DNA from: Desulfovibrio sp. TomC | GTDB lineage: Bacteria; Desulfobacterota; Desulfovibrionia; Desulfovibrionales; Desulfovibrionaceae | Direction: 5' to 3' | Assembly: GCF_000801335.2 (NCBI RefSeq) | Contig: NZ_JSEH01000001.1 | Span: 62,001-126,000, forward strand | Length of the DNA: 64,000 bases | Part shown: positions 1-64,000 of the stretch, piece after piece | How positions within the stretch are numbered: position 1 is the stretch's first letter | Layout: each line of letters opens with the position of its first letter | The notes under the pieces: model-generated | Database searches by the model: none | Seen by the model: the letters and a program-made list of their open reading frames with translations, nothing else | Told to the model about the DNA's origin: nothing | Translations under genes and position numbers: made by a program

Positions 1-64
1 CGTCATGCGGATGTTGCCGCGAGACGATCTTTCGGACGCTACCACCATCTCAACTGGAGGCATC

Positions 65-436
65 ATGCTTTTTCCGAGCCTGGCGCACGCCATGGGCGCC
101 GCTCCCGGCGGCGACGCTGCCGGGGGCAACCCCATCACCGCCTTTTTGCCGCTTATCCTTATGTTCGCCATCTTCTATTTTCTGCTTATCCGTCCCCAGC
201 AGAAAAAAGCCAAGCAGCACCGGGAATACCTGGGCGGCCTCAAGCGCGGCGACTACATCCTGACCGGCGGCGGCATCTACGGCCGCATCATGGAAGTTCA
301 TGGCGACAAACTGAGTGTTGAAATCGCCAAGGACCTCAATATCGAGATCAATCGCAGCTTTGTGTCCGGCCCCGGCGACGTTGCCGCCCCGGCGGCCAAG
401 GCCGAGCCCAAGGGCAAAGACAAGTCAAAGGACTAA
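65..436 (+). CDS. yajC: Preprotein translocase subunit YajC
   Basis: YajC is a small inner-membrane partner of the SecDF complex that assists protein export. The 123-residue product has an Ala/Gly-rich start, one hydrophobic segment near residues 26-46 (ending FLLIRPQQKKAK, the YajC signature) and a basic, cytoplasmic C-terminal domain with the family's LKRGDYILTGGG stretch. The start at 65 is chosen because a CTGGAGG ribosome site lies just before it and the translation from here matches the usual YajC length; an in-frame ATG at 5 would add 20 atypical residues. secD follows 114 bases downstream, but two hairpins lie between them. Identification is from motif and synteny with secD. Confidence 0.95.
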   Translation: MLFPSLAHAMGAAPGGDAAGGNPITAFLPLILMFAIFYFLLIRPQQKKAKQHREYLGGLKRGDYILTGGGIYGRIMEVHGDKLSVEIAKDLNIEINRSFVSGPGDVAAPAAKAEPKGKDKSKD

Positions 437-446
437 GGATATCCCA

Positions 447-507
447 CTTCGGGCCGCGTGACGCCCGAAGCGACGACGAAGGGCTGCCGCGGCAGTCCCT
501 TCGTTTT
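447..507 (+). terminator. Two consecutive hairpins between yajC and secD
   Basis: The first hairpin has 8-base arms CTTCGGGC (447-454) and GCCCGAAG (463-470). The second, at 476-503, has arms ACGAAGGG and CCCTTCGT around an inner CTGC/GCAG stem and is followed by four T. The second has the form of an intrinsic terminator, perhaps a leaky one, since the downstream gene is the natural partner of yajC. It could instead set the YajC to SecD ratio. Confidence 0.55.
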
Positions 508-550
508 GTCGTTGCACAGTAGCGCAAGCTTCCCAAGGAGAGCCTCGCCC

Positions 551-2155
551 ATGACTGGAAATCTGCGTTGGCGACTGGCCGTGATCAGTCTCGTGGCCTT
601 TTTGGGCCTCATTTACATGTTGCCCTCCCTGGGGTCGGTCAAGCAGACTTTTTTGGGCAAATTCCTGCCCGATGACGTCATCAATCTGGGCCTTGACCTT
701 AAAGGCGGCATTCACCTCACTCTTGGCGTCGATGTGGACAAAGCCCTGACCACCTCCCTGGCCCAGATGGGCCGGGATATCCGCGATCAGGCCAAGGAAG
801 AAGGCATTGCCATCCAGCGGCCAACGACCACGGCCGATGGCAAACAGCTGGAATTCGTCCTGGCCACCCCGGACAAGCGGGAGGCGCTAGGCACCTTCCT
901 GTCCAACCATTTTTCGGTGCTCCACGTGGATAGTGTTGACAGCTCCGCCGAAGGCCACTTCCTTTACAAATTGTCGTTTACCAAACGCTACAGGGAAGAT
1001 CAGGCCCGCATGACCGTGGATCAGGCCGTCAAGACCATCCGCAACCGCATCGACGAATTCGGCGTGGCCGAACCTGATATCCGCAAGCAGACCGACAACC
1101 GCATTCAGATCCAGCTGCCGGGTCTTCAGGACCCCGAACGGGCCATCAAGCTCATCGGCAAGACCGCCCACCTGGAGTTCAAGGTTGTGGACGACACGGC
1201 CGATCTGGAAAAGGCCCAGAAGGGCATCTTGCCCCCTGGCGATGAAATGTCGGTTTTGCGCCACAGAAATCCTGACGGGTCCTACCTGGAACGGCCCATC
1301 GTCCTCAAGGCCGACGCCGTCATGACCGGTGAGAATATTGCCGACGCCCGGGCCAATTTCGATGCCAACAACCAGGCCTACGTGGCCTTGACCTTCACGC
1401 CCGGCGGCGCGCGGCAGTTCGAGCGCGTCACGGGTGAAAACGTCAAGAAGCAACTGGCCATCGTGCTCGACGGCAAGGTTTACTCTGCACCCACCATCCA
1501 GGAAAAGATCGGCGGCGGCCGGGCCAGTATCACCGGGCGCTTTTCCACTGAGGAAGCCCGCGATCTGGCCATTGTGCTGCGCGCCGGAGCCTTGCCTGCC
1601 CCGGTCAATATCCTGGAGCAGCGCACGGTCGGCCCATCGCTTGGCCAGGAATCCATCGAGAAAGGCGTTTATTCGGCCGTGGTCGGCGGCGTCATCGTCA
1701 TCACCTTCATGATTCTTTACTACGGCGTGGCCGGAGCCGTGGCCGACATGGCCCTGCTGTTCAATCTGGTGCTCATCGTGGCCGGTTTGGCCGGGTTCGG
1801 GGCGACCCTGACCCTGCCGGGTATTGCCGGCATCATCCTGACCATCGGCATGGCCGTTGACGCCAACGTCATCATCTTTGAACGCATTCGTGAGGAACTG
1901 CGCCGGGGGCTGACGGCCCGGTCGGCCGTGGACGTGGGCTACAGCCGCGCTACGCTGACCATCTTTGACGCCAACGTGACCACCGTCATCGCTGCCGTGG
2001 TCCTGTATCAGTTCGGCACCGGCCCCATTCGGGGGTTTGCCGTAACGCTGATCCTTGGCATCGTGGCCTCGATGTTCACGGCCATTTTCTTCACACGATT
2101 CCTCTTCGATCTGTGGCTGTCCAAACGGCCGACTGACACTGCCATCCACATCTGA
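551..2155 (+). CDS. secD: Protein translocase subunit SecD
   Basis: SecD is an inner-membrane RND-family protein that uses the proton gradient to pull exported proteins through SecYEG. The 534-residue product has an N-terminal membrane helix (about residues 9-27), the D1 motif (LGLDLKGGIHL), a large periplasmic P1 domain and a C-terminal block of five membrane helices with the conserved GMAVDANVIIFERIREEL segment. The start at 551 is preceded by AAGGAG at 535-540; an upstream in-frame ATG at 458 would begin inside the hairpin region. secF, which usually follows secD directly or is fused to it, is absent: a strong terminator and an S9 peptidase gene come next. Confidence 0.97.
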   Translation: MTGNLRWRLAVISLVAFLGLIYMLPSLGSVKQTFLGKFLPDDVINLGLDLKGGIHLTLGVDVDKALTTSLAQMGRDIRDQAKEEGIAIQRPTTTADGKQLEFVLATPDKREALGTFLSNHFSVLHVDSVDSSAEGHFLYKLSFTKRYREDQARMTVDQAVKTIRNRIDEFGVAEPDIRKQTDNRIQIQLPGLQDPERAIKLIGKTAHLEFKVVDDTADLEKAQKGILPPGDEMSVLRHRNPDGSYLERPIVLKADAVMTGENIADARANFDANNQAYVALTFTPGGARQFERVTGENVKKQLAIVLDGKVYSAPTIQEKIGGGRASITGRFSTEEARDLAIVLRAGALPAPVNILEQRTVGPSLGQESIEKGVYSAVVGGVIVITFMILYYGVAGAVADMALLFNLVLIVAGLAGFGATLTLPGIAGIILTIGMAVDANVIIFERIREELRRGLTARSAVDVGYSRATLTIFDANVTTVIAAVVLYQFGTGPIRGFAVTLILGIVASMFTAIFFTRFLFDLWLSKRPTDTAIHI

Positions 2156-2161
2156 TTGCCC

Positions 2162-2187
2162 GGCCCCCGCAAGGGGGCCTTTCTTTT
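2162..2187 (+). terminator. Intrinsic terminator after secD
   Basis: The arms GGCCCCC (2162-2168) and GGGGGCC (2173-2179) flank a GCAA tetraloop, followed by TTTCTTTT. This is a textbook rho-independent terminator and closes the yajC-secD unit without secF. Confidence 0.9.
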
Positions 2188-2251
2188 GGGGGGATTTGAC
2201 CACAGCCTCAACCGATCATACACTGTCGCAGTGTTCCCTGCGAGGTCCTTT

Positions 2252-4348
2252 GTGCCCCATGTAAGCATTCGACATCTGCTGGCCTGCCTTCTCCTCCTGG
2301 CCGTCCCCTTGACGGCGGCCCAAGTGAAGGCCGCAAGTCAGGGGAAATCTTTTGGCATCGACGACATGCTGCGCGTGGCCATGATAGATGACGTGCGTGT
2401 GACCGCTGATGGCCGGCACGCCGCCTTTGTCGTCACCCGGGCCGTGATGCAAGGCGATGCCGGCGAATTGACCTCGCGCATCTATCTGGCCGATCCGGCC
2501 AAAGGAACGGCCAGACCCGTCACTGCAGACAATGAAACCAGCGACAAACCGCGCTTTTCCCCAGACGGTTCAAAATTGGCCTATCTGGTCGAAGGCGAGA
2601 ACGGCACGGACATCTTCCTGCTGCAGCTTGCCGCCGGCCAGACCCGCCGTATCGCGGGCGGATACGATGACATTTTGGATTTGGCCTTTTCCCCGGACGG
2701 CAAGTCCCTGGTTGCAACCGTGGCCACACCGGTCAGGACGAACGAGGCGCGCCAATCCGGCTGCGATGCCGAAGTGGAGGTGTTCGACAGCGGCGTAGGT
2801 ATGATCAGGCTCGTCCTTTTCCCTTTGAGCCCAGGAGGACAACCCCGTCCTCTGGTCAGCGATCGGGATGTTGGAGCCTTTGCCTTTTCCCCTGATGGCC
2901 GCAACATTGTTTTTGAAACCGCCGATCCGGCCACACCGCCGAGGGGTCGGCGCGCCACCGCCACGACCAGCCATCCCGCACCAGTCGATGCCACCAATGC
3001 CGATATCGCGGTGGTTGATGTGGCCCGGGGCGACGTGCGGCTCCTGACTGCGACCGAGGCCTCGGAAAATACCCCCAGCGTTTCCCCGGACGGCGCAACC
3101 GTGGCCTATGTCGCCAGTGCCGCTCCCGGGTTTTACTACAGCGCCGGCCGGGTCATGCTGGTCCCCCTGGCCGGAGGACAGCCTCGGGCTTTGGCCCAGA
3201 CCCCCAATGCCCGCCCGGAATTGCTGGGCTGGGCCGCTGATGGCAAAAGCCTCCTGGTCCGTGAAGCCGAAGGGGTCAGCGCCGTCATATACGCCATCCC
3301 CGTCAACGGGGATGCCCCGCGTCCCGTGTCGGACACGCCCCATGTCGCTACCCAGGCCGTCTTGTCCCCTGGCGGGCGGTTTCTCGGGCTGGTCCTGACC
3401 GACACTGATCTCCCGCCGGAAGTCTACCTGACGCCGGCTGACCAATTTGTTCCCCGGGCGATATCTTCCATCAACCACGCCTTTACCGCTTTTCGGACGT
3501 CCCGGTCCGTCACGGTGCACTGGCAGTCTGCCGACGGGACCTCCATCGAAGGGTTATACATCCCGCCGGTGGCGGCCTCAACGGAGCCGCCGCCACTGCT
3601 TATTGAATTGCACGGCGGCCCGGCCCAGGCAGCCCAACGGATCTATCTGGGTTCGCTGGACAGCTACCCCCTGGCGGTCTTTTCCGAGCGCGGCTACGCC
3701 CTTTTCCAGCCTAACGTCCGTGGTTCCGACGGCTATGGACCGCAATTTCGCCAGGCAATCGTCAACGATTGGGGCGGGGTGGATTTCGCGGACTTGCAAA
3801 CCGGCATCAATGCGCTTGTTGCCCGCGGACTGGCCGATCCCAACCGTTTGGGCATTATGGGCTGGAGCTATGGCGGCTATCTGACCGCCTGGGCCATCGG
3901 CCATACCGACCGCTTTGCCGCAGCGTCCATCGGAGCCGGCATCACCAACCTGACGAGCCTTTGCGGCAGTATGGATCTCCCTGATTTTATTCCTCTCTAT
4001 TTCGGTGGCGAGGCCTATGAGCGCTTCGACCTCCTGTTTGATCGTTCGCCGCTCAAATACGCTGCCTCCATGACAACGCCGACGCTGTTTCAGCACGGCG
4101 TCAGTGACGAACGGGTCCCATTCACCCAGGCCCTGGAACTCTATACCGCCTTGTCGCGGCGCGGCATCGTGACTCGTCTGGCTGCGTATCCCAGAAGCGG
4201 CCATGACATCACCGAACCAGGCCTGCTGCGCGATCTTATGGTGCGAAATCTGGCTTGGTTCACGAAATTCGTGCCCGTTGGCGGTCCTTCGGCCACGGCT
4301 CCCGCACCCGGTGTCACGTCGCAGGCGGCTCCGCCGGACAACGGCTAG
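2252..4348 (+). CDS. Secreted S9 family serine peptidase (prolyl oligopeptidase / acylaminoacyl-peptidase type)
   Basis: Probable periplasmic serine peptidase that cleaves short peptides. From the GTG at 2252 the product has 698 residues: a signal peptide (LLACLLLLAVPLTAAQVKA), a beta-propeller region with repeated FSPDG motifs (roughly residues 40-400), and a C-terminal alpha/beta-hydrolase domain. The nucleophile lies in GWSYGG (Ser539), with Asp619 in SDERVP and His651 in SGHDI completing the triad. The GTG is preferred because CGAGG lies upstream and the signal peptide then starts properly; the open frame upstream begins within the secD terminator. The last 20 residues are an Ala/Pro-rich tail. 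Substrate specificity cannot be read from the sequence. Confidence 0.88.
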   Translation: MPHVSIRHLLACLLLLAVPLTAAQVKAASQGKSFGIDDMLRVAMIDDVRVTADGRHAAFVVTRAVMQGDAGELTSRIYLADPAKGTARPVTADNETSDKPRFSPDGSKLAYLVEGENGTDIFLLQLAAGQTRRIAGGYDDILDLAFSPDGKSLVATVATPVRTNEARQSGCDAEVEVFDSGVGMIRLVLFPLSPGGQPRPLVSDRDVGAFAFSPDGRNIVFETADPATPPRGRRATATTSHPAPVDATNADIAVVDVARGDVRLLTATEASENTPSVSPDGATVAYVASAAPGFYYSAGRVMLVPLAGGQPRALAQTPNARPELLGWAADGKSLLVREAEGVSAVIYAIPVNGDAPRPVSDTPHVATQAVLSPGGRFLGLVLTDTDLPPEVYLTPADQFVPRAISSINHAFTAFRTSRSVTVHWQSADGTSIEGLYIPPVAASTEPPPLLIELHGGPAQAAQRIYLGSLDSYPLAVFSERGYALFQPNVRGSDGYGPQFRQAIVNDWGGVDFADLQTGINALVARGLADPNRLGIMGWSYGGYLTAWAIGHTDRFAAASIGAGITNLTSLCGSMDLPDFIPLYFGGEAYERFDLLFDRSPLKYAASMTTPTLFQHGVSDERVPFTQALELYTALSRRGIVTRLAAYPRSGHDITEPGLLRDLMVRNLAWFTKFVPVGGPSATAPAPGVTSQAAPPDNG

Positions 4349-4362
4349 CGGGCGGCGGATCA

Positions 4363-5226
4363 GTGTCTTTCTTGCTCCCGCCCTTCCTGTCTGGCTGGCG
4401 CACGCTCGTAGGGGTGGCCTGTCTGTTGGCGCTTTGGAGCGGGGCAGCCGTGGCCGACGGCGGTTCTTGGGAACTGTCGGCCACGGCACGTTCTTTGGGC
4501 TACCGGGATATGCGGGAGCCTGTCTCGTTCACCCCCTCGGCGGCCTATGTGCCCCAGCATGGCGGCTGGACCCGCAGCTGGACCGAACAACGAGCATTCA
4601 TTGGTGCTTTGTACCGGGTCATCGACCAACGCCATGTAGTCGTTTCGGCTGGCGGGAACATCGGCACGGCCGTAGGCGTTTTCGAGGCCAAAAACGTCGG
4701 CCAGGGTTTTGCCGAATTGTGGCAGACCAAACCGGCGCTTGTCTGGGGGCCGTGTGCCCGGGTGGTTGTTCGCCGGGAACCGGGGCAGGGGGTGTTTGCC
4801 CGTCTGGAGTACGCCTATTTTTCCGCGGCCGCAGGCGAAGCCCGGGAAGAGGTGTCGAGTCCCTCCGGAACCGGGACGCCCCCTTCGGCCCGGGACGCTT
4901 TTTTCGCCTGGACCAGCCACGAAGCAAGTGCTGCGCTTGGCTATGACTGGGGACGGTTCAGCGCCAGTGCCGGCCTGTCCCTGATCGCCTTTCGCCTGGA
5001 CAAGCGCCTCACCCACCACGTTGATCCCACCGGGTCCTCGGGCAATGCCCTGGCCGCCATCCTGGCCCTCAATGCCTTCCCCAGCCACTATGTCTACGAA
5101 CCCAGATCCCTCGTTGCCCCGATACTCAGCCTGACGTTTCGTCCTACAGAGCGCCTCTCCCTGGAAGGGAGTATCCGGCCTACGGATCAGCCAGACGTTT
5201 CCCTGCGCCTGGGGCTTGCCTTTTAG
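4363..5226 (+). CDS. Hypothetical exported protein, probably an outer-membrane beta-barrel
   Basis: I do not recognise a named family. From the GTG at 4363 the 287-residue product has a signal peptide (VGVACLLALWSGAAVADG). It then shows alternating hydrophobic/polar strands rich in aromatic residues and ends with a terminal Phe (LSLEGSIRPTDQPDVSLRLGLAF is the last strand region), as many outer-membrane barrel proteins do. The gene begins 14 bases after the S9 peptidase stop, so the two may be co-transcribed. The ribosome site is weak and the start is uncertain. The barrel assignment is inference from the strand pattern. Confidence 0.6.
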   Translation: MSFLLPPFLSGWRTLVGVACLLALWSGAAVADGGSWELSATARSLGYRDMREPVSFTPSAAYVPQHGGWTRSWTEQRAFIGALYRVIDQRHVVVSAGGNIGTAVGVFEAKNVGQGFAELWQTKPALVWGPCARVVVRREPGQGVFARLEYAYFSAAAGEAREEVSSPSGTGTPPSARDAFFAWTSHEASAALGYDWGRFSASAGLSLIAFRLDKRLTHHVDPTGSSGNALAAILALNAFPSHYVYEPRSLVAPILSLTFRPTERLSLEGSIRPTDQPDVSLRLGLAF

Positions 5227-5370
5227 GCGGCAGTTCCAGATTGGGCGGCATCAGGAGAAGAAAATGAGTGTCTTATCGTGTTACCATATTGAATAACGTT
5301 TGAAATTGAGATACCTTTCTTCTGTGTCGTGCTGGATGCCGACGCCAAAATATGGAAAGGAGACTGCATT

Positions 5371-6150
5371 ATGCGCCTATTCCGTCTTTCTCTGACCCTG
5401 GCAGTCCTGGCTCTCAGCGCCAGCCCGGCCCTGGCCCACTTCGGCATGATTATCCCGTCGACGGACGTGGTAACGGACAAAAGCAAGGCTAAAGTTGAGC
5501 TTACGGTCTCCTTTTCGCATCCCATGGAAGGCAAAGGCATGGATATGGCCAAGCCCAAAGCCTTTGGCGTCCAGGACGGCAACCAGAAAACCGACCTGCT
5601 CGCCACGCTTAAACCGACCAAGGTCATGGACCACGACGCCTGGAGTGGCGAGTTCACCTTTAAAAAGCCCGGTGTCGGCACGTTTTATCTCGTTCCCGAG
5701 CCCTATTTCGAGCCGGCAGAGGACAAGTTCATCGAGCACCTGACCAAGGTGGTCGTGCCGGCCTTTGGCGAGGAAGAGGGCTGGGATGCGCCGGTGGGGT
5801 TGTCTGCCGAGATCGTGCCGCTGACCCGTCCGTTCGGCAACTACGTTGGCAACGTATTTACAGGCAAGGTGCTCGTTGACGGCAAGCCGGCGGCCGACGT
5901 CGCGGTCGAGGTGGAGTACTACAACAAGGAGAAGGCCTTCGAGGCCCCAAACGAGTACATGACGGCCCAGGTGGTCAAGACTGATGCAAACGGCGTGTTC
6001 AACTGTGCCGTGCCTTTTGCCGGCTGGTGGGGCTTTGCCGCCCTCACCGACGCCCCGGAGACCGTGCAAAAGGACGGGGCCGCCAAGAAGATCGAGCGTG
6101 GAGCGGTTTTATGGACCAAGTTCGTTGAACCCAAGCGCAAGAAGAAGTAG
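5371..6150 (+). CDS. nikK: NikK-type periplasmic component of nickel ECF transporter (DUF4198)
   Basis: DUF4198 family protein thought to bind or deliver nickel in the periplasm for the NikMLQO importer. The 259-residue product has a clear signal peptide (LTLAVLALSASPALA) and a mature N-terminus beginning HFGMIIPS. That places a histidine at the free end, as in other copper- and nickel-binding members. Further His and Met residues (SFSHPMEGKGMDM) and a C-terminal beta domain follow. The start at 371 bases past 5000 (5371) has AAAGGAG 9 bases upstream. It is the first gene of a five-gene operon, and a hairpin separates it from nikM. The nickel assignment rests on family and neighbours. Confidence 0.85.
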   Translation: MRLFRLSLTLAVLALSASPALAHFGMIIPSTDVVTDKSKAKVELTVSFSHPMEGKGMDMAKPKAFGVQDGNQKTDLLATLKPTKVMDHDAWSGEFTFKKPGVGTFYLVPEPYFEPAEDKFIEHLTKVVVPAFGEEEGWDAPVGLSAEIVPLTRPFGNYVGNVFTGKVLVDGKPAADVAVEVEYYNKEKAFEAPNEYMTAQVVKTDANGVFNCAVPFAGWWGFAALTDAPETVQKDGAAKKIERGAVLWTKFVEPKRKKK

Positions 6151-6163
6151 AACGAACCGCCTT

Positions 6164-6195
6164 GCCGGGGACAGCGGCCTTTTGTTGTCCCCGGC
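6164..6195 (+). other. Hairpin between nikK and nikM
   Basis: The perfect 10-base arms GCCGGGGACA (6164-6173) and TGTCCCCGGC (6186-6195) have no T-run after them. The structure could protect the nikK 3' end or attenuate transcription so that the periplasmic component is made in excess. Confidence 0.6.
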
Positions 6196-6222
6196 TGCGG
6201 GCAAATCAACCGTGGGGCGGCC

Positions 6223-6831
6223 ATGCATATATCCGAAGGTGTACTCTCCGGGCCGGTCCTGGCTGGCGGTTGGGCTCTGGCTGCTGTCGGCACGACCCTG
6301 GGGCTTAAACGCCTCGATTACGATCGCCTGATGACCGTGGCCATTCTATCGGCCGCGTTTTTCGTTGGGTCGTTGATCCATGTGCCCATCGGGCCGGTCA
6401 GCGCCCACCTCATCCTTAACGGCTTGCTCGGGGCCATCCTCGGGGTGGCTGCTTTTCCAGCCATTTGTGTGGCCTTGCTGCTGCAGGCCGTGCTTTTTCA
6501 GTACGGCGGCCTGGTTGTCCTGGGGGTTAACACCTTTGACATGGCTTTTCCGGCCGTGGCCTGTTCCCTGATTTTCGGGCCGTGGCTGCGAAGCGCCGGG
6601 AGCCTGCGCACGGTCGGCGCATTTTGCTGCGGCTTTTGTGCCGTGCTCCTGGCCGCGCTGTTGACGGCCGGCGCCTTGGCCCTGTCCGGTGAAGCCTTTA
6701 TGACCACGGCCACGGCCATTTTCCTGGCCCATCTGCCCATCATGGCCGTGGAAGGGGTCATTACGGCCATGGCTGTTGGGTTTCTGGCCAAGGTGCGCCC
6801 CGAGTTGCTGACCATCCGTCTGGCGGGCTGA
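6223..6831 (+). CDS. nikM: Nickel ECF transporter substrate-binding membrane subunit NikM
   Basis: NikM/CbiM family S-component that captures Ni2+ (cobalt in CbiM) for an energy-coupling-factor transporter. The 202-residue product starts MHISEGVLS, the family N-terminus in which the amino group and His2 ligate the metal, and has about six hydrophobic segments. CbiM proteins share this fold, so nickel is inferred from the nikK and nikL neighbours and the absence of cobalamin genes. It is followed after 19 bases by nikL. Confidence 0.9.
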   Translation: MHISEGVLSGPVLAGGWALAAVGTTLGLKRLDYDRLMTVAILSAAFFVGSLIHVPIGPVSAHLILNGLLGAILGVAAFPAICVALLLQAVLFQYGGLVVLGVNTFDMAFPAVACSLIFGPWLRSAGSLRTVGAFCCGFCAVLLAALLTAGALALSGEAFMTTATAIFLAHLPIMAVEGVITAMAVGFLAKVRPELLTIRLAG

Positions 6832-6850
6832 CGTCTGCCAAGGAGCCGCT

Positions 6851-7552
6851 ATGTTGCGCTTTCTGCCGCGCCTCCCGGGCCTTGTCTGGGCGGCGACGTT
6901 GTTTCTCGTTTCAGTGTGTCCGGCCCAGGCCCATCGGGTGAATGTGTTTGCCTACGTCGAAGGGGACTCCGTTGTGGTGGAGTGCAGCTACAGTCGCTCA
7001 CAGCGCGTACGCTTTGGCGCTATCGAGGTGGTAAACGCCGCCACGGGAACGCCGTACCTGACGGGCAAAACGGATGAAACCGGCAGTTTTCGGTTTCCCG
7101 TTCCGCCCGAGGCCCGGGCGGCCAAAGCCGACCTGCGCATCGTGTTGCGGGCCGGCGAGGGGCATCAAAACGAAGAGGTGCTCAAGGCTGCGGAATACCT
7201 TGCCGCCGGGCCGGCTGCGTCCGCACCAACGCCAGGCGCGGCTGCGGCTGCATCGCCCCCGGCCGCCAACCCGGATGTCCCGTCCGTTGCCGGAAAGCCG
7301 GCCCAGACGCCGCCGGCCGAAGCCCGTGCCGCCCTCCAGCCCGAAGCCGCCGTGGCGGCTATGGACCCAGCCGTCTTGCAGGCTGTTGTGGAAGCCGCGG
7401 TGGAGAAAAAAATCGCGCCTCTTCGGGCCATTCTGGTCAGTGAGCAGGAAAAAGGACCGGGATTGAGGGAAATTATCGGCGGCATCGGCTGGCTGGTCGG
7501 GCTGGCCGGAATTGCCGCCTATATAGGCAGCCGAAGACGGTCCGGCACATGA
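6851..7552 (+). CDS. nikL: NikL-type accessory component of nickel ECF transporter
   Basis: Single-span exported accessory subunit found with NikM in Desulfovibrio-type nickel importers in place of NikN. The 233-residue product has a signal peptide ending CPAQA followed by HRVNVFAYVEGD, giving a mature N-terminal His. It then has a carboxypeptidase-regulatory-like beta domain (about residues 20-110), an Ala/Pro-rich linker (about 125-165) and a C-terminal membrane helix (IIGGIGWLVGLAGIAAYIG). An AAGGAG ribosome site precedes the start, and the stop overlaps nikQ by 4 bases, indicating translational coupling. Confidence 0.85.
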   Translation: MLRFLPRLPGLVWAATLFLVSVCPAQAHRVNVFAYVEGDSVVVECSYSRSQRVRFGAIEVVNAATGTPYLTGKTDETGSFRFPVPPEARAAKADLRIVLRAGEGHQNEEVLKAAEYLAAGPAASAPTPGAAAAASPPAANPDVPSVAGKPAQTPPAEARAALQPEAAVAAMDPAVLQAVVEAAVEKKIAPLRAILVSEQEKGPGLREIIGGIGWLVGLAGIAAYIGSRRRSGT

Positions 7553-8316
7553 TCGACGATCAACTCGCCAATGGAACGTCGCCTATCCATACCTTGGACG
7601 CCCGCTGCCGATTGGCGGCCTGCCTGCTTCTGTCCGTGGTCGCCGCCCTGGCCCGCACGCCGCAAGCCCCGGTGTTCATTCTGACAGCCGGACTGCTCCT
7701 GACGGCCCTGTCCGGGGCCTCGCCGGGGGTTGTGCTGCGCCGGGCGGCAGCCGTCAATGTCTTCATCTTTTTTCTTTGGCTCTTTGTCCCGCTTTCTACC
7801 CCCGGGACGCCGCTGTGGCAGGAGTTTGGCCTGACCGTCAGCCGGGAGGGCGTCTCCCTGGCCTGGCTGGTGACGCTCAAGGCCAACGCCGTCTTTTTTT
7901 GCGTCCTGTCGCTGTTGGCCACCATCCCGGCCCCGGCTCTGGGAAGGGCCATGACGTCTCTTGGCGTCCCAGCCAAATTCTCCTTTCTTTTTGTTTTCAC
8001 CTACCGCTACCTTCACGTCATTGCCGAGGAATATGAGAGATTGGTCACTGCGGCCCGCTTAAGGGGCTTTGTCCCGGCAACGGACGGACGGACTTATCGT
8101 ACCTACGCCGCCCTGGTCGCCATGGTGTTGGTGCGCAGCTACGACCGGTCCCAGCGTGTCTACCAAGCTATGCTGCTTCGCGGCTTTACCGGGGTTTTCC
8201 CGTGTCTGAACCGGTTTCAGGCTGGTCGCCGGGATGTGCTGTTTCTGAGTGCCGTCGTGGCCGTAGCCGGGCTTGCGGTTTTTTTCGAAGTACTGGTCAG
8301 GAGTGGGAATGTCTGA
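7549..8316 (+). CDS. nikQ: Nickel ECF transporter transmembrane coupling subunit NikQ (CbiQ family)
   Basis: CbiQ/EcfT-family membrane subunit that couples ATP hydrolysis by NikO to movement of NikM. The 255-residue product contains about five hydrophobic helices and the family's cytoplasmic Ala-Arg-Gly-type coupling motif, seen as AARLRGF near residue 168, plus a second one at AMLLRGF. It overlaps nikL by 4 bases and nikO by 8 bases, so the three are translationally coupled. Family membership is clear; metal preference is inferred from context. Confidence 0.9.
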   Translation: MIDDQLANGTSPIHTLDARCRLAACLLLSVVAALARTPQAPVFILTAGLLLTALSGASPGVVLRRAAAVNVFIFFLWLFVPLSTPGTPLWQEFGLTVSREGVSLAWLVTLKANAVFFCVLSLLATIPAPALGRAMTSLGVPAKFSFLFVFTYRYLHVIAEEYERLVTAARLRGFVPATDGRTYRTYAALVAMVLVRSYDRSQRVYQAMLLRGFTGVFPCLNRFQAGRRDVLFLSAVVAVAGLAVFFEVLVRSGNV

Positions 8317-9034
8317 GCCGTTGCTTGAATTGTCCCAGGTCTGTTTCACCTATCCCGGAGCGGGGAGCCCCGTGTTGTCGGAACTGGATTTGCGCTTCGA
8401 GGCCACCAAGCGTATCGGGCTGTTCGGACCCAACGGGTCCGGGAAAACCACGCTGCTCCATGTGATCATGGGCCTTTTGCGTCCTCAGTCCGGTGTGGTC
8501 CGGCACAAAGGGCGTACCGTTGCAACCGAGCGCGATTTTCGGGAGGTGCGACGCAGCATCGGCATGTTGCTGCAAAACGCCGATGATCAGATCATCTATC
8601 CGACCGTCCTCGACGACGTGGCCTTCGGACCGCTCAACCGGGGCCTGTCGGGGGAGGCTGCCCGTGCGTTGGCCGAGCAGACCCTGGCCATGCTCGGCCT
8701 GGAGGGGTTTGGCGAACGGCTGGCCCATCGCCTGTCTGGCGGCGAAAAAAAACTCGTTTCCCTGGCCGGGGTGTTGGCCATGGAGCCGGATGCCTTACTG
8801 CTGGACGAACCGACCGGGGGACTCGACCCAGCCACTCGGGAACGGTTGGTCGCTATTCTGGAACGCCTCGGCAAACCCATGATCATCATTTCCCACGATT
8901 GGGATTTTTTGGCCCATGTGACCGATACCTACTATTCCATTGAGAACGGCCGCCTGATCCGGAATCCGAATCTGATCCTGCACCGCCATGTCCATGGGCA
9001 TCCCATGGGCGACCACGACCATCATCACCATTAG
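8309..9034 (+). CDS. nikO: Nickel ECF transporter ATP-binding protein NikO (CbiO family) with His-rich tail
   Basis: ATPase subunit of the nickel importer. The 241-residue product has Walker A (GPNGSGKTT, about residues 40-48), the ABC signature LSGGEKK, Walker B with DEPTGGLDP, and the switch His in IISHDWDF. The C-terminus is unusual: HRHVHGHPMGDHDHHHH, a metal-binding-like histidine cluster. The start at 8309 (CAGGAG upstream) gives a normal CbiO N-terminus and overlaps the nikQ stop. Last gene of the operon; a symmetric hairpin follows. Confidence 0.92.
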   Translation: MSEPLLELSQVCFTYPGAGSPVLSELDLRFEATKRIGLFGPNGSGKTTLLHVIMGLLRPQSGVVRHKGRTVATERDFREVRRSIGMLLQNADDQIIYPTVLDDVAFGPLNRGLSGEAARALAEQTLAMLGLEGFGERLAHRLSGGEKKLVSLAGVLAMEPDALLLDEPTGGLDPATRERLVAILERLGKPMIIISHDWDFLAHVTDTYYSIENGRLIRNPNLILHRHVHGHPMGDHDHHHH

Positions 9035-9041
9035 TACGCAT

Positions 9042-9081
9042 AAGGGCGCGCTGCTGCGGGAGGCCACGGCAGCGCGCCCTT
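9042..9081. terminator. Symmetric hairpin between convergent nikO and cheZ
   Basis: The perfect 12-base arms AAGGGCGCGCTG (9042-9053) and CAGCGCGCCCTT (9070-9081) lie between two convergent stops. There is no long T-run. Because the arms are symmetric it could end transcription from either side. Confidence 0.65.
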
Positions 9082-9114
9082 GAACAGGCGCGGTCAGGTC
9101 GAAGGACGCTGGCG

Positions 9115-9846
9115 TTACAGACCGAGTTGGGCCAGCAGATCATCCACCGAGCCTTGCTGGGTGTCCATTTGCGGCCCCTTAAGCTCGGTCACCTTCTGCT
9201 TGGCTTCGGCCTTGAGGTCTTCAATGTCGCGATCGGGCGCTTCGGCTTGAGCCCGGATCTGCAGCCCGGTGGAGAGATAGAGTTCCAGGACGATCTGTTC
9301 GACCTTTTTGATGGCGGAAATGATGCGTTTGATGCGTTGGCCGGTCAAATCCTGAAAACTGAGCGTGGTCATGATGCGCATCAAGTCTTCGCCCAGGGCG
9401 TCATTGGCCGCCTGCAGCTTGGCCACGTCCTTGGGTCCGGCATAGCCGCCGGGGAGCCCGGCCAGCACGGCAGCCGAGTCAGCTTGCAGGTCCATGTGCT
9501 TTTCAACGATATCCATGATCTCGGTCGTGGCGGATTCCGTGGTCTGCAAGATATTGTCGAGCTGCTGGGCGGCTTCCTGAAAGAGCTGGTCAGCCTGCTG
9601 CCTGTCGCCGGCGCTGGGTTCGTTGTCGTGCTTGGCCGCCTGCACGATTTCTTTGTAGATATCCTGCAGACCGGTGCGCATTTCATCATTTAAGCGCTTG
9701 TGAAATTCGCTTTCCAGAAGCGCCCGGGAGAGTGTCCGGGCCACTTCCCGTTCAATGGTGGCTCCGATACTTTCCCGCAGATCCGGCACCACTTCCTGGA
9801 CGATTTTTTCCAGCAGACGGTCGAGCAATTCATCGTCATTGACCAT
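9115..9846 (-). CDS. cheZ: Chemotaxis protein phosphatase CheZ
   Basis: CheZ dephosphorylates CheY-P and resets the flagellar motor signal. The 243-residue, mostly helical product carries the catalytic segment FQDLTGQRIKRI with Asp166 and Gln170 (equivalent to the E. coli catalytic Asp/Gln pair). It ends with SVDDLLAQLGL, the short C-terminal peptide that binds CheY in this family. It is the last gene of a minus-strand operon, 6 bases after the PilZ gene. That places a motility phosphatase beside a probable c-di-GMP-binding protein. Confidence 0.93.
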   Translation of the reverse strand: MVNDDELLDRLLEKIVQEVVPDLRESIGATIEREVARTLSRALLESEFHKRLNDEMRTGLQDIYKEIVQAAKHDNEPSAGDRQQADQLFQEAAQQLDNILQTTESATTEIMDIVEKHMDLQADSAAVLAGLPGGYAGPKDVAKLQAANDALGEDLMRIMTTLSFQDLTGQRIKRIISAIKKVEQIVLELYLSTGLQIRAQAEAPDRDIEDLKAEAKQKVTELKGPQMDTQQGSVDDLLAQLGL

Positions 9847-9852
9847 ATGGCA

Positions 9853-10386
9853 TCAATCCCATTTTTTTCCGCGAAGATCGTCCCGCTGGCTTTGAAAGAC
9901 GAATTGCACAATGCTTTCCAGGTCGCGTTCCCGGATGCGCGTGAAATCAAGGGCGTAAATGGCTTTACCGTCCACGTCGTCGCAACGGATGATCCGCCCC
10001 ATGGCTCCGGAAAGGCGCATGGGAAAGCGTGACAGCACAATAACGACTTCAACGGGTTGATCCAGGGGAAGCGCCTCCGGGGTCGAAAACCGTACCCCGG
10101 CTCCGCTTATCTCCACGATATCCATGCTGACAGGAAAATCCGCCTCAAGCAGATCACGATTTTGTATGGACAGCAGCATGTCGAGCTTGGAATTGATGGT
10201 ACTGAGCATTGCGTACAGCGGCTCGCTCATGCCGGTGTCGCGCGGGTCCACACTGCAAATCGTCGATCCCATGGGCGGCGAATCACGGTAGAGCGGAACT
10301 TCTTCGGTGTCTGGCAAAAGTCGCAGATGGCCGCGAAGACGCGTTGGGATACGCATGTAGGAGCGTTTTTCATCCACGGCAGACAC
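9853..10386 (-). CDS. PilZ domain protein, probable c-di-GMP receptor
   Basis: The 177-residue protein has an RxxxR motif near its N-terminus (Arg12-Ile-Pro-Thr-Arg16), as in PilZ c-di-GMP receptors. The second PilZ motif is present near residues 100-110 but reads E-I-S-G-A-G instead of the usual (D/N)-x-S-x-x-G. The middle (about residues 25-80) is an insertion without a recognised motif. Placement between a ferredoxin and cheZ suggests a role in motility control by c-di-GMP. Binding is likely but the E substitution leaves some doubt. Confidence 0.8.
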   Translation of the reverse strand: MSAVDEKRSYMRIPTRLRGHLRLLPDTEEVPLYRDSPPMGSTICSVDPRDTGMSEPLYAMLSTINSKLDMLLSIQNRDLLEADFPVSMDIVEISGAGVRFSTPEALPLDQPVEVVIVLSRFPMRLSGAMGRIIRCDDVDGKAIYALDFTRIRERDLESIVQFVFQSQRDDLRGKKWD

Positions 10387-10393
10387 CTCGCTG

Positions 10394-10837
10394 TTACATG
10401 ACGCCGTTTTCGAGCAACATCTCCATGGCCTTCACCGGACAGACCTTGGTGCACATACCGCAAGCCGAGCAGGTCTCACTATCAAACTCCACCAGTCGGG
10501 TTTCGATGTTCAGCGACAGGGCTTTGGTCGGGCAAAGGGCTGTGCACATGCCGCAATGGATACAGCTGTCCTCGTCGCGGGAGATACGCTGGGCCACCGG
10601 AGCCACCCCGATGCCTTGTTCCTTGAGATAGTCGACGCCGTGCTGGTAGGCATCCCTGGAACCAGTGATCTCGATAGTCATCTGTCCTTCCTGGCGCGGC
10701 GTGATCTGGGCGCGCAGAATGCTGAACCCCAGACCGTGCAACCGGGCCAGATCGCAGACGAGCGGTTTGCCCGAGGCTTCTGGAGGAAAGGTCAGATAGA
10801 CTACTTTACGATATTGCTTGTCTTGTGTCGTATCCAT
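10394..10837 (-). CDS. NIL-domain 2[4Fe-4S] ferredoxin
   Basis: The 147-residue product has an N-terminal NIL domain (about residues 10-80), an ACT-like ligand-sensing fold found on methionine ABC transporters and some ferredoxins. It ends in an 8-Cys ferredoxin domain with two clusters, CIHCGMCTALCP and CSACGMCTKVCP. In related sulfate reducers and methanogens such proteins are linked to sulfur assimilation and homocysteine synthesis; that role is only a possibility here. It sits between the CpoB-like gene (24-base gap) and the PilZ gene (7-base gap) on the minus strand. Confidence 0.9.
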   Translation of the reverse strand: MDTTQDKQYRKVVYLTFPPEASGKPLVCDLARLHGLGFSILRAQITPRQEGQMTIEITGSRDAYQHGVDYLKEQGIGVAPVAQRISRDEDSCIHCGMCTALCPTKALSLNIETRLVEFDSETCSACGMCTKVCPVKAMEMLLENGVM

Positions 10838-10861
10838 GAAATTGGTCGCTCCTGGCCGGCG

Positions 10862-11857
10862 CTACTTGGGCATCATGGTTTTGGCCCGGGCAGCAAAAGC
10901 GGAATCCGGGTATTTGTCGATGACTTCTTTAAACGACAACTTGGCCGCGCCGGCATTGCCGAGCTTGGAGAAGGCCACACCGCGTTTGAACAGGGCGTCG
11001 GCGTGTTTGGCGCTCTTGGGATATTTCTCGATGACTTCCTGATAAGACAGGGCGGCATTGGCGAAATCCCCAACCTGGAAATAGCACTCGCCGGTCCAGA
11101 ACAAGGCATTGGGCATCAGCGGGCTGGTCTTGAAATTGCGGACGAACTCCTGAAAAATTCCCAATGCCTGCTGGTACTGATGGGCATTGAAACTGGTGAG
11201 GCCCTTGGCATAGACCGCATCGGCCGGACTTTGCGCTTCCGACACCGCCGGCGGGGCGACAGCGCCGCTTGGGGCCGGCGGCGGGACCTGGGCCGTCGCC
11301 TGAGGGGCTGCGGCATAGCCAGAAGGATTATACGGCGGAATGGGTTCGTCTGCATCGTCGCCGCCAGCCTGGGCAGCTTGGCCGCCATAGCCGGCTTGCG
11401 GCTGGCCATAGGCCGGTGCGCCGTACCCGGCCTGGGGAGCTGCGCCATAACCGGGCTGCGCAGCGACGGCGGCAGCTTGGGGCGCTTGAACCCCATAGGC
11501 GGTCCGGGGCGGCGTGGCCGCAGCGCCATAGCCGGGCTGGGCAGCCGGGGCGGCATTGGCTCCGGCAGAATCGATATCAATGGCCAATTGGGAGGCCATG
11601 CGGCTCACCTGACCCTCCAGGCGGGCAACGCGGCCGGCCAGTTCCGGGTCCTGGCGGTTGCGCTCGACCTGCTGGGTCAGTTCCTCGACTTTGGCGTTTA
11701 AACGACGGGTTTCACCCTTGGCGTTTTCCAGTTCGGCCCACATATCGGCCGGGGTATTGAGCGGCGACGGGGCCTTGGGAGCCGGTGCGCACCCGCCGGT
11801 CAGGGCAGCGATCAGGGCGGCGGCCAGCACCGTTTTTTTTGCGTGACAGGGCTTCAT
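10862..11857 (-). CDS. cpoB: Tol-Pal-type lipoprotein with TPRs (YbgF/CpoB family)
   Basis: CpoB-like protein that in other bacteria coordinates peptidoglycan synthesis with outer-membrane constriction. The 331-residue product starts with a lipoprotein signal (ALIAALTGGC, lipid-carrying Cys at 23). Next come a coiled coil (about residues 38-90) and a long Ala/Gln/Pro/Gly/Tyr spacer with repeated QPGYGA-like units (about 100-190). It ends in three TPR units (LFWTGECYFQVGDFANAALSY and flanks). The start at 11857 gives the lipobox a normal position and overlaps the upstream small gene by 4 bases. tolB and pal are not in this window, so the symbol is by domain order only. Confidence 0.85.
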   Translation of the reverse strand: MKPCHAKKTVLAAALIAALTGGCAPAPKAPSPLNTPADMWAELENAKGETRRLNAKVEELTQQVERNRQDPELAGRVARLEGQVSRMASQLAIDIDSAGANAAPAAQPGYGAAATPPRTAYGVQAPQAAAVAAQPGYGAAPQAGYGAPAYGQPQAGYGGQAAQAGGDDADEPIPPYNPSGYAAAPQATAQVPPPAPSGAVAPPAVSEAQSPADAVYAKGLTSFNAHQYQQALGIFQEFVRNFKTSPLMPNALFWTGECYFQVGDFANAALSYQEVIEKYPKSAKHADALFKRGVAFSKLGNAGAAKLSFKEVIDKYPDSAFAARAKTMMPK

Positions 11858-12090
11858 GACAGCTTGCGACCTCGCTTGCGTCCCCAGATAAAATAAACAA
11901 CCCCTCCCAGCACGGGCACGAAAATGGCCAGGAGGAACCAGAACATCTTCTCCAGGTGGGATGGAAATTCCCTGTGGAAGCTGTGCCATATTGCAATGAA
12001 ATTGGGAAGGATAGGCAGGGCCAAAAGTCCGAAGAAAAGGGCGATCTGGCCGGGCGTCATGGCTGGCAGTTCAGGCAGAATCATGTGCAT
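11854..12090 (-). CDS. Small membrane protein, phospholipase D nuclease N-terminal-like (PLDc_N)
   Basis: The 78-residue product has two hydrophobic helices (IALFFGLLALPILPNFIAI and WFLLAIFVPVLGGVVYFIW) followed by a basic tail RKRGRKLS. This is the layout of the PLDc_N domain that precedes phospholipase D domains but also occurs alone. Its function is unknown. The ATG at 12090 has CTGAGG upstream. It lies 10 bases after lspA and overlaps the start of the CpoB-like gene by 4 bases (ATGA), so it is part of the same transcript. Confidence 0.75.
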   Translation of the reverse strand: MHMILPELPAMTPGQIALFFGLLALPILPNFIAIWHSFHREFPSHLEKMFWFLLAIFVPVLGGVVYFIWGRKRGRKLS

Positions 12091-12100
12091 CCTCAGAAGG

Positions 12101-12592
12101 TTAGGAGCCGGCCATAGGGCGGCGCAAATGGTAAAAGGCAACCAGTAGCCCAAGCGACCCCAGGAATATGGCAATGTCGGCCACATTAAAGGCCGGCCAG
12201 TGGTAGCTCTTCCAGTAAAAATCTAGAAAATCGACCACTTCGCCGGTCTTTATACGATCAATAAGGTTGCCTATGGCCCCGCCGAGGATAAGTCCGAGCC
12301 CGATGATAAGCAGCTTGTCGCCGTCGCGGGCCATGCGCAGCAGATGCATGATGATCAGGACGGCCAGGGCTGTTGCCGCGAAAAAGAAGTAGGTCTGCCA
12401 CTGGATGTCCGAGCGGTTGAGGAAGCCGAAGGCTGCGCCGCGATTGAGCACATGGACGATGTTAAAAAAGCCCGGAATGACCGTTCTGGTGGTGTAAAGC
12501 ACCAGATGGTTTTGTATCCAGAGCTTGGTGATCTGATCGAGCAAGATGACGGCGACGGCCACAGGCAGCGCCAGTTTGTAGCTCAAACGCAT
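12101..12592 (-). CDS. lspA: Signal peptidase II (prolipoprotein signal peptidase)
   Basis: Aspartic protease of the inner membrane that removes signal peptides from lipoproteins after lipidation. The 163-residue product has four membrane helices. The two catalytic aspartates sit in the expected motifs: Asp112 in GNLIDRI and Asp139 in FNVADIAI. It starts 3 bases after the ileS stop, the common ileS-lspA pairing. A lipoprotein gene (CpoB-like) lies in the same operon. Confidence 0.97.
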   Translation of the reverse strand: MRLSYKLALPVAVAVILLDQITKLWIQNHLVLYTTRTVIPGFFNIVHVLNRGAAFGFLNRSDIQWQTYFFFAATALAVLIIMHLLRMARDGDKLLIIGLGLILGGAIGNLIDRIKTGEVVDFLDFYWKSYHWPAFNVADIAIFLGSLGLLVAFYHLRRPMAGS

Positions 12593-12595
12593 GGT

Positions 12596-15418
12596 CTACA
12601 TACCCTCTGCGGCCAAAACCGCGGCGCAACGCGGACACAGGTCAGGGGACTCTGGTCCGGCCATTTCCTCATAGTACACCCAGCAGCGGGCGCACTTCTC
12701 GCCAACAGCCCGGGACACACCGACAAAGGCCTTGGCAATGGTTTCGCAGGCCACAGCGTCGGCCGGCGCGGCCGCAGCCGCCTCAAGCGTCGCCTGGGAC
12801 ACGATAAACACTTCGCGCAGATCCATGCCCAGGCTTGAGACGGCCTCAAGCATTTCGTCGGGCAGGTACAGAACCACGGCCGTCTCCAGGGAATGGCCCA
12901 CCTCGCCGGCCTTGCGCCGGGGTTCGATGGCCCGGGTGACCTCGCCGCGCAGGGCCAGGACCAGCTCCAGGCGCTCCCGGGTGGCATCGTCCAGGAGCCA
13001 GGGAGCAACATCGACAGGAGCCAGGGTGAAGACCGAATCGCCCTCGCCGCGCTGGCACGTCGGGGTGTGACGAAACACCTCTTCGGCGGTAAACGACAAA
13101 ATAGGGGCCATATCCCGCAACAGCAGCAGCAAAATACGCCACAGGGCCGACTGGGCCGAACGCCGCTCCAGCGAGTCGGTCGCCGAAACGTAGAGGCGGT
13201 CCTTTAAGATGTCGAGATAAAAGGCGGACAAATCCGTGACGCACTGGTTGTGCAGCGTATGGAAGACCTTGTGAAACTCGTAGAGCCCATAGGCTTCGGC
13301 CATGCGGACATGGCCCCGGGCCGCGCTGTCCAGGGCAAAGCGGTCGAGCGGCAGCATGGCCTCGGGCGCGACGTCATGGGTTGCCGGGTCGAAGTCGGAC
13401 AGATTGCCGAGAATGAAGCGGCAGGTGTTGCGGATGCGGCGATAGGCTTCGACCAGACGGGCCAGGATTTCGTCGGAAATGCGGATATCGTCGCGGTAAT
13501 CGACCGCCGACGTCCACAGGCGAAGGATCTCGGCCCCATGCTTGTCGATGATCTCCTGCGGTTCCATGCCGTTGCCAAGGGACTTGGACATCTTGCGGCC
13601 GTCGCCGTCCACCACGTAGCCGTGGGTGAGGACCTGACGGTAGGGGGCCTGTCCCCGCGTGCCCATGGCCGCAAGCAGGGAGCTGTGAAACCAGCCCCGG
13701 TGCTGATCCGAGCCTTCGAGATACATGTCGGCCGGAAAGCCCAGCTCCGGGCGCTTTTCCAACACGGCGGCAAAACTTGTGCCGGAATCGAACCAGACGT
13801 CGAGGATGTCGGTTTCCTTGCGGAAGTGGCTGCCGCCGCAGTGGGGGCAGGCCAGGCCCGCCGGCACGATGTCGGCCAGATCGGCCTCGAACCAGTAATC
13901 GCAGCCGCGCTCATGGCTGGCGAACTTTTCGGCCACCGAACGCATCCAGGCCGCGTCGTTGTAGGCCGTATCACAGGATTCGCACAGAAGGGCCAGGATC
14001 GGCACGCCCCAGGTCCGTTGGCGCGAGATGCACCAGTCCGGGCGAAAGGCAATCATATTATGGATGCGTTCCTTGCCCCAGGCCGGAATCCATTCCACAT
14101 CGTTTTCGATGGCAGACAGGGCCTTCTGGCGCAACTCGCCGGCATCCATGGAAATAAACCATTGGGTGGTGGCCCGAAAAATCACTGGCTCCTTGCAGCG
14201 CCAACAATGGGGATAGGAGTGCTTGAGCTTTTTGGCCGCCAGCAGATGCCCGACTTCAGTGAGCTTCTCGATGACTTTGGGATTGGCTTCCCAAACGGTA
14301 AGACCGGCGAAATAGGGCACGACGTCAAGGAACCGGCCAGAGTCGTCCAGGGGCGAAAGCACCTCCAGGCCGTTGCGCAACCCCGTGTCATAGTCCTCGC
14401 GGCCGTGGCCAGGGGCAGTGTGGACAAGCCCGGTGCCGGCATCCAGGGTGACATAGTCGGCGGTGACGATGGGGGACGGGCGGTCGTAGAAGGGGTGCCG
14501 GGCAGCCAGGCCTTCCAGGGACGCGCCCGGGGCCTCGGCCAAAATGGCGGCGTCGGTCCAGCCGAACAGTTCGCTAACGCTCTCAACCAGCTCCCGGGCC
14601 AGGATATATTGGCTGTCCCCGGCCGCCACCAGGACGTAGTCGAAATCCGGATGCACGGCCACGGCCATGTTGTCCGGCAGCGTCCAGGGCGTGGTGGTCC
14701 AGATGACGGCATAGGTTTTGGCCGGGTCGGCCATGGGGAAGAGGTCTTTGATTTTGGGGTCAGGCAGGGGAAAGCGGACGAAAACCGACGGCGAGGTCTC
14801 GTCGGCGTATTCCACTTCGGCCTCGGCCAGGGCGGTCTGGCAGGACAGGCACCAGTGAATGGGCTTTTTGCCCCGGTAGACCGAACCGCGCTCCACGAAA
14901 TCGCAAAGGGCCATGGCTGTTGCCGCTTCGTAGGAGGGGCGCATGGTCAGGTAAGGATCGTCCCAGTCGCCAAAAACGCCCAGACGCTTGAATTCCTTGC
15001 GCTGGATATCGACGAATTTCGTCGCATAGTCCCGGCACAGCCGGCGCACAGTGACGGCCGGCAGATTGGTCTTGCCCTTGGCCTTGAGCTCCTGGGACAC
15101 CTTGTGTTCGATGGGCAGGCCGTGGCAGTCCCAGCCGGGCACGTAGGGGGCTTGCAAGCCGGCCATATGGCGCGACTTGACGATGATGTCCTTTAAAATC
15201 TTGTTAAGCGCATGGCCCATATGCAGATGCCCGTTGGCATAGGGAGGGCCGTCGTGCAGGATGTAGCGGGGAGCCCCTTCCCGGTCGGCGACCATGCGGC
15301 GATACAAGTCGCTTTCGGCCCAGAATTTGAGGGTTTCCGGCTCCTTCTCCTTCAAATTGGCCTTCATGGGAAAAGAGGTCTGGGGAAGCTTGAGGGTCTT
15401 TTTATAATCACTGCTCAT
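12596..15418 (-). CDS. ileS: Isoleucine-tRNA ligase
   Basis: Class I aminoacyl-tRNA synthetase that charges tRNA-Ile. The 940-residue product has the HIGH-type motif HLHMGH (residues 64-69), the KMSKS motif near residue 609, the editing domain between them, and a C-terminal zinc-binding element ([10 protein letters not shown]...CPRC). This is the bacterial (IleS1) type. The start at 15418 with AAGGA upstream gives the usual N-terminus ([10 protein letters not shown]); a longer open frame upstream to 15568 looks non-coding. First gene of a seven-gene minus-strand operon ending with cheZ, divergent from carB. Confidence 0.97.
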
Positions 15419-15654
15419 GGAGTATCCTTGCGCTTGGACCGGCATCCGAGCGATGCCGGAGAAACAGGCTTTTTGAAACAAGGCGGCCGGGAAGTCAAGA
15501 AAGTGGGGAGGTCCCGTACGGCCAGGTTTTTCCGTGGCCGCATTGGCGTCTGGCCGCTCCCGACGCAAACCCCTTGCCCAACGGGCCGAAGTGGCTTATC
15601 CCTGTGCGGTTCCGCTTACATCGTTTCACCCTCTAAAAAAACACACCCACGCCC

Positions 15655-18891
<3,237 letters not shown>

Positions 18892-18907
18892 CCCCGGGCG
18901 ACGCACC

Positions 18908-20326
18908 ATGAAAAAGGAATATTGCGGACTGTTCGGCATCTACGGCCACCCCGAGGCGGCCCGGATGACCTACTTCGGACTCTACGCCCTGCAGCATCGC
19001 GGGCAGGAGTCGGCCGGCATCGTCACCTGGGACGGCACCCGTATCCGCGAACAGCGCGGCATGGGGCTTGTGGCCGACGTTTTTAGCGAACGTCACCTGG
19101 GCAAGGAACTCAAAGGGACCGTAGCGGTGGGGCACATCCGCTATTCCACCACCGGCGCTTCGCTCCTGCGCAACTGCCAGCCGTTTCTGGTGCGCTTTGG
19201 CGACTACCATCTGGCCATTGCCCACAACGGCAACCTGGTCAACACCTTGGAGTTGCGTCAGGAACTGGAAGCCTCCGGCTCTATCTTCCAGACCACCATC
19301 GACTCCGAGGTGTTCGTACATCTTATTGCCAAGTACTTAAACGGCCATTCCCTGGAAGAAGCCGTCATTATGGCCTGCAACAAGGTCAAGGGCGCGTACT
19401 CCATCCTGCTTCTGGCCAATGACAAGATCATTGCGGTGCGCGATCCCCATGGCATCCGCCCGCTCATGCTCGGCCGCATGGGCGACGCCTATGTGCTGGC
19501 CTCCGAGACCTGCGCCTTTGACCTCATGGAGGCCGAGGCCATCCGGTCGGTGGCTCCGGGCGAGATGCTCGTCATCCAGGACCGCCGGCTCCAGTCCTAT
19601 CGTATCTGTGATCCACAGCCTGTTCGCCAGTGTATCTTTGAGCTGGTCTATTTTGCCCGGCCCGATTCGGAAGTCTTTGGCGAGGTGGTCTACGAACGGC
19701 GCAAGCATATGGGTTCGATCCTGGCCAGTGAAGCGCCTGTGGACGCCGACTACGTCATGCCCTTCCCGGACTCCGGGTTCTATGCCGCCATAGGCTATTC
19801 CCAGGCCTCGGGACTGCCCTTTGAGATGAGCATGGTGCGCAATCACTATGTGGGCCGCACTTTTATCCAGCCCTCCCAGGACATGCGCGATTTCAGCGTG
19901 CGGGTGAAGCTCAATCCGGTCAAGAGCATGATCAAGGGCAAGCGCATCCTCATTGTCGAGGACTCCATCGTGCGAGGCACCACCATCCGCACCCGGGTCA
20001 AGCGTCTGCGTGAACTCGGCGCGCGCGAGATTCACATGCGCGTATCCTGTCCGCCCATCCGCTACCCCTGCTTTTACGGCATTGATTTCTCCTCCAAAGG
20101 GGAACTCATTGCCGCCCACCAGTCCGTGGACGATATCGCCCGTTTCATCGGCCTTGATTCGCTGCATTACCTGAGCATCGAGGGGCTGCTTGAAGCCGTG
20201 CATTGCAAGAGCGGCCAGGAACCGCCGTACTGTCTGGCCTGTTTCGATGGCCAGTACATCATTCCGCCGTGCGGCGAGGGCCTTAAAACCTGCATGGACG
20301 ACGTATCCGTGGCCCTTTCCTGGTAA
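18908..20326 (+). CDS. purF: Amidophosphoribosyltransferase
   Basis: First committed step of purine synthesis: transfers glutamine amide nitrogen to PRPP. The 472-residue product has a short propeptide (MKKEY) before the nucleophile Cys6 (CGLFGIYG) and an N-terminal glutaminase domain. The C-terminal phosphoribosyltransferase domain carries the PRPP loop IVEDSIVRGTT. Cysteines in RQCIF, YPCF and YCLAC fit the [4Fe-4S]-containing, oxygen-sensitive Bacillus-type enzyme, which suits an anaerobe. It lies 16 bases behind carB and 7 bases ahead of a small conserved gene. Confidence 0.97.
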   Translation: MKKEYCGLFGIYGHPEAARMTYFGLYALQHRGQESAGIVTWDGTRIREQRGMGLVADVFSERHLGKELKGTVAVGHIRYSTTGASLLRNCQPFLVRFGDYHLAIAHNGNLVNTLELRQELEASGSIFQTTIDSEVFVHLIAKYLNGHSLEEAVIMACNKVKGAYSILLLANDKIIAVRDPHGIRPLMLGRMGDAYVLASETCAFDLMEAEAIRSVAPGEMLVIQDRRLQSYRICDPQPVRQCIFELVYFARPDSEVFGEVVYERRKHMGSILASEAPVDADYVMPFPDSGFYAAIGYSQASGLPFEMSMVRNHYVGRTFIQPSQDMRDFSVRVKLNPVKSMIKGKRILIVEDSIVRGTTIRTRVKRLRELGAREIHMRVSCPPIRYPCFYGIDFSSKGELIAAHQSVDDIARFIGLDSLHYLSIEGLLEAVHCKSGQEPPYCLACFDGQYIIPPCGEGLKTCMDDVSVALSW

Positions 20327-20333
20327 ATGTCCG

Positions 20334-20693
20334 ATGGCTTTTGATGTCAGTGCCGCCTTTGCTTCGGCCAAGGATAAGTCCCTGTCCAAGCTGCTTTTGT
20401 CCGCTGCCAAGCCTTTTTTGAAAGAATTCGGCGAGGTGGTGAACGTGACCATCAACAGCAGCGCCCGGACACTCAAAATTGAAGTGCTCCCTCTGGGGGA
20501 GCAGGAATCCATTTGGGTGGAGCTGACCGGCTATGCCCTGGCCACCGACGAGACCGGACGCGGCTGGTTGACCTTTGACCAGCTTTCCACCTCCCGCCAG
20601 TGGCTGACCCGAGTGGCGGAAAAGGCCCTGCCCGAGCGGCGGCTCAAACTGCCTTCGGCCACGCCCATGGCCTTGCTCCAGACCATGTTGTAG
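20334..20693 (+). CDS. Conserved small protein of unknown function
   Basis: I do not recognise a named family. The 119-residue product has a mixed alpha/beta pattern with no signal peptide, membrane helix or cysteine motif. It contains alternating strands (VNVTINSSARTLKIEVLPL and IWVELTGYAL) that suggest a small beta sheet that could bind a partner. It starts 7 bases after purF and is closed by a strong terminator, so it is expressed with carB-purF. The start at 20334 follows the spacing to the purF stop; codon usage matches the neighbours. Confidence 0.7.
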   Translation: MAFDVSAAFASAKDKSLSKLLLSAAKPFLKEFGEVVNVTINSSARTLKIEVLPLGEQESIWVELTGYALATDETGRGWLTFDQLSTSRQWLTRVAEKALPERRLKLPSATPMALLQTML

Positions 20694-20722
20694 TCGGTTG
20701 GGGAACATTGCGGAACGAATGC

Positions 20723-20756
20723 AAGGCGCATCGGGATACCCGGTGCGCCTTTTTTT
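20723..20756 (+). terminator. Intrinsic terminator of carB-purF operon
   Basis: The stem AAGGCGCA-TCGGG / CCCGG-TGCGCCTT (20723-20751) with a short ATA loop is followed by six to seven T. A strong rho-independent terminator. Confidence 0.92.
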
Positions 20757-21102
20757 GCTTGGCGTCGCCCAGACTCGCCATGGCTGGTCACGAAGTGGCC
20801 CAGGGGCGTGTCTGACTGGAGCACAGAGTCAACCAACTTGGATGCATATTTTTATTTCCCCCATTTTCTTCCGTAAATTCAATCCGATTGCCCGTGCCCG
20901 GCCTGAAGGGGACTGAATTGTCAATTTTAATTTAGTTTCCCGTATGTTAAGGGGCCCTATCGGCGAATGTCTCGGCATTGGATATGCCGTGTCGACACTG
21001 CTTTCCTCACGAAACCATTGGAGACAGCAGAGGTCGCTCGGCCCGATCCTGGTGTCACTCTTTTGCCGTCCCGCGTCGCCACACCTAAGGAGACCGCCTG
21101 CC
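20757..21102. other. Gap of about 350 bases before the HdrD-like gene
   Basis: No gene is supported here. The middle (about 20840-20945) is AT-rich, unlike the flanks. TTGTCA at 20918-20923 and TATGTT about 19 bases further could form a weak sigma-70-like promoter, which would give a leader of about 150 bases for the gene at 21103. I see no riboswitch or clear operator. Confidence 0.4.
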
Positions 21103-22431
21103 ATGGAGCCTTTGGAACTCGCCGTCGCCTCGTCGGAACTCAGAGACCGGCTCCAGGCCCTCGACGTCCGGTCGTGCCTTGGCTGCGGGGCCTGCGCCAG
21201 CGGCTGTCCCATTCCCGGCACACCGGGCATGGAGGGGTTTGATCCCCGGGTGGCGGTGCGCCTTATCGCCATGGGCCGCGAGGCGGAAGTGGCGGCCTCG
21301 GCCTTTCCCTGGGTCTGTACCAGCTGCGGCCGGTGTTCCCATGTCTGTCCCATGGGTATTGATCTGACAGCTGTCTTCAGCCTGCTGCGCGGTCTGGTCC
21401 CCCGTTCCAAAGTCCCGGGAACGCTCGAAAAGGGTGTTTCATCGGTATTGGAAACCGGCAACACCCTGGCTATCCCTCTGGAAGACTTTCTCGACACCTT
21501 AAGCGACATTGGCGGTGAATTGGCCGAGGAGGAGTGTCCTGGCTTTTATGTGCCCGTGGACCAGCCCGGAGCCGATCTCCTCGTGTTTCTCAATTCCAAG
21601 GAAGTCTTCGGCGATTTCGACGATCTCAAATGGTGGTGGCGCATCTTCTATAATGCCCGGGAACACTGGACCGTGCCGTCGCGCAACTGGGAAGCCGAGG
21701 ACTGGGGGCTTTTCACCGGCAATCCCGATGTCTCCCTGGTGCTGGCCCGGCGCAAGCTTGATCTCATGCGCAGTCTCGGGGCAGCCCGGCTGCTCATCCC
21801 CGACTGCGGCGGCGGATCCTACGGCTGTCGCATGGGGCTTAAAACCTGCGCCCTGGAAGATCCGTCGCATCAGGTCGATTCCCAGTATTTCTACGACTAT
21901 CTGCTGGGCCTGATCGATTCGGGCCGCATCCGTCTCGATCCTACCCGCAATGCCGGACGCACCTTCGTCTGGCATGACGCCTGCAAACACGGTCGCGAAC
22001 TGGAACGCCACTTCGGCAAGGGCTATTACGATGAGCCACGCGCCATCCTGGCCCATTGTGTCGGCGCACAAAATGTTGTGGCCATGACTCCCGATCGGGC
22101 CAACAACTACTGCTGCGGCGCCGGCGGCGGCAACTGGCCCATGCCTTTTGAAAAGGAATCGGCCGCCCATGGCCGGTTCAAAGTAGCCCAGCTCGAAGCC
22201 TGCCGGGCCGATGTGGTGGTGGTCGGCTGCGCCAACTGCCGTGACCAGCTGCAAAAACGCCTGCCCCGGTTTTTCCCTGGTCGCTGCAACTACGAAGTCA
22301 AATACCTCTGGCAGCTTGTGGCGGAGACCATGATTGCGACGCCCTGGACGCCAGCCGAGGTCGAAGCGGCCACAGAACGCAGCCGGCTGCAACACCAGCA
22401 TTTTGAAGCTGAACTGGACGGAGGCTTTTGA
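21103..22431 (+). CDS. HdrD/GlcF-like iron-sulfur oxidoreductase subunit (fused HdrC-HdrB type)
   Basis: The 442-residue cytoplasmic protein is predicted to pass electrons between iron-sulfur clusters and a disulfide- or FAD-linked partner. The N-terminal HdrC-like region has two [4Fe-4S] motifs, Cys25/28/31/35 and Cys72/75/78/82. The rest is HdrB-like, with two Cys-rich CCG-type regions: CGGGSYGC, then HDACKHG followed by NNYCCGAGGG and GCANCRDQL. The start at 21103 follows AAGGAGA. Its stop overlaps the next gene's start by one base, so the two proteins very likely form a complex. The physiological partner (heterodisulfide-like thiol, ferredoxin or other) is not evident. Confidence 0.85.
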   Translation: MEPLELAVASSELRDRLQALDVRSCLGCGACASGCPIPGTPGMEGFDPRVAVRLIAMGREAEVAASAFPWVCTSCGRCSHVCPMGIDLTAVFSLLRGLVPRSKVPGTLEKGVSSVLETGNTLAIPLEDFLDTLSDIGGELAEEECPGFYVPVDQPGADLLVFLNSKEVFGDFDDLKWWWRIFYNAREHWTVPSRNWEAEDWGLFTGNPDVSLVLARRKLDLMRSLGAARLLIPDCGGGSYGCRMGLKTCALEDPSHQVDSQYFYDYLLGLIDSGRIRLDPTRNAGRTFVWHDACKHGRELERHFGKGYYDEPRAILAHCVGAQNVVAMTPDRANNYCCGAGGGNWPMPFEKESAAHGRFKVAQLEACRADVVVVGCANCRDQLQKRLPRFFPGRCNYEVKYLWQLVAETMIATPWTPAEVEAATERSRLQHQHFEAELDGGF

Positions 22432-24491
22432 TGGACTCCCGACAGCCACTCCCCATTCTTGTGGTCGGCAGCGGCATGGCCGGCTTGCGGGCGGCGCTTG
22501 ATCTGGCTGCGGCCGGCGCAGACGTCCTTCTTGTCGAGGCCGGCACTCGCCTTGGCGGCAGCCTGTCCCACGTGGCGATCCTGGCCCAAACCGGCCAACC
22601 CATCCGAGACCAGCTTGATGCCCTGACCAGGGAAGTCCAGGAGCATCCGGCCATCACGGTCCGGCTGGGGCAGCGCCTGGAGTCTTTTGCCGGCCAGCCC
22701 GGGGCGTTTCGCGCCGGGCTGGCCCAGCCAGGAGTGCAGGACCGGGAGGAGGTTGCGGTCTCGTGCCTTATCCTGGCCACGGGCAGCGTCCCGTTTCATC
22801 CGGGAAGCCTCGATTTCCTGGGGCACGGCGTCATACCGGACGTAGTCACAAGTCTCGATTTGGAAGCCATGCTCGCCAGAAAGGGCGGCATTGTGCGTCC
22901 TTCCGACGGCCAGCCACCGCTTTCGGTCGCCTTTATGCAGTGCGTTGGTTCACGGATGCTTCAGCCGCTGGATCGGCCGGCCTGCTGCGCCACCGGTTGC
23001 GCCGTAACCGTGCGTCAGGCCCTGGCCATGCCTCAGGCCAGACGCATTATCTGCGCCATTGATCTGCGCGCCCATGTGCCCGGAACCCAGGAGGCGCTCC
23101 ATCAGGCAGAATCCGAGGGGGTCGCCCTGCGTCACATCCGCCCCCACACCCTGGAACCGGGACCGGACGGACGGGGGGTGGACTATCGCTTTGTAGACGA
23201 ACAGGGCCAAGAGTGCCGGGAATCCGTGGATATGGTCGTATTGGCCGTGGGCGTCGGGCTGTCGGTCAGCACCCGGGCCATGCTCGAGGCCTCAGGGGTG
23301 GCGACCGGACGGCATGGCTTTGTGGCGACACAGCCGTTTGCACCCGTGGCCACCAGCCGGCCGGGCGTCTTTGTGGCCGGCAATCTGCGTGGTCCGGGCG
23401 AGGCGGCCCTGGCCGTGGTCCAAGGCTCGGCCGCAGCCTGTGAGGCGTGGACCGCGTTTGGCCCGAAAGAGGCACAGGCAACGACAGCGCCAGCCCTGGT
23501 GCTCGGCGGCGGGGTGGCCGGGCTGGCCTGTGGGTTGCGTCTGGCCCAGTGTGGTATTCCCGTGACCCTGGTCGAGTCTACCGACCGTCTGGGCGGCAAT
23601 CCGCGCAAGCACCCGACGATCTGGAAAGGCCAGGAGACCAGGGAAGCCGTTGCCGCCATGGCCCAGGCAGTCCTTGACCACCCCGGTGTCACCGTGCTGA
23701 CCGAGGCACGGCTGGTCGGCCTCTCCGGAGGGCCGGGGGCCTGGACCGGGCACCTTGACACGCCCCAAGGCCCTTGCGCCAGGGCCTTTGGCGCAGCCGT
23801 TTTGGCCCTAGGCGGCAGCGAAATCCGGCCGGACGAATATCTTCTTGGCCGCGATCCCCGGGTCATGACCCAGCTTGAATTCGAGAACTGGCGGCGCTCC
23901 CATCCCGCACCGGACGAAGTGCCGCGATCCGTGGTTTTCATCCAGTGCGTCGGGTCGCGGCAACCCTGCGGGTACACCGCCTGCGCCAGGCTGTGCTGCT
24001 CCCAGGCCCTGTGCGCTGCCGTGGACGTCAAAAAAAGCCGTCCCGATGCCCAGGTGGCTGTTTTTTATCGCGACATCACAGCCTACGGCGAAGCCGAGGA
24101 CATCTATACCGAGGCCAGACGCCTCGGCGTGCTTTTTTTCCGCTACGACCCGGATGCTGCGCCCCGGGTAGAGCGGTTGGGCACCGATCTGGCCGTGACC
24201 GGCGAAGACAGCCTGCTTGGGCGGCCGGTGCGGCTTCGTCCGGACCGGGTTGTCCTGGCGACGCCACTGGCCGCCGCCGGCGTCGCTGCAATGGCAGCCC
24301 TGTTTGCCGTGCCGACCGATGCCCTGGGATTTTTGTCCCCGGTCCATCCGGTGCTCTTTCCGGTGGATCTGCCCCGGCCCGGCCTTTTTGCCGCCGGAGT
24401 GTGCCTTGGTCCCAAACCCCTCGACGAGTCCTTTGCCGAAGCCCAGGCGGCGGCCATGCGAGCCGCTGTTTTTCTGACTGGACGTGCCTGA
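22431..24491 (+). CDS. HdrA-like FAD/iron-sulfur oxidoreductase with two tandem HdrA-type halves
   Basis: The 686-residue flavoprotein appears to be two HdrA/QmoA-like modules in a row. The first has a dinucleotide-binding motif VVGSGMAGLRAAL at residues 5-20 and a Cys patch MQCVGSR...CCATGC. The second starts about residue 350 with VLGGGVAGLACGL and has the matching Cys patch IQCVGSR...CARLCC. No ferredoxin or MvhD domain is present. Coupling to the HdrD-like gene suggests an electron-transfer or electron-bifurcating complex resembling Hdr or Qmo. That is inference: real HdrA and QmoB carry extra [4Fe-4S] motifs that I do not see here. Confidence 0.82.
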   Translation: MDSRQPLPILVVGSGMAGLRAALDLAAAGADVLLVEAGTRLGGSLSHVAILAQTGQPIRDQLDALTREVQEHPAITVRLGQRLESFAGQPGAFRAGLAQPGVQDREEVAVSCLILATGSVPFHPGSLDFLGHGVIPDVVTSLDLEAMLARKGGIVRPSDGQPPLSVAFMQCVGSRMLQPLDRPACCATGCAVTVRQALAMPQARRIICAIDLRAHVPGTQEALHQAESEGVALRHIRPHTLEPGPDGRGVDYRFVDEQGQECRESVDMVVLAVGVGLSVSTRAMLEASGVATGRHGFVATQPFAPVATSRPGVFVAGNLRGPGEAALAVVQGSAAACEAWTAFGPKEAQATTAPALVLGGGVAGLACGLRLAQCGIPVTLVESTDRLGGNPRKHPTIWKGQETREAVAAMAQAVLDHPGVTVLTEARLVGLSGGPGAWTGHLDTPQGPCARAFGAAVLALGGSEIRPDEYLLGRDPRVMTQLEFENWRRSHPAPDEVPRSVVFIQCVGSRQPCGYTACARLCCSQALCAAVDVKKSRPDAQVAVFYRDITAYGEAEDIYTEARRLGVLFFRYDPDAAPRVERLGTDLAVTGEDSLLGRPVRLRPDRVVLATPLAAAGVAAMAALFAVPTDALGFLSPVHPVLFPVDLPRPGLFAAGVCLGPKPLDESFAEAQAAAMRAAVFLTGRA

Positions 24492-24574
24492 CCGGCCTGT
24501 CTGGGCAGGGCGAACCATTCGTGCTACAGCGGGGAGATGACCATTTCCCAACAGCAACGCACGGAATTTTGCCC

Positions 24575-26401
24575 ATGAATCGCCCCAAGACCTCTGCCAA
24601 AGCCCTTGTCCTTGGCATCGACGGACTCGACCCGGTGTTGTGTCGCCGGCTCATGGCCGCCGGCCGGCTGCCCCATCTGGCCCGGCTGGCCGCAACCGGC
24701 TGTTTCGCCGCCCTGGCCACGGCCAATCCGGCCCAGAGCCCGGTGGCCTGGACCTGTCTGGCCACCGGGGCCAATCCCGGCCAACACGGCATCTTCGATT
24801 TCATTATCCGCGCGCCGGGAACCTATCTGCCCCGGCTGTCGCTCACCCGACCCGGCCCGGGCGGCCTGCCCCAGCCGGCATACAATTGTGAAACTTTTTT
24901 TGAGGTCGCGGCCAAGGCTGGCCTACCGGTGACCGCCGTACGTTGGCCGGTCACCTATCCGCCGGCCTTTGCCGGGGTGACGACCCTGGCCGGCCTGGGT
25001 GCGCCCGACGTCAAGGGCCGTCTTGGCAACTACGTCCAATACGCCGAGGACGCAGGGGCAACCGGGGGAGGGCGTGGCAAGTTCGTGCCGGTGCGCTTTA
25101 CCGACGGCTTCGCCGTGGTGTCCGTGGAAGGTCCCATGACTCCGGTGACGGGCCGGAAGACGCCGGCCGTTGTGCCCCTGGAATTGACCCGGACAGAGGG
25201 ACGGTTGTCTTATGTCGTATGCGGCCAGTCAGGCAGTCTCGAACCCGGCGGCTGGTCGCCGTATCTGACGCTTGATTTCAACGTCGGCCAGGGCCGGCAG
25301 GTGCGGGGACTGACCCGGCTGTGGCTGGGAAGGCTCAGCCCGCTTGAACTCTACCTCGGCCCGGTGCAGGTCGATCCCACGAGGCCCGATCTGCCTATTG
25401 CCGCGCCGGCCGGGTACGCAGCCGAACTGGCCGGTGCCCTCGGCGGACCGTTTTCCACCCTGGGAATGCCTGAAGAAACCAAAGGACTGACCGACGGAGT
25501 CATGACCGACGAGGCCTTTTTGGCCTTGTGCGACGAGGTGACGCGCGAGCGCGAGGCCATGCTGGATTTTGAGCTGGGCCGGTTCCGGGCAGGGCTGCTG
25601 TCCGTGGTGTTCGACACATCCGACCGCATCCAGCACTGTTTCTGGCGGCTGGCCGACCCCAGCCATCCGCTTTACGACGCAGCCGAGGCTGCCCGTCTGG
25701 GGCCGGTCATCGATGAGCACATGGTCCGCATGGATGCGATGGTCGGCCGGGCCATGGCCGCCGCCGGCGACGATACGGCCCTTTTTGTCTGCTCGGACCA
25801 CGGCTTTTGCTCCTATACCCGGTCCTTGAATCTCAATGCCTGGCTGGTTCGGGAAGGCTACATGAAGCTTACGCCCCACGATCCGGCGGATAGCGGCGAA
25901 CTCTTTCGCCACGTGGACTGGACAGCTACCCGGGCCTTTGCCCTGGGGTTTGGTTCGGTCTGTCTCAATATTGCCGGCCGGGAGCAACAGGGCGTGGTGC
26001 CGCCCGACGAGGCCGACGCCCTGGCCAGGGAGATTGCCAGCGGTCTTGAAGCCCTCACGGATGCCGGCGATTCGCCAGTGGCTGCTGTCCACCACAAGGC
26101 CGCCCTCTACCATGGGCCGCTGGCCGGGCAGGCTCCGGATCTGGTGGTTGGCTGTCGTCCGCCCTACCGTGTGGCCTGGACGTCGGCCATTGGCGGCGCC
26201 GGGGGAGAGGTTTTTAGCGACAATCGCCAGAAATGGTCGGGGGATCACTGCGTGGACGCCTCGTTTGTTCCGGGTTCGCTTTTTTCCAACCTGCCTCTGG
26301 CTGCAGCCGACGGCGTAGCCCAGACCCGACTGGCGGCCACGGTCTGTCGGACGCTTGGGCTGGTGCCGGCAGCGCATATGGAGCCTGACTTGTTTCAATA
26401 A
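24575..26401 (+). CDS. Alkaline phosphatase superfamily hydrolase (type I phosphodiesterase/nucleotide pyrophosphatase)
   Basis: Predicted metal-dependent phosphodiesterase or phosphatase of 608 residues. The metal-binding Asp lies in LGIDGLDP near residue 16. The nucleophile region reads SPVAWTCLATGANPGQHGIFD, and further metal ligands fall in CSDHGF and near the C-terminus (GDHC). There is no signal peptide, so it acts in the cytoplasm. Substrate is unknown. The ATG at 24575 is chosen for the conserved N-terminus; the ribosome site is weak. It lies 83 bases behind the HdrA-like gene and may be co-transcribed. Confidence 0.83.
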   Translation: MNRPKTSAKALVLGIDGLDPVLCRRLMAAGRLPHLARLAATGCFAALATANPAQSPVAWTCLATGANPGQHGIFDFIIRAPGTYLPRLSLTRPGPGGLPQPAYNCETFFEVAAKAGLPVTAVRWPVTYPPAFAGVTTLAGLGAPDVKGRLGNYVQYAEDAGATGGGRGKFVPVRFTDGFAVVSVEGPMTPVTGRKTPAVVPLELTRTEGRLSYVVCGQSGSLEPGGWSPYLTLDFNVGQGRQVRGLTRLWLGRLSPLELYLGPVQVDPTRPDLPIAAPAGYAAELAGALGGPFSTLGMPEETKGLTDGVMTDEAFLALCDEVTREREAMLDFELGRFRAGLLSVVFDTSDRIQHCFWRLADPSHPLYDAAEAARLGPVIDEHMVRMDAMVGRAMAAAGDDTALFVCSDHGFCSYTRSLNLNAWLVREGYMKLTPHDPADSGELFRHVDWTATRAFALGFGSVCLNIAGREQQGVVPPDEADALAREIASGLEALTDAGDSPVAAVHHKAALYHGPLAGQAPDLVVGCRPPYRVAWTSAIGGAGGEVFSDNRQKWSGDHCVDASFVPGSLFSNLPLAAADGVAQTRLAATVCRTLGLVPAAHMEPDLFQ

Positions 26402-26478
26402 GCGGGCCATGCCCTTGACGCAGCCCAGGGTCAGGCTTATTGTTTCATAAACTAACTAATCGCGGGAAGGGTACAGCC

Positions 26479-26940
26479 ATGGCCGATCCCCTCGACACCT
26501 GCGCTCGTGAATTGCTCGACGTCATGCCGCTGGTCATGCAGGATTTACGGCGCACCATGCGCAGCCAAAGCGCACCCGATCTTCGCGTGCCGGAACTGCG
26601 CAGTCTGGCGTTTTTGCGCTGCAATCCCGGTTCCAATCTCACGGATTTAGCCGAGTATATCGGCGTTTCCCTACCCTCCATGTCCAAACTGGTCGACACG
26701 TTGACCGCTCGCGGCTTTATCGTGCGCACTCCGGATGCCCAGGATCGACGACGGGTGCGCCTGGACCTCACCGAAACGGGGCTGGGCATTTTGGCCAAGG
26801 CCCGGGAAGCGGTCAAAGCTTCCTTCGCCGCCAAACTGGCCAAGCTTGCGCCACAGGACGTGGAACGGGTCACGGCCAGCATGAACCTGCTGCACGCTCT
26901 GTTTGCCATTACCCCGGAGACCGGCCCGGCAAGCGGTTAA
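26479..26940 (+). CDS. MarR family transcriptional regulator
   Basis: The 153-residue winged-helix dimer shows the MarR core: a recognition region LTDLAEYIGVSLPSMSKLVDTL (about residues 55-75) and a wing with the DRRRVRLDLTETG signature. Such proteins usually repress an adjacent transporter gene and release DNA when a small molecule binds. Here the next gene is an MFS exporter 70 bases downstream, the likely target. The upstream gap at 26440-26478 holds the AT-rich TCATAAACTAACTAAT, a possible operator or promoter. GGGAAGGG precedes the start. Confidence 0.9.
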   Translation: MADPLDTCARELLDVMPLVMQDLRRTMRSQSAPDLRVPELRSLAFLRCNPGSNLTDLAEYIGVSLPSMSKLVDTLTARGFIVRTPDAQDRRRVRLDLTETGLGILAKAREAVKASFAAKLAKLAPQDVERVTASMNLLHALFAITPETGPASG

Positions 26941-26975
26941 CCACACGGTTGCTGGAACAAATCAACCATACAGCC

Positions 26976-26998
26976 GCGGCAGCCCATCGGGCTGCCGC
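26976..26998 (+). terminator. Hairpin between marR-like gene and MFS gene
   Basis: The perfect 10-base arms GCGGCAGCCC (26976-26985) and GGGCTGCCGC (26989-26998) have a three-base loop. It is followed by CGGTTTAC rather than a T-run, so it may be a partial terminator or attenuator ahead of the exporter gene. Confidence 0.55.
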
Positions 26999-27010
26999 CG
27001 GTTTACAGTA

Positions 27011-28261
27011 ATGCCCATCTTATCGAATCCGCCCGGCAGTCTGCTTCTACGGTCTTTTCGCCATCGCAACTTCCGGCTTTTTTTCACCGGCCAGTTTATC
27101 TCCCTGACCGGCACCTGGATGCAGTCAGTGGCCGTGTCCTGGCTGGTCTACCGCTTGACCGGATCGAGCATGGCCCTGGGACTCGTAGGATTTGCCAGCC
27201 ATATCCCGGTGTTTTTGTTCGGACTCTTCGGCGGCTGTCTGGCTGATCGCGGCAACAAACGGGCTATTCTCATCGCGGCCCAGGCTGCGGCCATGCTGCA
27301 AGCCCTGACCCTGGCCGCCCTGACCCTGTCTGGAACCGCCAATGTCTGGCTGGTCGTCTCCCTGGCCACATTCCTGGGTCTGGTCAATGCTGTGGATATG
27401 CCCACCCGCCAGGCTTTTGTGGTGGATATGGTGGGGCGCGAGGACCTGCACAACGCCATTGCGCTTAATTCCTCCATGTTCAACAGCGCCCGGGTGGTTG
27501 GCCCGGCCCTGGCCGGCGTGCTGGTGGCCGCCATTGGCGAGGGCTGGTGCTTTCTGGTCAATGGACTCAGTTATCTGGCCGTCATCGCCGCCTTGGCCGC
27601 CATGCGCCTGCCGCCTTCCCAACCCTCCTGCGGCTCCGGCTCGGTTTCGGGCCATGTCGGCCAGGGGTTGGCCTATGCCTGGGACGACCGGCCGATACGC
27701 TCGATCCTGGCAAGCCTTGTCGTCACGAGTCTTTTTGCCTCGTCCTACATGGTGTTGTTGCCGGTGGTCGTCAACACGGTCCTTGGCCATGGGGCCCAGG
27801 CTCTGGGATTTCTCATGGCCGCAACAGGCGTTGGCAGTGTGCTGGCCGCCCTGTTGCTTGCCCTGCGCCAGAAGAGTCGAGGCCTTTCCCGATGGCGGAT
27901 CGTTTCCGGCCTGGGCGTGGGGCTGGTCATGCTGGCGTTTGCCTTCTCCCGGACATTTTGGCTCTCGGCGTTTCTGTCGATGATCCTGGGATTCTGTCTG
28001 ATCTTTTTCTTCGCCGCCTCCAATACGATGCTGCAACTGCGAAGTCCGGACGCCATGCGGGGTCGCATCATGGCCCTGTATTCCGTCACCCTGGTCGGCA
28101 TGGCCCCCTTCGGGTCGTTGCTGGCCGGGGCGGCGGCCAGTCTTCTGGACGCGCCGACCACCATCGCCCTGGCCGGCGGCCTGTGCGTGGCCGGGGTGGC
28201 CCTGTCCACGGTTCTGGACCGGAAGCCGGGGCAGGAGCAGTCGGCCTCAAGGCCCTGTTGA
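27011..28261 (+). CDS. MFS transporter, DHA3/EntS-like (MFS_3)
   Basis: The 416-residue membrane protein has about 12 predicted helices and the MFS motif A between helices 2 and 3 (GGCLADRGNKR). The opening FRHRNFRLFFTGQFISLTGTWMQ is characteristic of the DHA3/enterobactin-exporter branch (PF05977). Proton-driven export of a drug, siderophore or metabolite is the usual role; the substrate is unknown. Placement behind a MarR regulator suggests substrate-induced expression. The start at 27011 yields the family N-terminus, although no good ribosome site is visible. Confidence 0.88.
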   Translation: MPILSNPPGSLLLRSFRHRNFRLFFTGQFISLTGTWMQSVAVSWLVYRLTGSSMALGLVGFASHIPVFLFGLFGGCLADRGNKRAILIAAQAAAMLQALTLAALTLSGTANVWLVVSLATFLGLVNAVDMPTRQAFVVDMVGREDLHNAIALNSSMFNSARVVGPALAGVLVAAIGEGWCFLVNGLSYLAVIAALAAMRLPPSQPSCGSGSVSGHVGQGLAYAWDDRPIRSILASLVVTSLFASSYMVLLPVVVNTVLGHGAQALGFLMAATGVGSVLAALLLALRQKSRGLSRWRIVSGLGVGLVMLAFAFSRTFWLSAFLSMILGFCLIFFFAASNTMLQLRSPDAMRGRIMALYSVTLVGMAPFGSLLAGAAASLLDAPTTIALAGGLCVAGVALSTVLDRKPGQEQSASRPC

Positions 28262-28333
28262 CAATTACGGGAGACTGCGGCCAGACAATGGCTGGCCCGC
28301 ACAGCCGCTTGAGTGCGGCAAAGGAGATGGACA

Positions 28334-29359
28334 ATGCAGACGCGGACACTGGGCAACACCGGCCTTGCCACCTCGGCCATCGGCTTTGGCGGCATCCCCA
28401 TCATTCGTCTGGGGCGCGACGAGGCAGCCGCCTTGCTGCGCCATGCCGTGGATCGGGGCATCACCTTTTTTGATACGGCCAACCGGTACATGGACAGTGA
28501 AGAGAAGATGGGGCTGGCCTTTGCCGGCATCCGCGACAAGGTGGTCATTGCCACCAAGACCGGGATGCGCGGAGCCAAAGAGGCCATGGAAGAGCTGGAA
28601 CTGAGCCTGACGCGCCTTCAAACCGACTATATCGACCTGTACCAGCCGCATCAGGTCTCCAACCCCGAGGAATTTGCCGCCTTGATGGGTCCGGGCGGGG
28701 CCATGGACGCCCTGCGAAAGGCCCAGGAGCAGGGGAAAATCCGCCATATCGGCATCACCTCCCACAGTTTGGAGATGGCCCGCAAGCTCGTGGCCACGGG
28801 ACTTTTTGCCACCATCCAGTTTCCCTATAACATCGTTGAGACCGAAGCGGCCGCCGAACTGTTCCCCGAGGCTCTGGCCCAGGGCATGGGCATTCTGGTC
28901 ATGAAACCCTTTGCCGGCGGAATGCTCGATGACGGCGATCTGGCCCTGCGCTTTTTGCGTCGGCAGTCCGACCTGCTGGTGTTGGCCGGCTGTGACACGG
29001 CAGAGCAGGTGGATCAGGCCGTGGATGTCTTTTCCGGCGAGGCTGTCTGGACCGAGGCCGACGAGGCCAAGACCGAGGCTTATCGCCAGGAATTGGGGTC
29101 GCGGTTTTGCCGGCGTTGTGAATACTGCCAGCCCTGTCCCCAGGGCGTGCGTATCACCTACGCCATGATGTATCGGGTGGTGGCCAAGCGGATGTCGCCG
29201 GCCAAGGCCGTGAATTTTGCCGGCGCGACCATGGAGACGGTGCGCGAGTGCGTCGACTGCGGCGAATGCGCCACGCGCTGCCCCTACAATCTGCCCATTC
29301 CGGAAATGCTGCAGGAGTATCTGGCCCTGTACGACAGCCACCGGCAGGAAGCCCAGTGA
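28334..29359 (+). CDS. Aldo/keto reductase with C-terminal ferredoxin-like domain
   Basis: The 341-residue protein has an AKR TIM barrel (about residues 1-260). The catalytic Asp-Tyr area appears as FFDTANRYMDSEEKMG and the His region as YIDLYQPHQV. A C-terminal segment carries the Cys motifs CRRCEYCQPCPQGV and CVDCGECATRCPYNLPIPE, for one or two [4Fe-4S] clusters. This AKR-ferredoxin layout is common in anaerobes; the electron carrier and substrate are unknown. AAAGGAG precedes the start, and the stop overlaps the next gene (GTGA). Confidence 0.9.
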   Translation: MQTRTLGNTGLATSAIGFGGIPIIRLGRDEAAALLRHAVDRGITFFDTANRYMDSEEKMGLAFAGIRDKVVIATKTGMRGAKEAMEELELSLTRLQTDYIDLYQPHQVSNPEEFAALMGPGGAMDALRKAQEQGKIRHIGITSHSLEMARKLVATGLFATIQFPYNIVETEAAAELFPEALAQGMGILVMKPFAGGMLDDGDLALRFLRRQSDLLVLAGCDTAEQVDQAVDVFSGEAVWTEADEAKTEAYRQELGSRFCRRCEYCQPCPQGVRITYAMMYRVVAKRMSPAKAVNFAGATMETVRECVDCGECATRCPYNLPIPEMLQEYLALYDSHRQEAQ

Positions 29360-29973
29360 CGCCGGCCGGGCCGGCCCTGGCCGAACGATTCTGGCAGGCC
29401 GGGGCGGTCACCGTCTCGGCCGGACCCATCACGCTCAAATCCGGGCGGGTCAGCCATGTCTATGTCTCGCTGCGCCATTTCGTGTGCAACCCGGGCAATC
29501 TGAAGGCGCTTGGCGATGTGTTCGGAACATGGCTGGGCGAACGGCGACTGGTCCTTGGCAGCGTGTCGAGCCTGCTCTCGCCGGTCCTTTGCGGGGCCTT
29601 TGCAGCTCGATTCGGCCTGCCGCTGGCCCTTTTTCGACCGGACGCTTCGGAGAAAGGGTTGGCCGGGCAGGTGTTTGGCGGCGAGGCCGGGCGGCCGGTC
29701 GTGCTGCTCGACGATGTGCTCACTTCCGGCGGCACGGCCCTGGCTGCGGCCAAGGCCTTTGCCGGCCAGGGGCTGGGCGAGGTCTCGCTCTATGTCTTTG
29801 TGGACAAGCGGCCAACCGGAGTGCGGGCGGAGTTTACCCTGCCTGTGGCCGCGCTGCTGACGCTTACGGAACTGCTCGGACACGGCTTGGCCGCAGGCCA
29901 TATCGCTGGTCCGGCCGTGGCTTGGGCCGAGGAGGAACTGGCGTTTCTGGAAGGCTCCCGCCGCACCACCTAA
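29356..29973 (+). CDS. pyrE: Orotate phosphoribosyltransferase-like protein
   Basis: The 205-residue type I phosphoribosyltransferase has the PRPP-binding motif VVLLDDVLTSGGTA and an N-terminal FTLKSG-like segment (ITLKSGRVSHVYV), as in orotate phosphoribosyltransferase (UMP synthesis). A Lys-Arg pair in VDKRPTG fits the PyrE mobile loop region. The GTG start at 29356 overlaps the aldo/keto reductase stop (GTGA) with AGGA upstream. The symbol is tentative because related PRTases share these motifs. carB in the same window supports a pyrimidine role only weakly. Confidence 0.75.
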   Translation: MTPAGPALAERFWQAGAVTVSAGPITLKSGRVSHVYVSLRHFVCNPGNLKALGDVFGTWLGERRLVLGSVSSLLSPVLCGAFAARFGLPLALFRPDASEKGLAGQVFGGEAGRPVVLLDDVLTSGGTALAAAKAFAGQGLGEVSLYVFVDKRPTGVRAEFTLPVAALLTLTELLGHGLAAGHIAGPAVAWAEEELAFLEGSRRTT

Positions 29974-30075
29974 AAGCAGCAACTATTTGCAATAATAGGT
30001 TGTTATTTGGCTGTTAAGCCGGATGGAATTTCAACCGCAGTGGTCCCGGACGATTGTTTGCGCAGCGTCAGGCAA

Positions 30076-30111
30076 GAAAACGGGTGGACCGGATTGCCCC
30101 GGTCCACCCGT
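30076..30111 (-). terminator. Intrinsic terminator of qorB-like gene
   Basis: The 13-base arms ACGGGTGGACCGG (30080-30092) and CCGGTCCACCCGT (30099-30111) lie just past the qorB-like stop. Read on the minus strand they are followed by TTTTC. Confidence 0.85.
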
Positions 30112-30114
30112 CCC

Positions 30115-30975
30115 TTAAGCAGCGGACGCGAGTTTCTGACTAATCATCGCAGCGAGCTTCGTTGTCGGCCGACCGATCAGCCTGCTCAACTGGCGGCTGT
30201 CATCGAAGAGGCCGCCTTTTGACGCGCCGACATCCGATTCGGCCAACAGGGTCGCCAAACCTTCCGGCAAGCCGGCGTCAATCAAAGCCCCCCTGAACTC
30301 GCCTCCAGGCAGATTCCGATAAACCACGGCCTTGCCCGATTGCCGGGCAATGGCCTGAGCGAGTTCGTCCAGTGAGTAGGACTCGTCGCCCGCCAGTTCA
30401 TAGATGCGGCCAACCTGGTTGTCCCGTGTCAGCGCCACAGCGGCAGCCTCGGCATAATCAGCGCGCGCCGCCGACGCGATTCTTCCTTCGCCGGCGCTGC
30501 CCAGCAGGACGCCGTATTGGAGTGCAGCCGGGATGCCGGCTAAATAATTTTCGGTATACCAGCTGTTGCGTAAAATCACCGCCGGCAGACCGGAAGCGCG
30601 GATCAGGCTTTCCGTTTCCTTGTGCTCGGCGGCCAGAGGCAACGGGGACGTATCGGCGTGCAGGATACTCGTGTACGCCAGCAGACCGACACCGGCCGCC
30701 TTGGCCGCAGTAATGACCGCGCGGTGCTGTGGCGTCCGGCGGCCGACCTCGCTGGAGGAAATCAGCAGCAGTTTGTCGGCACCTTTGAAAGCGGCAGCCA
30801 GGCTCTCAGGCTGGTCGTAATCAGCCTGACGAACCTGGACACCGCGAGCCAGGAACTCGTCAACACGCCTGGGATTGCGGACGGCAGCGACGATCTCTTC
30901 GGTAGGCGCCTTTTGCAGTAAGGCTTCGATGACAAGGCGGCCAAGCTGGCCTGAGGCTCCGGTCACAACAATCAT
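30115..30975 (-). CDS. qorB: NAD(P)-binding quinone oxidoreductase-like protein (QorB / NmrA family)
   Basis: The 286-residue protein is of the atypical short-chain-dehydrogenase type. It has the N-terminal dinucleotide motif VTGASGQLGRLV (TGxxGxxG) and the family segment YTSILHADTSPLPLAAEHKETE typical of QorB (E. coli YtfG), an NADPH:quinone reductase. It is divergent from an HxlR-type regulator, the same pairing as E. coli ytfG-ytfH. This suggests induction by quinones or electrophiles through that regulator. AAAGGAG precedes the start. Substrate is inferred. Confidence 0.85.
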   Translation of the reverse strand: MIVVTGASGQLGRLVIEALLQKAPTEEIVAAVRNPRRVDEFLARGVQVRQADYDQPESLAAAFKGADKLLLISSSEVGRRTPQHRAVITAAKAAGVGLLAYTSILHADTSPLPLAAEHKETESLIRASGLPAVILRNSWYTENYLAGIPAALQYGVLLGSAGEGRIASAARADYAEAAAVALTRDNQVGRIYELAGDESYSLDELAQAIARQSGKAVVYRNLPGGEFRGALIDAGLPEGLATLLAESDVGASKGGLFDDSRQLSRLIGRPTTKLAAMISQKLASAA

Positions 30976-31035
30976 GATGAAACTCCTTTCTTTTGATTGG
31001 GAGAATCAGCAGAATAGCGACGAAGCAAACTTTTA

Positions 31036-31059
31036 GTAAGTACGCACAAAAAGGTAAGT
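31036..31059. promoter_or_regulatory. Direct repeat GTAAGT in the qorB/hxlR divergent gap
   Basis: GTAAGTACGCA at 31036-31046 and GTAAGTGCAAA at 31054-31064 are two copies 18 bases apart. They lie in the 88-base gap between the divergent genes, the second touching the hxlR-type start. This is a candidate operator for autoregulation; it has not been compared with known HxlR sites. Confidence 0.4.
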
Positions 31060-31063
31060 GCAA

Positions 31064-31471
31064 ATGCGTGATGATCGCCAATTTCCCGGCTTCGCCAAAC
31101 TGATGCAGCGCGGCCAGATATTTTCCGAAAAATGCCCGTCCCGGGCTGTGCTCAAACACGTCACCAGTCGCTGGGGCGTCCTGCTGCTCGTGGCCCTGCT
31201 TGGCGGAACCCTTCGCTTCAGCGACTTGCGCCGCAAGGTCAACGGCATAAGCGAAAAAATGCTGGCGCAGACGCTGCAATGGCTAGAAGGCGACGGTTTC
31301 GTTGAGCGAATCTCCTATCCGGTTGTGCCTCCCCACGTCGAATACCGACTGACGCCGCTCGGCGAGGAAATCGGCCGCAAAGTGGAAGCCTTGGCCGACT
31401 GGATTGAGGTCAGGATGCCGGAGATCTTGGCAGCGCAGCAGAAAAATAGATCAGGAAAATCGGAAAAATAA
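31064..31471 (+). CDS. HxlR family transcriptional regulator
   Basis: The 135-residue winged-helix protein has the HxlR core: a Cys near the N-terminus (SEKCPSRAVL, usually the redox or ligand sensing residue), RWGVLLLVALLGGTLRFSDLRR, and ISEKMLAQTLQWLEGDGFVERISYP. It is divergent from a QorB-like reductase and probably represses it until a quinone-type signal arrives. A GTG at 31058 is an alternative start; the ATG at 31064 is used because an AAGG lies about 9 bases upstream. Confidence 0.9.
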   Translation: MRDDRQFPGFAKLMQRGQIFSEKCPSRAVLKHVTSRWGVLLLVALLGGTLRFSDLRRKVNGISEKMLAQTLQWLEGDGFVERISYPVVPPHVEYRLTPLGEEIGRKVEALADWIEVRMPEILAAQQKNRSGKSEK

Positions 31472-31498
31472 AAAAAAGCGCGAGTTGCCTCGCGCTTT
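31471..31498 (-). terminator. Intrinsic terminator of the SRP RNA gene
   Basis: The stem AAAGCGCGAG (31475-31484) / CTCGCGCTTT (31489-31498) has a four-base loop. On the minus strand it is followed by a T-rich stretch directly after the 4.5S RNA. It abuts the hxlR-type stop on the other strand and may serve both. Confidence 0.88.
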
Positions 31499-31501
31499 CA
31501 A

Positions 31502-31589
31502 GGGAAGCCGGACACCCGGCTCCAACCGTTACCGCTGCTTCCTTTCGGACCTGACGGGGTTGGCGGCGAAACCGCCATCCGACTTCCCC
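31502..31589 (-). ncRNA. ffs: Signal recognition particle RNA (4.5S, small bacterial type)
   Basis: The minus strand reads GGGGAAGTCGG...CCGGCTTCCC at its ends and contains the conserved Ffh-binding tip, GTCAGGTCCGAAAGGAAGCAGC in the internal loop region. The outer ends pair as a long hairpin. This is the RNA of the signal recognition particle, which with Ffh targets inner-membrane proteins. A terminator follows and a tRNA-Ser gene lies 8 bases upstream, so the two may be processed from one transcript. The ends are approximate by a few bases. Confidence 0.95.
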
Positions 31590-31597
31590 AAAATTCG

Positions 31598-31687
31598 TGG
31601 CGGAGAGGGAGGGATTTGAACCCTCGGTACCCGTTAAGGTACATACGATTTCCAATCGTACTCCTTCGGCCGCTCGGACACCTCTCC
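31598..31687 (-). tRNA. tRNA-Ser (anticodon GGA)
   Basis: The 90-base class II tRNA lies on the minus strand. The acceptor arms GGAGAGG and CCTCTCC pair, with discriminator G and an encoded CCA. The anticodon loop reads TT-GGA-AA within the stem TACGA/TCGTA, decoding UCC and UCU. A long variable arm (GTACCTTAACGGGTAC) and a T-loop GTTCAAATC confirm serine. No integrase-flanked island is joined to it. Confidence 0.97.
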
Positions 31688-31742
31688 GCGAAGCACTGCT
31701 ATCTAGCCAAGACCCTTGACCTTGGCAAGCAAAAAATGCTCG

Positions 31743-32636
31743 TTAGGCCAACTTTTTTCCGGTCAGCACTTCGTAGGCCGTCAGGTACTTTTCCTGGGTC
31801 CGGGCCATGACGTCCTCGGGCAGGCGCGGCGCCGGCGGCTGTTTGTTAAAACCGACGGAGGTCAGCCAGTCGCGCAGATACTGCTTGTCGTAGCTCGGCT
31901 GGGACTTGCCGGCAACGTAGCCTTCGGCCGGCCAGAAACGCGAGGAATCCGGGGTGAGCACCTCGTCGATCAGGATCAGTTCGTCGCCAAGCAGGCCGAA
32001 CTCGAACTTGGTGTCGGCGATGATGATGCCGCGCTCCCGGGCAAAATCCCGGGCCTTGGCGTACATGGCCAGACTGACGGCCTCGACCTTGTCAAAAAGC
32101 GCGGTCCCAAGGAGTGTTCTGGCCGCGTCCCGGGTGATGTTCTCGTCATGGGACCCGAGTTCGGCCTTGGTCGACGGCGTGAAGATGGGTTCAGGCAGGA
32201 TTTGTGATTCCACCAGCCCGGCCGGCAGGGCGTGGCCGCAGACTTTGCCCGTAGCCTGGTAGTCCTTGAGGCCCGAGCCGGTGATAAAGCCGCGCACGAT
32301 GCATTCAATGGGCAGCGGCTTGGCTTTTTTGGCCACCACCGCCCTCCCGGCCAGATCCTCGGCGTAGGGGGCCAGGGGAGCCGGGAATGCGGCCGTGGTC
32401 GTGGCCAGCAGATGGTTCGGGATCAGGTCCTTGAACATATCCATCCAAAAAAGGGTGATCTGGTTGAGGATCACGCCCTTCAGCGGGATGGGATCGGGCA
32501 TGATGACGTCGTAGGCCGAAATGCGGTCGGTGGTGACAATAAGCAGGCTCTCCGGGGACAGCTCGTAGATGTCCCGGACCTTGCCGCGGGAGAGCAGGGG
32601 ATAGGCCTTGATGTCGGTTTCAATGACGGCGTGCAT
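31743..32636 (-). CDS. purC: Phosphoribosylaminoimidazole-succinocarboxamide synthase
   Basis: SAICAR synthase of purine synthesis (joins aspartate to CAIR with ATP). The 297-residue product is of the longer bacterial/yeast-like type, with the motifs LLSRGKVRDIYEL (ATP loop), TDRISAYDVIM and IADTKFEFGL. The start at 32636 has GAGGAAG upstream. It follows hisD by 14 bases on the minus strand, so the two likely share a transcript. Confidence 0.96.
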   Translation of the reverse strand: MHAVIETDIKAYPLLSRGKVRDIYELSPESLLIVTTDRISAYDVIMPDPIPLKGVILNQITLFWMDMFKDLIPNHLLATTTAAFPAPLAPYAEDLAGRAVVAKKAKPLPIECIVRGFITGSGLKDYQATGKVCGHALPAGLVESQILPEPIFTPSTKAELGSHDENITRDAARTLLGTALFDKVEAVSLAMYAKARDFARERGIIIADTKFEFGLLGDELILIDEVLTPDSSRFWPAEGYVAGKSQPSYDKQYLRDWLTSVGFNKQPPAPRLPEDVMARTQEKYLTAYEVLTGKKLA

Positions 32637-32650
32637 GATGACTTCCTCAC

Positions 32651-33958
32651 TTAGGCTTTGAAGCGGCATTCCACGCTGCGGGCGTGGGCTTCGAGATTTT
32701 CCAGCCTCGCCAGTCGGGCGATCTTGGCCCCATGGGCGGCGACATAGCCCGGAGCAGCGGCAATAAGGCTTGTTTTCTTGGTAAAGGTCGCAACCGACAG
32801 GGCTGAGGAGAACCGGGCCGTGCCCATGGTCGGGAGCACATGGTTGGGACCGGCGAAATAGTCGCCCACCGGTTCCGGGCAATGATGGCCCATGAAGACC
32901 GCTCCGGCATGGCGCACCTTGCCCACAAAGGCCCAGGGATCGGCCACGCACAGCTCGAAGTGTTCCGGTGCTATGGCGTTAATAAGGTCCATGCCGACGG
33001 CCATATCCGGCACGGCAACCAACGCGCCGTAGTGGCGAAGGGATGTCGCAGCGATGTCGTTTCGCGGCAGATCGGCCAGTTGGCGGGTGAGCGCCGCGCA
33101 CACGGCGTCAAGCAGGGTCGTGTCGTCACTGACGCACACGGCCGCTGCCATGGGGTCATGCTCGGCCTGGGAGAGCATGTCCGCGGCCAGCCAGTCCGGG
33201 TTGGCCGTTGTATCGGCCAGGATGGCGATCTCACTCGGGCCGGCGATCATATCAATGCCGATGCGGCCGATTAAAAGCCGCTTGGCCGTGGTGACGTAGA
33301 TGTTGCCCGGTCCGACCACCACATCCACCGGGGCAATGGAGGCGGTCCCGTAGGCCAGGGCGGCAATAGCCCAGGCGCTGCCCACCCGGTAGAGTTCGGT
33401 GACGCCGCACACGGCGGCGGCAGCCAGAATATAGGGATTGAGCGTTCCGTCGGCCCGAGGCGGGGAGACGACCACGATACGCGGTACGCCGGCCACCTGG
33501 GCCGGAAGGACATTCATCAGCAGGCTGGAAATAAGGGGGGTTTCGCCGCCGCGCCCGCCCGGGACGTAGCAGCCGGCTGCATCCACCGGAGTGACGATCT
33601 GGCCAAGCATGGTGCCGTCGGCCGAGGGTACCCACCAGGACTGCTCTTTCTGGCGCTCATGGAAGGACCGGATATTGGCGGCAGCTTCCTCGATGATAGC
33701 CAGATCAGCGGCCGGTATGGCCCCGCGGCCGGCCTGGATGTCGGCTTCGGTCACGCGCAGACAGTCGGCCGCAAAGCCTTTGCAGTCAAAATCGCGGGTC
33801 AGTTCCACCAGAGCGGCATCGCCGCGGGCGGCCACGTCGGCCAGGATGCGCTCGACTTTCTGAGCGGCGTCGCCGGCGGCTTCTTCGCGTGTGGCGAGCA
33901 GGGAGCGAAGCGGCCCGAAGTCGCCAGGACCCGTAACGGTAAAACGAGGGCAGGGCAT
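32651..33958 (-). CDS. hisD: Histidinol dehydrogenase
   Basis: Catalyses the last two steps of histidine synthesis, oxidising histidinol to histidine with two NAD+. The 435-residue product has family motifs GGETPLISSLLMNVLPAQVAG (near residue 150), GPSEIAILADTTANPDWLAADMLSQAEHD (zinc-site region) and NHVLPTMGTARFSSALSV near the C-terminus. The start at 33958 follows AAGGA. No other his genes are in this window. Co-transcribed with purC downstream. Confidence 0.96.
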   Translation of the reverse strand: MPCPRFTVTGPGDFGPLRSLLATREEAAGDAAQKVERILADVAARGDAALVELTRDFDCKGFAADCLRVTEADIQAGRGAIPAADLAIIEEAAANIRSFHERQKEQSWWVPSADGTMLGQIVTPVDAAGCYVPGGRGGETPLISSLLMNVLPAQVAGVPRIVVVSPPRADGTLNPYILAAAAVCGVTELYRVGSAWAIAALAYGTASIAPVDVVVGPGNIYVTTAKRLLIGRIGIDMIAGPSEIAILADTTANPDWLAADMLSQAEHDPMAAAVCVSDDTTLLDAVCAALTRQLADLPRNDIAATSLRHYGALVAVPDMAVGMDLINAIAPEHFELCVADPWAFVGKVRHAGAVFMGHHCPEPVGDYFAGPNHVLPTMGTARFSSALSVATFTKKTSLIAAAPGYVAAHGAKIARLARLENLEAHARSVECRFKA

Positions 33959-34069
33959 GGGAGTATCCTTGGACTTGGCATTGATTGAAGGTGACGGGTG
34001 CAGCAACCCAATTTAGGCCCAAGCGCGGCAAATGTCGAGACACGTCCCGGCCGGGGGAACGCGAGAGGA

Positions 34070-34160
34070 GAAGGCAGAAGAGGCCTCCGGCGGCCGGGGG
34101 CCTGAGGCCCCCGGACCCCCCAACGGGAAGAGTTTTTAAAGGGGTTTGGGGCGCGTTGGG
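34070..34160. repeat. GC-rich intergenic hairpin element of Desulfovibrio type
   Basis: GGCCTCCGGCGG is followed by a perfect 9-base stem CCGGGGGCC (34094-34102) / GGCCCCCGG (34106-34114), then ACCCCCC and a GGGAAGAGTTTTTAAAGGGGTTTGGGG tail. From memory, similar units recur between genes in Desulfovibrio genomes and act as terminators or repeats. Only one copy is seen in this window, so the repeat call depends on that recollection. Confidence 0.5.
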
Positions 34161-34240
34161 TGCCAATCCGGTCGGCTGTTGGCAGGGACAGCCGAAGCAT
34201 AGGCTTGACGAAAATTCCCGTTGCTCCGACTGCGGTGTGG

Positions 34241-36982
34241 TCAACTTTCGGAGGGTATCTGTTCCTCGGGCAACTGGCAGCGCTCCCCGCCCGGGGGACG
34301 GTCCAGGATGGGGGCAAGCGGTTCGCCCCGGGCCAGACGTCTGGCCAGTTCGAGCTGCTCGGCCCGGCATACGGCCTGGCCGTCGATGGCCGCTCCAAGC
34401 ACCCGGCGCAGAATATCGGCGTAGCGGGGCCCGGCCTCGACGCCGAGCTTTTTGAGGTCGTTGCCCGTCACCTCCACTCGCTTGTGACGCAACGTGGTCA
34501 GGTGCATGGATACGTATTTCTGGAGCGGCTCCCGGGGGTTTCGGGCCATGAGATAGAGCGCGCCCTCAAGGGGCAACGGCTCCAGCAGGAAATAGAGGTC
34601 GGACAGCGGCCCCTTGTGATATTCCCAATTGAAAATGCCCTGGGCCGTGTCGCGGATCTGCTGACGAAGCGCGGCGATGTCGCCGGCTACACGCTTGGAG
34701 AAATTGAGCCGCCGGGCAATGATGGCAAACTGCTCCGGGTCAAGCCCGGTGCATAGGGCCAGGAAGTAGAGCAACCAGACTTGCGGCTGGGGTTCGATGT
34801 AGAGCAGGCGGTACCAGTTGACCACGTTTTCCACCTCCAAGAGCACAGCTTCCTTGGACGGTGTGAGCGCCAGCAGCGGGTGGACGGCGGCCAGCAGCTT
34901 ATACTCCTGCATCCGGCGCAGGCAGGACAGCGGAGTTTTTTCTTCGAAAATAATCCGTAATTCGTGCATGACCCGGGAACCGGACAGCTTGTGGAAGAAG
35001 CTGTGGCGCACGGCGTTCTTGATCAACCGGTCGGTCTGTCCGCCGATCCGAAAGCCGAAGCGTTCGCTGAAGCGGATGGCGCGCACGATGCGGGTCGGGT
35101 CTTCGACAAAGCTCAAGGAATGGAGCACCCGCAGCACCCGGTCTTTGATGTCGCGCTGTGCGCCAAAGAAATCCACCAGATCGCCGAAACGATCCGGAGA
35201 CAGATGCACGGCCAGGGCATTGACCGTAAAATCCCGGCGATAGAGGTCCATTTTGATCGAGGAAAGCTCAACCGTAGGCAGAGCAGCCGGGTATTCGTAG
35301 TATTCCAGCCGGGCTGTGGCCACGTCCACGCGCTGGCCGTCGGGCAGAATGATGACGGCTGTTTTGAATTTGGGATGGGCCTTGTAGCGGCCGCCGTAGA
35401 TCCGGGCCATTGCGGCCGCAAAGGCAATGCCGTCGCCCTCGACCACCAGGTCCACGTCGAAATTGGGGTGTTTGAGCAGCAGGTCCCGGACAAAGCCGCC
35501 AACGACATAGACGGCCTGCCCGCGCTCGTGTCCCAACGTACCGGCCTTCTGAAGGAGCTCCAGGAGTTTTTTGGGCAGCCGTTCGCGCAGGATCCCCCCG
35601 ATATTGCGCTCTTTCTTGCGCTCGGGCAGCAGGGCTTCCGGGATGCGGGCCGGTTCCTTGACCAGGGTGTTGACCAGATCGGTGCGGGTGACGACGCCGG
35701 TGAGCTTGCCGTCTTCCACCACCGGAGCAAGGCGCTGGCGGCGGCCAAGGATAATCTCCATGACCGCGTACAGATCGGTGTCCGGGGTAATGAGGGCCGG
35801 GTCGCGGATCATGTAGTCGCCGACCGGCACCTCGCCCAGGCCATGATTGATGGCCTTGTCCATGATGTCGTGCTCGATGACTCCGACACACCGCCGGCCG
35901 CCTTTGGCCACGACCGGCAGGGCTTTTAGGCCGTAGCGGGTCATGATCTCCTCGGCCCGGCGCATGGTGGCGGTATCCTCAATGGAAACGGCAGGCTTGC
36001 TCATGAGTTGTCTGGCGTGGACCTGCGGATTGATCTGGGAATAGAGCAGGCCGAAGAGTTCCTCGCGCACCTGGGTGAGCGTCATGTCCTTGATGGAGGC
36101 CGAGGCGGCATAGGGATGGCCGCCGCCGCCAAGCGAGGCGCAAATCTTGCCCACGTCCACGTCTGGCGTGCGCGAGCGGGCGACCAGATGCACCCGGTCG
36201 TTCATGAGTCCGATGGCGAAGAGGACGCGCAGGTTCTCCATGTCTAAAAACTTGTGCACGAGCAGGGCGAAATCGCCGATGTACTGATCCGACGTGGCCT
36301 CGGCAATGACCACCTCCACGCCGTTTATATCGTGGGTCTGGGCCGTCTCGATGAGTTGGCTCATAATGGTGATCTGCTCTGACGACAGCTCCCGGGTCAT
36401 GAGGTCGGCAATGACGCCGACGTCCATGCCCCTGGCCCGCAGCCAGGCTGCGGCCGCCAGATCGTGCTCGGTGGTGGAGGCGAAGGTGAACGAGCCTGTA
36501 TCCTCGTACATGCCAAGGCCGAGGATGGTGGCTTCGTCCGGGGTCAGCGTCAGATCGCGCTCCATGATCTCGGCCATGAGGATGGCCGTAGTGGAGCCCC
36601 AGTTCTTGACCACGGAGATTTCGGCCGCCACGTCCTCGTCGGTGTCGGGATGGTGGTCGTAGCAGTGGATGACGAGGCCGGGGGTAGAAAAAACGGCCTC
36701 AATGTGCGGCACGCGGGAACGCTGGCGGGTATCGACCATGACGAGCGTGCGCACACTCTCCGGATCAATCTCCTTGAAGCTCTTGAAATTGAACATGTAG
36801 GTGGCGCTTTGGATAAAAAAGTGCCGGAGATTTTTTTCCTGGCTGCCCGGAAAGATCAGGGTCGCGCCGGGGTAGAGCTTGCCGGCGGCGATGATGGCGG
36901 CCAGACAGTCGAAATCGGCATTGGCGTGGCCGGTGATAATAGTGGGGGCTGCCAGGAGTTCGGGTTTGGACGAGGAGCTCAT
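34241..36982 (-). CDS. DHH - CBS - tRNA nucleotidyltransferase (poly(A) polymerase family) fusion
   Basis: The 913-residue protein has four modules. First, a DHH phosphoesterase domain (about residues 10-160: HANADFDCLAA and CYDHHPDTDED). Second, a DHHA1 domain with GGGGHPYAASA (near 300). Third, two CBS domains (about 320-445) that usually sense adenine nucleotides. Fourth, a class II nucleotidyltransferase (about 480-900: VGGFVRDLLL and FDVDLVVEGDG). The last module adds A or CC to tRNA ends in related bacteria. The DHH part resembles nanoRNase/RecJ-like exonucleases, so one polypeptide might both trim and extend RNA. This layout is known in several phyla. It starts 15 bases after xerD. Confidence 0.9.
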   Translation of the reverse strand: MSSSSKPELLAAPTIITGHANADFDCLAAIIAAGKLYPGATLIFPGSQEKNLRHFFIQSATYMFNFKSFKEIDPESVRTLVMVDTRQRSRVPHIEAVFSTPGLVIHCYDHHPDTDEDVAAEISVVKNWGSTTAILMAEIMERDLTLTPDEATILGLGMYEDTGSFTFASTTEHDLAAAAWLRARGMDVGVIADLMTRELSSEQITIMSQLIETAQTHDINGVEVVIAEATSDQYIGDFALLVHKFLDMENLRVLFAIGLMNDRVHLVARSRTPDVDVGKICASLGGGGHPYAASASIKDMTLTQVREELFGLLYSQINPQVHARQLMSKPAVSIEDTATMRRAEEIMTRYGLKALPVVAKGGRRCVGVIEHDIMDKAINHGLGEVPVGDYMIRDPALITPDTDLYAVMEIILGRRQRLAPVVEDGKLTGVVTRTDLVNTLVKEPARIPEALLPERKKERNIGGILRERLPKKLLELLQKAGTLGHERGQAVYVVGGFVRDLLLKHPNFDVDLVVEGDGIAFAAAMARIYGGRYKAHPKFKTAVIILPDGQRVDVATARLEYYEYPAALPTVELSSIKMDLYRRDFTVNALAVHLSPDRFGDLVDFFGAQRDIKDRVLRVLHSLSFVEDPTRIVRAIRFSERFGFRIGGQTDRLIKNAVRHSFFHKLSGSRVMHELRIIFEEKTPLSCLRRMQEYKLLAAVHPLLALTPSKEAVLLEVENVVNWYRLLYIEPQPQVWLLYFLALCTGLDPEQFAIIARRLNFSKRVAGDIAALRQQIRDTAQGIFNWEYHKGPLSDLYFLLEPLPLEGALYLMARNPREPLQKYVSMHLTTLRHKRVEVTGNDLKKLGVEAGPRYADILRRVLGAAIDGQAVCRAEQLELARRLARGEPLAPILDRPPGGERCQLPEEQIPSES

Positions 36983-36997
36983 AGATAAAGTATTGCT

Positions 36998-37933
36998 TTA
37001 ACCTTTGTCCCGCTCACGGGACCTGGGGTGATGGGCGCGGTGGACGGCGAGCAGGCGGCCGGCCTGGACATGGGTATAAATTTCCGTGGCGCTGATGTCG
37101 GCATGGCCGAGAAGCATCTGCACGGTGCGCAGATCGGCCCCGCCGTCGAGCAGATGGGTGGCAAAGGAATGGCGCAGACTGTGGGGCGAAATGCGGGTGG
37201 AGACGTTTGCGGCCAGGGCGTAGCGCTTGATGCCTTTCCAGACCGCCTGCCGAGTGAGTCCCCGGCCGGAGCGGTTGAGAAAGACATGTTGGTCTTTGGG
37301 AGAAAACGCGCCGCGCACCGTGGTGATATACGTGGAGAGAAACTCCGTGGCCAGAGCGTGGATGGGGGTCAGGCGCTCCTTGGCCCCCTTGCCGAACACC
37401 CGCAGCAACCCGGCCTGGGCGTCGAAATCGCCGAGCGTCAGGCCCACCAGTTCCGAGACGCGAAGGCCGGCGGCGTAGAGCAGCTCGAGCATGGTCCGGT
37501 CGCGGTAGCCAAGAGGCGTGGTCGTGTCCGGAGCCTCGAGCAGGCGGGCCATGTCCTCGCGGGACAGGACGTCGGGAAGCAGACGCGGCAACTTGGGGTT
37601 TTCGATCAGCGCCGCCGGGGACCCGGGCAGCCAGGACTCGTCGGCGGCAAAGGCGAAAAATCCGCGCAGGGCCGAAAGATGCCGGGCCAGCGAACGACTG
37701 GCCAGGCCACGGGAGCGCAGATGCATGAGATAAAGCAGCACGGTCTCGTCGCTCACGCCCTCGAGCGTCCCGGCATGGTCGTTTAAAAAAGTTAAAAAAC
37801 CTGTGATGTCGGTGGAATAAGCCACGATGGAATGCTCGGACAGCCCCTTGGCCACCACCAGATGTTCCAGGTAGCGGTCGACCCAGGGATGGGCCGGACG
37901 GGGAGGGGCAGGGGGCGTCTCATGGGTGGTCAT
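36998..37933 (-). CDS. xerD: Tyrosine recombinase XerD
   Basis: Site-specific recombinase that resolves chromosome dimers at dif with XerC. The 311-residue product has the SAM-like N-terminal domain and the catalytic residues Arg (AAGLRVSELV), His-x-x-Arg (HSLRHSFATHLL), His (LLGHADIS) and the nucleophile Tyr (ATEIYTHV). Length and motifs fit housekeeping XerC/D rather than an island integrase; C versus D is not certain. The start at 37933 fits the family N-terminus. No dif site was recognised nearby. Confidence 0.9.
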   Translation of the reverse strand: MTTHETPPAPPRPAHPWVDRYLEHLVVAKGLSEHSIVAYSTDITGFLTFLNDHAGTLEGVSDETVLLYLMHLRSRGLASRSLARHLSALRGFFAFAADESWLPGSPAALIENPKLPRLLPDVLSREDMARLLEAPDTTTPLGYRDRTMLELLYAAGLRVSELVGLTLGDFDAQAGLLRVFGKGAKERLTPIHALATEFLSTYITTVRGAFSPKDQHVFLNRSGRGLTRQAVWKGIKRYALAANVSTRISPHSLRHSFATHLLDGGADLRTVQMLLGHADISATEIYTHVQAGRLLAVHRAHHPRSRERDKG

Positions 37934-38079
37934 GGGAACAATCAGGTACCTTGGCTCGATTGTGCCCGGCCAAAAACGGACTGCCGGGCAGGGCAGACGG
38001 CTTGACACGGGCTTTTGCTCTTCATTACTGTAACCGGCCTGCCGCCGCAAGGCGGGGACACACGCCCAAAGGAGCCGTC

Positions 38080-39246
38080 ATGATCGAATTTCCCATGGCC
38101 GACCGCGTGGCCGCGCTGCCTCCGTATCTGTTTGCCGAGATCGACCGCGTCAAGGCCGAAGTCAGGGCCCGTGGCGTGGATATCATTTCCCTTGGCATCG
38201 GCGATCCGGATCTGCCCACCCCGGATTTCATCGTCGAGGCCCTGTGCGCCGGAGCGAAAAAGCCCGAAAATCACCAGTATCCCGACTATGTCGGTCTGCT
38301 TGCCTTCCGGACAGCCGTGGCCGACTGGTACAAGACCCGCTTTGGCGTAACCCTGGACCCGGCCCGCGAAGTGGTGAGCCTGATCGGCTCCAAGGAAGGC
38401 ATTGCCCACTTTCCGCTGGCCTTCGTCAACCCCGGCGATCTGGTTATCGTCTGCTCGCCCAACTACCCGGTCTATCCGGTGGCCACGGGCTTTTGCGGCG
38501 GCGAGGTCAAGGTGTTGCCGCTCACCGACGCCAATGACTATCTGCCCGATCTCGACAGCCTGACCGAGGCCGAATGGGCCAGGGCCAAGATGATCTTCGT
38601 CAATTATCCCAACAATCCCACCTCGGCCGTGGCTCCGCGCGCCTTCTACGAGAAGCTCGTGGCCAAGGCCAAGGCCACCAAGACCATCGTGGTCTCCGAT
38701 GCCGCCTACACCGAGATGTACTACAACCCGGCGGAAAAGCCCATGTCGATCCTGGAGATCGAGGGCGCACGCGAGGTGGCCATCGAGTTTCACTCCCTGT
38801 CCAAGACCTATAACATGACCGGCTGGCGCATCGGCATGGCCGTTGGCAACGAACAACTGGTCAAGGGCCTGGGCAAGATCAAGGAAAACGTGGACTCCGG
38901 CATCTTCCAGGCTGTGCAGGAAGCCGGCATCGCCGCCCTGGCCAAGGGCGAACCCTTTGCCGAACAGTTCCGGGGCATCTACAAGGAACGCCGGGATGTG
39001 GCCGTGGCCGCCCTGGCCAAGATGGGCATTGCCTGCCGCACGCCCAAGGCCTCGTTTTACCTGTGGTGCAAGACCCCGGCCGGCCACACCTCGGCCGCCT
39101 TTGTCACCAAGGTGCTCCAGGAGACCGGCGTGGTGCTGACCCCGGGCAACGGCTTTGGCGCGCCCGGCGAGGGCTTTTTCCGTATCGCCATGACGGTCCC
39201 GGTGGCCCGTCTGGAGGAGGCCCTGTCACGCATCGCCAAACTGTAA
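38080..39246 (+). CDS. dapL: LL-diaminopimelate aminotransferase
   Basis: PLP enzyme that makes LL-diaminopimelate directly from tetrahydrodipicolinate, the one-step lysine and peptidoglycan route found in Desulfovibrio and other groups. The 388-residue product has the PLP Lys in FHSLSKTYNMTGWRIG and the fold type I motifs SPNYPVYP and NYPNNPTS. The first residues (LPPYLFAEIDRVKAE) match the DapL2/aspartate-aminotransferase-like branch. AAAGGA precedes the start. It could alternatively be a closely related aminotransferase. folK overlaps its 3' end in another frame. Confidence 0.85.
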   Translation: MIEFPMADRVAALPPYLFAEIDRVKAEVRARGVDIISLGIGDPDLPTPDFIVEALCAGAKKPENHQYPDYVGLLAFRTAVADWYKTRFGVTLDPAREVVSLIGSKEGIAHFPLAFVNPGDLVIVCSPNYPVYPVATGFCGGEVKVLPLTDANDYLPDLDSLTEAEWARAKMIFVNYPNNPTSAVAPRAFYEKLVAKAKATKTIVVSDAAYTEMYYNPAEKPMSILEIEGAREVAIEFHSLSKTYNMTGWRIGMAVGNEQLVKGLGKIKENVDSGIFQAVQEAGIAALAKGEPFAEQFRGIYKERRDVAVAALAKMGIACRTPKASFYLWCKTPAGHTSAAFVTKVLQETGVVLTPGNGFGAPGEGFFRIAMTVPVARLEEALSRIAKL

Positions 39247-39749
39247 CCGCGCATATCGGCCTCGGCTCCAATCTGGGAGACCGGCTGGCTATTCTGCAAA
39301 CGGCCCGGGAGCGTCTTGCCGCGCTCCCGGGGGCCGTCATCACGGCCGCCAGCCCCATATATGAGACCGAACCCTGGGGGGATGCCGCCCAGCCGCGCTA
39401 TCTCAACCAGGTTGTGGCCCTGGCCCTTGGCCCGTCCTGGTCGCCCAGGCAACTCCTGGAAGCGCTCTTGGCCATTGAACACAGTCTTGGCCGGGTGCGC
39501 GACCCGAAGCGTCCGTTTGGCCCTCGCACGCTTGATCTCGACATCCTGCTTTTCGGCGAGATGCGCCTTGACGAGCCGGACCTGATCATTCCCCATCCCC
39601 GGCTGCGCCAGCGCGCGTTCGTGCTGGTCCCTCTGGCCGACATCGGGAAGGATCTGCCTATTCCGGACGGGCAGGGAGGAAACGTGACTCAGGCGCTGGC
39701 GAATAGACCTTCCAAAGATGCCGGGAAAATTGTAAGACAATCCGAGTGA
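39063..39749 (+). CDS. folK: 2-amino-4-hydroxy-6-hydroxymethyldihydropteridine pyrophosphokinase
   Basis: Transfers pyrophosphate to the pterin in folate synthesis. The conserved domain runs from about 39249 to the stop: HIGLGSNLGDR, YLNQVVALAL, DPKRPFGPRTLDLDILLFG (metal Asp pair) and IPHPRLRQRAFVLVPL. The only ATG/GTG/TTG start in this frame is a GTG at 39063 (or 39066). Using it would overlap dapL by 184 bases and add about 60 unlike residues. No ATG, GTG or TTG exists nearer, so the true start may be non-standard. The 3' end and identity are secure; the 5' end is not. Confidence 0.85.
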   Translation: MVQDPGRPHLGRLCHQGAPGDRRGADPGQRLWRARRGLFPYRHDGPGGPSGGGPVTHRQTVTAHIGLGSNLGDRLAILQTARERLAALPGAVITAASPIYETEPWGDAAQPRYLNQVVALALGPSWSPRQLLEALLAIEHSLGRVRDPKRPFGPRTLDLDILLFGEMRLDEPDLIIPHPRLRQRAFVLVPLADIGKDLPIPDGQGGNVTQALANRPSKDAGKIVRQSE

Positions 39750-39781
39750 CCTGCCCCGAATCAGGCGCAGGGAGGAGCGAT

Positions 39782-40099
39782 ATGTACCGTTGGCTCATAC
39801 TGATCGTGGCCGGATTTATCCTGTATAAGCTGTTTATTGGCGACCGTGGCCGGAAAAAAGACCAGGAAGCGGAAACCAAAAAGCGTATGGCTGCCACAGG
39901 CGAGATGGTCAAAGACCCGATCTGTGGCACCTATGTTCCGGCCGACGCCAATATCCGAGCCCGCGACGGCAACAACGTCTATGCCTTTTGCAGCTATGAA
40001 TGCCGCGACACCTTCGTCAAGCGCCTGGAAGCCAGCCGCACCCAGTCCATGGAGCAGGGCACGGCGACCGAACAGGTCAAGGACGGCCGCGCCGAGTAA
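39782..40099 (+). CDS. Membrane-anchored YHS/TRASH-like small metal-binding protein
   Basis: The 105-residue product has an N-terminal membrane helix (WLILIVAGFILYKLFI), a charged linker, and a Cys-rich domain DPICGTYV...FCSYECRDTF with a Cys-x(21)-Cys-x3-Cys-type spacing. This matches the YHS/TRASH group thought to bind heavy metals. GGGAGGAG precedes the ATG at 39782. It lies 32 bases behind folK and is probably co-transcribed. No partner transporter is nearby, so its role is open. Confidence 0.75.
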   Translation: MYRWLILIVAGFILYKLFIGDRGRKKDQEAETKKRMAATGEMVKDPICGTYVPADANIRARDGNNVYAFCSYECRDTFVKRLEASRTQSMEQGTATEQVKDGRAE

Positions 40100-40228
40100 A
40101 CGCCGCAACCGGCCCCATCCCCGGACCGCGCGTCTTGCCGAAGGCCTGACAGCAAGGGCGGAGTCATTGCGACGCCATCCAGGCTCTTGCCGACCGTTGC
40201 GTCTGCGCTGGGTCCGGCACGAGACACC

Positions 40229-42562
40229 ATGGCCAAACAGCATATTCTGCCCGCGTCAGGCGAGGCTTCTTCTGCCAGCGCCATCTGGGCGTGGCGGCTG
40301 ACCCTTGGCGGCATTCTGGTCGTGGCCGCGAGCCTTCGACTGTACCATCTGGGGGCACCATCCCAGTGGTGGGACGAAATCCTCGTCCCGCTGACAGCCG
40401 CCTTCCCGGTTGCCTATATTCTCGATTTCTCGCGCCACTGCGAGATGCACCCGCCCCTGTACCACCTGTGTATCAAGCTCGTGGAAGGGGTGGGGGTGTC
40501 GGATGTTGCTTTGCGCCTGCCCTCGGTCGTTTTTGGACTGGCCACGGTCTATGCGGCCTGGCGGCTCTTTGGCCGGCTCTATGACCGGTCCGTAGGCCTT
40601 CTTGCCGCCGGTTTTCTGGCCGGCAGCGCCATGCAGGTCTGGCATGTGCGCCAGGTTCGGCCCTATGCCATCCTGGTCTTTCTCTTCACCCTCTCCCTGT
40701 TCTATTTTCTGCGCTTCCTTCGGGAACGCAGAAACGCCGACTTGGTGGCCGTTTTGGCCCTAAACGTGCCGCTTTTTCTCCTGCATTATTTCACGTTCCA
40801 GATTGTGCTGGCCGAAGGCCTCGTCCTGGCCTTGTACTGGCGTCCCCACGGTCAGGGAGTCAGTCTGCGCCAATTGGTCGTTTTCGGTCTGGGGACGGCG
40901 GCCGTGGCTCTGCCTGTGCTGTTCTTGTTCTTTCTGCCGAGCCAGACAACGCTGTCGATTTTCGGTTTCAAGGCGGGATGGGGCGAAATCGGACAGCTGA
41001 TCGTTGCCTACAGCGCCCATGTGCTCTGGAGCCACGACGATTGGGCCATGCGCCTAGGGGTCGGGACGCTCTTGGTGGCCGGCGGGACCGTCATGTGGAA
41101 AAAGACCCCCCGTGAACTGTGCGCCTGCCTGCTTCTGGCCGCCATACCGGCCTTTGTTCTTTTTTGCATGCGCAAGACCGCCTATTTCTCGCCGCGCCAT
41201 TTTCTGTATATGACGGTACTGGCGGCCGTACTCATCGGCCATGTCGGACGCTTGCTACCGCGTCCGGGCTGGGCCATGCCGCTGGCCCTGGCCCTGGCTC
41301 TGGGACAGGGCGGCGACTTGTATTTCGGACACAGGGCCGCCTACTACGACGAGACGAGCTACCATCATCCGGTCTTTAACACCGACTTCAAGCCGATGGC
41401 CAAGGAACTGGCCCAACGGCTGCGTCCCGGAGACAGGATCGTTGGCGCCGACCAGGGAACGATCAATGCCGTGTCCTGGTATCTCGACCAGTATGTGGCG
41501 ACCAACCCCTTTCGCAGCCAATCCCTGGATGCCGCCAGCGGCGACTATCAGGTGACCTTTTTTGCCCCGGACAAGAACTGGGGCCACCTGGGCCAGACCG
41601 AAGAAGCATTTCGGGAGGCCGTTGGCCCCATCGAGTCTGTCGAACCAGTATTGAACGGCGCCCTGTACCATGTGCCCATCCGACGTGAAGCGCCGCCAAG
41701 CATTCATTCCGTGCCCTACCATGTCCGCCGGCGCGCGGCTTTTCCGGCTTTCTACCAGCAGGTGGAGACCGTTACGGACATGACGGTGAATCCCTACTGG
41801 GGCGGGGAGGCCATCGCCACCCGCAACAACCAGCCGGCCCGGCTGTCCTACCGACTGGACAATGCGGCCGGCCCCGGACCGCAGCAACTCCAATTCGTTT
41901 TCGAATACAAAAACCAGGGGCAGGGCAGCACCATGGCCTTTGCCGCTCGCTTTGACGATGAGCCGCCCGTGCCGCTTTTGACCTCAAGGGGGCCTGACCC
42001 AGCTGAGGCGAAAACAGTCTCCCTTGTGCGCGAAGCCCCGTATAAGACCCTGACCCTGACCCTGGAAACCATCTGCGCCGACCTGACAGCCCGCTATCCC
42101 GGCGGCAATCTGGAAACGGCCGCATTTCGGGGGTTCGACCTGGAGATTGTGCCGGCAGGGCGCTTTGACGCCTCGCCGGTGGTTGCCAACCAGCAGGAAA
42201 TAAATCTCGGCAAGATTGAACATAATGAGGCCAATATTTGGCGCTGGGGCCTTGGCCCGAGCAGTACCCTGACCTTTACTCTGGCCCAGGCCATGCCCCT
42301 GTGGTTGGAATTCGATTTTGACAATACGCTCCCCGGACAAAATGTTGTGGTTGCGGCCAATGGGGAAATCATCTCTTCGCTCAACGACCTCGATGCCGGC
42401 AGCCAACACAGCCTTCGGCTGCCCGTCGCCGGACGGGCAGGCCCAAACGACGTTATTATTGCCTACACCCACTGGAACCACGGCACAGTCACCTTTGCCC
42501 CGACGGACATTCGGCCCATGAGTCTGTTTATCCGCAAATTGCGTCTGGTCCCTAAACAATAG
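40229..42562 (+). CDS. Glycosyltransferase family 39-like membrane protein, first of a tandem pair
   Basis: The 777-residue protein has about ten membrane helices in residues 20-400, followed by a large soluble C-terminal beta-rich region (about 480-777). The first loop carries SQWWDEILVPL, matching the Asp-Glu metal motif of GT-C enzymes such as ArnT/GT39 that use polyprenyl-phosphate sugars. A tandem paralog follows 43 bases downstream. The likely role is glycan or lipid modification at the outer face of the inner membrane. The ribosome site is weak, and the C-terminal domain is not recognised. Confidence 0.75.
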   Translation: MAKQHILPASGEASSASAIWAWRLTLGGILVVAASLRLYHLGAPSQWWDEILVPLTAAFPVAYILDFSRHCEMHPPLYHLCIKLVEGVGVSDVALRLPSVVFGLATVYAAWRLFGRLYDRSVGLLAAGFLAGSAMQVWHVRQVRPYAILVFLFTLSLFYFLRFLRERRNADLVAVLALNVPLFLLHYFTFQIVLAEGLVLALYWRPHGQGVSLRQLVVFGLGTAAVALPVLFLFFLPSQTTLSIFGFKAGWGEIGQLIVAYSAHVLWSHDDWAMRLGVGTLLVAGGTVMWKKTPRELCACLLLAAIPAFVLFCMRKTAYFSPRHFLYMTVLAAVLIGHVGRLLPRPGWAMPLALALALGQGGDLYFGHRAAYYDETSYHHPVFNTDFKPMAKELAQRLRPGDRIVGADQGTINAVSWYLDQYVATNPFRSQSLDAASGDYQVTFFAPDKNWGHLGQTEEAFREAVGPIESVEPVLNGALYHVPIRREAPPSIHSVPYHVRRRAAFPAFYQQVETVTDMTVNPYWGGEAIATRNNQPARLSYRLDNAAGPGPQQLQFVFEYKNQGQGSTMAFAARFDDEPPVPLLTSRGPDPAEAKTVSLVREAPYKTLTLTLETICADLTARYPGGNLETAAFRGFDLEIVPAGRFDASPVVANQQEINLGKIEHNEANIWRWGLGPSSTLTFTLAQAMPLWLEFDFDNTLPGQNVVVAANGEIISSLNDLDAGSQHSLRLPVAGRAGPNDVIIAYTHWNHGTVTFAPTDIRPMSLFIRKLRLVPKQ

Positions 42563-42605
42563 CCGTGATCGCCAACCCCACGAGGTCGGCCCGGAAGAAG
42601 GTCGC

Positions 42606-44942
42606 ATGACGCCGTTGCCGCAACAAACGCCATCCGACGCAACTCTGCCCCGCGGTGGATGGGCGTTGGCCCTTCTGACCCTGATTGCCGCAGTGGTGCG
42701 CCTGTATCAGCTGGAAACGCCGTCCATGTGGTGGGACGAGATCCTGGTGCCGCTCAATGCGGTCACTCCGATTGGCGACATCCTGGCCCGGGCCGCAACG
42801 GACGACTTTCATCCCCCGGCGTTTTACCTGCTGCTCAAGCTCGTGTTGGGGATAGGGGATTCGGATTTTGCCTTGCGTCTGCCGGCAACGCTGGCCGGCA
42901 TCGCGTCTGTCCCCCTCCTGTATGCCCTGGCCGCTCCCCGGGTCGGGCGGACGACAGCCCTTTTTGCCGCCGCCGTCCTGGCCATCGACGGTTCGATGAT
43001 CCAGTATGCGCGCCAGGTCAGGCCCTATGCCCTGGTCATTTTTTTCTCCCTCCTGTCCGCCTATTTCCTGCTGCGCTGGTGTGAACGGCCCAAGGCAGGC
43101 ACAGTGGCCGGGCTGACCGCCGCCACCTGGGGATACGTTCCCCTGCATTATTTGGGCATTTTGATTCTGGCCGTGCAGGGGCTTTTTGCCGTCATCTGTT
43201 TTTTGTTGCGGCGGCGAGGGCGTCCCTGGGGCCAGTTGGCGGTCTACACCCTGGGCAGCGCCGTGGCCGTGGCCACAACTTGGGCCTTTTTTCATGCAAG
43301 TCCCAACACCCTGACCAAAGGAAGCGTGGCCTCGACGGCGTTGTTGGGCCTGGACAGGTTGGCTTGGGCCTTTTTCGGCGATGGGTCGAGTCTTGTGGCC
43401 CGGGCAGGCATCCTGATTCTGACCGGGCTCGGGACCGTGCTTTTAGCCAGACGGGATCGCCGGTTGGCCATTCTGGCCCTGGCCACGGTGGCCGGGCCGG
43501 TGATCCTGCTCGCCCTGGCCCGTTACAACTCCTATTTCAATGCTTGGCATCTCAGCTTTGCCGTACCGTATCTGTGTCTCATGGCCGGGGCCTGTCTGGA
43601 CGCCTTGGTCCGGCCGCGTCGTCTCGCCCCGGTTGCGGCGGTGGTGCTGGGCATCGCGGCAACCGGGGCTATTTTGGGTTTTGGCCGGGCACGGTACTAT
43701 GAGCAGCAAAGCCACAGCGCCAACTACAAACAGCAGGCCCGGGAGCTGCCGGCCATTTTGCGGCCCGGCGCGCTTGTTGCCTACACCGAACTCTCGGATC
43801 TTGACGCCATCGACTGGTACGCCTCGCGCTACAACGTCCCCGACCCTCTGCGCCATCGGACCGTGACCATCGGCCAGCAGGTCGCTGTGGATTTCGTATC
43901 ATACGGCAGTTTTGGCCACTTGGCCCAGAATGCCCCGGAATTCCTGGCGCATTTTGATATGCTCCAGGAAATCACGCCCCTGGCCGGGGGGACCGTCTAC
44001 CATGCCGCCATGAACCATGCCCGGCCGCGTCTTGGCCCGCAGTTGCCCTGGCGCGACACCCTGGCGATGACGCCTTGGGATATTGCCCGGCAATGCGATG
44101 CTATCGCCGGGGCCAATCTCGTGAGTATGTTCGGGGGGAGTCTTGTCCCCGAAACAGGCGATGGGCCGGGAAGCCTGCGCTACGTGATCGAGAGTCCCAC
44201 ATCCGTCCCCAGCCCGTTGTTTGTCCGCCTGACCGTTCCCTATTCCAATCCTGTGGCCGGCAATGTGCTGCGCATGACCTATGCCTTTGACGGCGAGCCG
44301 CCCCTGGTCGCTTTCGAGAGCCAGGGCAACGAGCCCGAAGCCGTGCGAACCGTCATTTTGCGCCCGGACAAGCCGTTTTCCCGTCTGGAATGCCAGTTCA
44401 CCCTCGAACCCCACGTGTTCTGGCCGAGCATGACCGGCAACTCGGGCGCTTTTGTTCGACTCAAGGCGATATCGATGTATGCCAACGCCATTGCGGCCGA
44501 AATCCTGGGTTCCTCCAGCCTGGACGTGCATGAAGAAGGGGTTGGTCCAGTGGAACAGGGGGAAGCGGGGCAGTGGCGTTGGGCCTTGGGAGAGGCAACC
44601 ACCCTTCGGTTCACACTGCCTCAAGCCGGCGTCGTGACCGCAGATCTCGCCATCAACAATCCCATCCCAGGCCAGACGGTGGAGCTTCTGTTTAACGGCC
44701 GTCCGTTGGAGGAAATCCGGGAACTGCCGGCTGACAAGTGGTTGTCGCCGAGTGTCGCCCGGCATCTGCGCCTGGAGGGCCAGCCTGGGGACAATACGTT
44801 GACTGTCCGGTTTGCGGCTTGGAACGGCAAGGAGGCTGCGCCTGGGGCAACCTTTGCTCCGGGCGACGGCCGTCTCCTGGCCGGGGCGTTTACCAAGCTC
44901 AGGCTTGACCTGGAAAGCAACGCGACGCGGTTGGTCTATTGA
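42606..44942 (+). CDS. Glycosyltransferase family 39-like membrane protein, second of a tandem pair
   Basis: This 778-residue paralog of the preceding gene shares the opening pattern RLYQLETPSMWWDEILVPL (the first copy has RLYHLGAPSQWWDEILVPL). It also shares QYARQVRPYALVIFF and a similar soluble C-terminal half. About ten membrane helices are predicted. AAGAAGG lies 5 bases before the ATG. The duplication suggests different sugar donors or acceptors, or a heterodimer. Substrate unknown. Confidence 0.75.
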   Translation: MTPLPQQTPSDATLPRGGWALALLTLIAAVVRLYQLETPSMWWDEILVPLNAVTPIGDILARAATDDFHPPAFYLLLKLVLGIGDSDFALRLPATLAGIASVPLLYALAAPRVGRTTALFAAAVLAIDGSMIQYARQVRPYALVIFFSLLSAYFLLRWCERPKAGTVAGLTAATWGYVPLHYLGILILAVQGLFAVICFLLRRRGRPWGQLAVYTLGSAVAVATTWAFFHASPNTLTKGSVASTALLGLDRLAWAFFGDGSSLVARAGILILTGLGTVLLARRDRRLAILALATVAGPVILLALARYNSYFNAWHLSFAVPYLCLMAGACLDALVRPRRLAPVAAVVLGIAATGAILGFGRARYYEQQSHSANYKQQARELPAILRPGALVAYTELSDLDAIDWYASRYNVPDPLRHRTVTIGQQVAVDFVSYGSFGHLAQNAPEFLAHFDMLQEITPLAGGTVYHAAMNHARPRLGPQLPWRDTLAMTPWDIARQCDAIAGANLVSMFGGSLVPETGDGPGSLRYVIESPTSVPSPLFVRLTVPYSNPVAGNVLRMTYAFDGEPPLVAFESQGNEPEAVRTVILRPDKPFSRLECQFTLEPHVFWPSMTGNSGAFVRLKAISMYANAIAAEILGSSSLDVHEEGVGPVEQGEAGQWRWALGEATTLRFTLPQAGVVTADLAINNPIPGQTVELLFNGRPLEEIRELPADKWLSPSVARHLRLEGQPGDNTLTVRFAAWNGKEAAPGATFAPGDGRLLAGAFTKLRLDLESNATRLVY

Positions 44943-45595
44943 CCATGGGGTTTCGTGGGCGCATTGCCATATGGTCTGATCCATCGTGACGGCTCTAATC
45001 GGCTGGAGCTGAAGGCCGTTAGCCTTTTGTCCGCGCCAAAGCGACTGGGCCAATCACACACACGACAAGGCCAACTTCGGGGAACAGGGGCAGTGCGCGG
45101 TAGGCGGCAGACTGTTTCCTGGCCGTTTTGAATGTCCCGCGGGTATGTGGCGGCATCGCCCGGACCGTCGGGAGAAGGATGCACCCAGGGCGATGTTTTT
45201 GGTCGGTTATCACAAGGCAATTTCAACTTCAGGATAAGTCGTCGGCGGCTGAGAGGCTGGCGCTGCCGAACGACGGCCCCTGGGGGAAGGCCGGTTGTGC
45301 ATGGCTACCATCTCATCTCCCAAGAGTGGCAAGGAACGGGGAAGACCGGAGAAGGGGCAAAAAAATGGGATTCAAGGCAAGATTTGCCGCCCAGTTCCCT
45401 CTCTCTCGTACAAAAGTTTACATAATTTACATTATGGGACAAAACTGAGGAGTATGAAAGAGGGGCCATTCACTCGGCCTCGCCACAAAAGTACAAGCGC
45501 CGACGTCCCCTTGTATGGCTCGTCGGCGCTCGTGTACGAAAAAAGGCACAAATTGTATTACGAATTGTACCTTGTACTGTTCTGAAACCGCACCT
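44943..45595. other. Gap of 653 bases between the GT39-like gene and ade
   Basis: No gene is supported. Frames at 45019-45213 (minus) and 45295-45585 (plus) lack ribosome sites and family motifs. About 45400-45600 is AT-rich. It contains TTTACATAATTTACATTAT (45417 onward), a strong hairpin at 45491-45537 and several TTGTA(C) words. Confidence 0.5.
45491..45537 (-). terminator. Hairpin downstream of ade
   Basis: The stem GTACA-AGCGCCGACG (45491-45505) pairs with CGTCGGCGCT (45521-45530) plus, after a CG bulge, TGTAC (45533-45537). On the minus strand it lies about 60 bases past the ade stop and is followed by TTTTG. A likely ade terminator, though far from the stop. Confidence 0.6.
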
Positions 45596-47329
45596 CTATA
45601 AAAACAACGGTACCGGCGCAAAGGCTGTCACGTCCACCAGCCCCTTGTCTGTCAGCTTGAGGCTTGGGATGACCTCCAGAGACAAAAACGACATGGACAT
45701 GAACGGATGGGCTTCAGCGCCCGCTGCAAGGCCGGCCAGTTCGCGGTAGGCTGCGCCAAGGGCTTCAAGACCCGACAGTACGACTTCCAGGGGCGCATCG
45801 CTCATCAGGCCGGCCACGGCCAGACGCACCTGCGCCAACACCTGGCCATCACGCACCACGGCAAAGCCGCCGCCGGACACCATGAGCGTCCGGGCGGCCA
45901 GAGCCATGTCCGCGTCGTTGACGCCGGCCACGATGATATTGTGGGCATCGTGGGCCACGGTGCCGGCAATGGCCCCGGCCTTAAGGCCCAGGCCGCGCAC
46001 GAAACCCAGTCCCAGGTTGCCGGTGCCCTTGTGGCGTTCGATAACGGCCAATTTGGCCAAATCCCGGGCCGGATCGGCTACGGCCAGCCCGTCGCGCACG
46101 CTCGGCTCCAGAATAAGGGGTTCGGTCACGATCTGGCCCGGCACAATGCCGATGACCCGCATTTTGTCGGAAACGGCCGGCACGGCCAGACGCACTTCGG
46201 ACAGCTCGCCGCCCACCCGCATGGCCCGGGGCGGAGTCAGACAGGAGCGGTCGGCAAATTCCCAGTCCCCGAGCCTGCGTCCGGCCAGAACGACCTCGCT
46301 GACGGCAAAAGACGTCAGATCCTCCACCAGCACGGCGTCGGCCCGATAGCCCGGGGCCACGGCTCCCCGGCGGCGAAGGCCAAAATAGCGGGCTGGATTG
46401 ATGGAGGCCATGGCCACGGCCCGAACCGGCGGCAGGCCGCAGGCCACAGCTTGGCGCACCAGGGCGTTTAAGTGCCCTTCCCGACTCAGATCCGTTGGGT
46501 CCCGGTCGTCGCTGACCAGGGAAAACTGGCCGGCATTGTCCGGCGTCACCAGACCGATCAGGGATTCCAGATTTTTTTCGGTGCTGCCCTGACGGATCAT
46601 GATGTGCAGACCCCGGCGCAATTTTGCCCGGGCCTCGTCAAATTCCGTGCATTCATGATCCGACTCCGGGCCGGCTGTAACGTAGGCGTCGAGCGCCCGG
46701 CCGGTCAGGCCCGGCGCATGGCCGTCAATGACCCGTCCACGCGCTGCAATAAGCTTCCGCAGCATCCCCTCGTCCCCTGCCACGACTCCGGGAAAATTCA
46801 TAACCTCAGCCAACCCCAGTATACGGTCGGGATGCCGGGCCAGCATGGCCGCCACGTCCATGGCCCCCAGGCGCGCCCCGGAGGTGGCCATGTCGGTGGC
46901 CGGCACACACGACGGCATCATGAAATAGCAGGTGACCGGCAGATCCTGGCTGCAGGCCAGCATGTATTCGATGCCGGGCAGTCCGAGGACGTTGGCGATT
47001 TCGTGGGGATCGCTCACCACGGCGCAGGTGCCGTGCGGGGCCACAGCCCGGGCAAAGACCGGAGGCGAAAGCAAGGTCGATTCGATATGGATGTGGCCGT
47101 CAATGAATCCCGGGCACAGGTAGCGGCCGGCGGCGTCAATGGTTTGCCTGGCCTCTGTGCCGGAAAATCCGACAAAGACGCCGTCGGCCACGGCCACGTC
47201 GGCTTCGTGTATCTCGCCGGAAAGCACATTGACCACCCGGGCATTCTTGATGACCAGATCGGCCGGGACATCGCCCCGGGCCGCAGCCAGACGATGTTTG
47301 AGACTGTCGAGAGGCTCGGAAGCGGACAT
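45596..47329 (-). CDS. ade: Adenine deaminase
   Basis: Amidohydrolase-family enzyme that deaminates adenine to hypoxanthine for purine salvage. The 577-residue product is typical of bacterial Ade. It has the metal motif GFIDGHIHIESTLL (near residue 75), VSDPHEIANV, GHAPGLTGRALDAYV and the C-terminal HNIIVAGVND and SMSFLSLEVIPSLKLTDKGLVD. AAGGAAAGGG precedes the start. Divergent from tgt. Confidence 0.96.
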   Translation of the reverse strand: MSASEPLDSLKHRLAAARGDVPADLVIKNARVVNVLSGEIHEADVAVADGVFVGFSGTEARQTIDAAGRYLCPGFIDGHIHIESTLLSPPVFARAVAPHGTCAVVSDPHEIANVLGLPGIEYMLACSQDLPVTCYFMMPSCVPATDMATSGARLGAMDVAAMLARHPDRILGLAEVMNFPGVVAGDEGMLRKLIAARGRVIDGHAPGLTGRALDAYVTAGPESDHECTEFDEARAKLRRGLHIMIRQGSTEKNLESLIGLVTPDNAGQFSLVSDDRDPTDLSREGHLNALVRQAVACGLPPVRAVAMASINPARYFGLRRRGAVAPGYRADAVLVEDLTSFAVSEVVLAGRRLGDWEFADRSCLTPPRAMRVGGELSEVRLAVPAVSDKMRVIGIVPGQIVTEPLILEPSVRDGLAVADPARDLAKLAVIERHKGTGNLGLGFVRGLGLKAGAIAGTVAHDAHNIIVAGVNDADMALAARTLMVSGGGFAVVRDGQVLAQVRLAVAGLMSDAPLEVVLSGLEALGAAYRELAGLAAGAEAHPFMSMSFLSLEVIPSLKLTDKGLVDVTAFAPVPLFL

Positions 47330-47369
47330 GGGCGACCCTTTCCTTGAAGTATTACTTTAGAAAACAGGA

Positions 47370-47398
47370 TTGAATCATGGGCCGTTTTTCTCTATAGC
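47370..47398 (+). promoter_or_regulatory. Sigma-70-like promoter of tgt, possibly giving a leaderless mRNA
   Basis: TTGAAT (47370-47375), a 17-base spacer and TATAGC (47393-47398). Transcription would begin about 47405, right at the tgt ATG at 47406. There is no ribosome site before that ATG. Confidence 0.5.
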
Positions 47399-47405
47399 AC
47401 GGCCC

Positions 47406-48539
47406 ATGAATGCACCAGGAACATTTACCCTCGGTCCCGCTGACGGCCGCGCCCGCACCGGACGCCTGACCACTGCCCACGGCGACGTCGAAACCCCGAT
47501 ATTCATGCCCGTTGGCACCCAGGGTACGGTCAAAAGCCTGTGCCCGACCGATCTGGCCGATTTAAAGGCCCAGATCATTTTGGGCAATACCTACCACCTC
47601 TACCTGCGCCCCGGCGACGAGCTGGTGGCCAAGCTTGGCGGCCTGCACAAATTCATGGCCTGGGACGGCCCCATCCTCACCGATTCCGGCGGGTTCCAGG
47701 TGTTCAGCCTGTCGGGGCTACGTCAGATCGCCGAGGAAGGCGTCACCTTCGCCTCCCACATCGACGGCTCGCGCCACCTGTTTTCACCGGAAAAAGTCAT
47801 CTCCATCCAGCGAAACCTCGGCTCTGACATCATGATGGTCCTGGACGAATGCGTGCCCTACGGCGCGGACCGGGCCTATACCGAAAAATCCCTGGGCCTC
47901 ACCACACGCTGGGCCAGGCGCTGCCGGGAGGCCCACCCGGCCGGGGACCGGGGCCAACTGCTCTTTGGCATTGTCCAAGGCGGTTTTTTCAAGGATTTGC
48001 GCGCCAAAAGTGCTGAAGAAATCATCGGCGTCGGTTTTGACGGTTACGCCCTGGGCGGCCTGTCTGTGGGCGAAAGCCGCACTGAGATGTATGATATTTT
48101 GGACGACGCAGCCCCCCTGCTCCCGGCCGATCGGCCCCGCTACCTCATGGGCGTTGGCGCGCCGCGCGACCTGCTTGCCGGCATGGCCGCCGGCATCGAC
48201 ATGTTCGACTGCGTGTTGCCTACCCGAAACGCGCGAAACGGCACGCTTTTTACGAGCTTAGGCCGGATCAACATCAAGCGGGCCGAGTACCGTGAGGACG
48301 ACTCGCCCCTGGACCCCGCCTGCCCCTGCTACGCCTGCCGGACCTTTTCCAAGGCCTATCTGCGCCACCTCTACATCGCCAAGGAACTCTTGTCCTATCG
48401 GCTCAATACGCTACACAACCTGACCTTTTTCTCGGTCATGATGGAGCGCGCCAGACAGGCCATCCGCGAGGGCCGATTCGCTGCCTTCCGGGCCGAGATG
48501 GAAACTCTCTACCCTGAGATGGACGAGGAGAAGGTCTAA
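47406..48539 (+). CDS. tgt: Queuine tRNA-ribosyltransferase
   Basis: Exchanges guanine-34 for the queuosine precursor in tRNAs with GUN anticodons. The 377-residue product has the substrate-site Asp in [10 protein letters not shown] and the catalytic Asp region [18 protein letters not shown]. The zinc site is [17 protein letters not shown] (three Cys, one His). The ATG at 47406 fits the family N-terminus. An upstream TTG at 47370 would add 12 residues but overlaps the promoter-like -35 box. Confidence 0.96.
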
Positions 48540-48564
48540 ACGTCCTTTCTTGAAAAGTGCCGCC

Positions 48565-48635
48565 CAGGCCGCTGTCTTCGCCGGCCTGACCTATCCTGAC
48601 CTCCTGCCGCCTCTGCCAACAGCCGGGGCAGGAGG
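48565..48635. terminator. Two hairpins between convergent tgt and the cyclase gene
   Basis: CAGGCC (48565-48570) / GGCCTG (48583-48588), then CCTCCTGCC (48600-48608) / GGCAGGAGG (48627-48635). They lie between two convergent stops without T-runs; a likely transcription end for one or both genes. Confidence 0.5.
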
Positions 48636-48641
48636 CCAGGG

Positions 48642-50114
48642 TTAATCGGCCAGAATACAACAATTTTTCCCCGATGCCTTGGCTACATACAAAACCGCAT
48701 CCGCTTTTTCGAGCATGTGCTCTGCCGTCTCCCCTGCCTCGGGTATCTGCCCGGCCACGCCGGCGCTGATGGTCACGATCGAGGGTGCGCCGGTTTTGGC
48801 ATGGCACACACCCTTTCCCGCAACGACTCGGCAGATCTCCTGAGCCAGTGTCCGAGCGGCCTGTCCTGTTAAGCCCGGCAGGATGACGACAAACTCCTCG
48901 CCGCCGTACCGGGCGGCCAAAGCATCCGGGCCTCGCACGGTGGTTTCGAGCACTTCAGCCACTTGACGCAGGCAGTCGTCGCCTGCCTGATGCCCATATT
49001 GGTCATTGTAATTCTTAAAATCATCCACATCCAAAAGGATGATGGACAGGGGCTGACGCTGCTTCAGAGCGTTGTCCCAGGCTGTGGCGTAGGCCAGATC
49101 GAATTTGCGGCGATTGTACAGCCCGGTCAGGCCGTCGCGTTCACTGAGCCGTTGCAATTTCCCGTTGGCCTCGGCCAGTTCACGGGTACGTTCGGCGACC
49201 CGGGCGTCAAGCAAGGCCCGTTCCTTGGCCAGAGTGTCGGCCATGGAGTTGAATGCCTGGGCGAATTCCGCCAATTCGCGTCCCTTGGGCGACGGCACCC
49301 GTTCGCCCATATTCTGGGTCGGGTCGTCGGCGATGCGCTTGGCGACAATCTTGGCCCGTTTGAGGGGCTGGAGGATAAGGACATTGAGCAGCATCCCGGT
49401 CAGGCTCAGGAGTAGGCAGAGAAAAACAAGAAAAAAGTATGAAGAGGCCTTGGCCACATGATCGGCCACGGCATAGGCTTCGGTCAGGGGCACGCGGACC
49501 GAGGCTGCGGAAATGATCTGCCCTTCCGGCCAATTAAACCCAAGCTGACGGCCATATTGCGCAACGAGATCGGCTGGAGCCGATTCCGGAGTGGAATGGC
49601 AAGCGAGACAACTTGTTCCTACTGGCCTGAAAGGACGCAAAATCGTGTAATAGGCCTTGCCGTCTATAATTCTGACGCCGTTACGCTCATTTTCTGTTCG
49701 ATTCGCGTTAAAGAATGTGATGATTTCGGCCTCATATGCATCAGCCTCATCGTCTAATACTCTTGAGTTGATAGTGCATATTCGATAATGATACTGTTCT
49801 GAATTGAGGGCGTTGTATAGTTTGTTGATTTCACGAACAGTAAAAAACGAAGACATTATGGCCGGATCGAAGGCTTCAGCGGATATGTCATGCATAATTT
49901 GCATGTTTTTTGGCCTGATCTTGTCCCTAAAATGGGTAAATATAGCCGTATTGAGATCGAAAAGGCTTTCGGCCTTGACCCGGGCTTCATCGACGGCGCG
50001 CGCTTGCTCTTTGTCATATACGACAGAAATATAGAGAGAGAACGCAATAGCAAATAGAGCAACAAGAAAACCTAGAACCATCGTCCTGATTGAGAATTTT
50101 GGAATTGTATTCAT
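48642..50114 (-). CDS. Heme-binding sensor diguanylate cyclase (DUF3365 - HAMP - GGDEF)
   Basis: The 490-residue membrane protein has a helix at about residues 10-32 and a periplasmic DUF3365/Tll0287-like domain with a c-type heme motif CLACH (Cys169, Cys172, His173). A second helix (225-250), a HAMP-like linker and a coiled coil follow. It ends in a GGDEF domain with active-site GGEEF at 404-408. It should make c-di-GMP in response to a redox or gas signal sensed at the heme. An RxxD (394-397) lies one residue farther from GGEEF than in the usual inhibitory site. The sensor half is AT-rich and the cyclase half GC-rich. Ribosome site weak. Confidence 0.88.
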   Translation of the reverse strand: MNTIPKFSIRTMVLGFLVALFAIAFSLYISVVYDKEQARAVDEARVKAESLFDLNTAIFTHFRDKIRPKNMQIMHDISAEAFDPAIMSSFFTVREINKLYNALNSEQYHYRICTINSRVLDDEADAYEAEIITFFNANRTENERNGVRIIDGKAYYTILRPFRPVGTSCLACHSTPESAPADLVAQYGRQLGFNWPEGQIISAASVRVPLTEAYAVADHVAKASSYFFLVFLCLLLSLTGMLLNVLILQPLKRAKIVAKRIADDPTQNMGERVPSPKGRELAEFAQAFNSMADTLAKERALLDARVAERTRELAEANGKLQRLSERDGLTGLYNRRKFDLAYATAWDNALKQRQPLSIILLDVDDFKNYNDQYGHQAGDDCLRQVAEVLETTVRGPDALAARYGGEEFVVILPGLTGQAARTLAQEICRVVAGKGVCHAKTGAPSIVTISAGVAGQIPEAGETAEHMLEKADAVLYVAKASGKNCCILAD

Positions 50115-50428
50115 GAAGGACCAAGTTCACGCATTGTCTGTCTAAGCGACGAGCCAGAGAAATGAGTAGAGCAATGATTTTTTTTGAATTGTATATCTAA
50201 AAACGCAAACCGGCAAGCCCACAGATTTGGCTCCATCCTATGGTCACAACGATTGATCTCTTGCCCTTTAAACAACAGGAAATAAGTACGTCTCGGTTAT
50301 GAAAACGGGTGTGCGCATCACGGGTCAGTCTGAGCCGACCTTGTGCGCACACCCGTCTTTAACGGCCTTCGCTCGCACCGTCCCAACCAGGCAATGGCAA
50401 CAGGATTGAGCGTTCTTCCTGACCGGTG
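50115..50428. other. Gap of 314 bases between the cyclase gene and the yyaL-like gene
   Basis: No gene seen. About 50115-50300 is AT-rich and should contain the cyclase promoter (minus strand), but I cannot pick one reliably. The rest holds the symmetric terminator at 50306-50356. Confidence 0.5.
50306..50356 (-). terminator. Terminator of the yyaL-like gene
   Basis: The perfect 13-base arms ACGGGTGTGCGCA (50306-50318) and TGCGCACACCCGT (50344-50356). Read on the minus strand they are followed by TTTTC. Lies about 70 bases past the stop. Confidence 0.8.
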
Positions 50429-52513
50429 TTAAGCGCCGAGCAGTTCCAACATCTTCGCCGCATCTGACGTCGGCGGCTGGCAGGAGCCGCCCCGACAGAC
50501 ATGGGCCGCGGCCCGTCCGTCCAGGGGCAGCTGGTAGCGGGTGAACGGGGCAATGCCAACGATGTCCGGCTCGACGTCGTCCGGGCGCAGCACCACTGCC
50601 GCTTCCGGCAGATAGCGTGAGAAGACGGCCCGGGCCAGGGCGTGGGTATCCGGGTTGTCCGGATCGCCGGCAATGGTCACTTCCGAGGCCTTGGCCAGCA
50701 GCTGGGACAGGCCGCACAAGAAGAAGGCGTGGCCCGAGGCATGGTCGGCCAGACGCGGGGTCATGGCCCGGGCCAGGGCGGCGGCGCTTTCCTTGAAGGC
50801 CGTATTGCCGGTCAGGCGGAAAAGCGTGGTCAGGACAAAGAAGGCCGCACTATTGCCCGAGGGAATGGCCGCGTCGTAAAAGATCTTTTGGCGAAGGAGC
50901 AACGCCTCGACGTCGTCTGGCGTCAGGTAAAAGCCTCCCTCCCCGGCGTCGGCAAAATGATCAAGCAGGGTCTGGGACAAGACGATTGCCTGACGCAGGT
51001 AACCGGTATCGAACACGGTCTGATAGAGTTCCGTCAGTCCCCAGGCCAGGAAGGCATAGTCGTCGAGCATCCCGGCAATGGCGGCCTCGCCGTCGCGCAG
51101 GCGGTGGAGCAAGCGGCCGCCCGGCAACCCGAGCTTGGCCACAATGCCGTCGGCGGCCTGCCTGGCCCGGGCGGCCAGCTCCTCGTCGTCAAAAGCCCGG
51201 GCCGCCTTGGCCAGGGCGGCGATCATGAGGCCGTTGACGTCTGTGAGCACTTTGTCGTCGCAAAGGGGCCGCACGCGCTTTTCCCGGGCCGCCAGTAAGA
51301 CCTGCCGGCAGCGTTCCAGACGTTCCAAGGCCTCGGCCCCAAGACCGGCCGTGGCGGCCACATTCCCGAGGGGATTGGGCTGAAAGAGAATATTGCCGCC
51401 GGTTTGTTCGCCCGTGGCCTCGTCGTGGCTGTTGCCGTCTTCGCTGGCCCCGTACGCAGCCATAAAAAAGGCCGCATCCTCGCCCAGAAGGGCGCGCAGT
51501 TCGGCCGCATTCCAAAGATAGAATTTCCCCTCGACCCCCTCGCTGTCGGCATCCTCGGCGCTCCAAAAGAGCCCGTCCGGACTGGTCAGGTCGCGGCGCA
51601 CATATTCGAAAATTTCCAGAGCGGTCTGTTTGTAGGACGGCTCGCCCGTGGCCAGAAACGCCTCGGTATAGGCCATGGCGGCCAAGGCCTGATCGTAGAG
51701 CATTTTTTCGAAATGCGGCAAAAACCAGTGTGCGTCGGTGGCATAGCGGTGCAGCCCAAAGCCCACCTGGTCGTAGACCCCGCCCCGGCGCATGGCGTCA
51801 AGGCTGGCCCGGACCATGGACAGGCAATCGGCTGCGCCGGTACGCCGGTATTCCCGCAGCAAAAAGAGCAAGTTGTGGGGAGCGGGAAATTTCGGCGCGC
51901 CGCCAAAGCCGCCGTTTTCGGCATCGAAAATCGCCGTCAACTGGGCCTTGCCCGACTCCAGTTCGCTCTCAGTTGGTTCGGCTGCCGCACTGCCGGCCGC
52001 CGCCATCTGGTCGCGCACGGCCTCAAGGATCTGGTCGGCGTTGCCAATGACCGCCTGCCGGTTGGTCTTCCAGGCCATATGTACCCGCTGGAGCAGTTCA
52101 CGCATGCCCGTGCGGCCGTAGCCCGACTCCTTGGGGAAATAGGTGCCGGCGAAAAAGGGCTGGCCGTCCGGGGTCAGAAAAACGGACAGCGGCCAGCCGC
52201 CCCGACCGGTCAGGGCCTGGCAAAAGGCCATGTAGAGCGAATCGAGGTCCGGGCGCTCCTCGCGGTCCACCTTGACGGCCACCACCGTGGCCCGCAGCAG
52301 GGCGGCGATGTCCTCGTCCTCAAAGGACTCGCGCTCCATGACATGGCACCAGTGGCAGGTGGAATAGCCGATAGAGAGAAAGACCGGCTTGTCTTCGCTT
52401 CGAGCCAGGGCAAAGGCCTCTTCCCCCCAAGGATGCCAGTCCACCGGGTTGTAGGCATGCTGCTGCAGGTACGGGCTTTTCTCGTGTATAAGGCGGTTTG
52501 GCGTACGGTCCAT
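50429..52513 (-). CDS. Thioredoxin-domain protein of the YyaL / SPATA20 family (DUF255)
   Basis: The 694-residue protein has an N-terminal thioredoxin-like domain (about residues 5-160) with the motif STCHWCHVM (Cys53, Cys56). It is followed by an alpha/alpha-barrel resembling N-acyl-glucosamine epimerases. The family signature [24 protein letters not shown] opens the protein. Its biochemical role is not established; a redox-linked sugar or protein function is often suggested. GGGAGGA precedes the ATG at 52513. Divergent from a DJ-1/PfpI gene. Confidence 0.92.
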
Positions 52514-52640
52514 GGCGTCCTCCCGGGAACCTGTGTACCAGCCGCCGGGCGTTTTGCAAGCCATTGACGCAAACTCCCTGTGCAGCATGCAGTTGCCATC
52601 GGCTGCCATCTGGGGCATAGCTTGGAGCAGACTCTGACAA

Positions 52641-52667
52641 TTGTGTCAAAGTAGTCACCCGACACAA
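52641..52667. promoter_or_regulatory. Inverted repeat TTGTGTC-N13-GACACAA before the DJ-1/PfpI gene
   Basis: The 7-base arms at 52641-52647 and 52661-52667 are perfect. The right arm adjoins the ribosome site AAGGAG of the gene at 52678. It could be an operator, or an RNA hairpin controlling translation. Confidence 0.4.
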
Positions 52668-52677
52668 GGAGAAGCCT

Positions 52678-53196
52678 ATGCAAGCCAAAAAAGCCCTGAT
52701 CATATCCGCCGACGCCTTTGAGGACAGCGAACTGCTCTACCCGCTCTACCGGCTGCGCGAAGCGGGATTTGTCGTGGACGTGGCCGCTCCGGCCGCCGGT
52801 CCCATCACCGGCAAGCACGGTTATGTTGTGACCGCCAACTTGGCCGTGGACGCCGTGGAATCGGCTGGTTCCTGCGGCTACACCCTGCTCGTCCTGCCCG
52901 GCGGCAAGGCCCCGGCCACCCTGCGCACCTTGCCCAAGGTCATCGACATCGTGACGGATTTTGCCTCATCCGGTATCCCCACCGCCGCCATCTGCCACGG
53001 TCCCCAGATCCTGGTCACGGCCCGGCTGCTCCGCGGCAAGCATGCCACCTGCTACACAACCGTGGCCGACGAACTCAAGGAAGCCGGGGCGCTCTATGAG
53101 GATGCCCCGGTGGTGGTGGACGGCCCGCTTGTCACCTCGCGCATCCCGGACGATCTGCCGGATTTTATGCGCGAAGTCATGAAAATGGTCGGTTAG
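52678..53196 (+). CDS. DJ-1/PfpI family protein
   Basis: The 172-residue alpha/beta protein has the nucleophile elbow AICHGPQ (Cys106, His107) and an acidic partner near residue 15 (AFEDSELL), as in PfpI/YhbO/DJ-1 members. These act as glyoxalase, deglycase-like, chaperone or protease; which applies here is not visible. AAGGAG precedes the start. Divergent from yyaL with an inverted repeat in between. Confidence 0.92.
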   Translation: MQAKKALIISADAFEDSELLYPLYRLREAGFVVDVAAPAAGPITGKHGYVVTANLAVDAVESAGSCGYTLLVLPGGKAPATLRTLPKVIDIVTDFASSGIPTAAICHGPQILVTARLLRGKHATCYTTVADELKEAGALYEDAPVVVDGPLVTSRIPDDLPDFMREVMKMVG

Positions 53197-53275
53197 GCGG
53201 CTCTCATCGGTTGCTTCCGGTCTCCGGGCACGGTACTGGCTGCCGTGTCCCGGAAGCCGGAGGTCTGCCCACGCC

Positions 53276-54205
53276 ATGTCCCACAGTGTTTTCCTATCCC
53301 GCCTTGACCGCTATGATGATCCCGGCCTTTCTGCCGCCGTGGCCGCCCTGCTCGACCGGGCCGGCTGCCCGGCTGGCCCGGGCAGCCGGGTGCTGGTCAA
53401 ACCCAATCTGGTCGCCCCGCGCAATACCGCCCTGTCGTGCACCAGCCCGGCCGTGGTGCGGGCCATTTGCCTGTTCCTGCTTGACCGGGGCGCGCAGGTG
53501 ACCGTGGCCGACTCGCCGGCCTTTGGCACCGGGCGCATCGTTGCCCGGCTGGCCGGCCTCACCGAGGCCCTGGCCGACCTGCCCGTGGCCGTGGCCAGCC
53601 TGGACACCCCCCGCGCCGTCTCCTTGTCCGGCGGCGGCAGCATCGGCGTGTCCCGACTGGCCCTTGAGGCCGACCACATCATCAACGCCCCCCGGCTCAA
53701 ATGCCATGACCAGATGGGCCTGACCTTGGCGGTCAAAAACTTCTTCGGTTGCGTCTGCGGCTTTCGCAAATCCCTGGCCCACCAGACGCTTGGCAAGGAT
53801 TACAGCCACTTTGCCGGCATGATCCTGGACGTGCTGGCCGCCCTGCCGCCGTCCACCTCGCTGTTGGACGGGGTGGTGGCCATGCACAAGGCCGGCCCGG
53901 TCGGCGGCGAACCCTTTGCCCTGGGGCTTCTCGGCGCAGCGGCCAATCCCGTGGCCCTGGACACGGCCCTCTACACCCGCCTGGGCCTTGCCCCGGACCG
54001 GATACCCCTGTGGCGGGAGGCCAGGAAACGCGGCTTGCCCGGGAGCGATGCCGGTACAATCGACTACCCGCTGCACACGCCCGACGATTTTGCCATGGAA
54101 GGCTTTGTGGTCAATCCGGCCCTTGCCCCTCTGGCCTTTGAAACCGGCCGGTTTCTCCGGGGCCGGTGGCGAAGCCTGCTGGTCACCCTGGGCCGGGGGC
54201 GTTGA
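53276..54205 (+). CDS. DUF362 domain protein
   Basis: The 309-residue protein is of the DUF362 family, often found joined to ferredoxin domains in anaerobes. Visible signatures are VLVKPNLVAPRNT (residues 40-50), DSPAFGTG, INAPRLKCHDQMGLTLAVKNFFGCV and a C-terminal half without a ferredoxin. Function is unknown. It lies 31 bases upstream of hypF on the same strand, so a link to hydrogenase maturation is possible but unproven. Confidence 0.85.
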   Translation: MSHSVFLSRLDRYDDPGLSAAVAALLDRAGCPAGPGSRVLVKPNLVAPRNTALSCTSPAVVRAICLFLLDRGAQVTVADSPAFGTGRIVARLAGLTEALADLPVAVASLDTPRAVSLSGGGSIGVSRLALEADHIINAPRLKCHDQMGLTLAVKNFFGCVCGFRKSLAHQTLGKDYSHFAGMILDVLAALPPSTSLLDGVVAMHKAGPVGGEPFALGLLGAAANPVALDTALYTRLGLAPDRIPLWREARKRGLPGSDAGTIDYPLHTPDDFAMEGFVVNPALAPLAFETGRFLRGRWRSLLVTLGRGR

Positions 54206-54236
54206 CACGGCGGCAAAGCCCGATACCTTGCCGGAC

Positions 54237-56567
54237 ATGCCAAATGTCATACGACGGCGTCATGTGGTGGCCGGTCAGGTCCAGGGGGTGGGCTTTCGCC
54301 CCTTTGTCTATCGTCTTGCCCGGGAACTCGGCCTGTCCGGCTGGGTGCAGAACACGCCTGAGGGCGTGGTCATTGAGGTCGAGGGGCCGGCCGGGGCGGT
54401 AACGGCCTTCGGTCAGCGCCTGCCGGTTGAAATACCCCCGCTGGCCAGACTCCTGTCCCATACGATGACCGAGACGGCGGCCTGCCAGGACGACGGCTTT
54501 CACATCCTGGCCAGCGCCCCGGGCGCCGGCCACGAGGTGCTGATCAGCCCGGACACGGCCACCTGCCCGGACTGTCTGGCCGATATGGCCGCTCCGGCCG
54601 GCCGCCGCTTCCGCTATCCCTTCACCAACTGCACCAACTGCGGCCCGCGTTATACCATCACCCGCCGCGTCCCCTACGACCGGGCGACCACGTCCATGGC
54701 CTGTTTTCCCCTATGTCCGGCCTGCGCCGCCGAGTACGGCGACCCGGCCGATCGGCGCTTCCATGCCCAACCCAATGCCTGTGTGGCTTGCGGACCGGCT
54801 TTGTGGCTGGTCGACCGGCATGGCGCGGTCCTGGCCCGGGAGGACGCGGCCATACCGGCCCTGGCCGGGGCCTTGGCCCAGGGGAAGATCGCCGCAGTCA
54901 AGGGCCTGGGCGGCTTTCATCTGGTCTGTAGCGCCGCCGACAGGGCCGCTGTGGCCGAACTGCGCCGCCGCAAGCACCGTCCGACCAAGGCCCTGGCCGT
55001 CATGGTGGCAGACCTGGCCACGGCCGCGCGTCTTGGGCGGGTAAAGAGCACGGCCAGGGAGTTGCTCACCGGGACGGTGCGGCCCATCTGCCTGCTGCCG
55101 GCCCATCCGGACAATGGCCTGGCTCCGGAGATTGCCCCGGATGTCGGGGAAATCGGCGTCATGCTGCCCTATACGCCATTGCACCATATCCTCCTGGCCG
55201 ATTATGCCGCCGCCCTTGGCCCGGACAGCCTGCCGGCTCTGGTCATGACCTCGGGCAATCTCGGCGGCGATCCCATTTGCCTCGGCAACCGCGAAGCGCT
55301 GTCCCGGCTGGCTGGTCTGGCCGACCTCTGGCTGCTTCATACCCGGGATATTCTGGTGCGCACCGATGACTCGGTGGTGCGGCCTTTGGAGGCGGCCGAG
55401 GCGCAAAGCGTCGGCGCTCCGGCCATGTTCCTGCGCCGGGCGCGGGGGTATGTCCCCTCCCCGGTGGCCCTTGCCCGATCCGGCCCGCCGGTGGTGGGCC
55501 TGGGGCCGATGCTCAAGGCCACTGTGTGCCTGACCAAGGGGGATCAGGCCTTTGTCAGCCAGCATATCGGCGATCTGGAAAACCTTAAAACCATGGAATT
55601 TTATCAGGAAACGCTGGAGCATCTGCTCGACGTGCTCGGTGTTGCGCCTGAGTGTTGCGTGGCCGATCTCCATCCGGATTATCCGAGCACCCAATTCGCT
55701 CTGGAACAGGACCGCTGGCCGGTCGTGCGCCTGCAGCACCATGTGGCCCACATTCACGCCGTCCTGGCCGAGCACCGGATGCGTGAACCGGTCCTTGGCT
55801 TGGCTTTGGACGGCACCGGTCTTGGCGACGACGGAACGCTGTGGGGCGGCGAGTGCCTGCTGGTCGATCCGACCCGGCTCACCCACCAGCGTCTGGCTCA
55901 TTTTGCGCCCATGGCCCTGCCCGGCGGCGATGCAGCCGTGCGCGAACCCTGGCGCATCGCCCAGGCTTGTCTCTTCGCCCTGGGCCAGGATATGCAGACC
56001 GGGGCGCACTGGCCATGGCTTGCAGGGTACGGCGGGGCCTCACGGCTGGTCGGGCAGATGCTGCGCCAGGGGCTGAACTGTCCGACGACCACCAGCTGCG
56101 GCCGGCTGTTTGATGCCGTGGCCGCCGTCATCGGCCTGTGTCCGGCTATCGACTATGAGGGACAAGCGGCTATCCGGCTCGAATGTATCCAGGATATGGC
56201 GGAGACCCGCCCCTATGCCTGCCCGATTGACTTGACGGTCGATCCGGCCAGGCTGGACACCCTGGCCCTGTTTGCCCAGGTGGCCGAAGATGCCGAACGC
56301 GGCGTTGCCGTCGGACGCATAGCCCGTCGCTTCCATCTGGGACTCATTTCCGGCCTTGCAGCCCTGGCCCGGGCCATGGCCAAGGCCACCGGCGTATACA
56401 CGGTGGCGGTAAGCGGCGGGGTGCTGCAAAATCGAACCGTGGCCGTTTCGTTGCCTGCAGCCCTTCGGGAAAACGGACTTTTTCCGCTCTCCCACCTGCG
56501 AATGCCGTCCAACGACGGCTGCATCAGCCTTGGACAGGCGGCCTACGGTTCCATGAAAGTTCGATAG
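54237..56567 (+). CDS. hypF: Carbamoyltransferase HypF, [NiFe]-hydrogenase maturation
   Basis: Makes the thiocarboxamide on HypE that becomes the cyanide ligands of [NiFe]-hydrogenase. The 776-residue product has the full domain order. First, acylphosphatase (GQVQGVGFRPF with Arg21 and Asn39). Then zinc-finger-like Cys motifs (CPDC at 110-113, CTNC, CPLCPAC, CVAC) and a YrdC-like domain (KHRPTKALAVM). Last is a Kae1-like carbamoyltransferase domain with HHVAH (His501, 502, 505). Length is typical. No hypC-E or hydrogenase genes are adjacent. The nickel importer in this window would supply the same enzymes. Followed by a long AT-rich gap. Confidence 0.97.
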   Translation: MPNVIRRRHVVAGQVQGVGFRPFVYRLARELGLSGWVQNTPEGVVIEVEGPAGAVTAFGQRLPVEIPPLARLLSHTMTETAACQDDGFHILASAPGAGHEVLISPDTATCPDCLADMAAPAGRRFRYPFTNCTNCGPRYTITRRVPYDRATTSMACFPLCPACAAEYGDPADRRFHAQPNACVACGPALWLVDRHGAVLAREDAAIPALAGALAQGKIAAVKGLGGFHLVCSAADRAAVAELRRRKHRPTKALAVMVADLATAARLGRVKSTARELLTGTVRPICLLPAHPDNGLAPEIAPDVGEIGVMLPYTPLHHILLADYAAALGPDSLPALVMTSGNLGGDPICLGNREALSRLAGLADLWLLHTRDILVRTDDSVVRPLEAAEAQSVGAPAMFLRRARGYVPSPVALARSGPPVVGLGPMLKATVCLTKGDQAFVSQHIGDLENLKTMEFYQETLEHLLDVLGVAPECCVADLHPDYPSTQFALEQDRWPVVRLQHHVAHIHAVLAEHRMREPVLGLALDGTGLGDDGTLWGGECLLVDPTRLTHQRLAHFAPMALPGGDAAVREPWRIAQACLFALGQDMQTGAHWPWLAGYGGASRLVGQMLRQGLNCPTTTSCGRLFDAVAAVIGLCPAIDYEGQAAIRLECIQDMAETRPYACPIDLTVDPARLDTLALFAQVAEDAERGVAVGRIARRFHLGLISGLAALARAMAKATGVYTVAVSGGVLQNRTVAVSLPAALRENGLFPLSHLRMPSNDGCISLGQAAYGSMKVR

Positions 56568-56695
56568 ATAAACGCAATAGAATTGGCAAAATGGAGGGTA
56601 TATTAAATTAGATTAAAATAGTATAATATCGTTGACAGGCCTGATGGCGGCGGGTAGGCATCTTCGCGCGTGGCATTTTCCTTCTCTCTAGCGCC

Positions 56696-56710
56696 TGCTG
56701 TCCGACAGCA
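56696..56710. promoter_or_regulatory. 15-base palindrome TGCTGTC-C-GACAGCA
   Basis: The perfect 7-base arms flank a single central C, about 60 bases downstream of the TTGACA at 56632. This is the size and shape of a repressor operator; nothing shows which protein would bind it. Confidence 0.35.
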
Positions 56711-56992
56711 CACGTTGGTCTCAAATAGGGCAACGGTGCGACAATCTGTACATATCCTGGTCAGCCAGTCCCGTTACCGGACAGACTAGGTAGCTTCTTG
56801 AAGGGAGACAACACTACTAACAAAAATGTTAATTTTAGCACAAGTCGTTTCTTCTCGCTGTCTTGAAGGTGCTTGCGTTGCATCAGATAGTACAACTTGG
56901 GATGTTCCAGCTTTTAACTATAGTATAGAGATTTATGTGAACCATTTCCAATGGAATGACATTGGGTATCACATTGTGTTGTCCTAAAATTC

Positions 56993-57021
56993 TTGACATC
57001 CTTCTAAAATATGCGTATTTT
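56993..57021 (+). promoter_or_regulatory. Sigma-70 promoter with overlapping inverted repeat, upstream of the first CI-like gene
   Basis: TTGACA (56993-56998), 17-base spacer, TATTTT (57016-57021). The inverted repeat AAAATA (57006-57011) TGCG TATTTT (57016-57021) covers the -10 box, so a bound repressor would block it. The leader to the start at 57271 would be about 240 bases. Confidence 0.55.
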
Positions 57022-57270
57022 TGATAAATAGAATACGTTGTCTTGCCAGTTGTTTCTCGTTAACTGCATGGATAAATGCTTAAAAACATTTCCATCCGAC
57101 CTTTCCCGTGAAGCAAGTGTTTGTTGTATTGCTTATGTAATAATAATTATATGCAATTGCAATTCACTGGATGGCGACTTGGCGGCATTTAGGGCCATCT
57201 CAAAGGACGACGATCACCCCTTCTTGCTCGGGTTACTATTCCCGAATCAATTGATCGCGTTGGAGGCGAC

Positions 57271-57972
57271 ATGAAAAACGAAGAAACGACTCAGGAGATG
57301 ATCAATCGCTTTGAAGAAGCGTTTGATCGCATCAAGAAATCGACCGGAATGCGGACCCAGGTTGAGATCGCAAAATTGCTCGATATCCGCCAATCTAGTA
57401 TTTCCGATGCCAAGCGTCGCCAGTCCATTCCCGATAGCTGGCTCATCAAACTGTATCAGATCTACAACCTCAATCCCAACTGGGTCCTCGACGGCGAAGC
57501 TCCCCAGTTCCTCGGTGAACAGCGCAGCGGCGCCTTTCTGGTCAAGGAACCAGGCGAGGCCTATGGCCGCAAGCCCCGACATTACCAGATGCCGGTGTGC
57601 TCCATGGCCCGGTCCGAAGGGACTGACGGTCCCTGGCAGGAGCAGGCAGTCGACTCCCTGAGCGTCCCGGAGCAGTTCCATCGCCCTTCTCTTGTCGTTG
57701 TTCGCATGGAGGAAAGCGATATGGAGCCTGTTATCCAACGAGGCGCCTATGTCGGCATCGACAAAGACCGCAAGACCATCCGATCCGGTGCGCTGTACGC
57801 CCTGGACATGCCCATGGAAGGCCTTGTCATCAAGAAGATCCTGCACGATGCCGAAAATGCCCGCCTTATTTTGCGTTCAGAAAATCCGAACTTCACCGAC
57901 CAGATTCTACCGGCCGAAGGTTCTGCCGAACGCATTGTCGGTCGGATCGTTTGGGTCATACAGGCCATTTAA
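57271..57972 (+). CDS. CI-like regulator 1: HTH plus S24-type domain with Ser replaced by Asp
   Basis: The 233-residue phage-CI-repressor-like protein has an N-terminal helix-turn-helix (about residues 29-54, TQVEIAKLLDIRQSSISDAK). A linker leads to a C-terminal LexA/S24-type domain (about 100-233). The catalytic motif that normally reads SMEP is D-MEP here: Asp150 stands at the serine position, though Lys188 is kept. Self-cleavage is therefore unlikely, and repression could be relieved only by a partner. A promoter with an overlapping inverted repeat lies upstream and a terminator follows. First of four tandem paralogs. Confidence 0.85.
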   Translation: MKNEETTQEMINRFEEAFDRIKKSTGMRTQVEIAKLLDIRQSSISDAKRRQSIPDSWLIKLYQIYNLNPNWVLDGEAPQFLGEQRSGAFLVKEPGEAYGRKPRHYQMPVCSMARSEGTDGPWQEQAVDSLSVPEQFHRPSLVVVRMEESDMEPVIQRGAYVGIDKDRKTIRSGALYALDMPMEGLVIKKILHDAENARLILRSENPNFTDQILPAEGSAERIVGRIVWVIQAI

Positions 57973-58005
57973 GCGTTCCAGAGCAATGTCTTTCATCTTG
58001 CTGTA

Positions 58006-58039
58006 AAAGGCGCGCGCCAGACTCCAGGTGCGCGCCTTT
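58006..58039 (+). terminator. Terminator after CI-like regulator 1
   Basis: The perfect 10-base arms AAAGGCGCGC (58006-58015) and GCGCGCCTTT (58030-58039) are followed by CTGTCTTGTCT. It separates regulator 1 from regulator 2, so the genes are probably expressed independently. Confidence 0.75.
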
Positions 58040-58215
58040 CTGTCTTGTCTCAAAAGGATACCCCGCCACACGCAGTCTCTTTTCCCCTGCACCTTCGCAG
58101 GGGATGGATTGACGAAGCCGCTTATTGATGATACGTAATTATTCAAGCACTATAGATAAATACAAACAAATAGACAAACCGGTTGACTGCCTATACTGCC
58201 CGCCCAGGAGGCTGC

Positions 58216-58887
58216 GTGAAGCCAGATACCTTCGAAGACGCATACGCCCGAATTCAGACAGCCACTCGAGCCAGGACCCAGACTGAAATCGCCACCATTC
58301 TTGGCATCAAGCAATCCAGCATCTCCGACGCCAAAAAGAAGAATACCATCCCCGACGGCTGGTTAGTCACCCTGTACCGCACCTTTGCCTTGGAGCCGGA
58401 CTGGATTCTCTACGGCCAGATGCCCCCTTCCCGTCGCGAAGGAGCCACCCTGCCTTCTGGAGTTCGCGAAAGCGCCGGCGGCTACGCCTCCCCTCCGAGC
58501 CGGGTCACGGTCTATACCATGGCCTGCACTGACCCGGAACACGGCAACTGGACACGCGAAGCGCAGGAAACCATTCCCCTGCTCGAATCGCTCAACCGGC
58601 CCAACCTGGTCGTCGTCAAGATGGACAACTGCAGCATGGAGCCCGTCATCCGTCGCAGTGCGTATGTTGGCCTGGACTGCGATGACATCCGCCTTCGAAG
58701 CGGCGAAATATATGCCCTGGATGTTCCCGGCGAAGGCCTGGTCATCAAGCGCGTCATCCGGGATCTTGAAAAACAGCGTCTGGCCATGCTGGCCGAAAAT
58801 CCCGCTCACCAGAGCCTGTATCTGCCGCTGGACAACCCCGGTGTTGCCACTGTCGGCAAGGCCGTCTGGGTTATCCAGGAATTGTAA
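58216..58887 (+). CDS. CI-like regulator 2: HTH plus S24-type domain with Ser/Lys dyad intact
   Basis: The 223-residue paralog of regulator 1 has a helix-turn-helix near residues 19-43 (RTQTEIATILGIKQSSISDAK) and an S24-type domain with NCSMEP (Ser140) and VIK (Lys178). It keeps the Ser/Lys dyad of LexA/CI self-cleaving repressors. It is the only copy with both a full DNA-binding domain and an intact catalytic pair. The GTG at 58216 is chosen because a perfect AGGAGG lies 4 bases upstream; a TTG at 58183 is less likely. The protein ends VGKAVWVIQEL like the others. Confidence 0.85.
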   Translation: MKPDTFEDAYARIQTATRARTQTEIATILGIKQSSISDAKKKNTIPDGWLVTLYRTFALEPDWILYGQMPPSRREGATLPSGVRESAGGYASPPSRVTVYTMACTDPEHGNWTREAQETIPLLESLNRPNLVVVKMDNCSMEPVIRRSAYVGLDCDDIRLRSGEIYALDVPGEGLVIKRVIRDLEKQRLAMLAENPAHQSLYLPLDNPGVATVGKAVWVIQEL

Positions 58888-58993
58888 ACGCCGCCCCCGC
58901 AGCTGCCTGCGCAACCATCCGGTCAGCCTCACCCCGGGGTTTTCCGATAGGCTGGTTTTGGCAGGTTTTGCGACAGGCAGGGTGATTGTTTTA

Positions 58994-59009
58994 TAAATAA
59001 ATTTATTTA
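58994..59009. promoter_or_regulatory. 16-base perfect palindrome TAAATAAATTTATTTA
   Basis: It lies in an AT-rich gap about 100 bases before regulator 3, next to a TATATATAG tract that could be a -10 box. Its size and position suggest an operator for one of the CI-like proteins. A purely AT sequence can be palindromic by chance. Confidence 0.45.
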
Positions 59010-59109
59010 CAATTATATATAGACGTCGTACTCCCTGCACTGCATCCGCACCCGTTGACGATTCCGCGTCAGGGGAGATTCATACGCACCAGGCCCAGGG
59101 ACACGACTC

Positions 59110-59547
59110 ATGTCTACATCGCTTTCGCCCAACCCTTGCCCAGATTCCACTACCGACGGACACCGCGTCCTCGTCCATGCCACCAACCGGACTGACCCGG
59201 TCTCCGGAGCTTGGTTGCCAAGCCCCTTGGAAGTCGTCACAATCCCTGATCGACTGTTTTTTCCCGGACTCTTGGTGGTCAGGATGGAAGACGCCAGCAT
59301 GGAACCCGTCATCCGTCGCCACGCCTTGGTCGGCATCGACCGGGCGCGTGCCACGCTCGATGGCGGCCAACTCTATGCCCTGGATATTGTGCCGGAAGGA
59401 CTTGTCCTTATCCGGGTCATGGTCGACACGGGAGCGCAACGCTATGTGTTGCAGCCTGAAAACGGCCAGCCGCCCCGGCACTATCCCTTTGCCTCGTCCG
59501 GTCTGACCAGCCTTGGTCGCGTCGTCTGGGTGATCCAGGAACTGTAA
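59110..59547 (+). CDS. CI-like regulator 3: S24-type domain without HTH and without Lys
   Basis: The 145-residue paralog lacks the DNA-binding domain. Its N-terminus (about 50 residues) is unlike the HTH of copies 1 and 2. The S24-type domain has DASMEP with Ser63 in place, but the Lys position (101) is Ile in GLVLIRV. It could still dimerise through the conserved C-terminal fold and so titrate or poison the full-length copies. It ends LGRVVWVIQEL. The ATG at 59110 has AGGG about 10 bases upstream. Confidence 0.8.
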   Translation: MSTSLSPNPCPDSTTDGHRVLVHATNRTDPVSGAWLPSPLEVVTIPDRLFFPGLLVVRMEDASMEPVIRRHALVGIDRARATLDGGQLYALDIVPEGLVLIRVMVDTGAQRYVLQPENGQPPRHYPFASSGLTSLGRVVWVIQEL

Positions 59548-59606
59548 CGACAGGGCTGGCGGCGGTCACACCCCCTGGAGCAAGGCCCTAGGACGCGAGA
59601 GAGCCC

Positions 59607-60218
59607 ATGGGACAGGCAGGCGCATCACGAATCATCAAGCGGCTGGGGCAGGCTCTGTCAGCTCAGGGCGCCAATGCCGCTGCCCGCAGGCTGGCCGGGG
59701 CCCAGCCCCTTTTGCAATTTCACGATGGCGATGCCATCCGGTCCCTGGTCCTTCGCCATTGTCGGGAATACAGCCTGGATCCGGCCTGGGTGCTGCTTGG
59801 CCGTGGCAGTCCACCGACCTCTCCTCCCGAACTGACGCCAGTGTTTGCCATGTCGCGCATTCATCCGGTCACCGGACGCTGGCAGATCACCGAGATCGAA
59901 CGCATTGCCCTGGCCCCCGGCATCCTCGCCTCCGGCCGGTTCGTAACCCGCATGGAGGGAACGGCCCTGGAACCGCGCATCCACCACGGGGCCTATCTGG
60001 TGGTGGACACCCGGGAAGTGCGGGTGCCTGAGACGCATGAGACGCAGGCCTTTTTTGCCGTGGCGTTGCGCGGCGAAGGTCTGGTGGTGCGGCTGGCCCA
60101 TTGGGACAGTGAAGCCGGGCGCGTGGTGCTCTCCGAACTCAGGCCCCGGAGTTTGCCGCTCTTTGCGCCCAGAGATGGGGTGGTCGGTCAGGTGGTCTGG
60201 GTGGCCCAAACCATGTGA
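59607..60218 (+). CDS. CI-like regulator 4: degenerate N-terminal domain, Ser and Lys both lost
   Basis: The 203-residue paralog has an N-terminus (residues 1-65) that keeps the tail of the CI domain (REYSLDPAWVLLGRGSPP, compare NLNPNWVLDGEAP in copy 1). The helix-turn-helix is not recognisable. In the S24-type domain the motif is GTALEP (Ala120 at the Ser position) and the Lys is Arg162 (GLVVRL). It is inactive as a protease by these substitutions. It ends VGQVVWVAQTM. It starts 59 bases after copy 3, so those two may be co-transcribed. The stop is 6 bases from the convergent rhomboid gene. Confidence 0.8.
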   Translation: MGQAGASRIIKRLGQALSAQGANAAARRLAGAQPLLQFHDGDAIRSLVLRHCREYSLDPAWVLLGRGSPPTSPPELTPVFAMSRIHPVTGRWQITEIERIALAPGILASGRFVTRMEGTALEPRIHHGAYLVVDTREVRVPETHETQAFFAVALRGEGLVVRLAHWDSEAGRVVLSELRPRSLPLFAPRDGVVGQVVWVAQTM

Positions 60219-60224
60219 ACCGGT

Positions 60225-60947
60225 CTATTCCCGGTCGTAACGCCGAACCGACGGGTCGAAACAAAACTTGCATCCCGGGGGCAAAAACACCCGGACAAGG
60301 GCCAGCCCGGTGGCAAAGCCGCCCACATGGGCCCAAAAGGCCACACTGGCCGCCTGCCCCTCGGAGACTGTTCCGGCCAATCCGGAAAGAAGCTGCATCA
60401 AAAACCACACGCCCAGAAAAACCACGGCCGGCAGTTCCACGATCCAGGGAATGATGATGATGGGAATAAGCGTCACCACCCGGGCTTTGGGAAACAGTCG
60501 GAAATAGCCGCCCATGACCCCGGCGATGGCCCCGGACGCCCCAATGACCGGCATCAGGGCATCCGGGTTGAACAGCACATGGGCCAGGGCTGCGCCAAGC
60601 CCGCACAGCAGATAGAAAGCCACGAACCGCAAGGCCCCCAGGGCTTCCTCCACATTGTCGGCAAATATCCACAGCACCCACATGTTGAGCAGATAGTGCA
60701 GCCAGCCGCCGTGCAGAAACATGTACGTCAGAAACGCTGTCCAGCCGCCTTTCGGGTAACCGATATGGGCGGCCAAGACCGGATTGGTGAACCGGACCGG
60801 CACCACGCCGTAGAGGTGCATGAACTCAAAGAGCACGCGGTCCGGCAGCAGTTGCTGGTAAAGAAAGGTTACCGTGCACAGCCCGATCAGGGTCCAGGTC
60901 ACCAGCGGCGGCCGGGTGCTTGGCACATTGTCTCGAAGCGGAATCAT
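60225..60947 (-). CDS. Rhomboid family intramembrane serine protease
   Basis: The 240-residue membrane protease has about six helices, the catalytic Ser138 in GASGAIAG and His207 in AHVGGFATG, and the early motif LHGGWLHYLLNMW. It cleaves membrane-spanning substrates in the bilayer. The start at 60947 overlaps the RluD-CoaE gene by 4 bases, so translation is coupled. The natural substrate is unknown. Confidence 0.92.
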   Translation of the reverse strand: MIPLRDNVPSTRPPLVTWTLIGLCTVTFLYQQLLPDRVLFEFMHLYGVVPVRFTNPVLAAHIGYPKGGWTAFLTYMFLHGGWLHYLLNMWVLWIFADNVEEALGALRFVAFYLLCGLGAALAHVLFNPDALMPVIGASGAIAGVMGGYFRLFPKARVVTLIPIIIIPWIVELPAVVFLGVWFLMQLLSGLAGTVSEGQAASVAFWAHVGGFATGLALVRVFLPPGCKFCFDPSVRRYDRE

Positions 60948-62599
60948 GGCCTCGGTATCCCCTCCCCCCCCTCCGGAGCATAGCCGGCGGCAGCCAGCGC
61001 AGCCAGTCGCCGCCGCATGTCCTGGCGTCGCAGGTCGGCCAGGGTGGCGAGCACCCGGTCTCCGGCCGAAGCTAAGTCCCCGGCGGTGCCGGCGTTGTCC
61101 ACCACGAACCGGCACTTGGCCAGTTTCTTGTCTTGCGGCCATTGCCAGCCGTCCATACGGCTGGTCAGTTCCGCAGACCAGCCGCGTCCGGCTGCCAGCC
61201 GCGCGGCCCGGACCGCATCGTCGCAACGAACGCCGACAACCATGTCCACCATCTCGCCCGGCAGCCAGCCAGCTTCAAAAAGCAGCGGCACTTCGGCAAA
61301 AATTGCCCGCTTTCCGGCCTGGGCAGAGGTAAAACCAGTCAGCTCGCCCTTGACCAGCGGATGGATCAGTTCGCACACCTCGCGGCGAAACCGGTCGCTT
61401 TCGGCCATGTTGCGGCCGAGCCAGATTTTGTCCACCGACCCATCAGCCGCAAGGGCCTGTTCGCCATAGCGCCGCGACAGCATATGCGCGCCGTCGCCCC
61501 CCGGGGCATAGAGCTGCGCCACGGCCGCATCGGCTGAAAAAATCGGGAAGCCGGCCGCAGCGAAATGATCAAGCAAGGTGGATTTGCCGCAGCCCGGCAT
61601 GCCCACCAGGCCCACGCGTTGGCAGCGTCGGCCAAGGATGAGCGGCAGCCGCCAGAAATCCCGGGGCGGCGGCAGGCGAAAAGCCATAGCCTCGCCGGTG
61701 GCCGGATGGGTAAAGGACAACTTCCAGGCATGGAGCATCTGCCGGGTGGCCAGTCTGGCCACGGCCCCGCCGCGTCGGGTCCATTCGGCCTGCTGGCGCG
61801 CGCCGTAGACCACGTCGCCAACAATGGGGTGGCCCATGGAGGCCATATGGACGCGGATCTGGTGGGTGCGGCCGGTGGCGATGGCCACTTCCAGCAGGCT
61901 GGCCGAGGCGTCCGGCGCGCTCCAGACCAGTTTCCAGGAACTGCTGGCCGGACGTCCGCCCTTTTCCACCACGGCCATGCGGGTCGGATGCTTGGGATCA
62001 CGGCCGATGGGCAGCTCGATGGTCCCTTCGGGCCGGGCCGGGCGGCCGTGGACCAGAGCCAGATAGGTCTTGGACACGCGCCTGGCGGCAAAGTCGGCGG
62101 CCAGGGCCAACCGGGCGGATTCGGTGAGAGCCACCAGCAGCAGGCCGCTGGTATCCTTGTCCAGGCGGTGGACAATGCCGGGACGGTGTCCGGCCATGCG
62201 GCGCATGTCCGGAAAATGGTGCAGCAGCCGGTTGACCAGGGTGCCGTCGGGCAGTCCCGGGGCCGGGTGGATGGTCAGGCCGGGCGGTTTGTCCAAAATG
62301 AGCAGGTGTTCGTCGTGGTAGAGTACGCCAAGGGCTCCGTCCTCGGCCACCGCTTCGCTTGGGGTTGGCGACAAGGTCAGAGTCAGGGTTTCGCCGCCGC
62401 GCAGCTTCTGGCCCGGCTTGCGGCAGACCGTGCCGTCAATGGCGGCCAGCCCGGCCTCGATGGCCGTGCGAATCTTGCCCCGGGAAATGTCTTCAGCCGC
62501 CAGCCGGGCGCTCCAGAACACGTCCAGGCGGGCTCCAGGGCCATCGGCAGCGGCATCATATACAGCCTCAAAGGGCGTCGTGGCTTCCGTATCGTTCAT
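60944..62599 (-). CDS. RluD-type pseudouridine synthase fused to dephospho-CoA kinase
   Basis: The 551-residue bifunctional protein has an N-terminal S4-like segment and RluA/RluD synthase (about residues 20-320) with catalytic Asp147 in HRLDKDTSG. This part modifies uridines in rRNA or tRNA. From about residue 325 a CoaE-like P-loop kinase begins (GMPGCGKST, Lys339) that would phosphorylate dephospho-CoA in the last step of CoA synthesis. Both active-site motifs are intact. The frame is continuous with no sign of a frameshift, so this is a true fusion, joined to a downstream rhomboid gene. Confidence 0.88.
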   Translation of the reverse strand: MNDTEATTPFEAVYDAAADGPGARLDVFWSARLAAEDISRGKIRTAIEAGLAAIDGTVCRKPGQKLRGGETLTLTLSPTPSEAVAEDGALGVLYHDEHLLILDKPPGLTIHPAPGLPDGTLVNRLLHHFPDMRRMAGHRPGIVHRLDKDTSGLLLVALTESARLALAADFAARRVSKTYLALVHGRPARPEGTIELPIGRDPKHPTRMAVVEKGGRPASSSWKLVWSAPDASASLLEVAIATGRTHQIRVHMASMGHPIVGDVVYGARQQAEWTRRGGAVARLATRQMLHAWKLSFTHPATGEAMAFRLPPPRDFWRLPLILGRRCQRVGLVGMPGCGKSTLLDHFAAAGFPIFSADAAVAQLYAPGGDGAHMLSRRYGEQALAADGSVDKIWLGRNMAESDRFRREVCELIHPLVKGELTGFTSAQAGKRAIFAEVPLLFEAGWLPGEMVDMVVGVRCDDAVRAARLAAGRGWSAELTSRMDGWQWPQDKKLAKCRFVVDNAGTAGDLASAGDRVLATLADLRRQDMRRRLAALAAAGYAPEGGEGIPRP

Positions 62600-62726
62600 G
62601 GTACCTCAGTAGTGTATTGCATGGGCCAATTGGCCCGTCGGGTCAAGGTGCAAGGACGGAAGCGTTTGATGAAGTCCCGTCCGTGGGCTATGCTCGGGCC
62701 ACACTAACCGCCCCAAAGGAGCGCCC

Positions 62727-63716
62727 ATGCAGGCCGTCATCTTCGAAAATGGTTCCGCCCGCCTGTCGGACAGGCCCGAACCGACGCTTGGCCCGGACGA
62801 TGTGCTGATCGAGGTGCATCTGGCCGGCATCTGCAACACCGATCTGGAACTGTTGCGCGGATACATGGGTTTTGCCGGCATCCCGGGCCACGAGTTCGTC
62901 GGCCGGGTCGTTGCCGCCCCGGGAAGCCCCCAGCTGCTTGGCCGGCGGGTGGCGGCCGACATCAATATCGGCTGCGGCGTGTGCCCGGTGTGCCGCAAAG
63001 CCGATGCCCGGCACTGCCCCAACCGTACGACGCTTGGCATTGCCGGCAAGGACGGGGCCTTTGCCCAGTTCCTGGCCATGCCGGCCCACACCATCCAGCT
63101 TGTGCCGGACAACGTGTCCGATGCCCAGGCCGTGTTTCTGGAGCCGCTGGCTGCCGCCCTGGAGCCGGGACAGCAACTCCACCTGACCGCCCGACAATCC
63201 GTGCTGGTCCTTGGCGACGGCAAGCTCGGCATCCTGACGGCCTGCGCCCTGCGCCGGCTTGTGCCGGACATTGTCCTGGCCGGCAAGCACGAAAGCAAGC
63301 TGGCCATTGCTGCTGTCCAGGGCGTGGCCGTGCGCCAGGGGAGCGACCCCGAGGCCATCGTGGCCGGCCTTCGCCGGGAGTTTGGCCTCTTTGACGTGGT
63401 CATCGAGGCCACCGGTCGGCCCCAGGGGCTGGAAACGGCCCTGGCCCTGGTGCGGCCGGAAGGGACCGTTGTCCTTAAAACCACCACCGTTGCCCCGACT
63501 ACCCTGAACATGGCCAAGGTGGTGGTGGACGAAATCAGTCTGGTCGGCTCCCGTTGCGGTGATCTGCGCCTGGCCGCCGCCTATCTCAAAGACGGGCTGG
63601 TCGATGTCCTGCCGCTGGTCGAGGCGGCCTACCCGTTCACAGCAGTTGCCGAGGCCCTGGACCATGCCGCCCGGGCCGGAGCCATGAAGGTACTGCTGGA
63701 TTTCCGTTCGTTGTAG
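62727..63716 (+). CDS. Zinc-dependent alcohol dehydrogenase (MDR superfamily)
   Basis: The 329-residue medium-chain dehydrogenase has catalytic zinc ligands Cys36 (ICNTD) and His55/Glu56 (GHEF), and a structural zinc site CGVCPVCRKADARHC. It has a degenerate Rossmann loop VLVLGDGKLGIL (about residue 155). Such enzymes act on alcohols, polyols or threonine; the substrate is not evident. AAAGGAGC lies just before the ATG. Divergent from the RluD-CoaE gene. Confidence 0.88.
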   Translation: MQAVIFENGSARLSDRPEPTLGPDDVLIEVHLAGICNTDLELLRGYMGFAGIPGHEFVGRVVAAPGSPQLLGRRVAADINIGCGVCPVCRKADARHCPNRTTLGIAGKDGAFAQFLAMPAHTIQLVPDNVSDAQAVFLEPLAAALEPGQQLHLTARQSVLVLGDGKLGILTACALRRLVPDIVLAGKHESKLAIAAVQGVAVRQGSDPEAIVAGLRREFGLFDVVIEATGRPQGLETALALVRPEGTVVLKTTTVAPTTLNMAKVVVDEISLVGSRCGDLRLAAAYLKDGLVDVLPLVEAAYPFTAVAEALDHAARAGAMKVLLDFRSL

Positions 63717-63741
63717 GGCCGGCCAACGGTCTTGGCCAGGG

Positions 63742-64000
63742 TCACGGGTCGAGCAGGGATTTGCGCGTTTGGGTCTCCCCCGGGAGCTCAGCCAGCATGG
63801 CGGCGAACTGCTCCGGCGACAGCACGGCGACGCCAAGAACTTGGGCCTTGGCCAGTTTGGAGCCGGGGTCAGCCCCGGCCACCAGATAGTCGAGCTTTTT
63901 GGACACCGACCCGACCACCTTGCCGCCGGCCCCTTCCACCAGGGCTTGGGCCTTGTCCCGGGCCATGTCCGGCAGCGCGCCGGTAAAGAGGAATCGCTTG
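63742..64000 (-). CDS. ligA: NAD-dependent DNA ligase, C-terminal BRCT domain (partial)
   Basis: Only the 3' part lies in the window; the gene continues past the right edge. The visible residues, [16 protein letters not shown] then [18 protein letters not shown] and [12 protein letters not shown], are the BRCT domain that ends bacterial LigA. The protein joins nicks in DNA using NAD+. The stop is at 63742, convergent with the alcohol dehydrogenase gene. Confidence 0.92.

Follow-up and report, generated by a model that had tools for sequence, protein, structure and literature searches.

The peptidase S24 domain is commonly taken as the mark of a self-cleaving switch that responds to the SOS signal. 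A different principle is used by SinR/SinI of Bacillus and by the Id proteins: here, a truncated or DNA-blind relative disarms the DNA-binding protein by forming mixed dimers with it. For CI/Tum of phage 186 and for GfoR/GtgR of Gifsy, the available passages of PMC3121763 describe a repressor that is inactivated not by cleavage but by a second protein; these antirepressors are small phage proteins, some of them under the control of LexA. The XRE proteins RtrA, RtrB, CdxA and CdxB of Caulobacter have been shown to bind DNA and to form heteromers, according to the available passages of PMC10688885. A study of the regulator described below, or of its cluster in Solidesulfovibrio, was not found in the open PMC literature, and none of the passages found in PMC10102598 treats the regulator.

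The cluster lies within the window, the whole stretch of 64,000 nucleotides that was analysed, in a genome of the genus Solidesulfovibrio. It consists of four genes:

57271-57972, plus strand: copy 1, 233 amino acids, helix-turn-helix (HTH) and S24-fold domain; Asp150 at the place of the nucleophile, Lys188
58216-58887, plus strand: copy 2, 223 amino acids, HTH and S24-fold domain; Ser140/Lys178, Ala103-Cys104 at the place of the cleavage dipeptide
59110-59547, plus strand: copy 3, 145 amino acids, S24-fold domain alone, without DNA-binding domain; Ser63, Ile at the place of the Lys
59607-60218, plus strand: copy 4, 203 amino acids, N-terminal domain without recognition helix and S24-fold domain; catalytic positions occupied by Ala and Arg

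Our best explanation, held with moderate confidence, is that copies 1 and 2 act as repressors that cannot be cleaved and that copies 3 and 4 are antirepressors, derived from paralogs and acting through heterodimers, in a cluster that belongs to the chromosome.

All four frames are open, and the four paralogous genes on one strand that an earlier note on this DNA had described are confirmed, as are the catalytic residues that it gave for each copy. With copy 2 as query against its own genome, copies 1, 3 and 4 were found with E-values of 2e-55, 6e-24 and 1e-10, respectively, and the homology of the four is therefore beyond chance. The start of copy 2 was set to the GTG at 58216 behind AGGAGG, which gives the numbering Ser140/Lys178 (our own count); the list of open reading frames has an alternative start at an upstream TTG (58183). 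The common C-terminal end, previously described as VGxxVWVxQ, has this form in copies 1, 2 and 4 but not in copy 3, which has Leu as first residue, and the motif is therefore better written [VL]GxxVWVxQ.

The Pfam profile Peptidase_S24 scored above cut-off for copies 1 to 3, but copy 4 did not reach it (15.2 versus 23.3 bits). With the HTH profile Phage_CI_repr, copy 1 passed the cut-off of 22 bits with a score of 25, and copy 2 narrowly missed it with 20. NCBIfam profiles gave weak matches only. Folds had to be compared, because the sequence of copy 2 had no significant match among solved structures (434 Cro came closest, with E 0.058). The predicted models of copy 4 (Z 13.3, 2.8 Å, 119 residues, C-terminal domain) and copy 1 (Z 15.8) both match LexA of T. 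maritima. In Foldseek, phage 186 CI ranked first for copy 1, and comparison of the copy 1 model with the C-terminal domain of 186 CI gave a Z of 12.4, below the values for LexA. In the model of copy 1, helices 30-36 and 41-50 form an HTH with a recognition helix; the model of copy 4 has four helices, none of them where the recognition helix should be. Judged by Pfam and the models of copies 1 and 4, copies 1 and 2 have an HTH with recognition helix and copies 3 and 4 do not, in agreement with the absent HTH of copy 3 and the degraded HTH of copy 4 in the earlier note. DNA binding is thus predicted to have gone by two routes, absence of the whole domain in copy 3 and loss of the recognition helix in copy 4, the latter, like the fold, being a prediction of the models. 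The tail is the best-conserved part of copy 4 (0.87 versus 0.65-0.82); in copies 1 (0.77 versus 0.78) and 2 (0.81 versus 0.81) it is no better conserved than the remainder of the S24 region, and conservation of the tail therefore argues only weakly for dimers.

Copies 1 and 2 are each present in all 14 genomes of the genus and are neighbours in 13 of them. Copy 3 is found in seven genomes (absent from seven) and copy 4 in nine (absent from five); where present, they sit directly behind copy 2, and one genome (G010) lacks both. The complete quartet occurs in only 3 of the 14 genomes and is hence not the fixed unit that had been proposed. Linkage is not essential, as one genome (G006) has copy 1 on a different contig from copies 2 to 4. 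The place of the cluster between hypF and a rhomboid gene is intact in 13 genomes and split in one, and none of the seven neighbouring genes tested is a phage gene, as the earlier note had said. Copies 1 and 2 form one tree group each (support 97/99 and 100/98), and so does copy 4 across the genus (100/100), with a very long stem branch of 3.0 changes per column. Copies kept singly elsewhere had been named as a possible sign of a decaying duplication: for copies 1 and 2 this does not hold within the genus, while outside Solidesulfovibrio the regulator is mostly single.

Four promoter-like or operator-like elements were located upstream of the copies:

56993-57021, plus strand: possible promoter of copy 1, TTGACA-N17-TATTTT, read by eye, about 250 nucleotides upstream of the start codon
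58109-58137, plus strand: probable promoter of copy 2, TTGACG invariant in 14 of 14 aligned upstream regions
58151-58157, plus strand: TATAGAT upstream of copy 2, candidate operator or part of its promoter
59006-59034, plus strand: probable promoter of copies 3 and 4, TTTACA-N17-TA, found in this form both where copy 3 and where copy 4 comes next after copy 2

The copy 1 promoter is a tentative call, since it combines a reading by eye with the presence of CTTGAC in 12 of 14 upstream regions (3.1 expected). Upstream of copy 2, CGTCAA was present in 14 of 14 regions versus 1.3 expected from shuffles, a contrast that is inflated by the relatedness of the sequences, and TATAGA in 13 of 14 (0.5 expected). 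The TTTACA-N17-TA element precedes the gene behind copy 2 in all 13 genomes that have copy 3 or 4 there, and ATTTACA was found before all 13 of these third-slot genes versus 0.5 expected, again among related sequences. Given this element before copy 3 and a gap of 59 bp between copies 3 and 4, the two are probably transcribed from one promoter. Neither k-mers (also used in the family set) nor palindromic dyads upstream of copy 1, copy 2, copies 3/4 and the viral genes revealed an operator common to all: the search yielded promoter-like words, Shine-Dalgarno sites and TATAGA. Six of the 13 third-slot regions contain the palindrome ATTTA-N4-TAAAT, which overlaps the promoter. An RNA leader was considered and rejected, as the surrounding 14 kb had no Rfam match at gathering score; the fold of the copy 1 leader was little better than shuffles (z -1.66).

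Codons were compared in 12 chosen species pairs. With omega values of 0.04-0.12 for copy 1 (12 pairs, dS being saturated in some) and 0.03-0.15 for copy 2 (12 pairs), these two copies lie below the flanking genes in most pairs and are under strong purifying selection. For copies 3 and 4, omega was 0.25-0.60 and 0.19-0.47, over seven pairs each. The high dN/dS that was to betray decay is therefore not seen outright: the values are above those of copies 1 and 2, yet below 1. The main rival to our explanation, unlikely but to be taken seriously, is a slow decay of copies 3 and 4 as duplicates on which constraint has been relaxed; only copies 1 and 2 would then matter. Omega values several times those of copies 1 and 2 and the rarity of the complete quartet fit such decay, but the frames are open in 16 of 16 cases of copy 3 or 4, the bootstrap range of omega stays below 1 in seven of the eight pairs bootstrapped (one copy 3 pair: 0.30-1.47), the promoter-like element is retained in 13 of 13 genomes and copy 4 is a single group genus-wide. 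A more doubtful alternative is that copies 3 and 4 have acquired functions that have nothing to do with copies 1 and 2; copy 4, for example, could bind another protein with a remodelled N-terminal domain. Its long stem branch would be explained, and so would the fact that both of its domains are constrained between species (for the first 60 codons, four pairs gave omega values of 0.08-0.44, of which the lowest came with saturated dS); the position directly behind copy 2 and the retained S24-fold domain argue against it.

Self-cleavage of the LexA/CI type needs to be considered for copy 2, which the earlier note had regarded as the one cleavable repressor. Not one of the 44 Solidesulfovibrio copies combines Ser, Lys and an Ala/Cys-Gly dipeptide; the dipeptide (Ala-Gly or Cys-Gly at the aligned place) is absent from all 44, including the 14 copy 2 orthologues. 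Ser and Lys are both present in 8 of 14 copies 2 and in none of the copies 1 (0/14), 3 (0/7) and 4 (0/9), and the nucleophile position of copy 2 is Ser in eight genomes, Gly in five and Ala in one. Family loci were taken from the best 80 of 125 matches, which correspond to 78 loci, with more than one locus from some genomes; without eight loci of the genus, 70 outside loci remain (L118, whose reading has a stop, was excluded from alignment A4 but kept in the residue counts). Only 1 of these 70 has all three features. With incomplete residue sets in the genus copies and in 69 of the 70 outside loci, the catalytic loss is family-wide and not the stepwise loss inside the cluster that had been suggested; the LexA/CI-type ancestor seems, from its descendants' residues, to have lost self-cutting. 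That copy 2 is a RecA-cleavable switch with the others as non-cleavable partners is thus very improbable: the Ser and Lys of the window's copy 2 and seven others would allow it, but the dipeptide place holds Ala103-Cys104 in the former and the serine is replaced by Gly or Ala in six genomes.

The regulator group has a match in 192 of the 199 Desulfovibrionaceae genomes sampled, and 44 of the 70 outside loci (from the best 80 of 125 matches) lie beside hflC (hflK-hflC). Copy 1 is the nearest of the four to this family-wide regulator, and the cluster likely goes back to a regulator of the Desulfovibrionaceae that has a CI-type HTH and often lies beside hflK-hflC. BLAST, tree and checks of phage loci show a paralog radiation at genus level with phage relatives. 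A pattern scan with QSSISDAK gave 42 loci; the reading frames of 25 were viewed and one (L151) had an S24 part. As the scan used QSSISDAK itself, it is biased towards a recognition helix shared with phages; in a recheck of nine chosen loci found by BLAST, displayed through a filter for QSSIS, QSSVS or QASIS, seven had QSSISDAKRR and two QSSVSDAK[KR]R. The phage context is uneven, with 31 (genome G004), 15, 8, 5, 5, 4 and 3 frames with viral relatives, counted over six frames with shadows included; at two loci (L208 and L209) only the HTH protein itself has viral relatives. It is highly unlikely that the cluster is a recent prophage remnant, an immunity region left behind after loss of the phage genes: its HTH is common to prophage and viral proteins, but the hypF-rhomboid place is constant across the genus, and the group is near-ubiquitous in the family and often found beside hflC.

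In our preferred reading, with repressors and paralog-derived antirepressors, the cluster would have been built on the Solidesulfovibrio chromosome by duplication of the S24-fold regulator with its CI-type HTH, whose founding form, judged by residues, no longer cut itself. Copies 1 and 2 would repress by binding DNA; their recognition helices are almost the same, and their operators probably overlap. Heterodimer tuning by the DNA-free paralogs is plausible because these retain the C-terminal domain, which mediates dimerisation in the S24 fold: copies 3 and 4 would most likely be antirepressors, as a mixed dimer with copy 1 or 2 would have one HTH and free the operator. We infer repression, shared operators, heterodimers and antirepression alike; the fast evolution of copies 3 and 4 (omega up to 0.60), their patchy presence and the lack of a common operator count against this reading.

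A broader scenario is speculative and rather unlikely as a whole: self-cleavage was abandoned nearly family-wide, Solidesulfovibrio made antirepressors from its own copies instead, and phages with the HTH half may compete. The antirepressor set would have two parts, one copy being the dimer domain alone and the other having a dismantled HTH. The same HTH, without S24, is present in prophages of related hosts, and host and phage may therefore compete for operators and mixed dimers.

Since the full set of cleavage residues is missing from every genus copy and from all but one of the outside loci, the signal of the regulator is probably something other than SOS self-cleavage, and caution is needed before such genes are labelled SOS repressors in annotation. 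Species that keep DNA-blind repressor copies and species without them offer a natural experiment on antirepressors that arise from their own target.

With LexA and phage lambda CI, the cluster shares the two-domain plan and, in predicted models, the fold of the C-terminal domain; it differs in the absent Ala/Cys-Gly of the genus copies, in a nucleophile that is not conserved and in two copies without DNA binding. In comparison with SinR/SinI and Id, the domains are different, and disarming by mixed dimers is what we infer here. The likeness to 186 CI and Gifsy, as described in the available parts of PMC3121763, is a separate candidate disarming protein in place of cleavage; the candidates in Solidesulfovibrio are however chromosomal paralogs of the repressor and not small phage proteins. 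The Caulobacter XRE proteins, together with TgrL of phage phiCbK, offer a parallel in the passages available from PMC10688885: HTH paralogs radiated within a genus, have relatives in phages and include one that is conserved throughout the wider group. Unlike in Caulobacter, where heteromers were shown, they would be expected here between repressors and two paralogs that lack the recognition helix, and an S24-fold domain is present.

The S24-fold regulators of the LexA/CI type form a tandem cluster in the 5.07 Mb genome of Desulfovibrio sp. TomC:

56568-57270, AT-rich non-coding spacer from hypF to copy 1 (703 bp, GC 0.42 vs 0.62 for the window)
57271-57972 (+), copy 1, HTH and S24-fold domain
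58216-58887 (+), copy 2, HTH and S24-fold domain
59110-59547 (+), copy 3, S24-fold part alone
59607-60218 (+), copy 4, altered N-domain and divergent S24-fold part
60944-62599 (-), RluD-type pseudouridine synthase and dephospho-CoA kinase CoaE in one frame

The four frames proposed in the earlier note were confirmed, as was the homology among all four, and their catalytic residues are in the alignment as described there. The best start of copy 2 is the GTG at 58216, with AGGAGG ahead. The S24-fold part of copy 4 scores under the Pfam cut-off; in a fold comparison, its predicted model groups with LexA (Z 13.3, 2.8 Å, 119 residues). No phage gene is present among the seven neighbours tested (50429-63713), which include, upstream, DUF362 and hypF and, downstream, a rhomboid gene and the RluD-CoaE fusion; the lack of adjoining phage genes noted from the sequence holds for these seven. 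Each of the 14 genomes of the genus, very probably Solidesulfovibrio, has some 650-900 bp separating hypF from copy 1 (tblastn borders), with poor alignment over the last 420 bases of the spacer. Long matches to the RluD-CoaE joined frame adjoin the cluster in the genus.

Copies 1 and 2 were found in all 14 genus genomes searched, and 13 of these keep the two side by side, flanked by hypF and the rhomboid gene. In the remaining genome, G006, the block is in two on separate contigs (loci L037 and L038), one with hypF-copy 1 and the other with copies 2-3-4-rhomboid; both pieces are internal to their contigs, which suggests a rearrangement of the cluster. The third slot, the position after copy 2, holds copies 3 and 4 in three genomes (G000, G006 and G013), an S24-only gene alone in four (G005, G007, G008, G012), copy 4 alone in six (G001-G004, G009, G011) and is empty in G010. 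Co-conservation is universal for copies 1 and 2, but all four copies are present in only 3/14 genomes (copy 3 in 7/14, copy 4 in 9/14). In the tree, copies 1 (97/99), 2 (100/98) and 4 (100/100) each form a single group and copy 3 has one or two origins; most simply, the copies are older than the diversification of the genus and copies 3 and 4 were lost differentially.

A serious rival is that copies 3 and 4 are decaying duplicates: both are missing from some genus genomes and both evolve rapidly, with omega (dN/dS, NG86) of 0.25-0.60 for copy 3 and 0.19-0.47 for copy 4 (7 pairs possessing them), faster than copy 1 (0.04-0.12) and copy 2 (0.03-0.15; 12 species pairs); the neighbours hypF and coaE have 0.14-0.27 and 0.11-0.35. 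In these comparisons as a whole, part of the dS values are above 1 and unreliable. However, omega of copies 3 and 4 is under 1 in 7/8 pairs (150 codon bootstraps; the exception is copy 3 of G005-G007, range 0.30-1.47), all 16 genes have open frames and a promoter-like element, TTTACA-N17-TA, precedes the gene after copy 2 in all 13 genomes having one. These three observations speak for copies 3 and 4 being in use.

Across the family, the group profile was matched in 192 of 199 sampled genomes, a count at E <= 1e-5 that takes in more distant HTH-S24 proteins. Among the 70 best non-genus loci (from the best 80 of 125 matches), the regulator is within 1.2 kb downstream of hflC in at least 44 and is followed by panB within 3.5 kb in at least 21, both lower bounds owing to short contigs. 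The order hflK-hflC-regulator, at times then panB, recurs in Desulfovibrionaceae (L052-L064, L082-L150). Fundidesulfovibrio agrisoli and one MAG (L079, L080) have hypF, two regulators and panB, an intermediate arrangement; the hypF match of the MAG is in two pieces (L080:3182-5481), perhaps by a frameshift. A homology search found no regulator copy on contig C15, the contig that carries hflC in the window's genome. Additional tandem copies are present elsewhere (locus L082, genome G067), and an orthologue in a MAG (L118:6001-6720) has a stop codon within the matched reading.

At the LexA/CI nucleophile place, copy 1 has Asp (14/14), copy 2 Ser, Gly or Ala (8/5/1), copy 3 Gly (4) or Ser (3) and copy 4 Ala (8) or Cys (1). 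The Lys is present in 28/28 copies 1 and 2, copy 3 has Lys (4), Ile (2) or Arg (1), and copy 4 has Arg (9/9). The Ala/Cys-Gly dipeptide is absent from the aligned cleavage place in 44/44 genus copies. Of the 70 best outside loci, which are the best of a longer match list and in some cases share a genome, 22 retain Ser, 23 retain Lys (47 have Arg) and 29 retain the dipeptide; all three occur together only in L091. As a rough control, inspection of the alignment by eye shows Ala-Gly, Ser and Lys in a separate paralog on contig C10 of the window's genome. From these counts, self-cleavage therefore seems to have been widely lost in the regulator family, and the Ala-Gly of the 29 outside relatives may be a fossil. 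The proposed stepwise residue loss within the cluster was not borne out: residues vary across genus copies and outside loci, and the four copies instead sample family-wide drift.

The recognition helix is invariant in copy 1 (RQSSISDAKRR) and copy 2 (KQSSISDAKKK), 14/14 each, and QSSISDAKRR is found in 20/21 orthologs beyond the genus (all but that of G016). The AlphaFold model of copy 1 has five helices including the HTH (pLDDT 85, pTM 0.56, residues 84-97 poor); that of copy 4 has four (pLDDT 89.5, pTM 0.67) and lacks one where the recognition helix would lie, and the corresponding stretch of copy 4 has a net charge of -3 to +1 vs +2 or +3 in copies 1 and 2 (hand-set windows). Short proteins with the regulator's HTH and no S24 domain are present on viral contigs and prophage-like loci. 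The viral scan pattern was the recognition helix itself and therefore only nine other loci bear on helix sharing with phages: QSSISDAKRR is the helix in seven of them and QSSVSDAK[KR]R in the other two. Some of the nine lie in a clear phage context (G004 has 31 ORFs with viral relatives, six-frame, shadows included), and in two only the HTH protein itself has viral relatives. Among 25 viewed of 42 viral loci, an S24 part was seen in L151 alone. The short HTH proteins (L204-L212, L151-L192) have other C-terminal parts and so complement copy 3, which has the S24 part alone.

Judging from the fold, copies 1 and 2 would bind DNA as dimers held by their C-domains. Copies 3 and 4 retain a candidate dimerising C-domain, and the tail is the best conserved part of copy 4 (0.87), which is not so in copies 1 or 2. 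A mixed dimer of a DNA-blind copy with copy 1 or 2 would have a single HTH and bind poorly, and the separate putative promoter of copies 3 and 4 would let the cell tune the copy ratio. Mixed dimers would explain most simply why copies blind to DNA are retained beside conserved ones.

Repressors of phage 186 and the Gifsy phages are disarmed by antirepressors rather than by cleavage (PMC3121763), and Caulobacter has a genus-level radiation of HTH paralogs with phage relatives and measured heteromers (PMC10688885). What sets this cluster apart is that the candidate antirepressors, copies 3 and 4, are paralogs of their own target.
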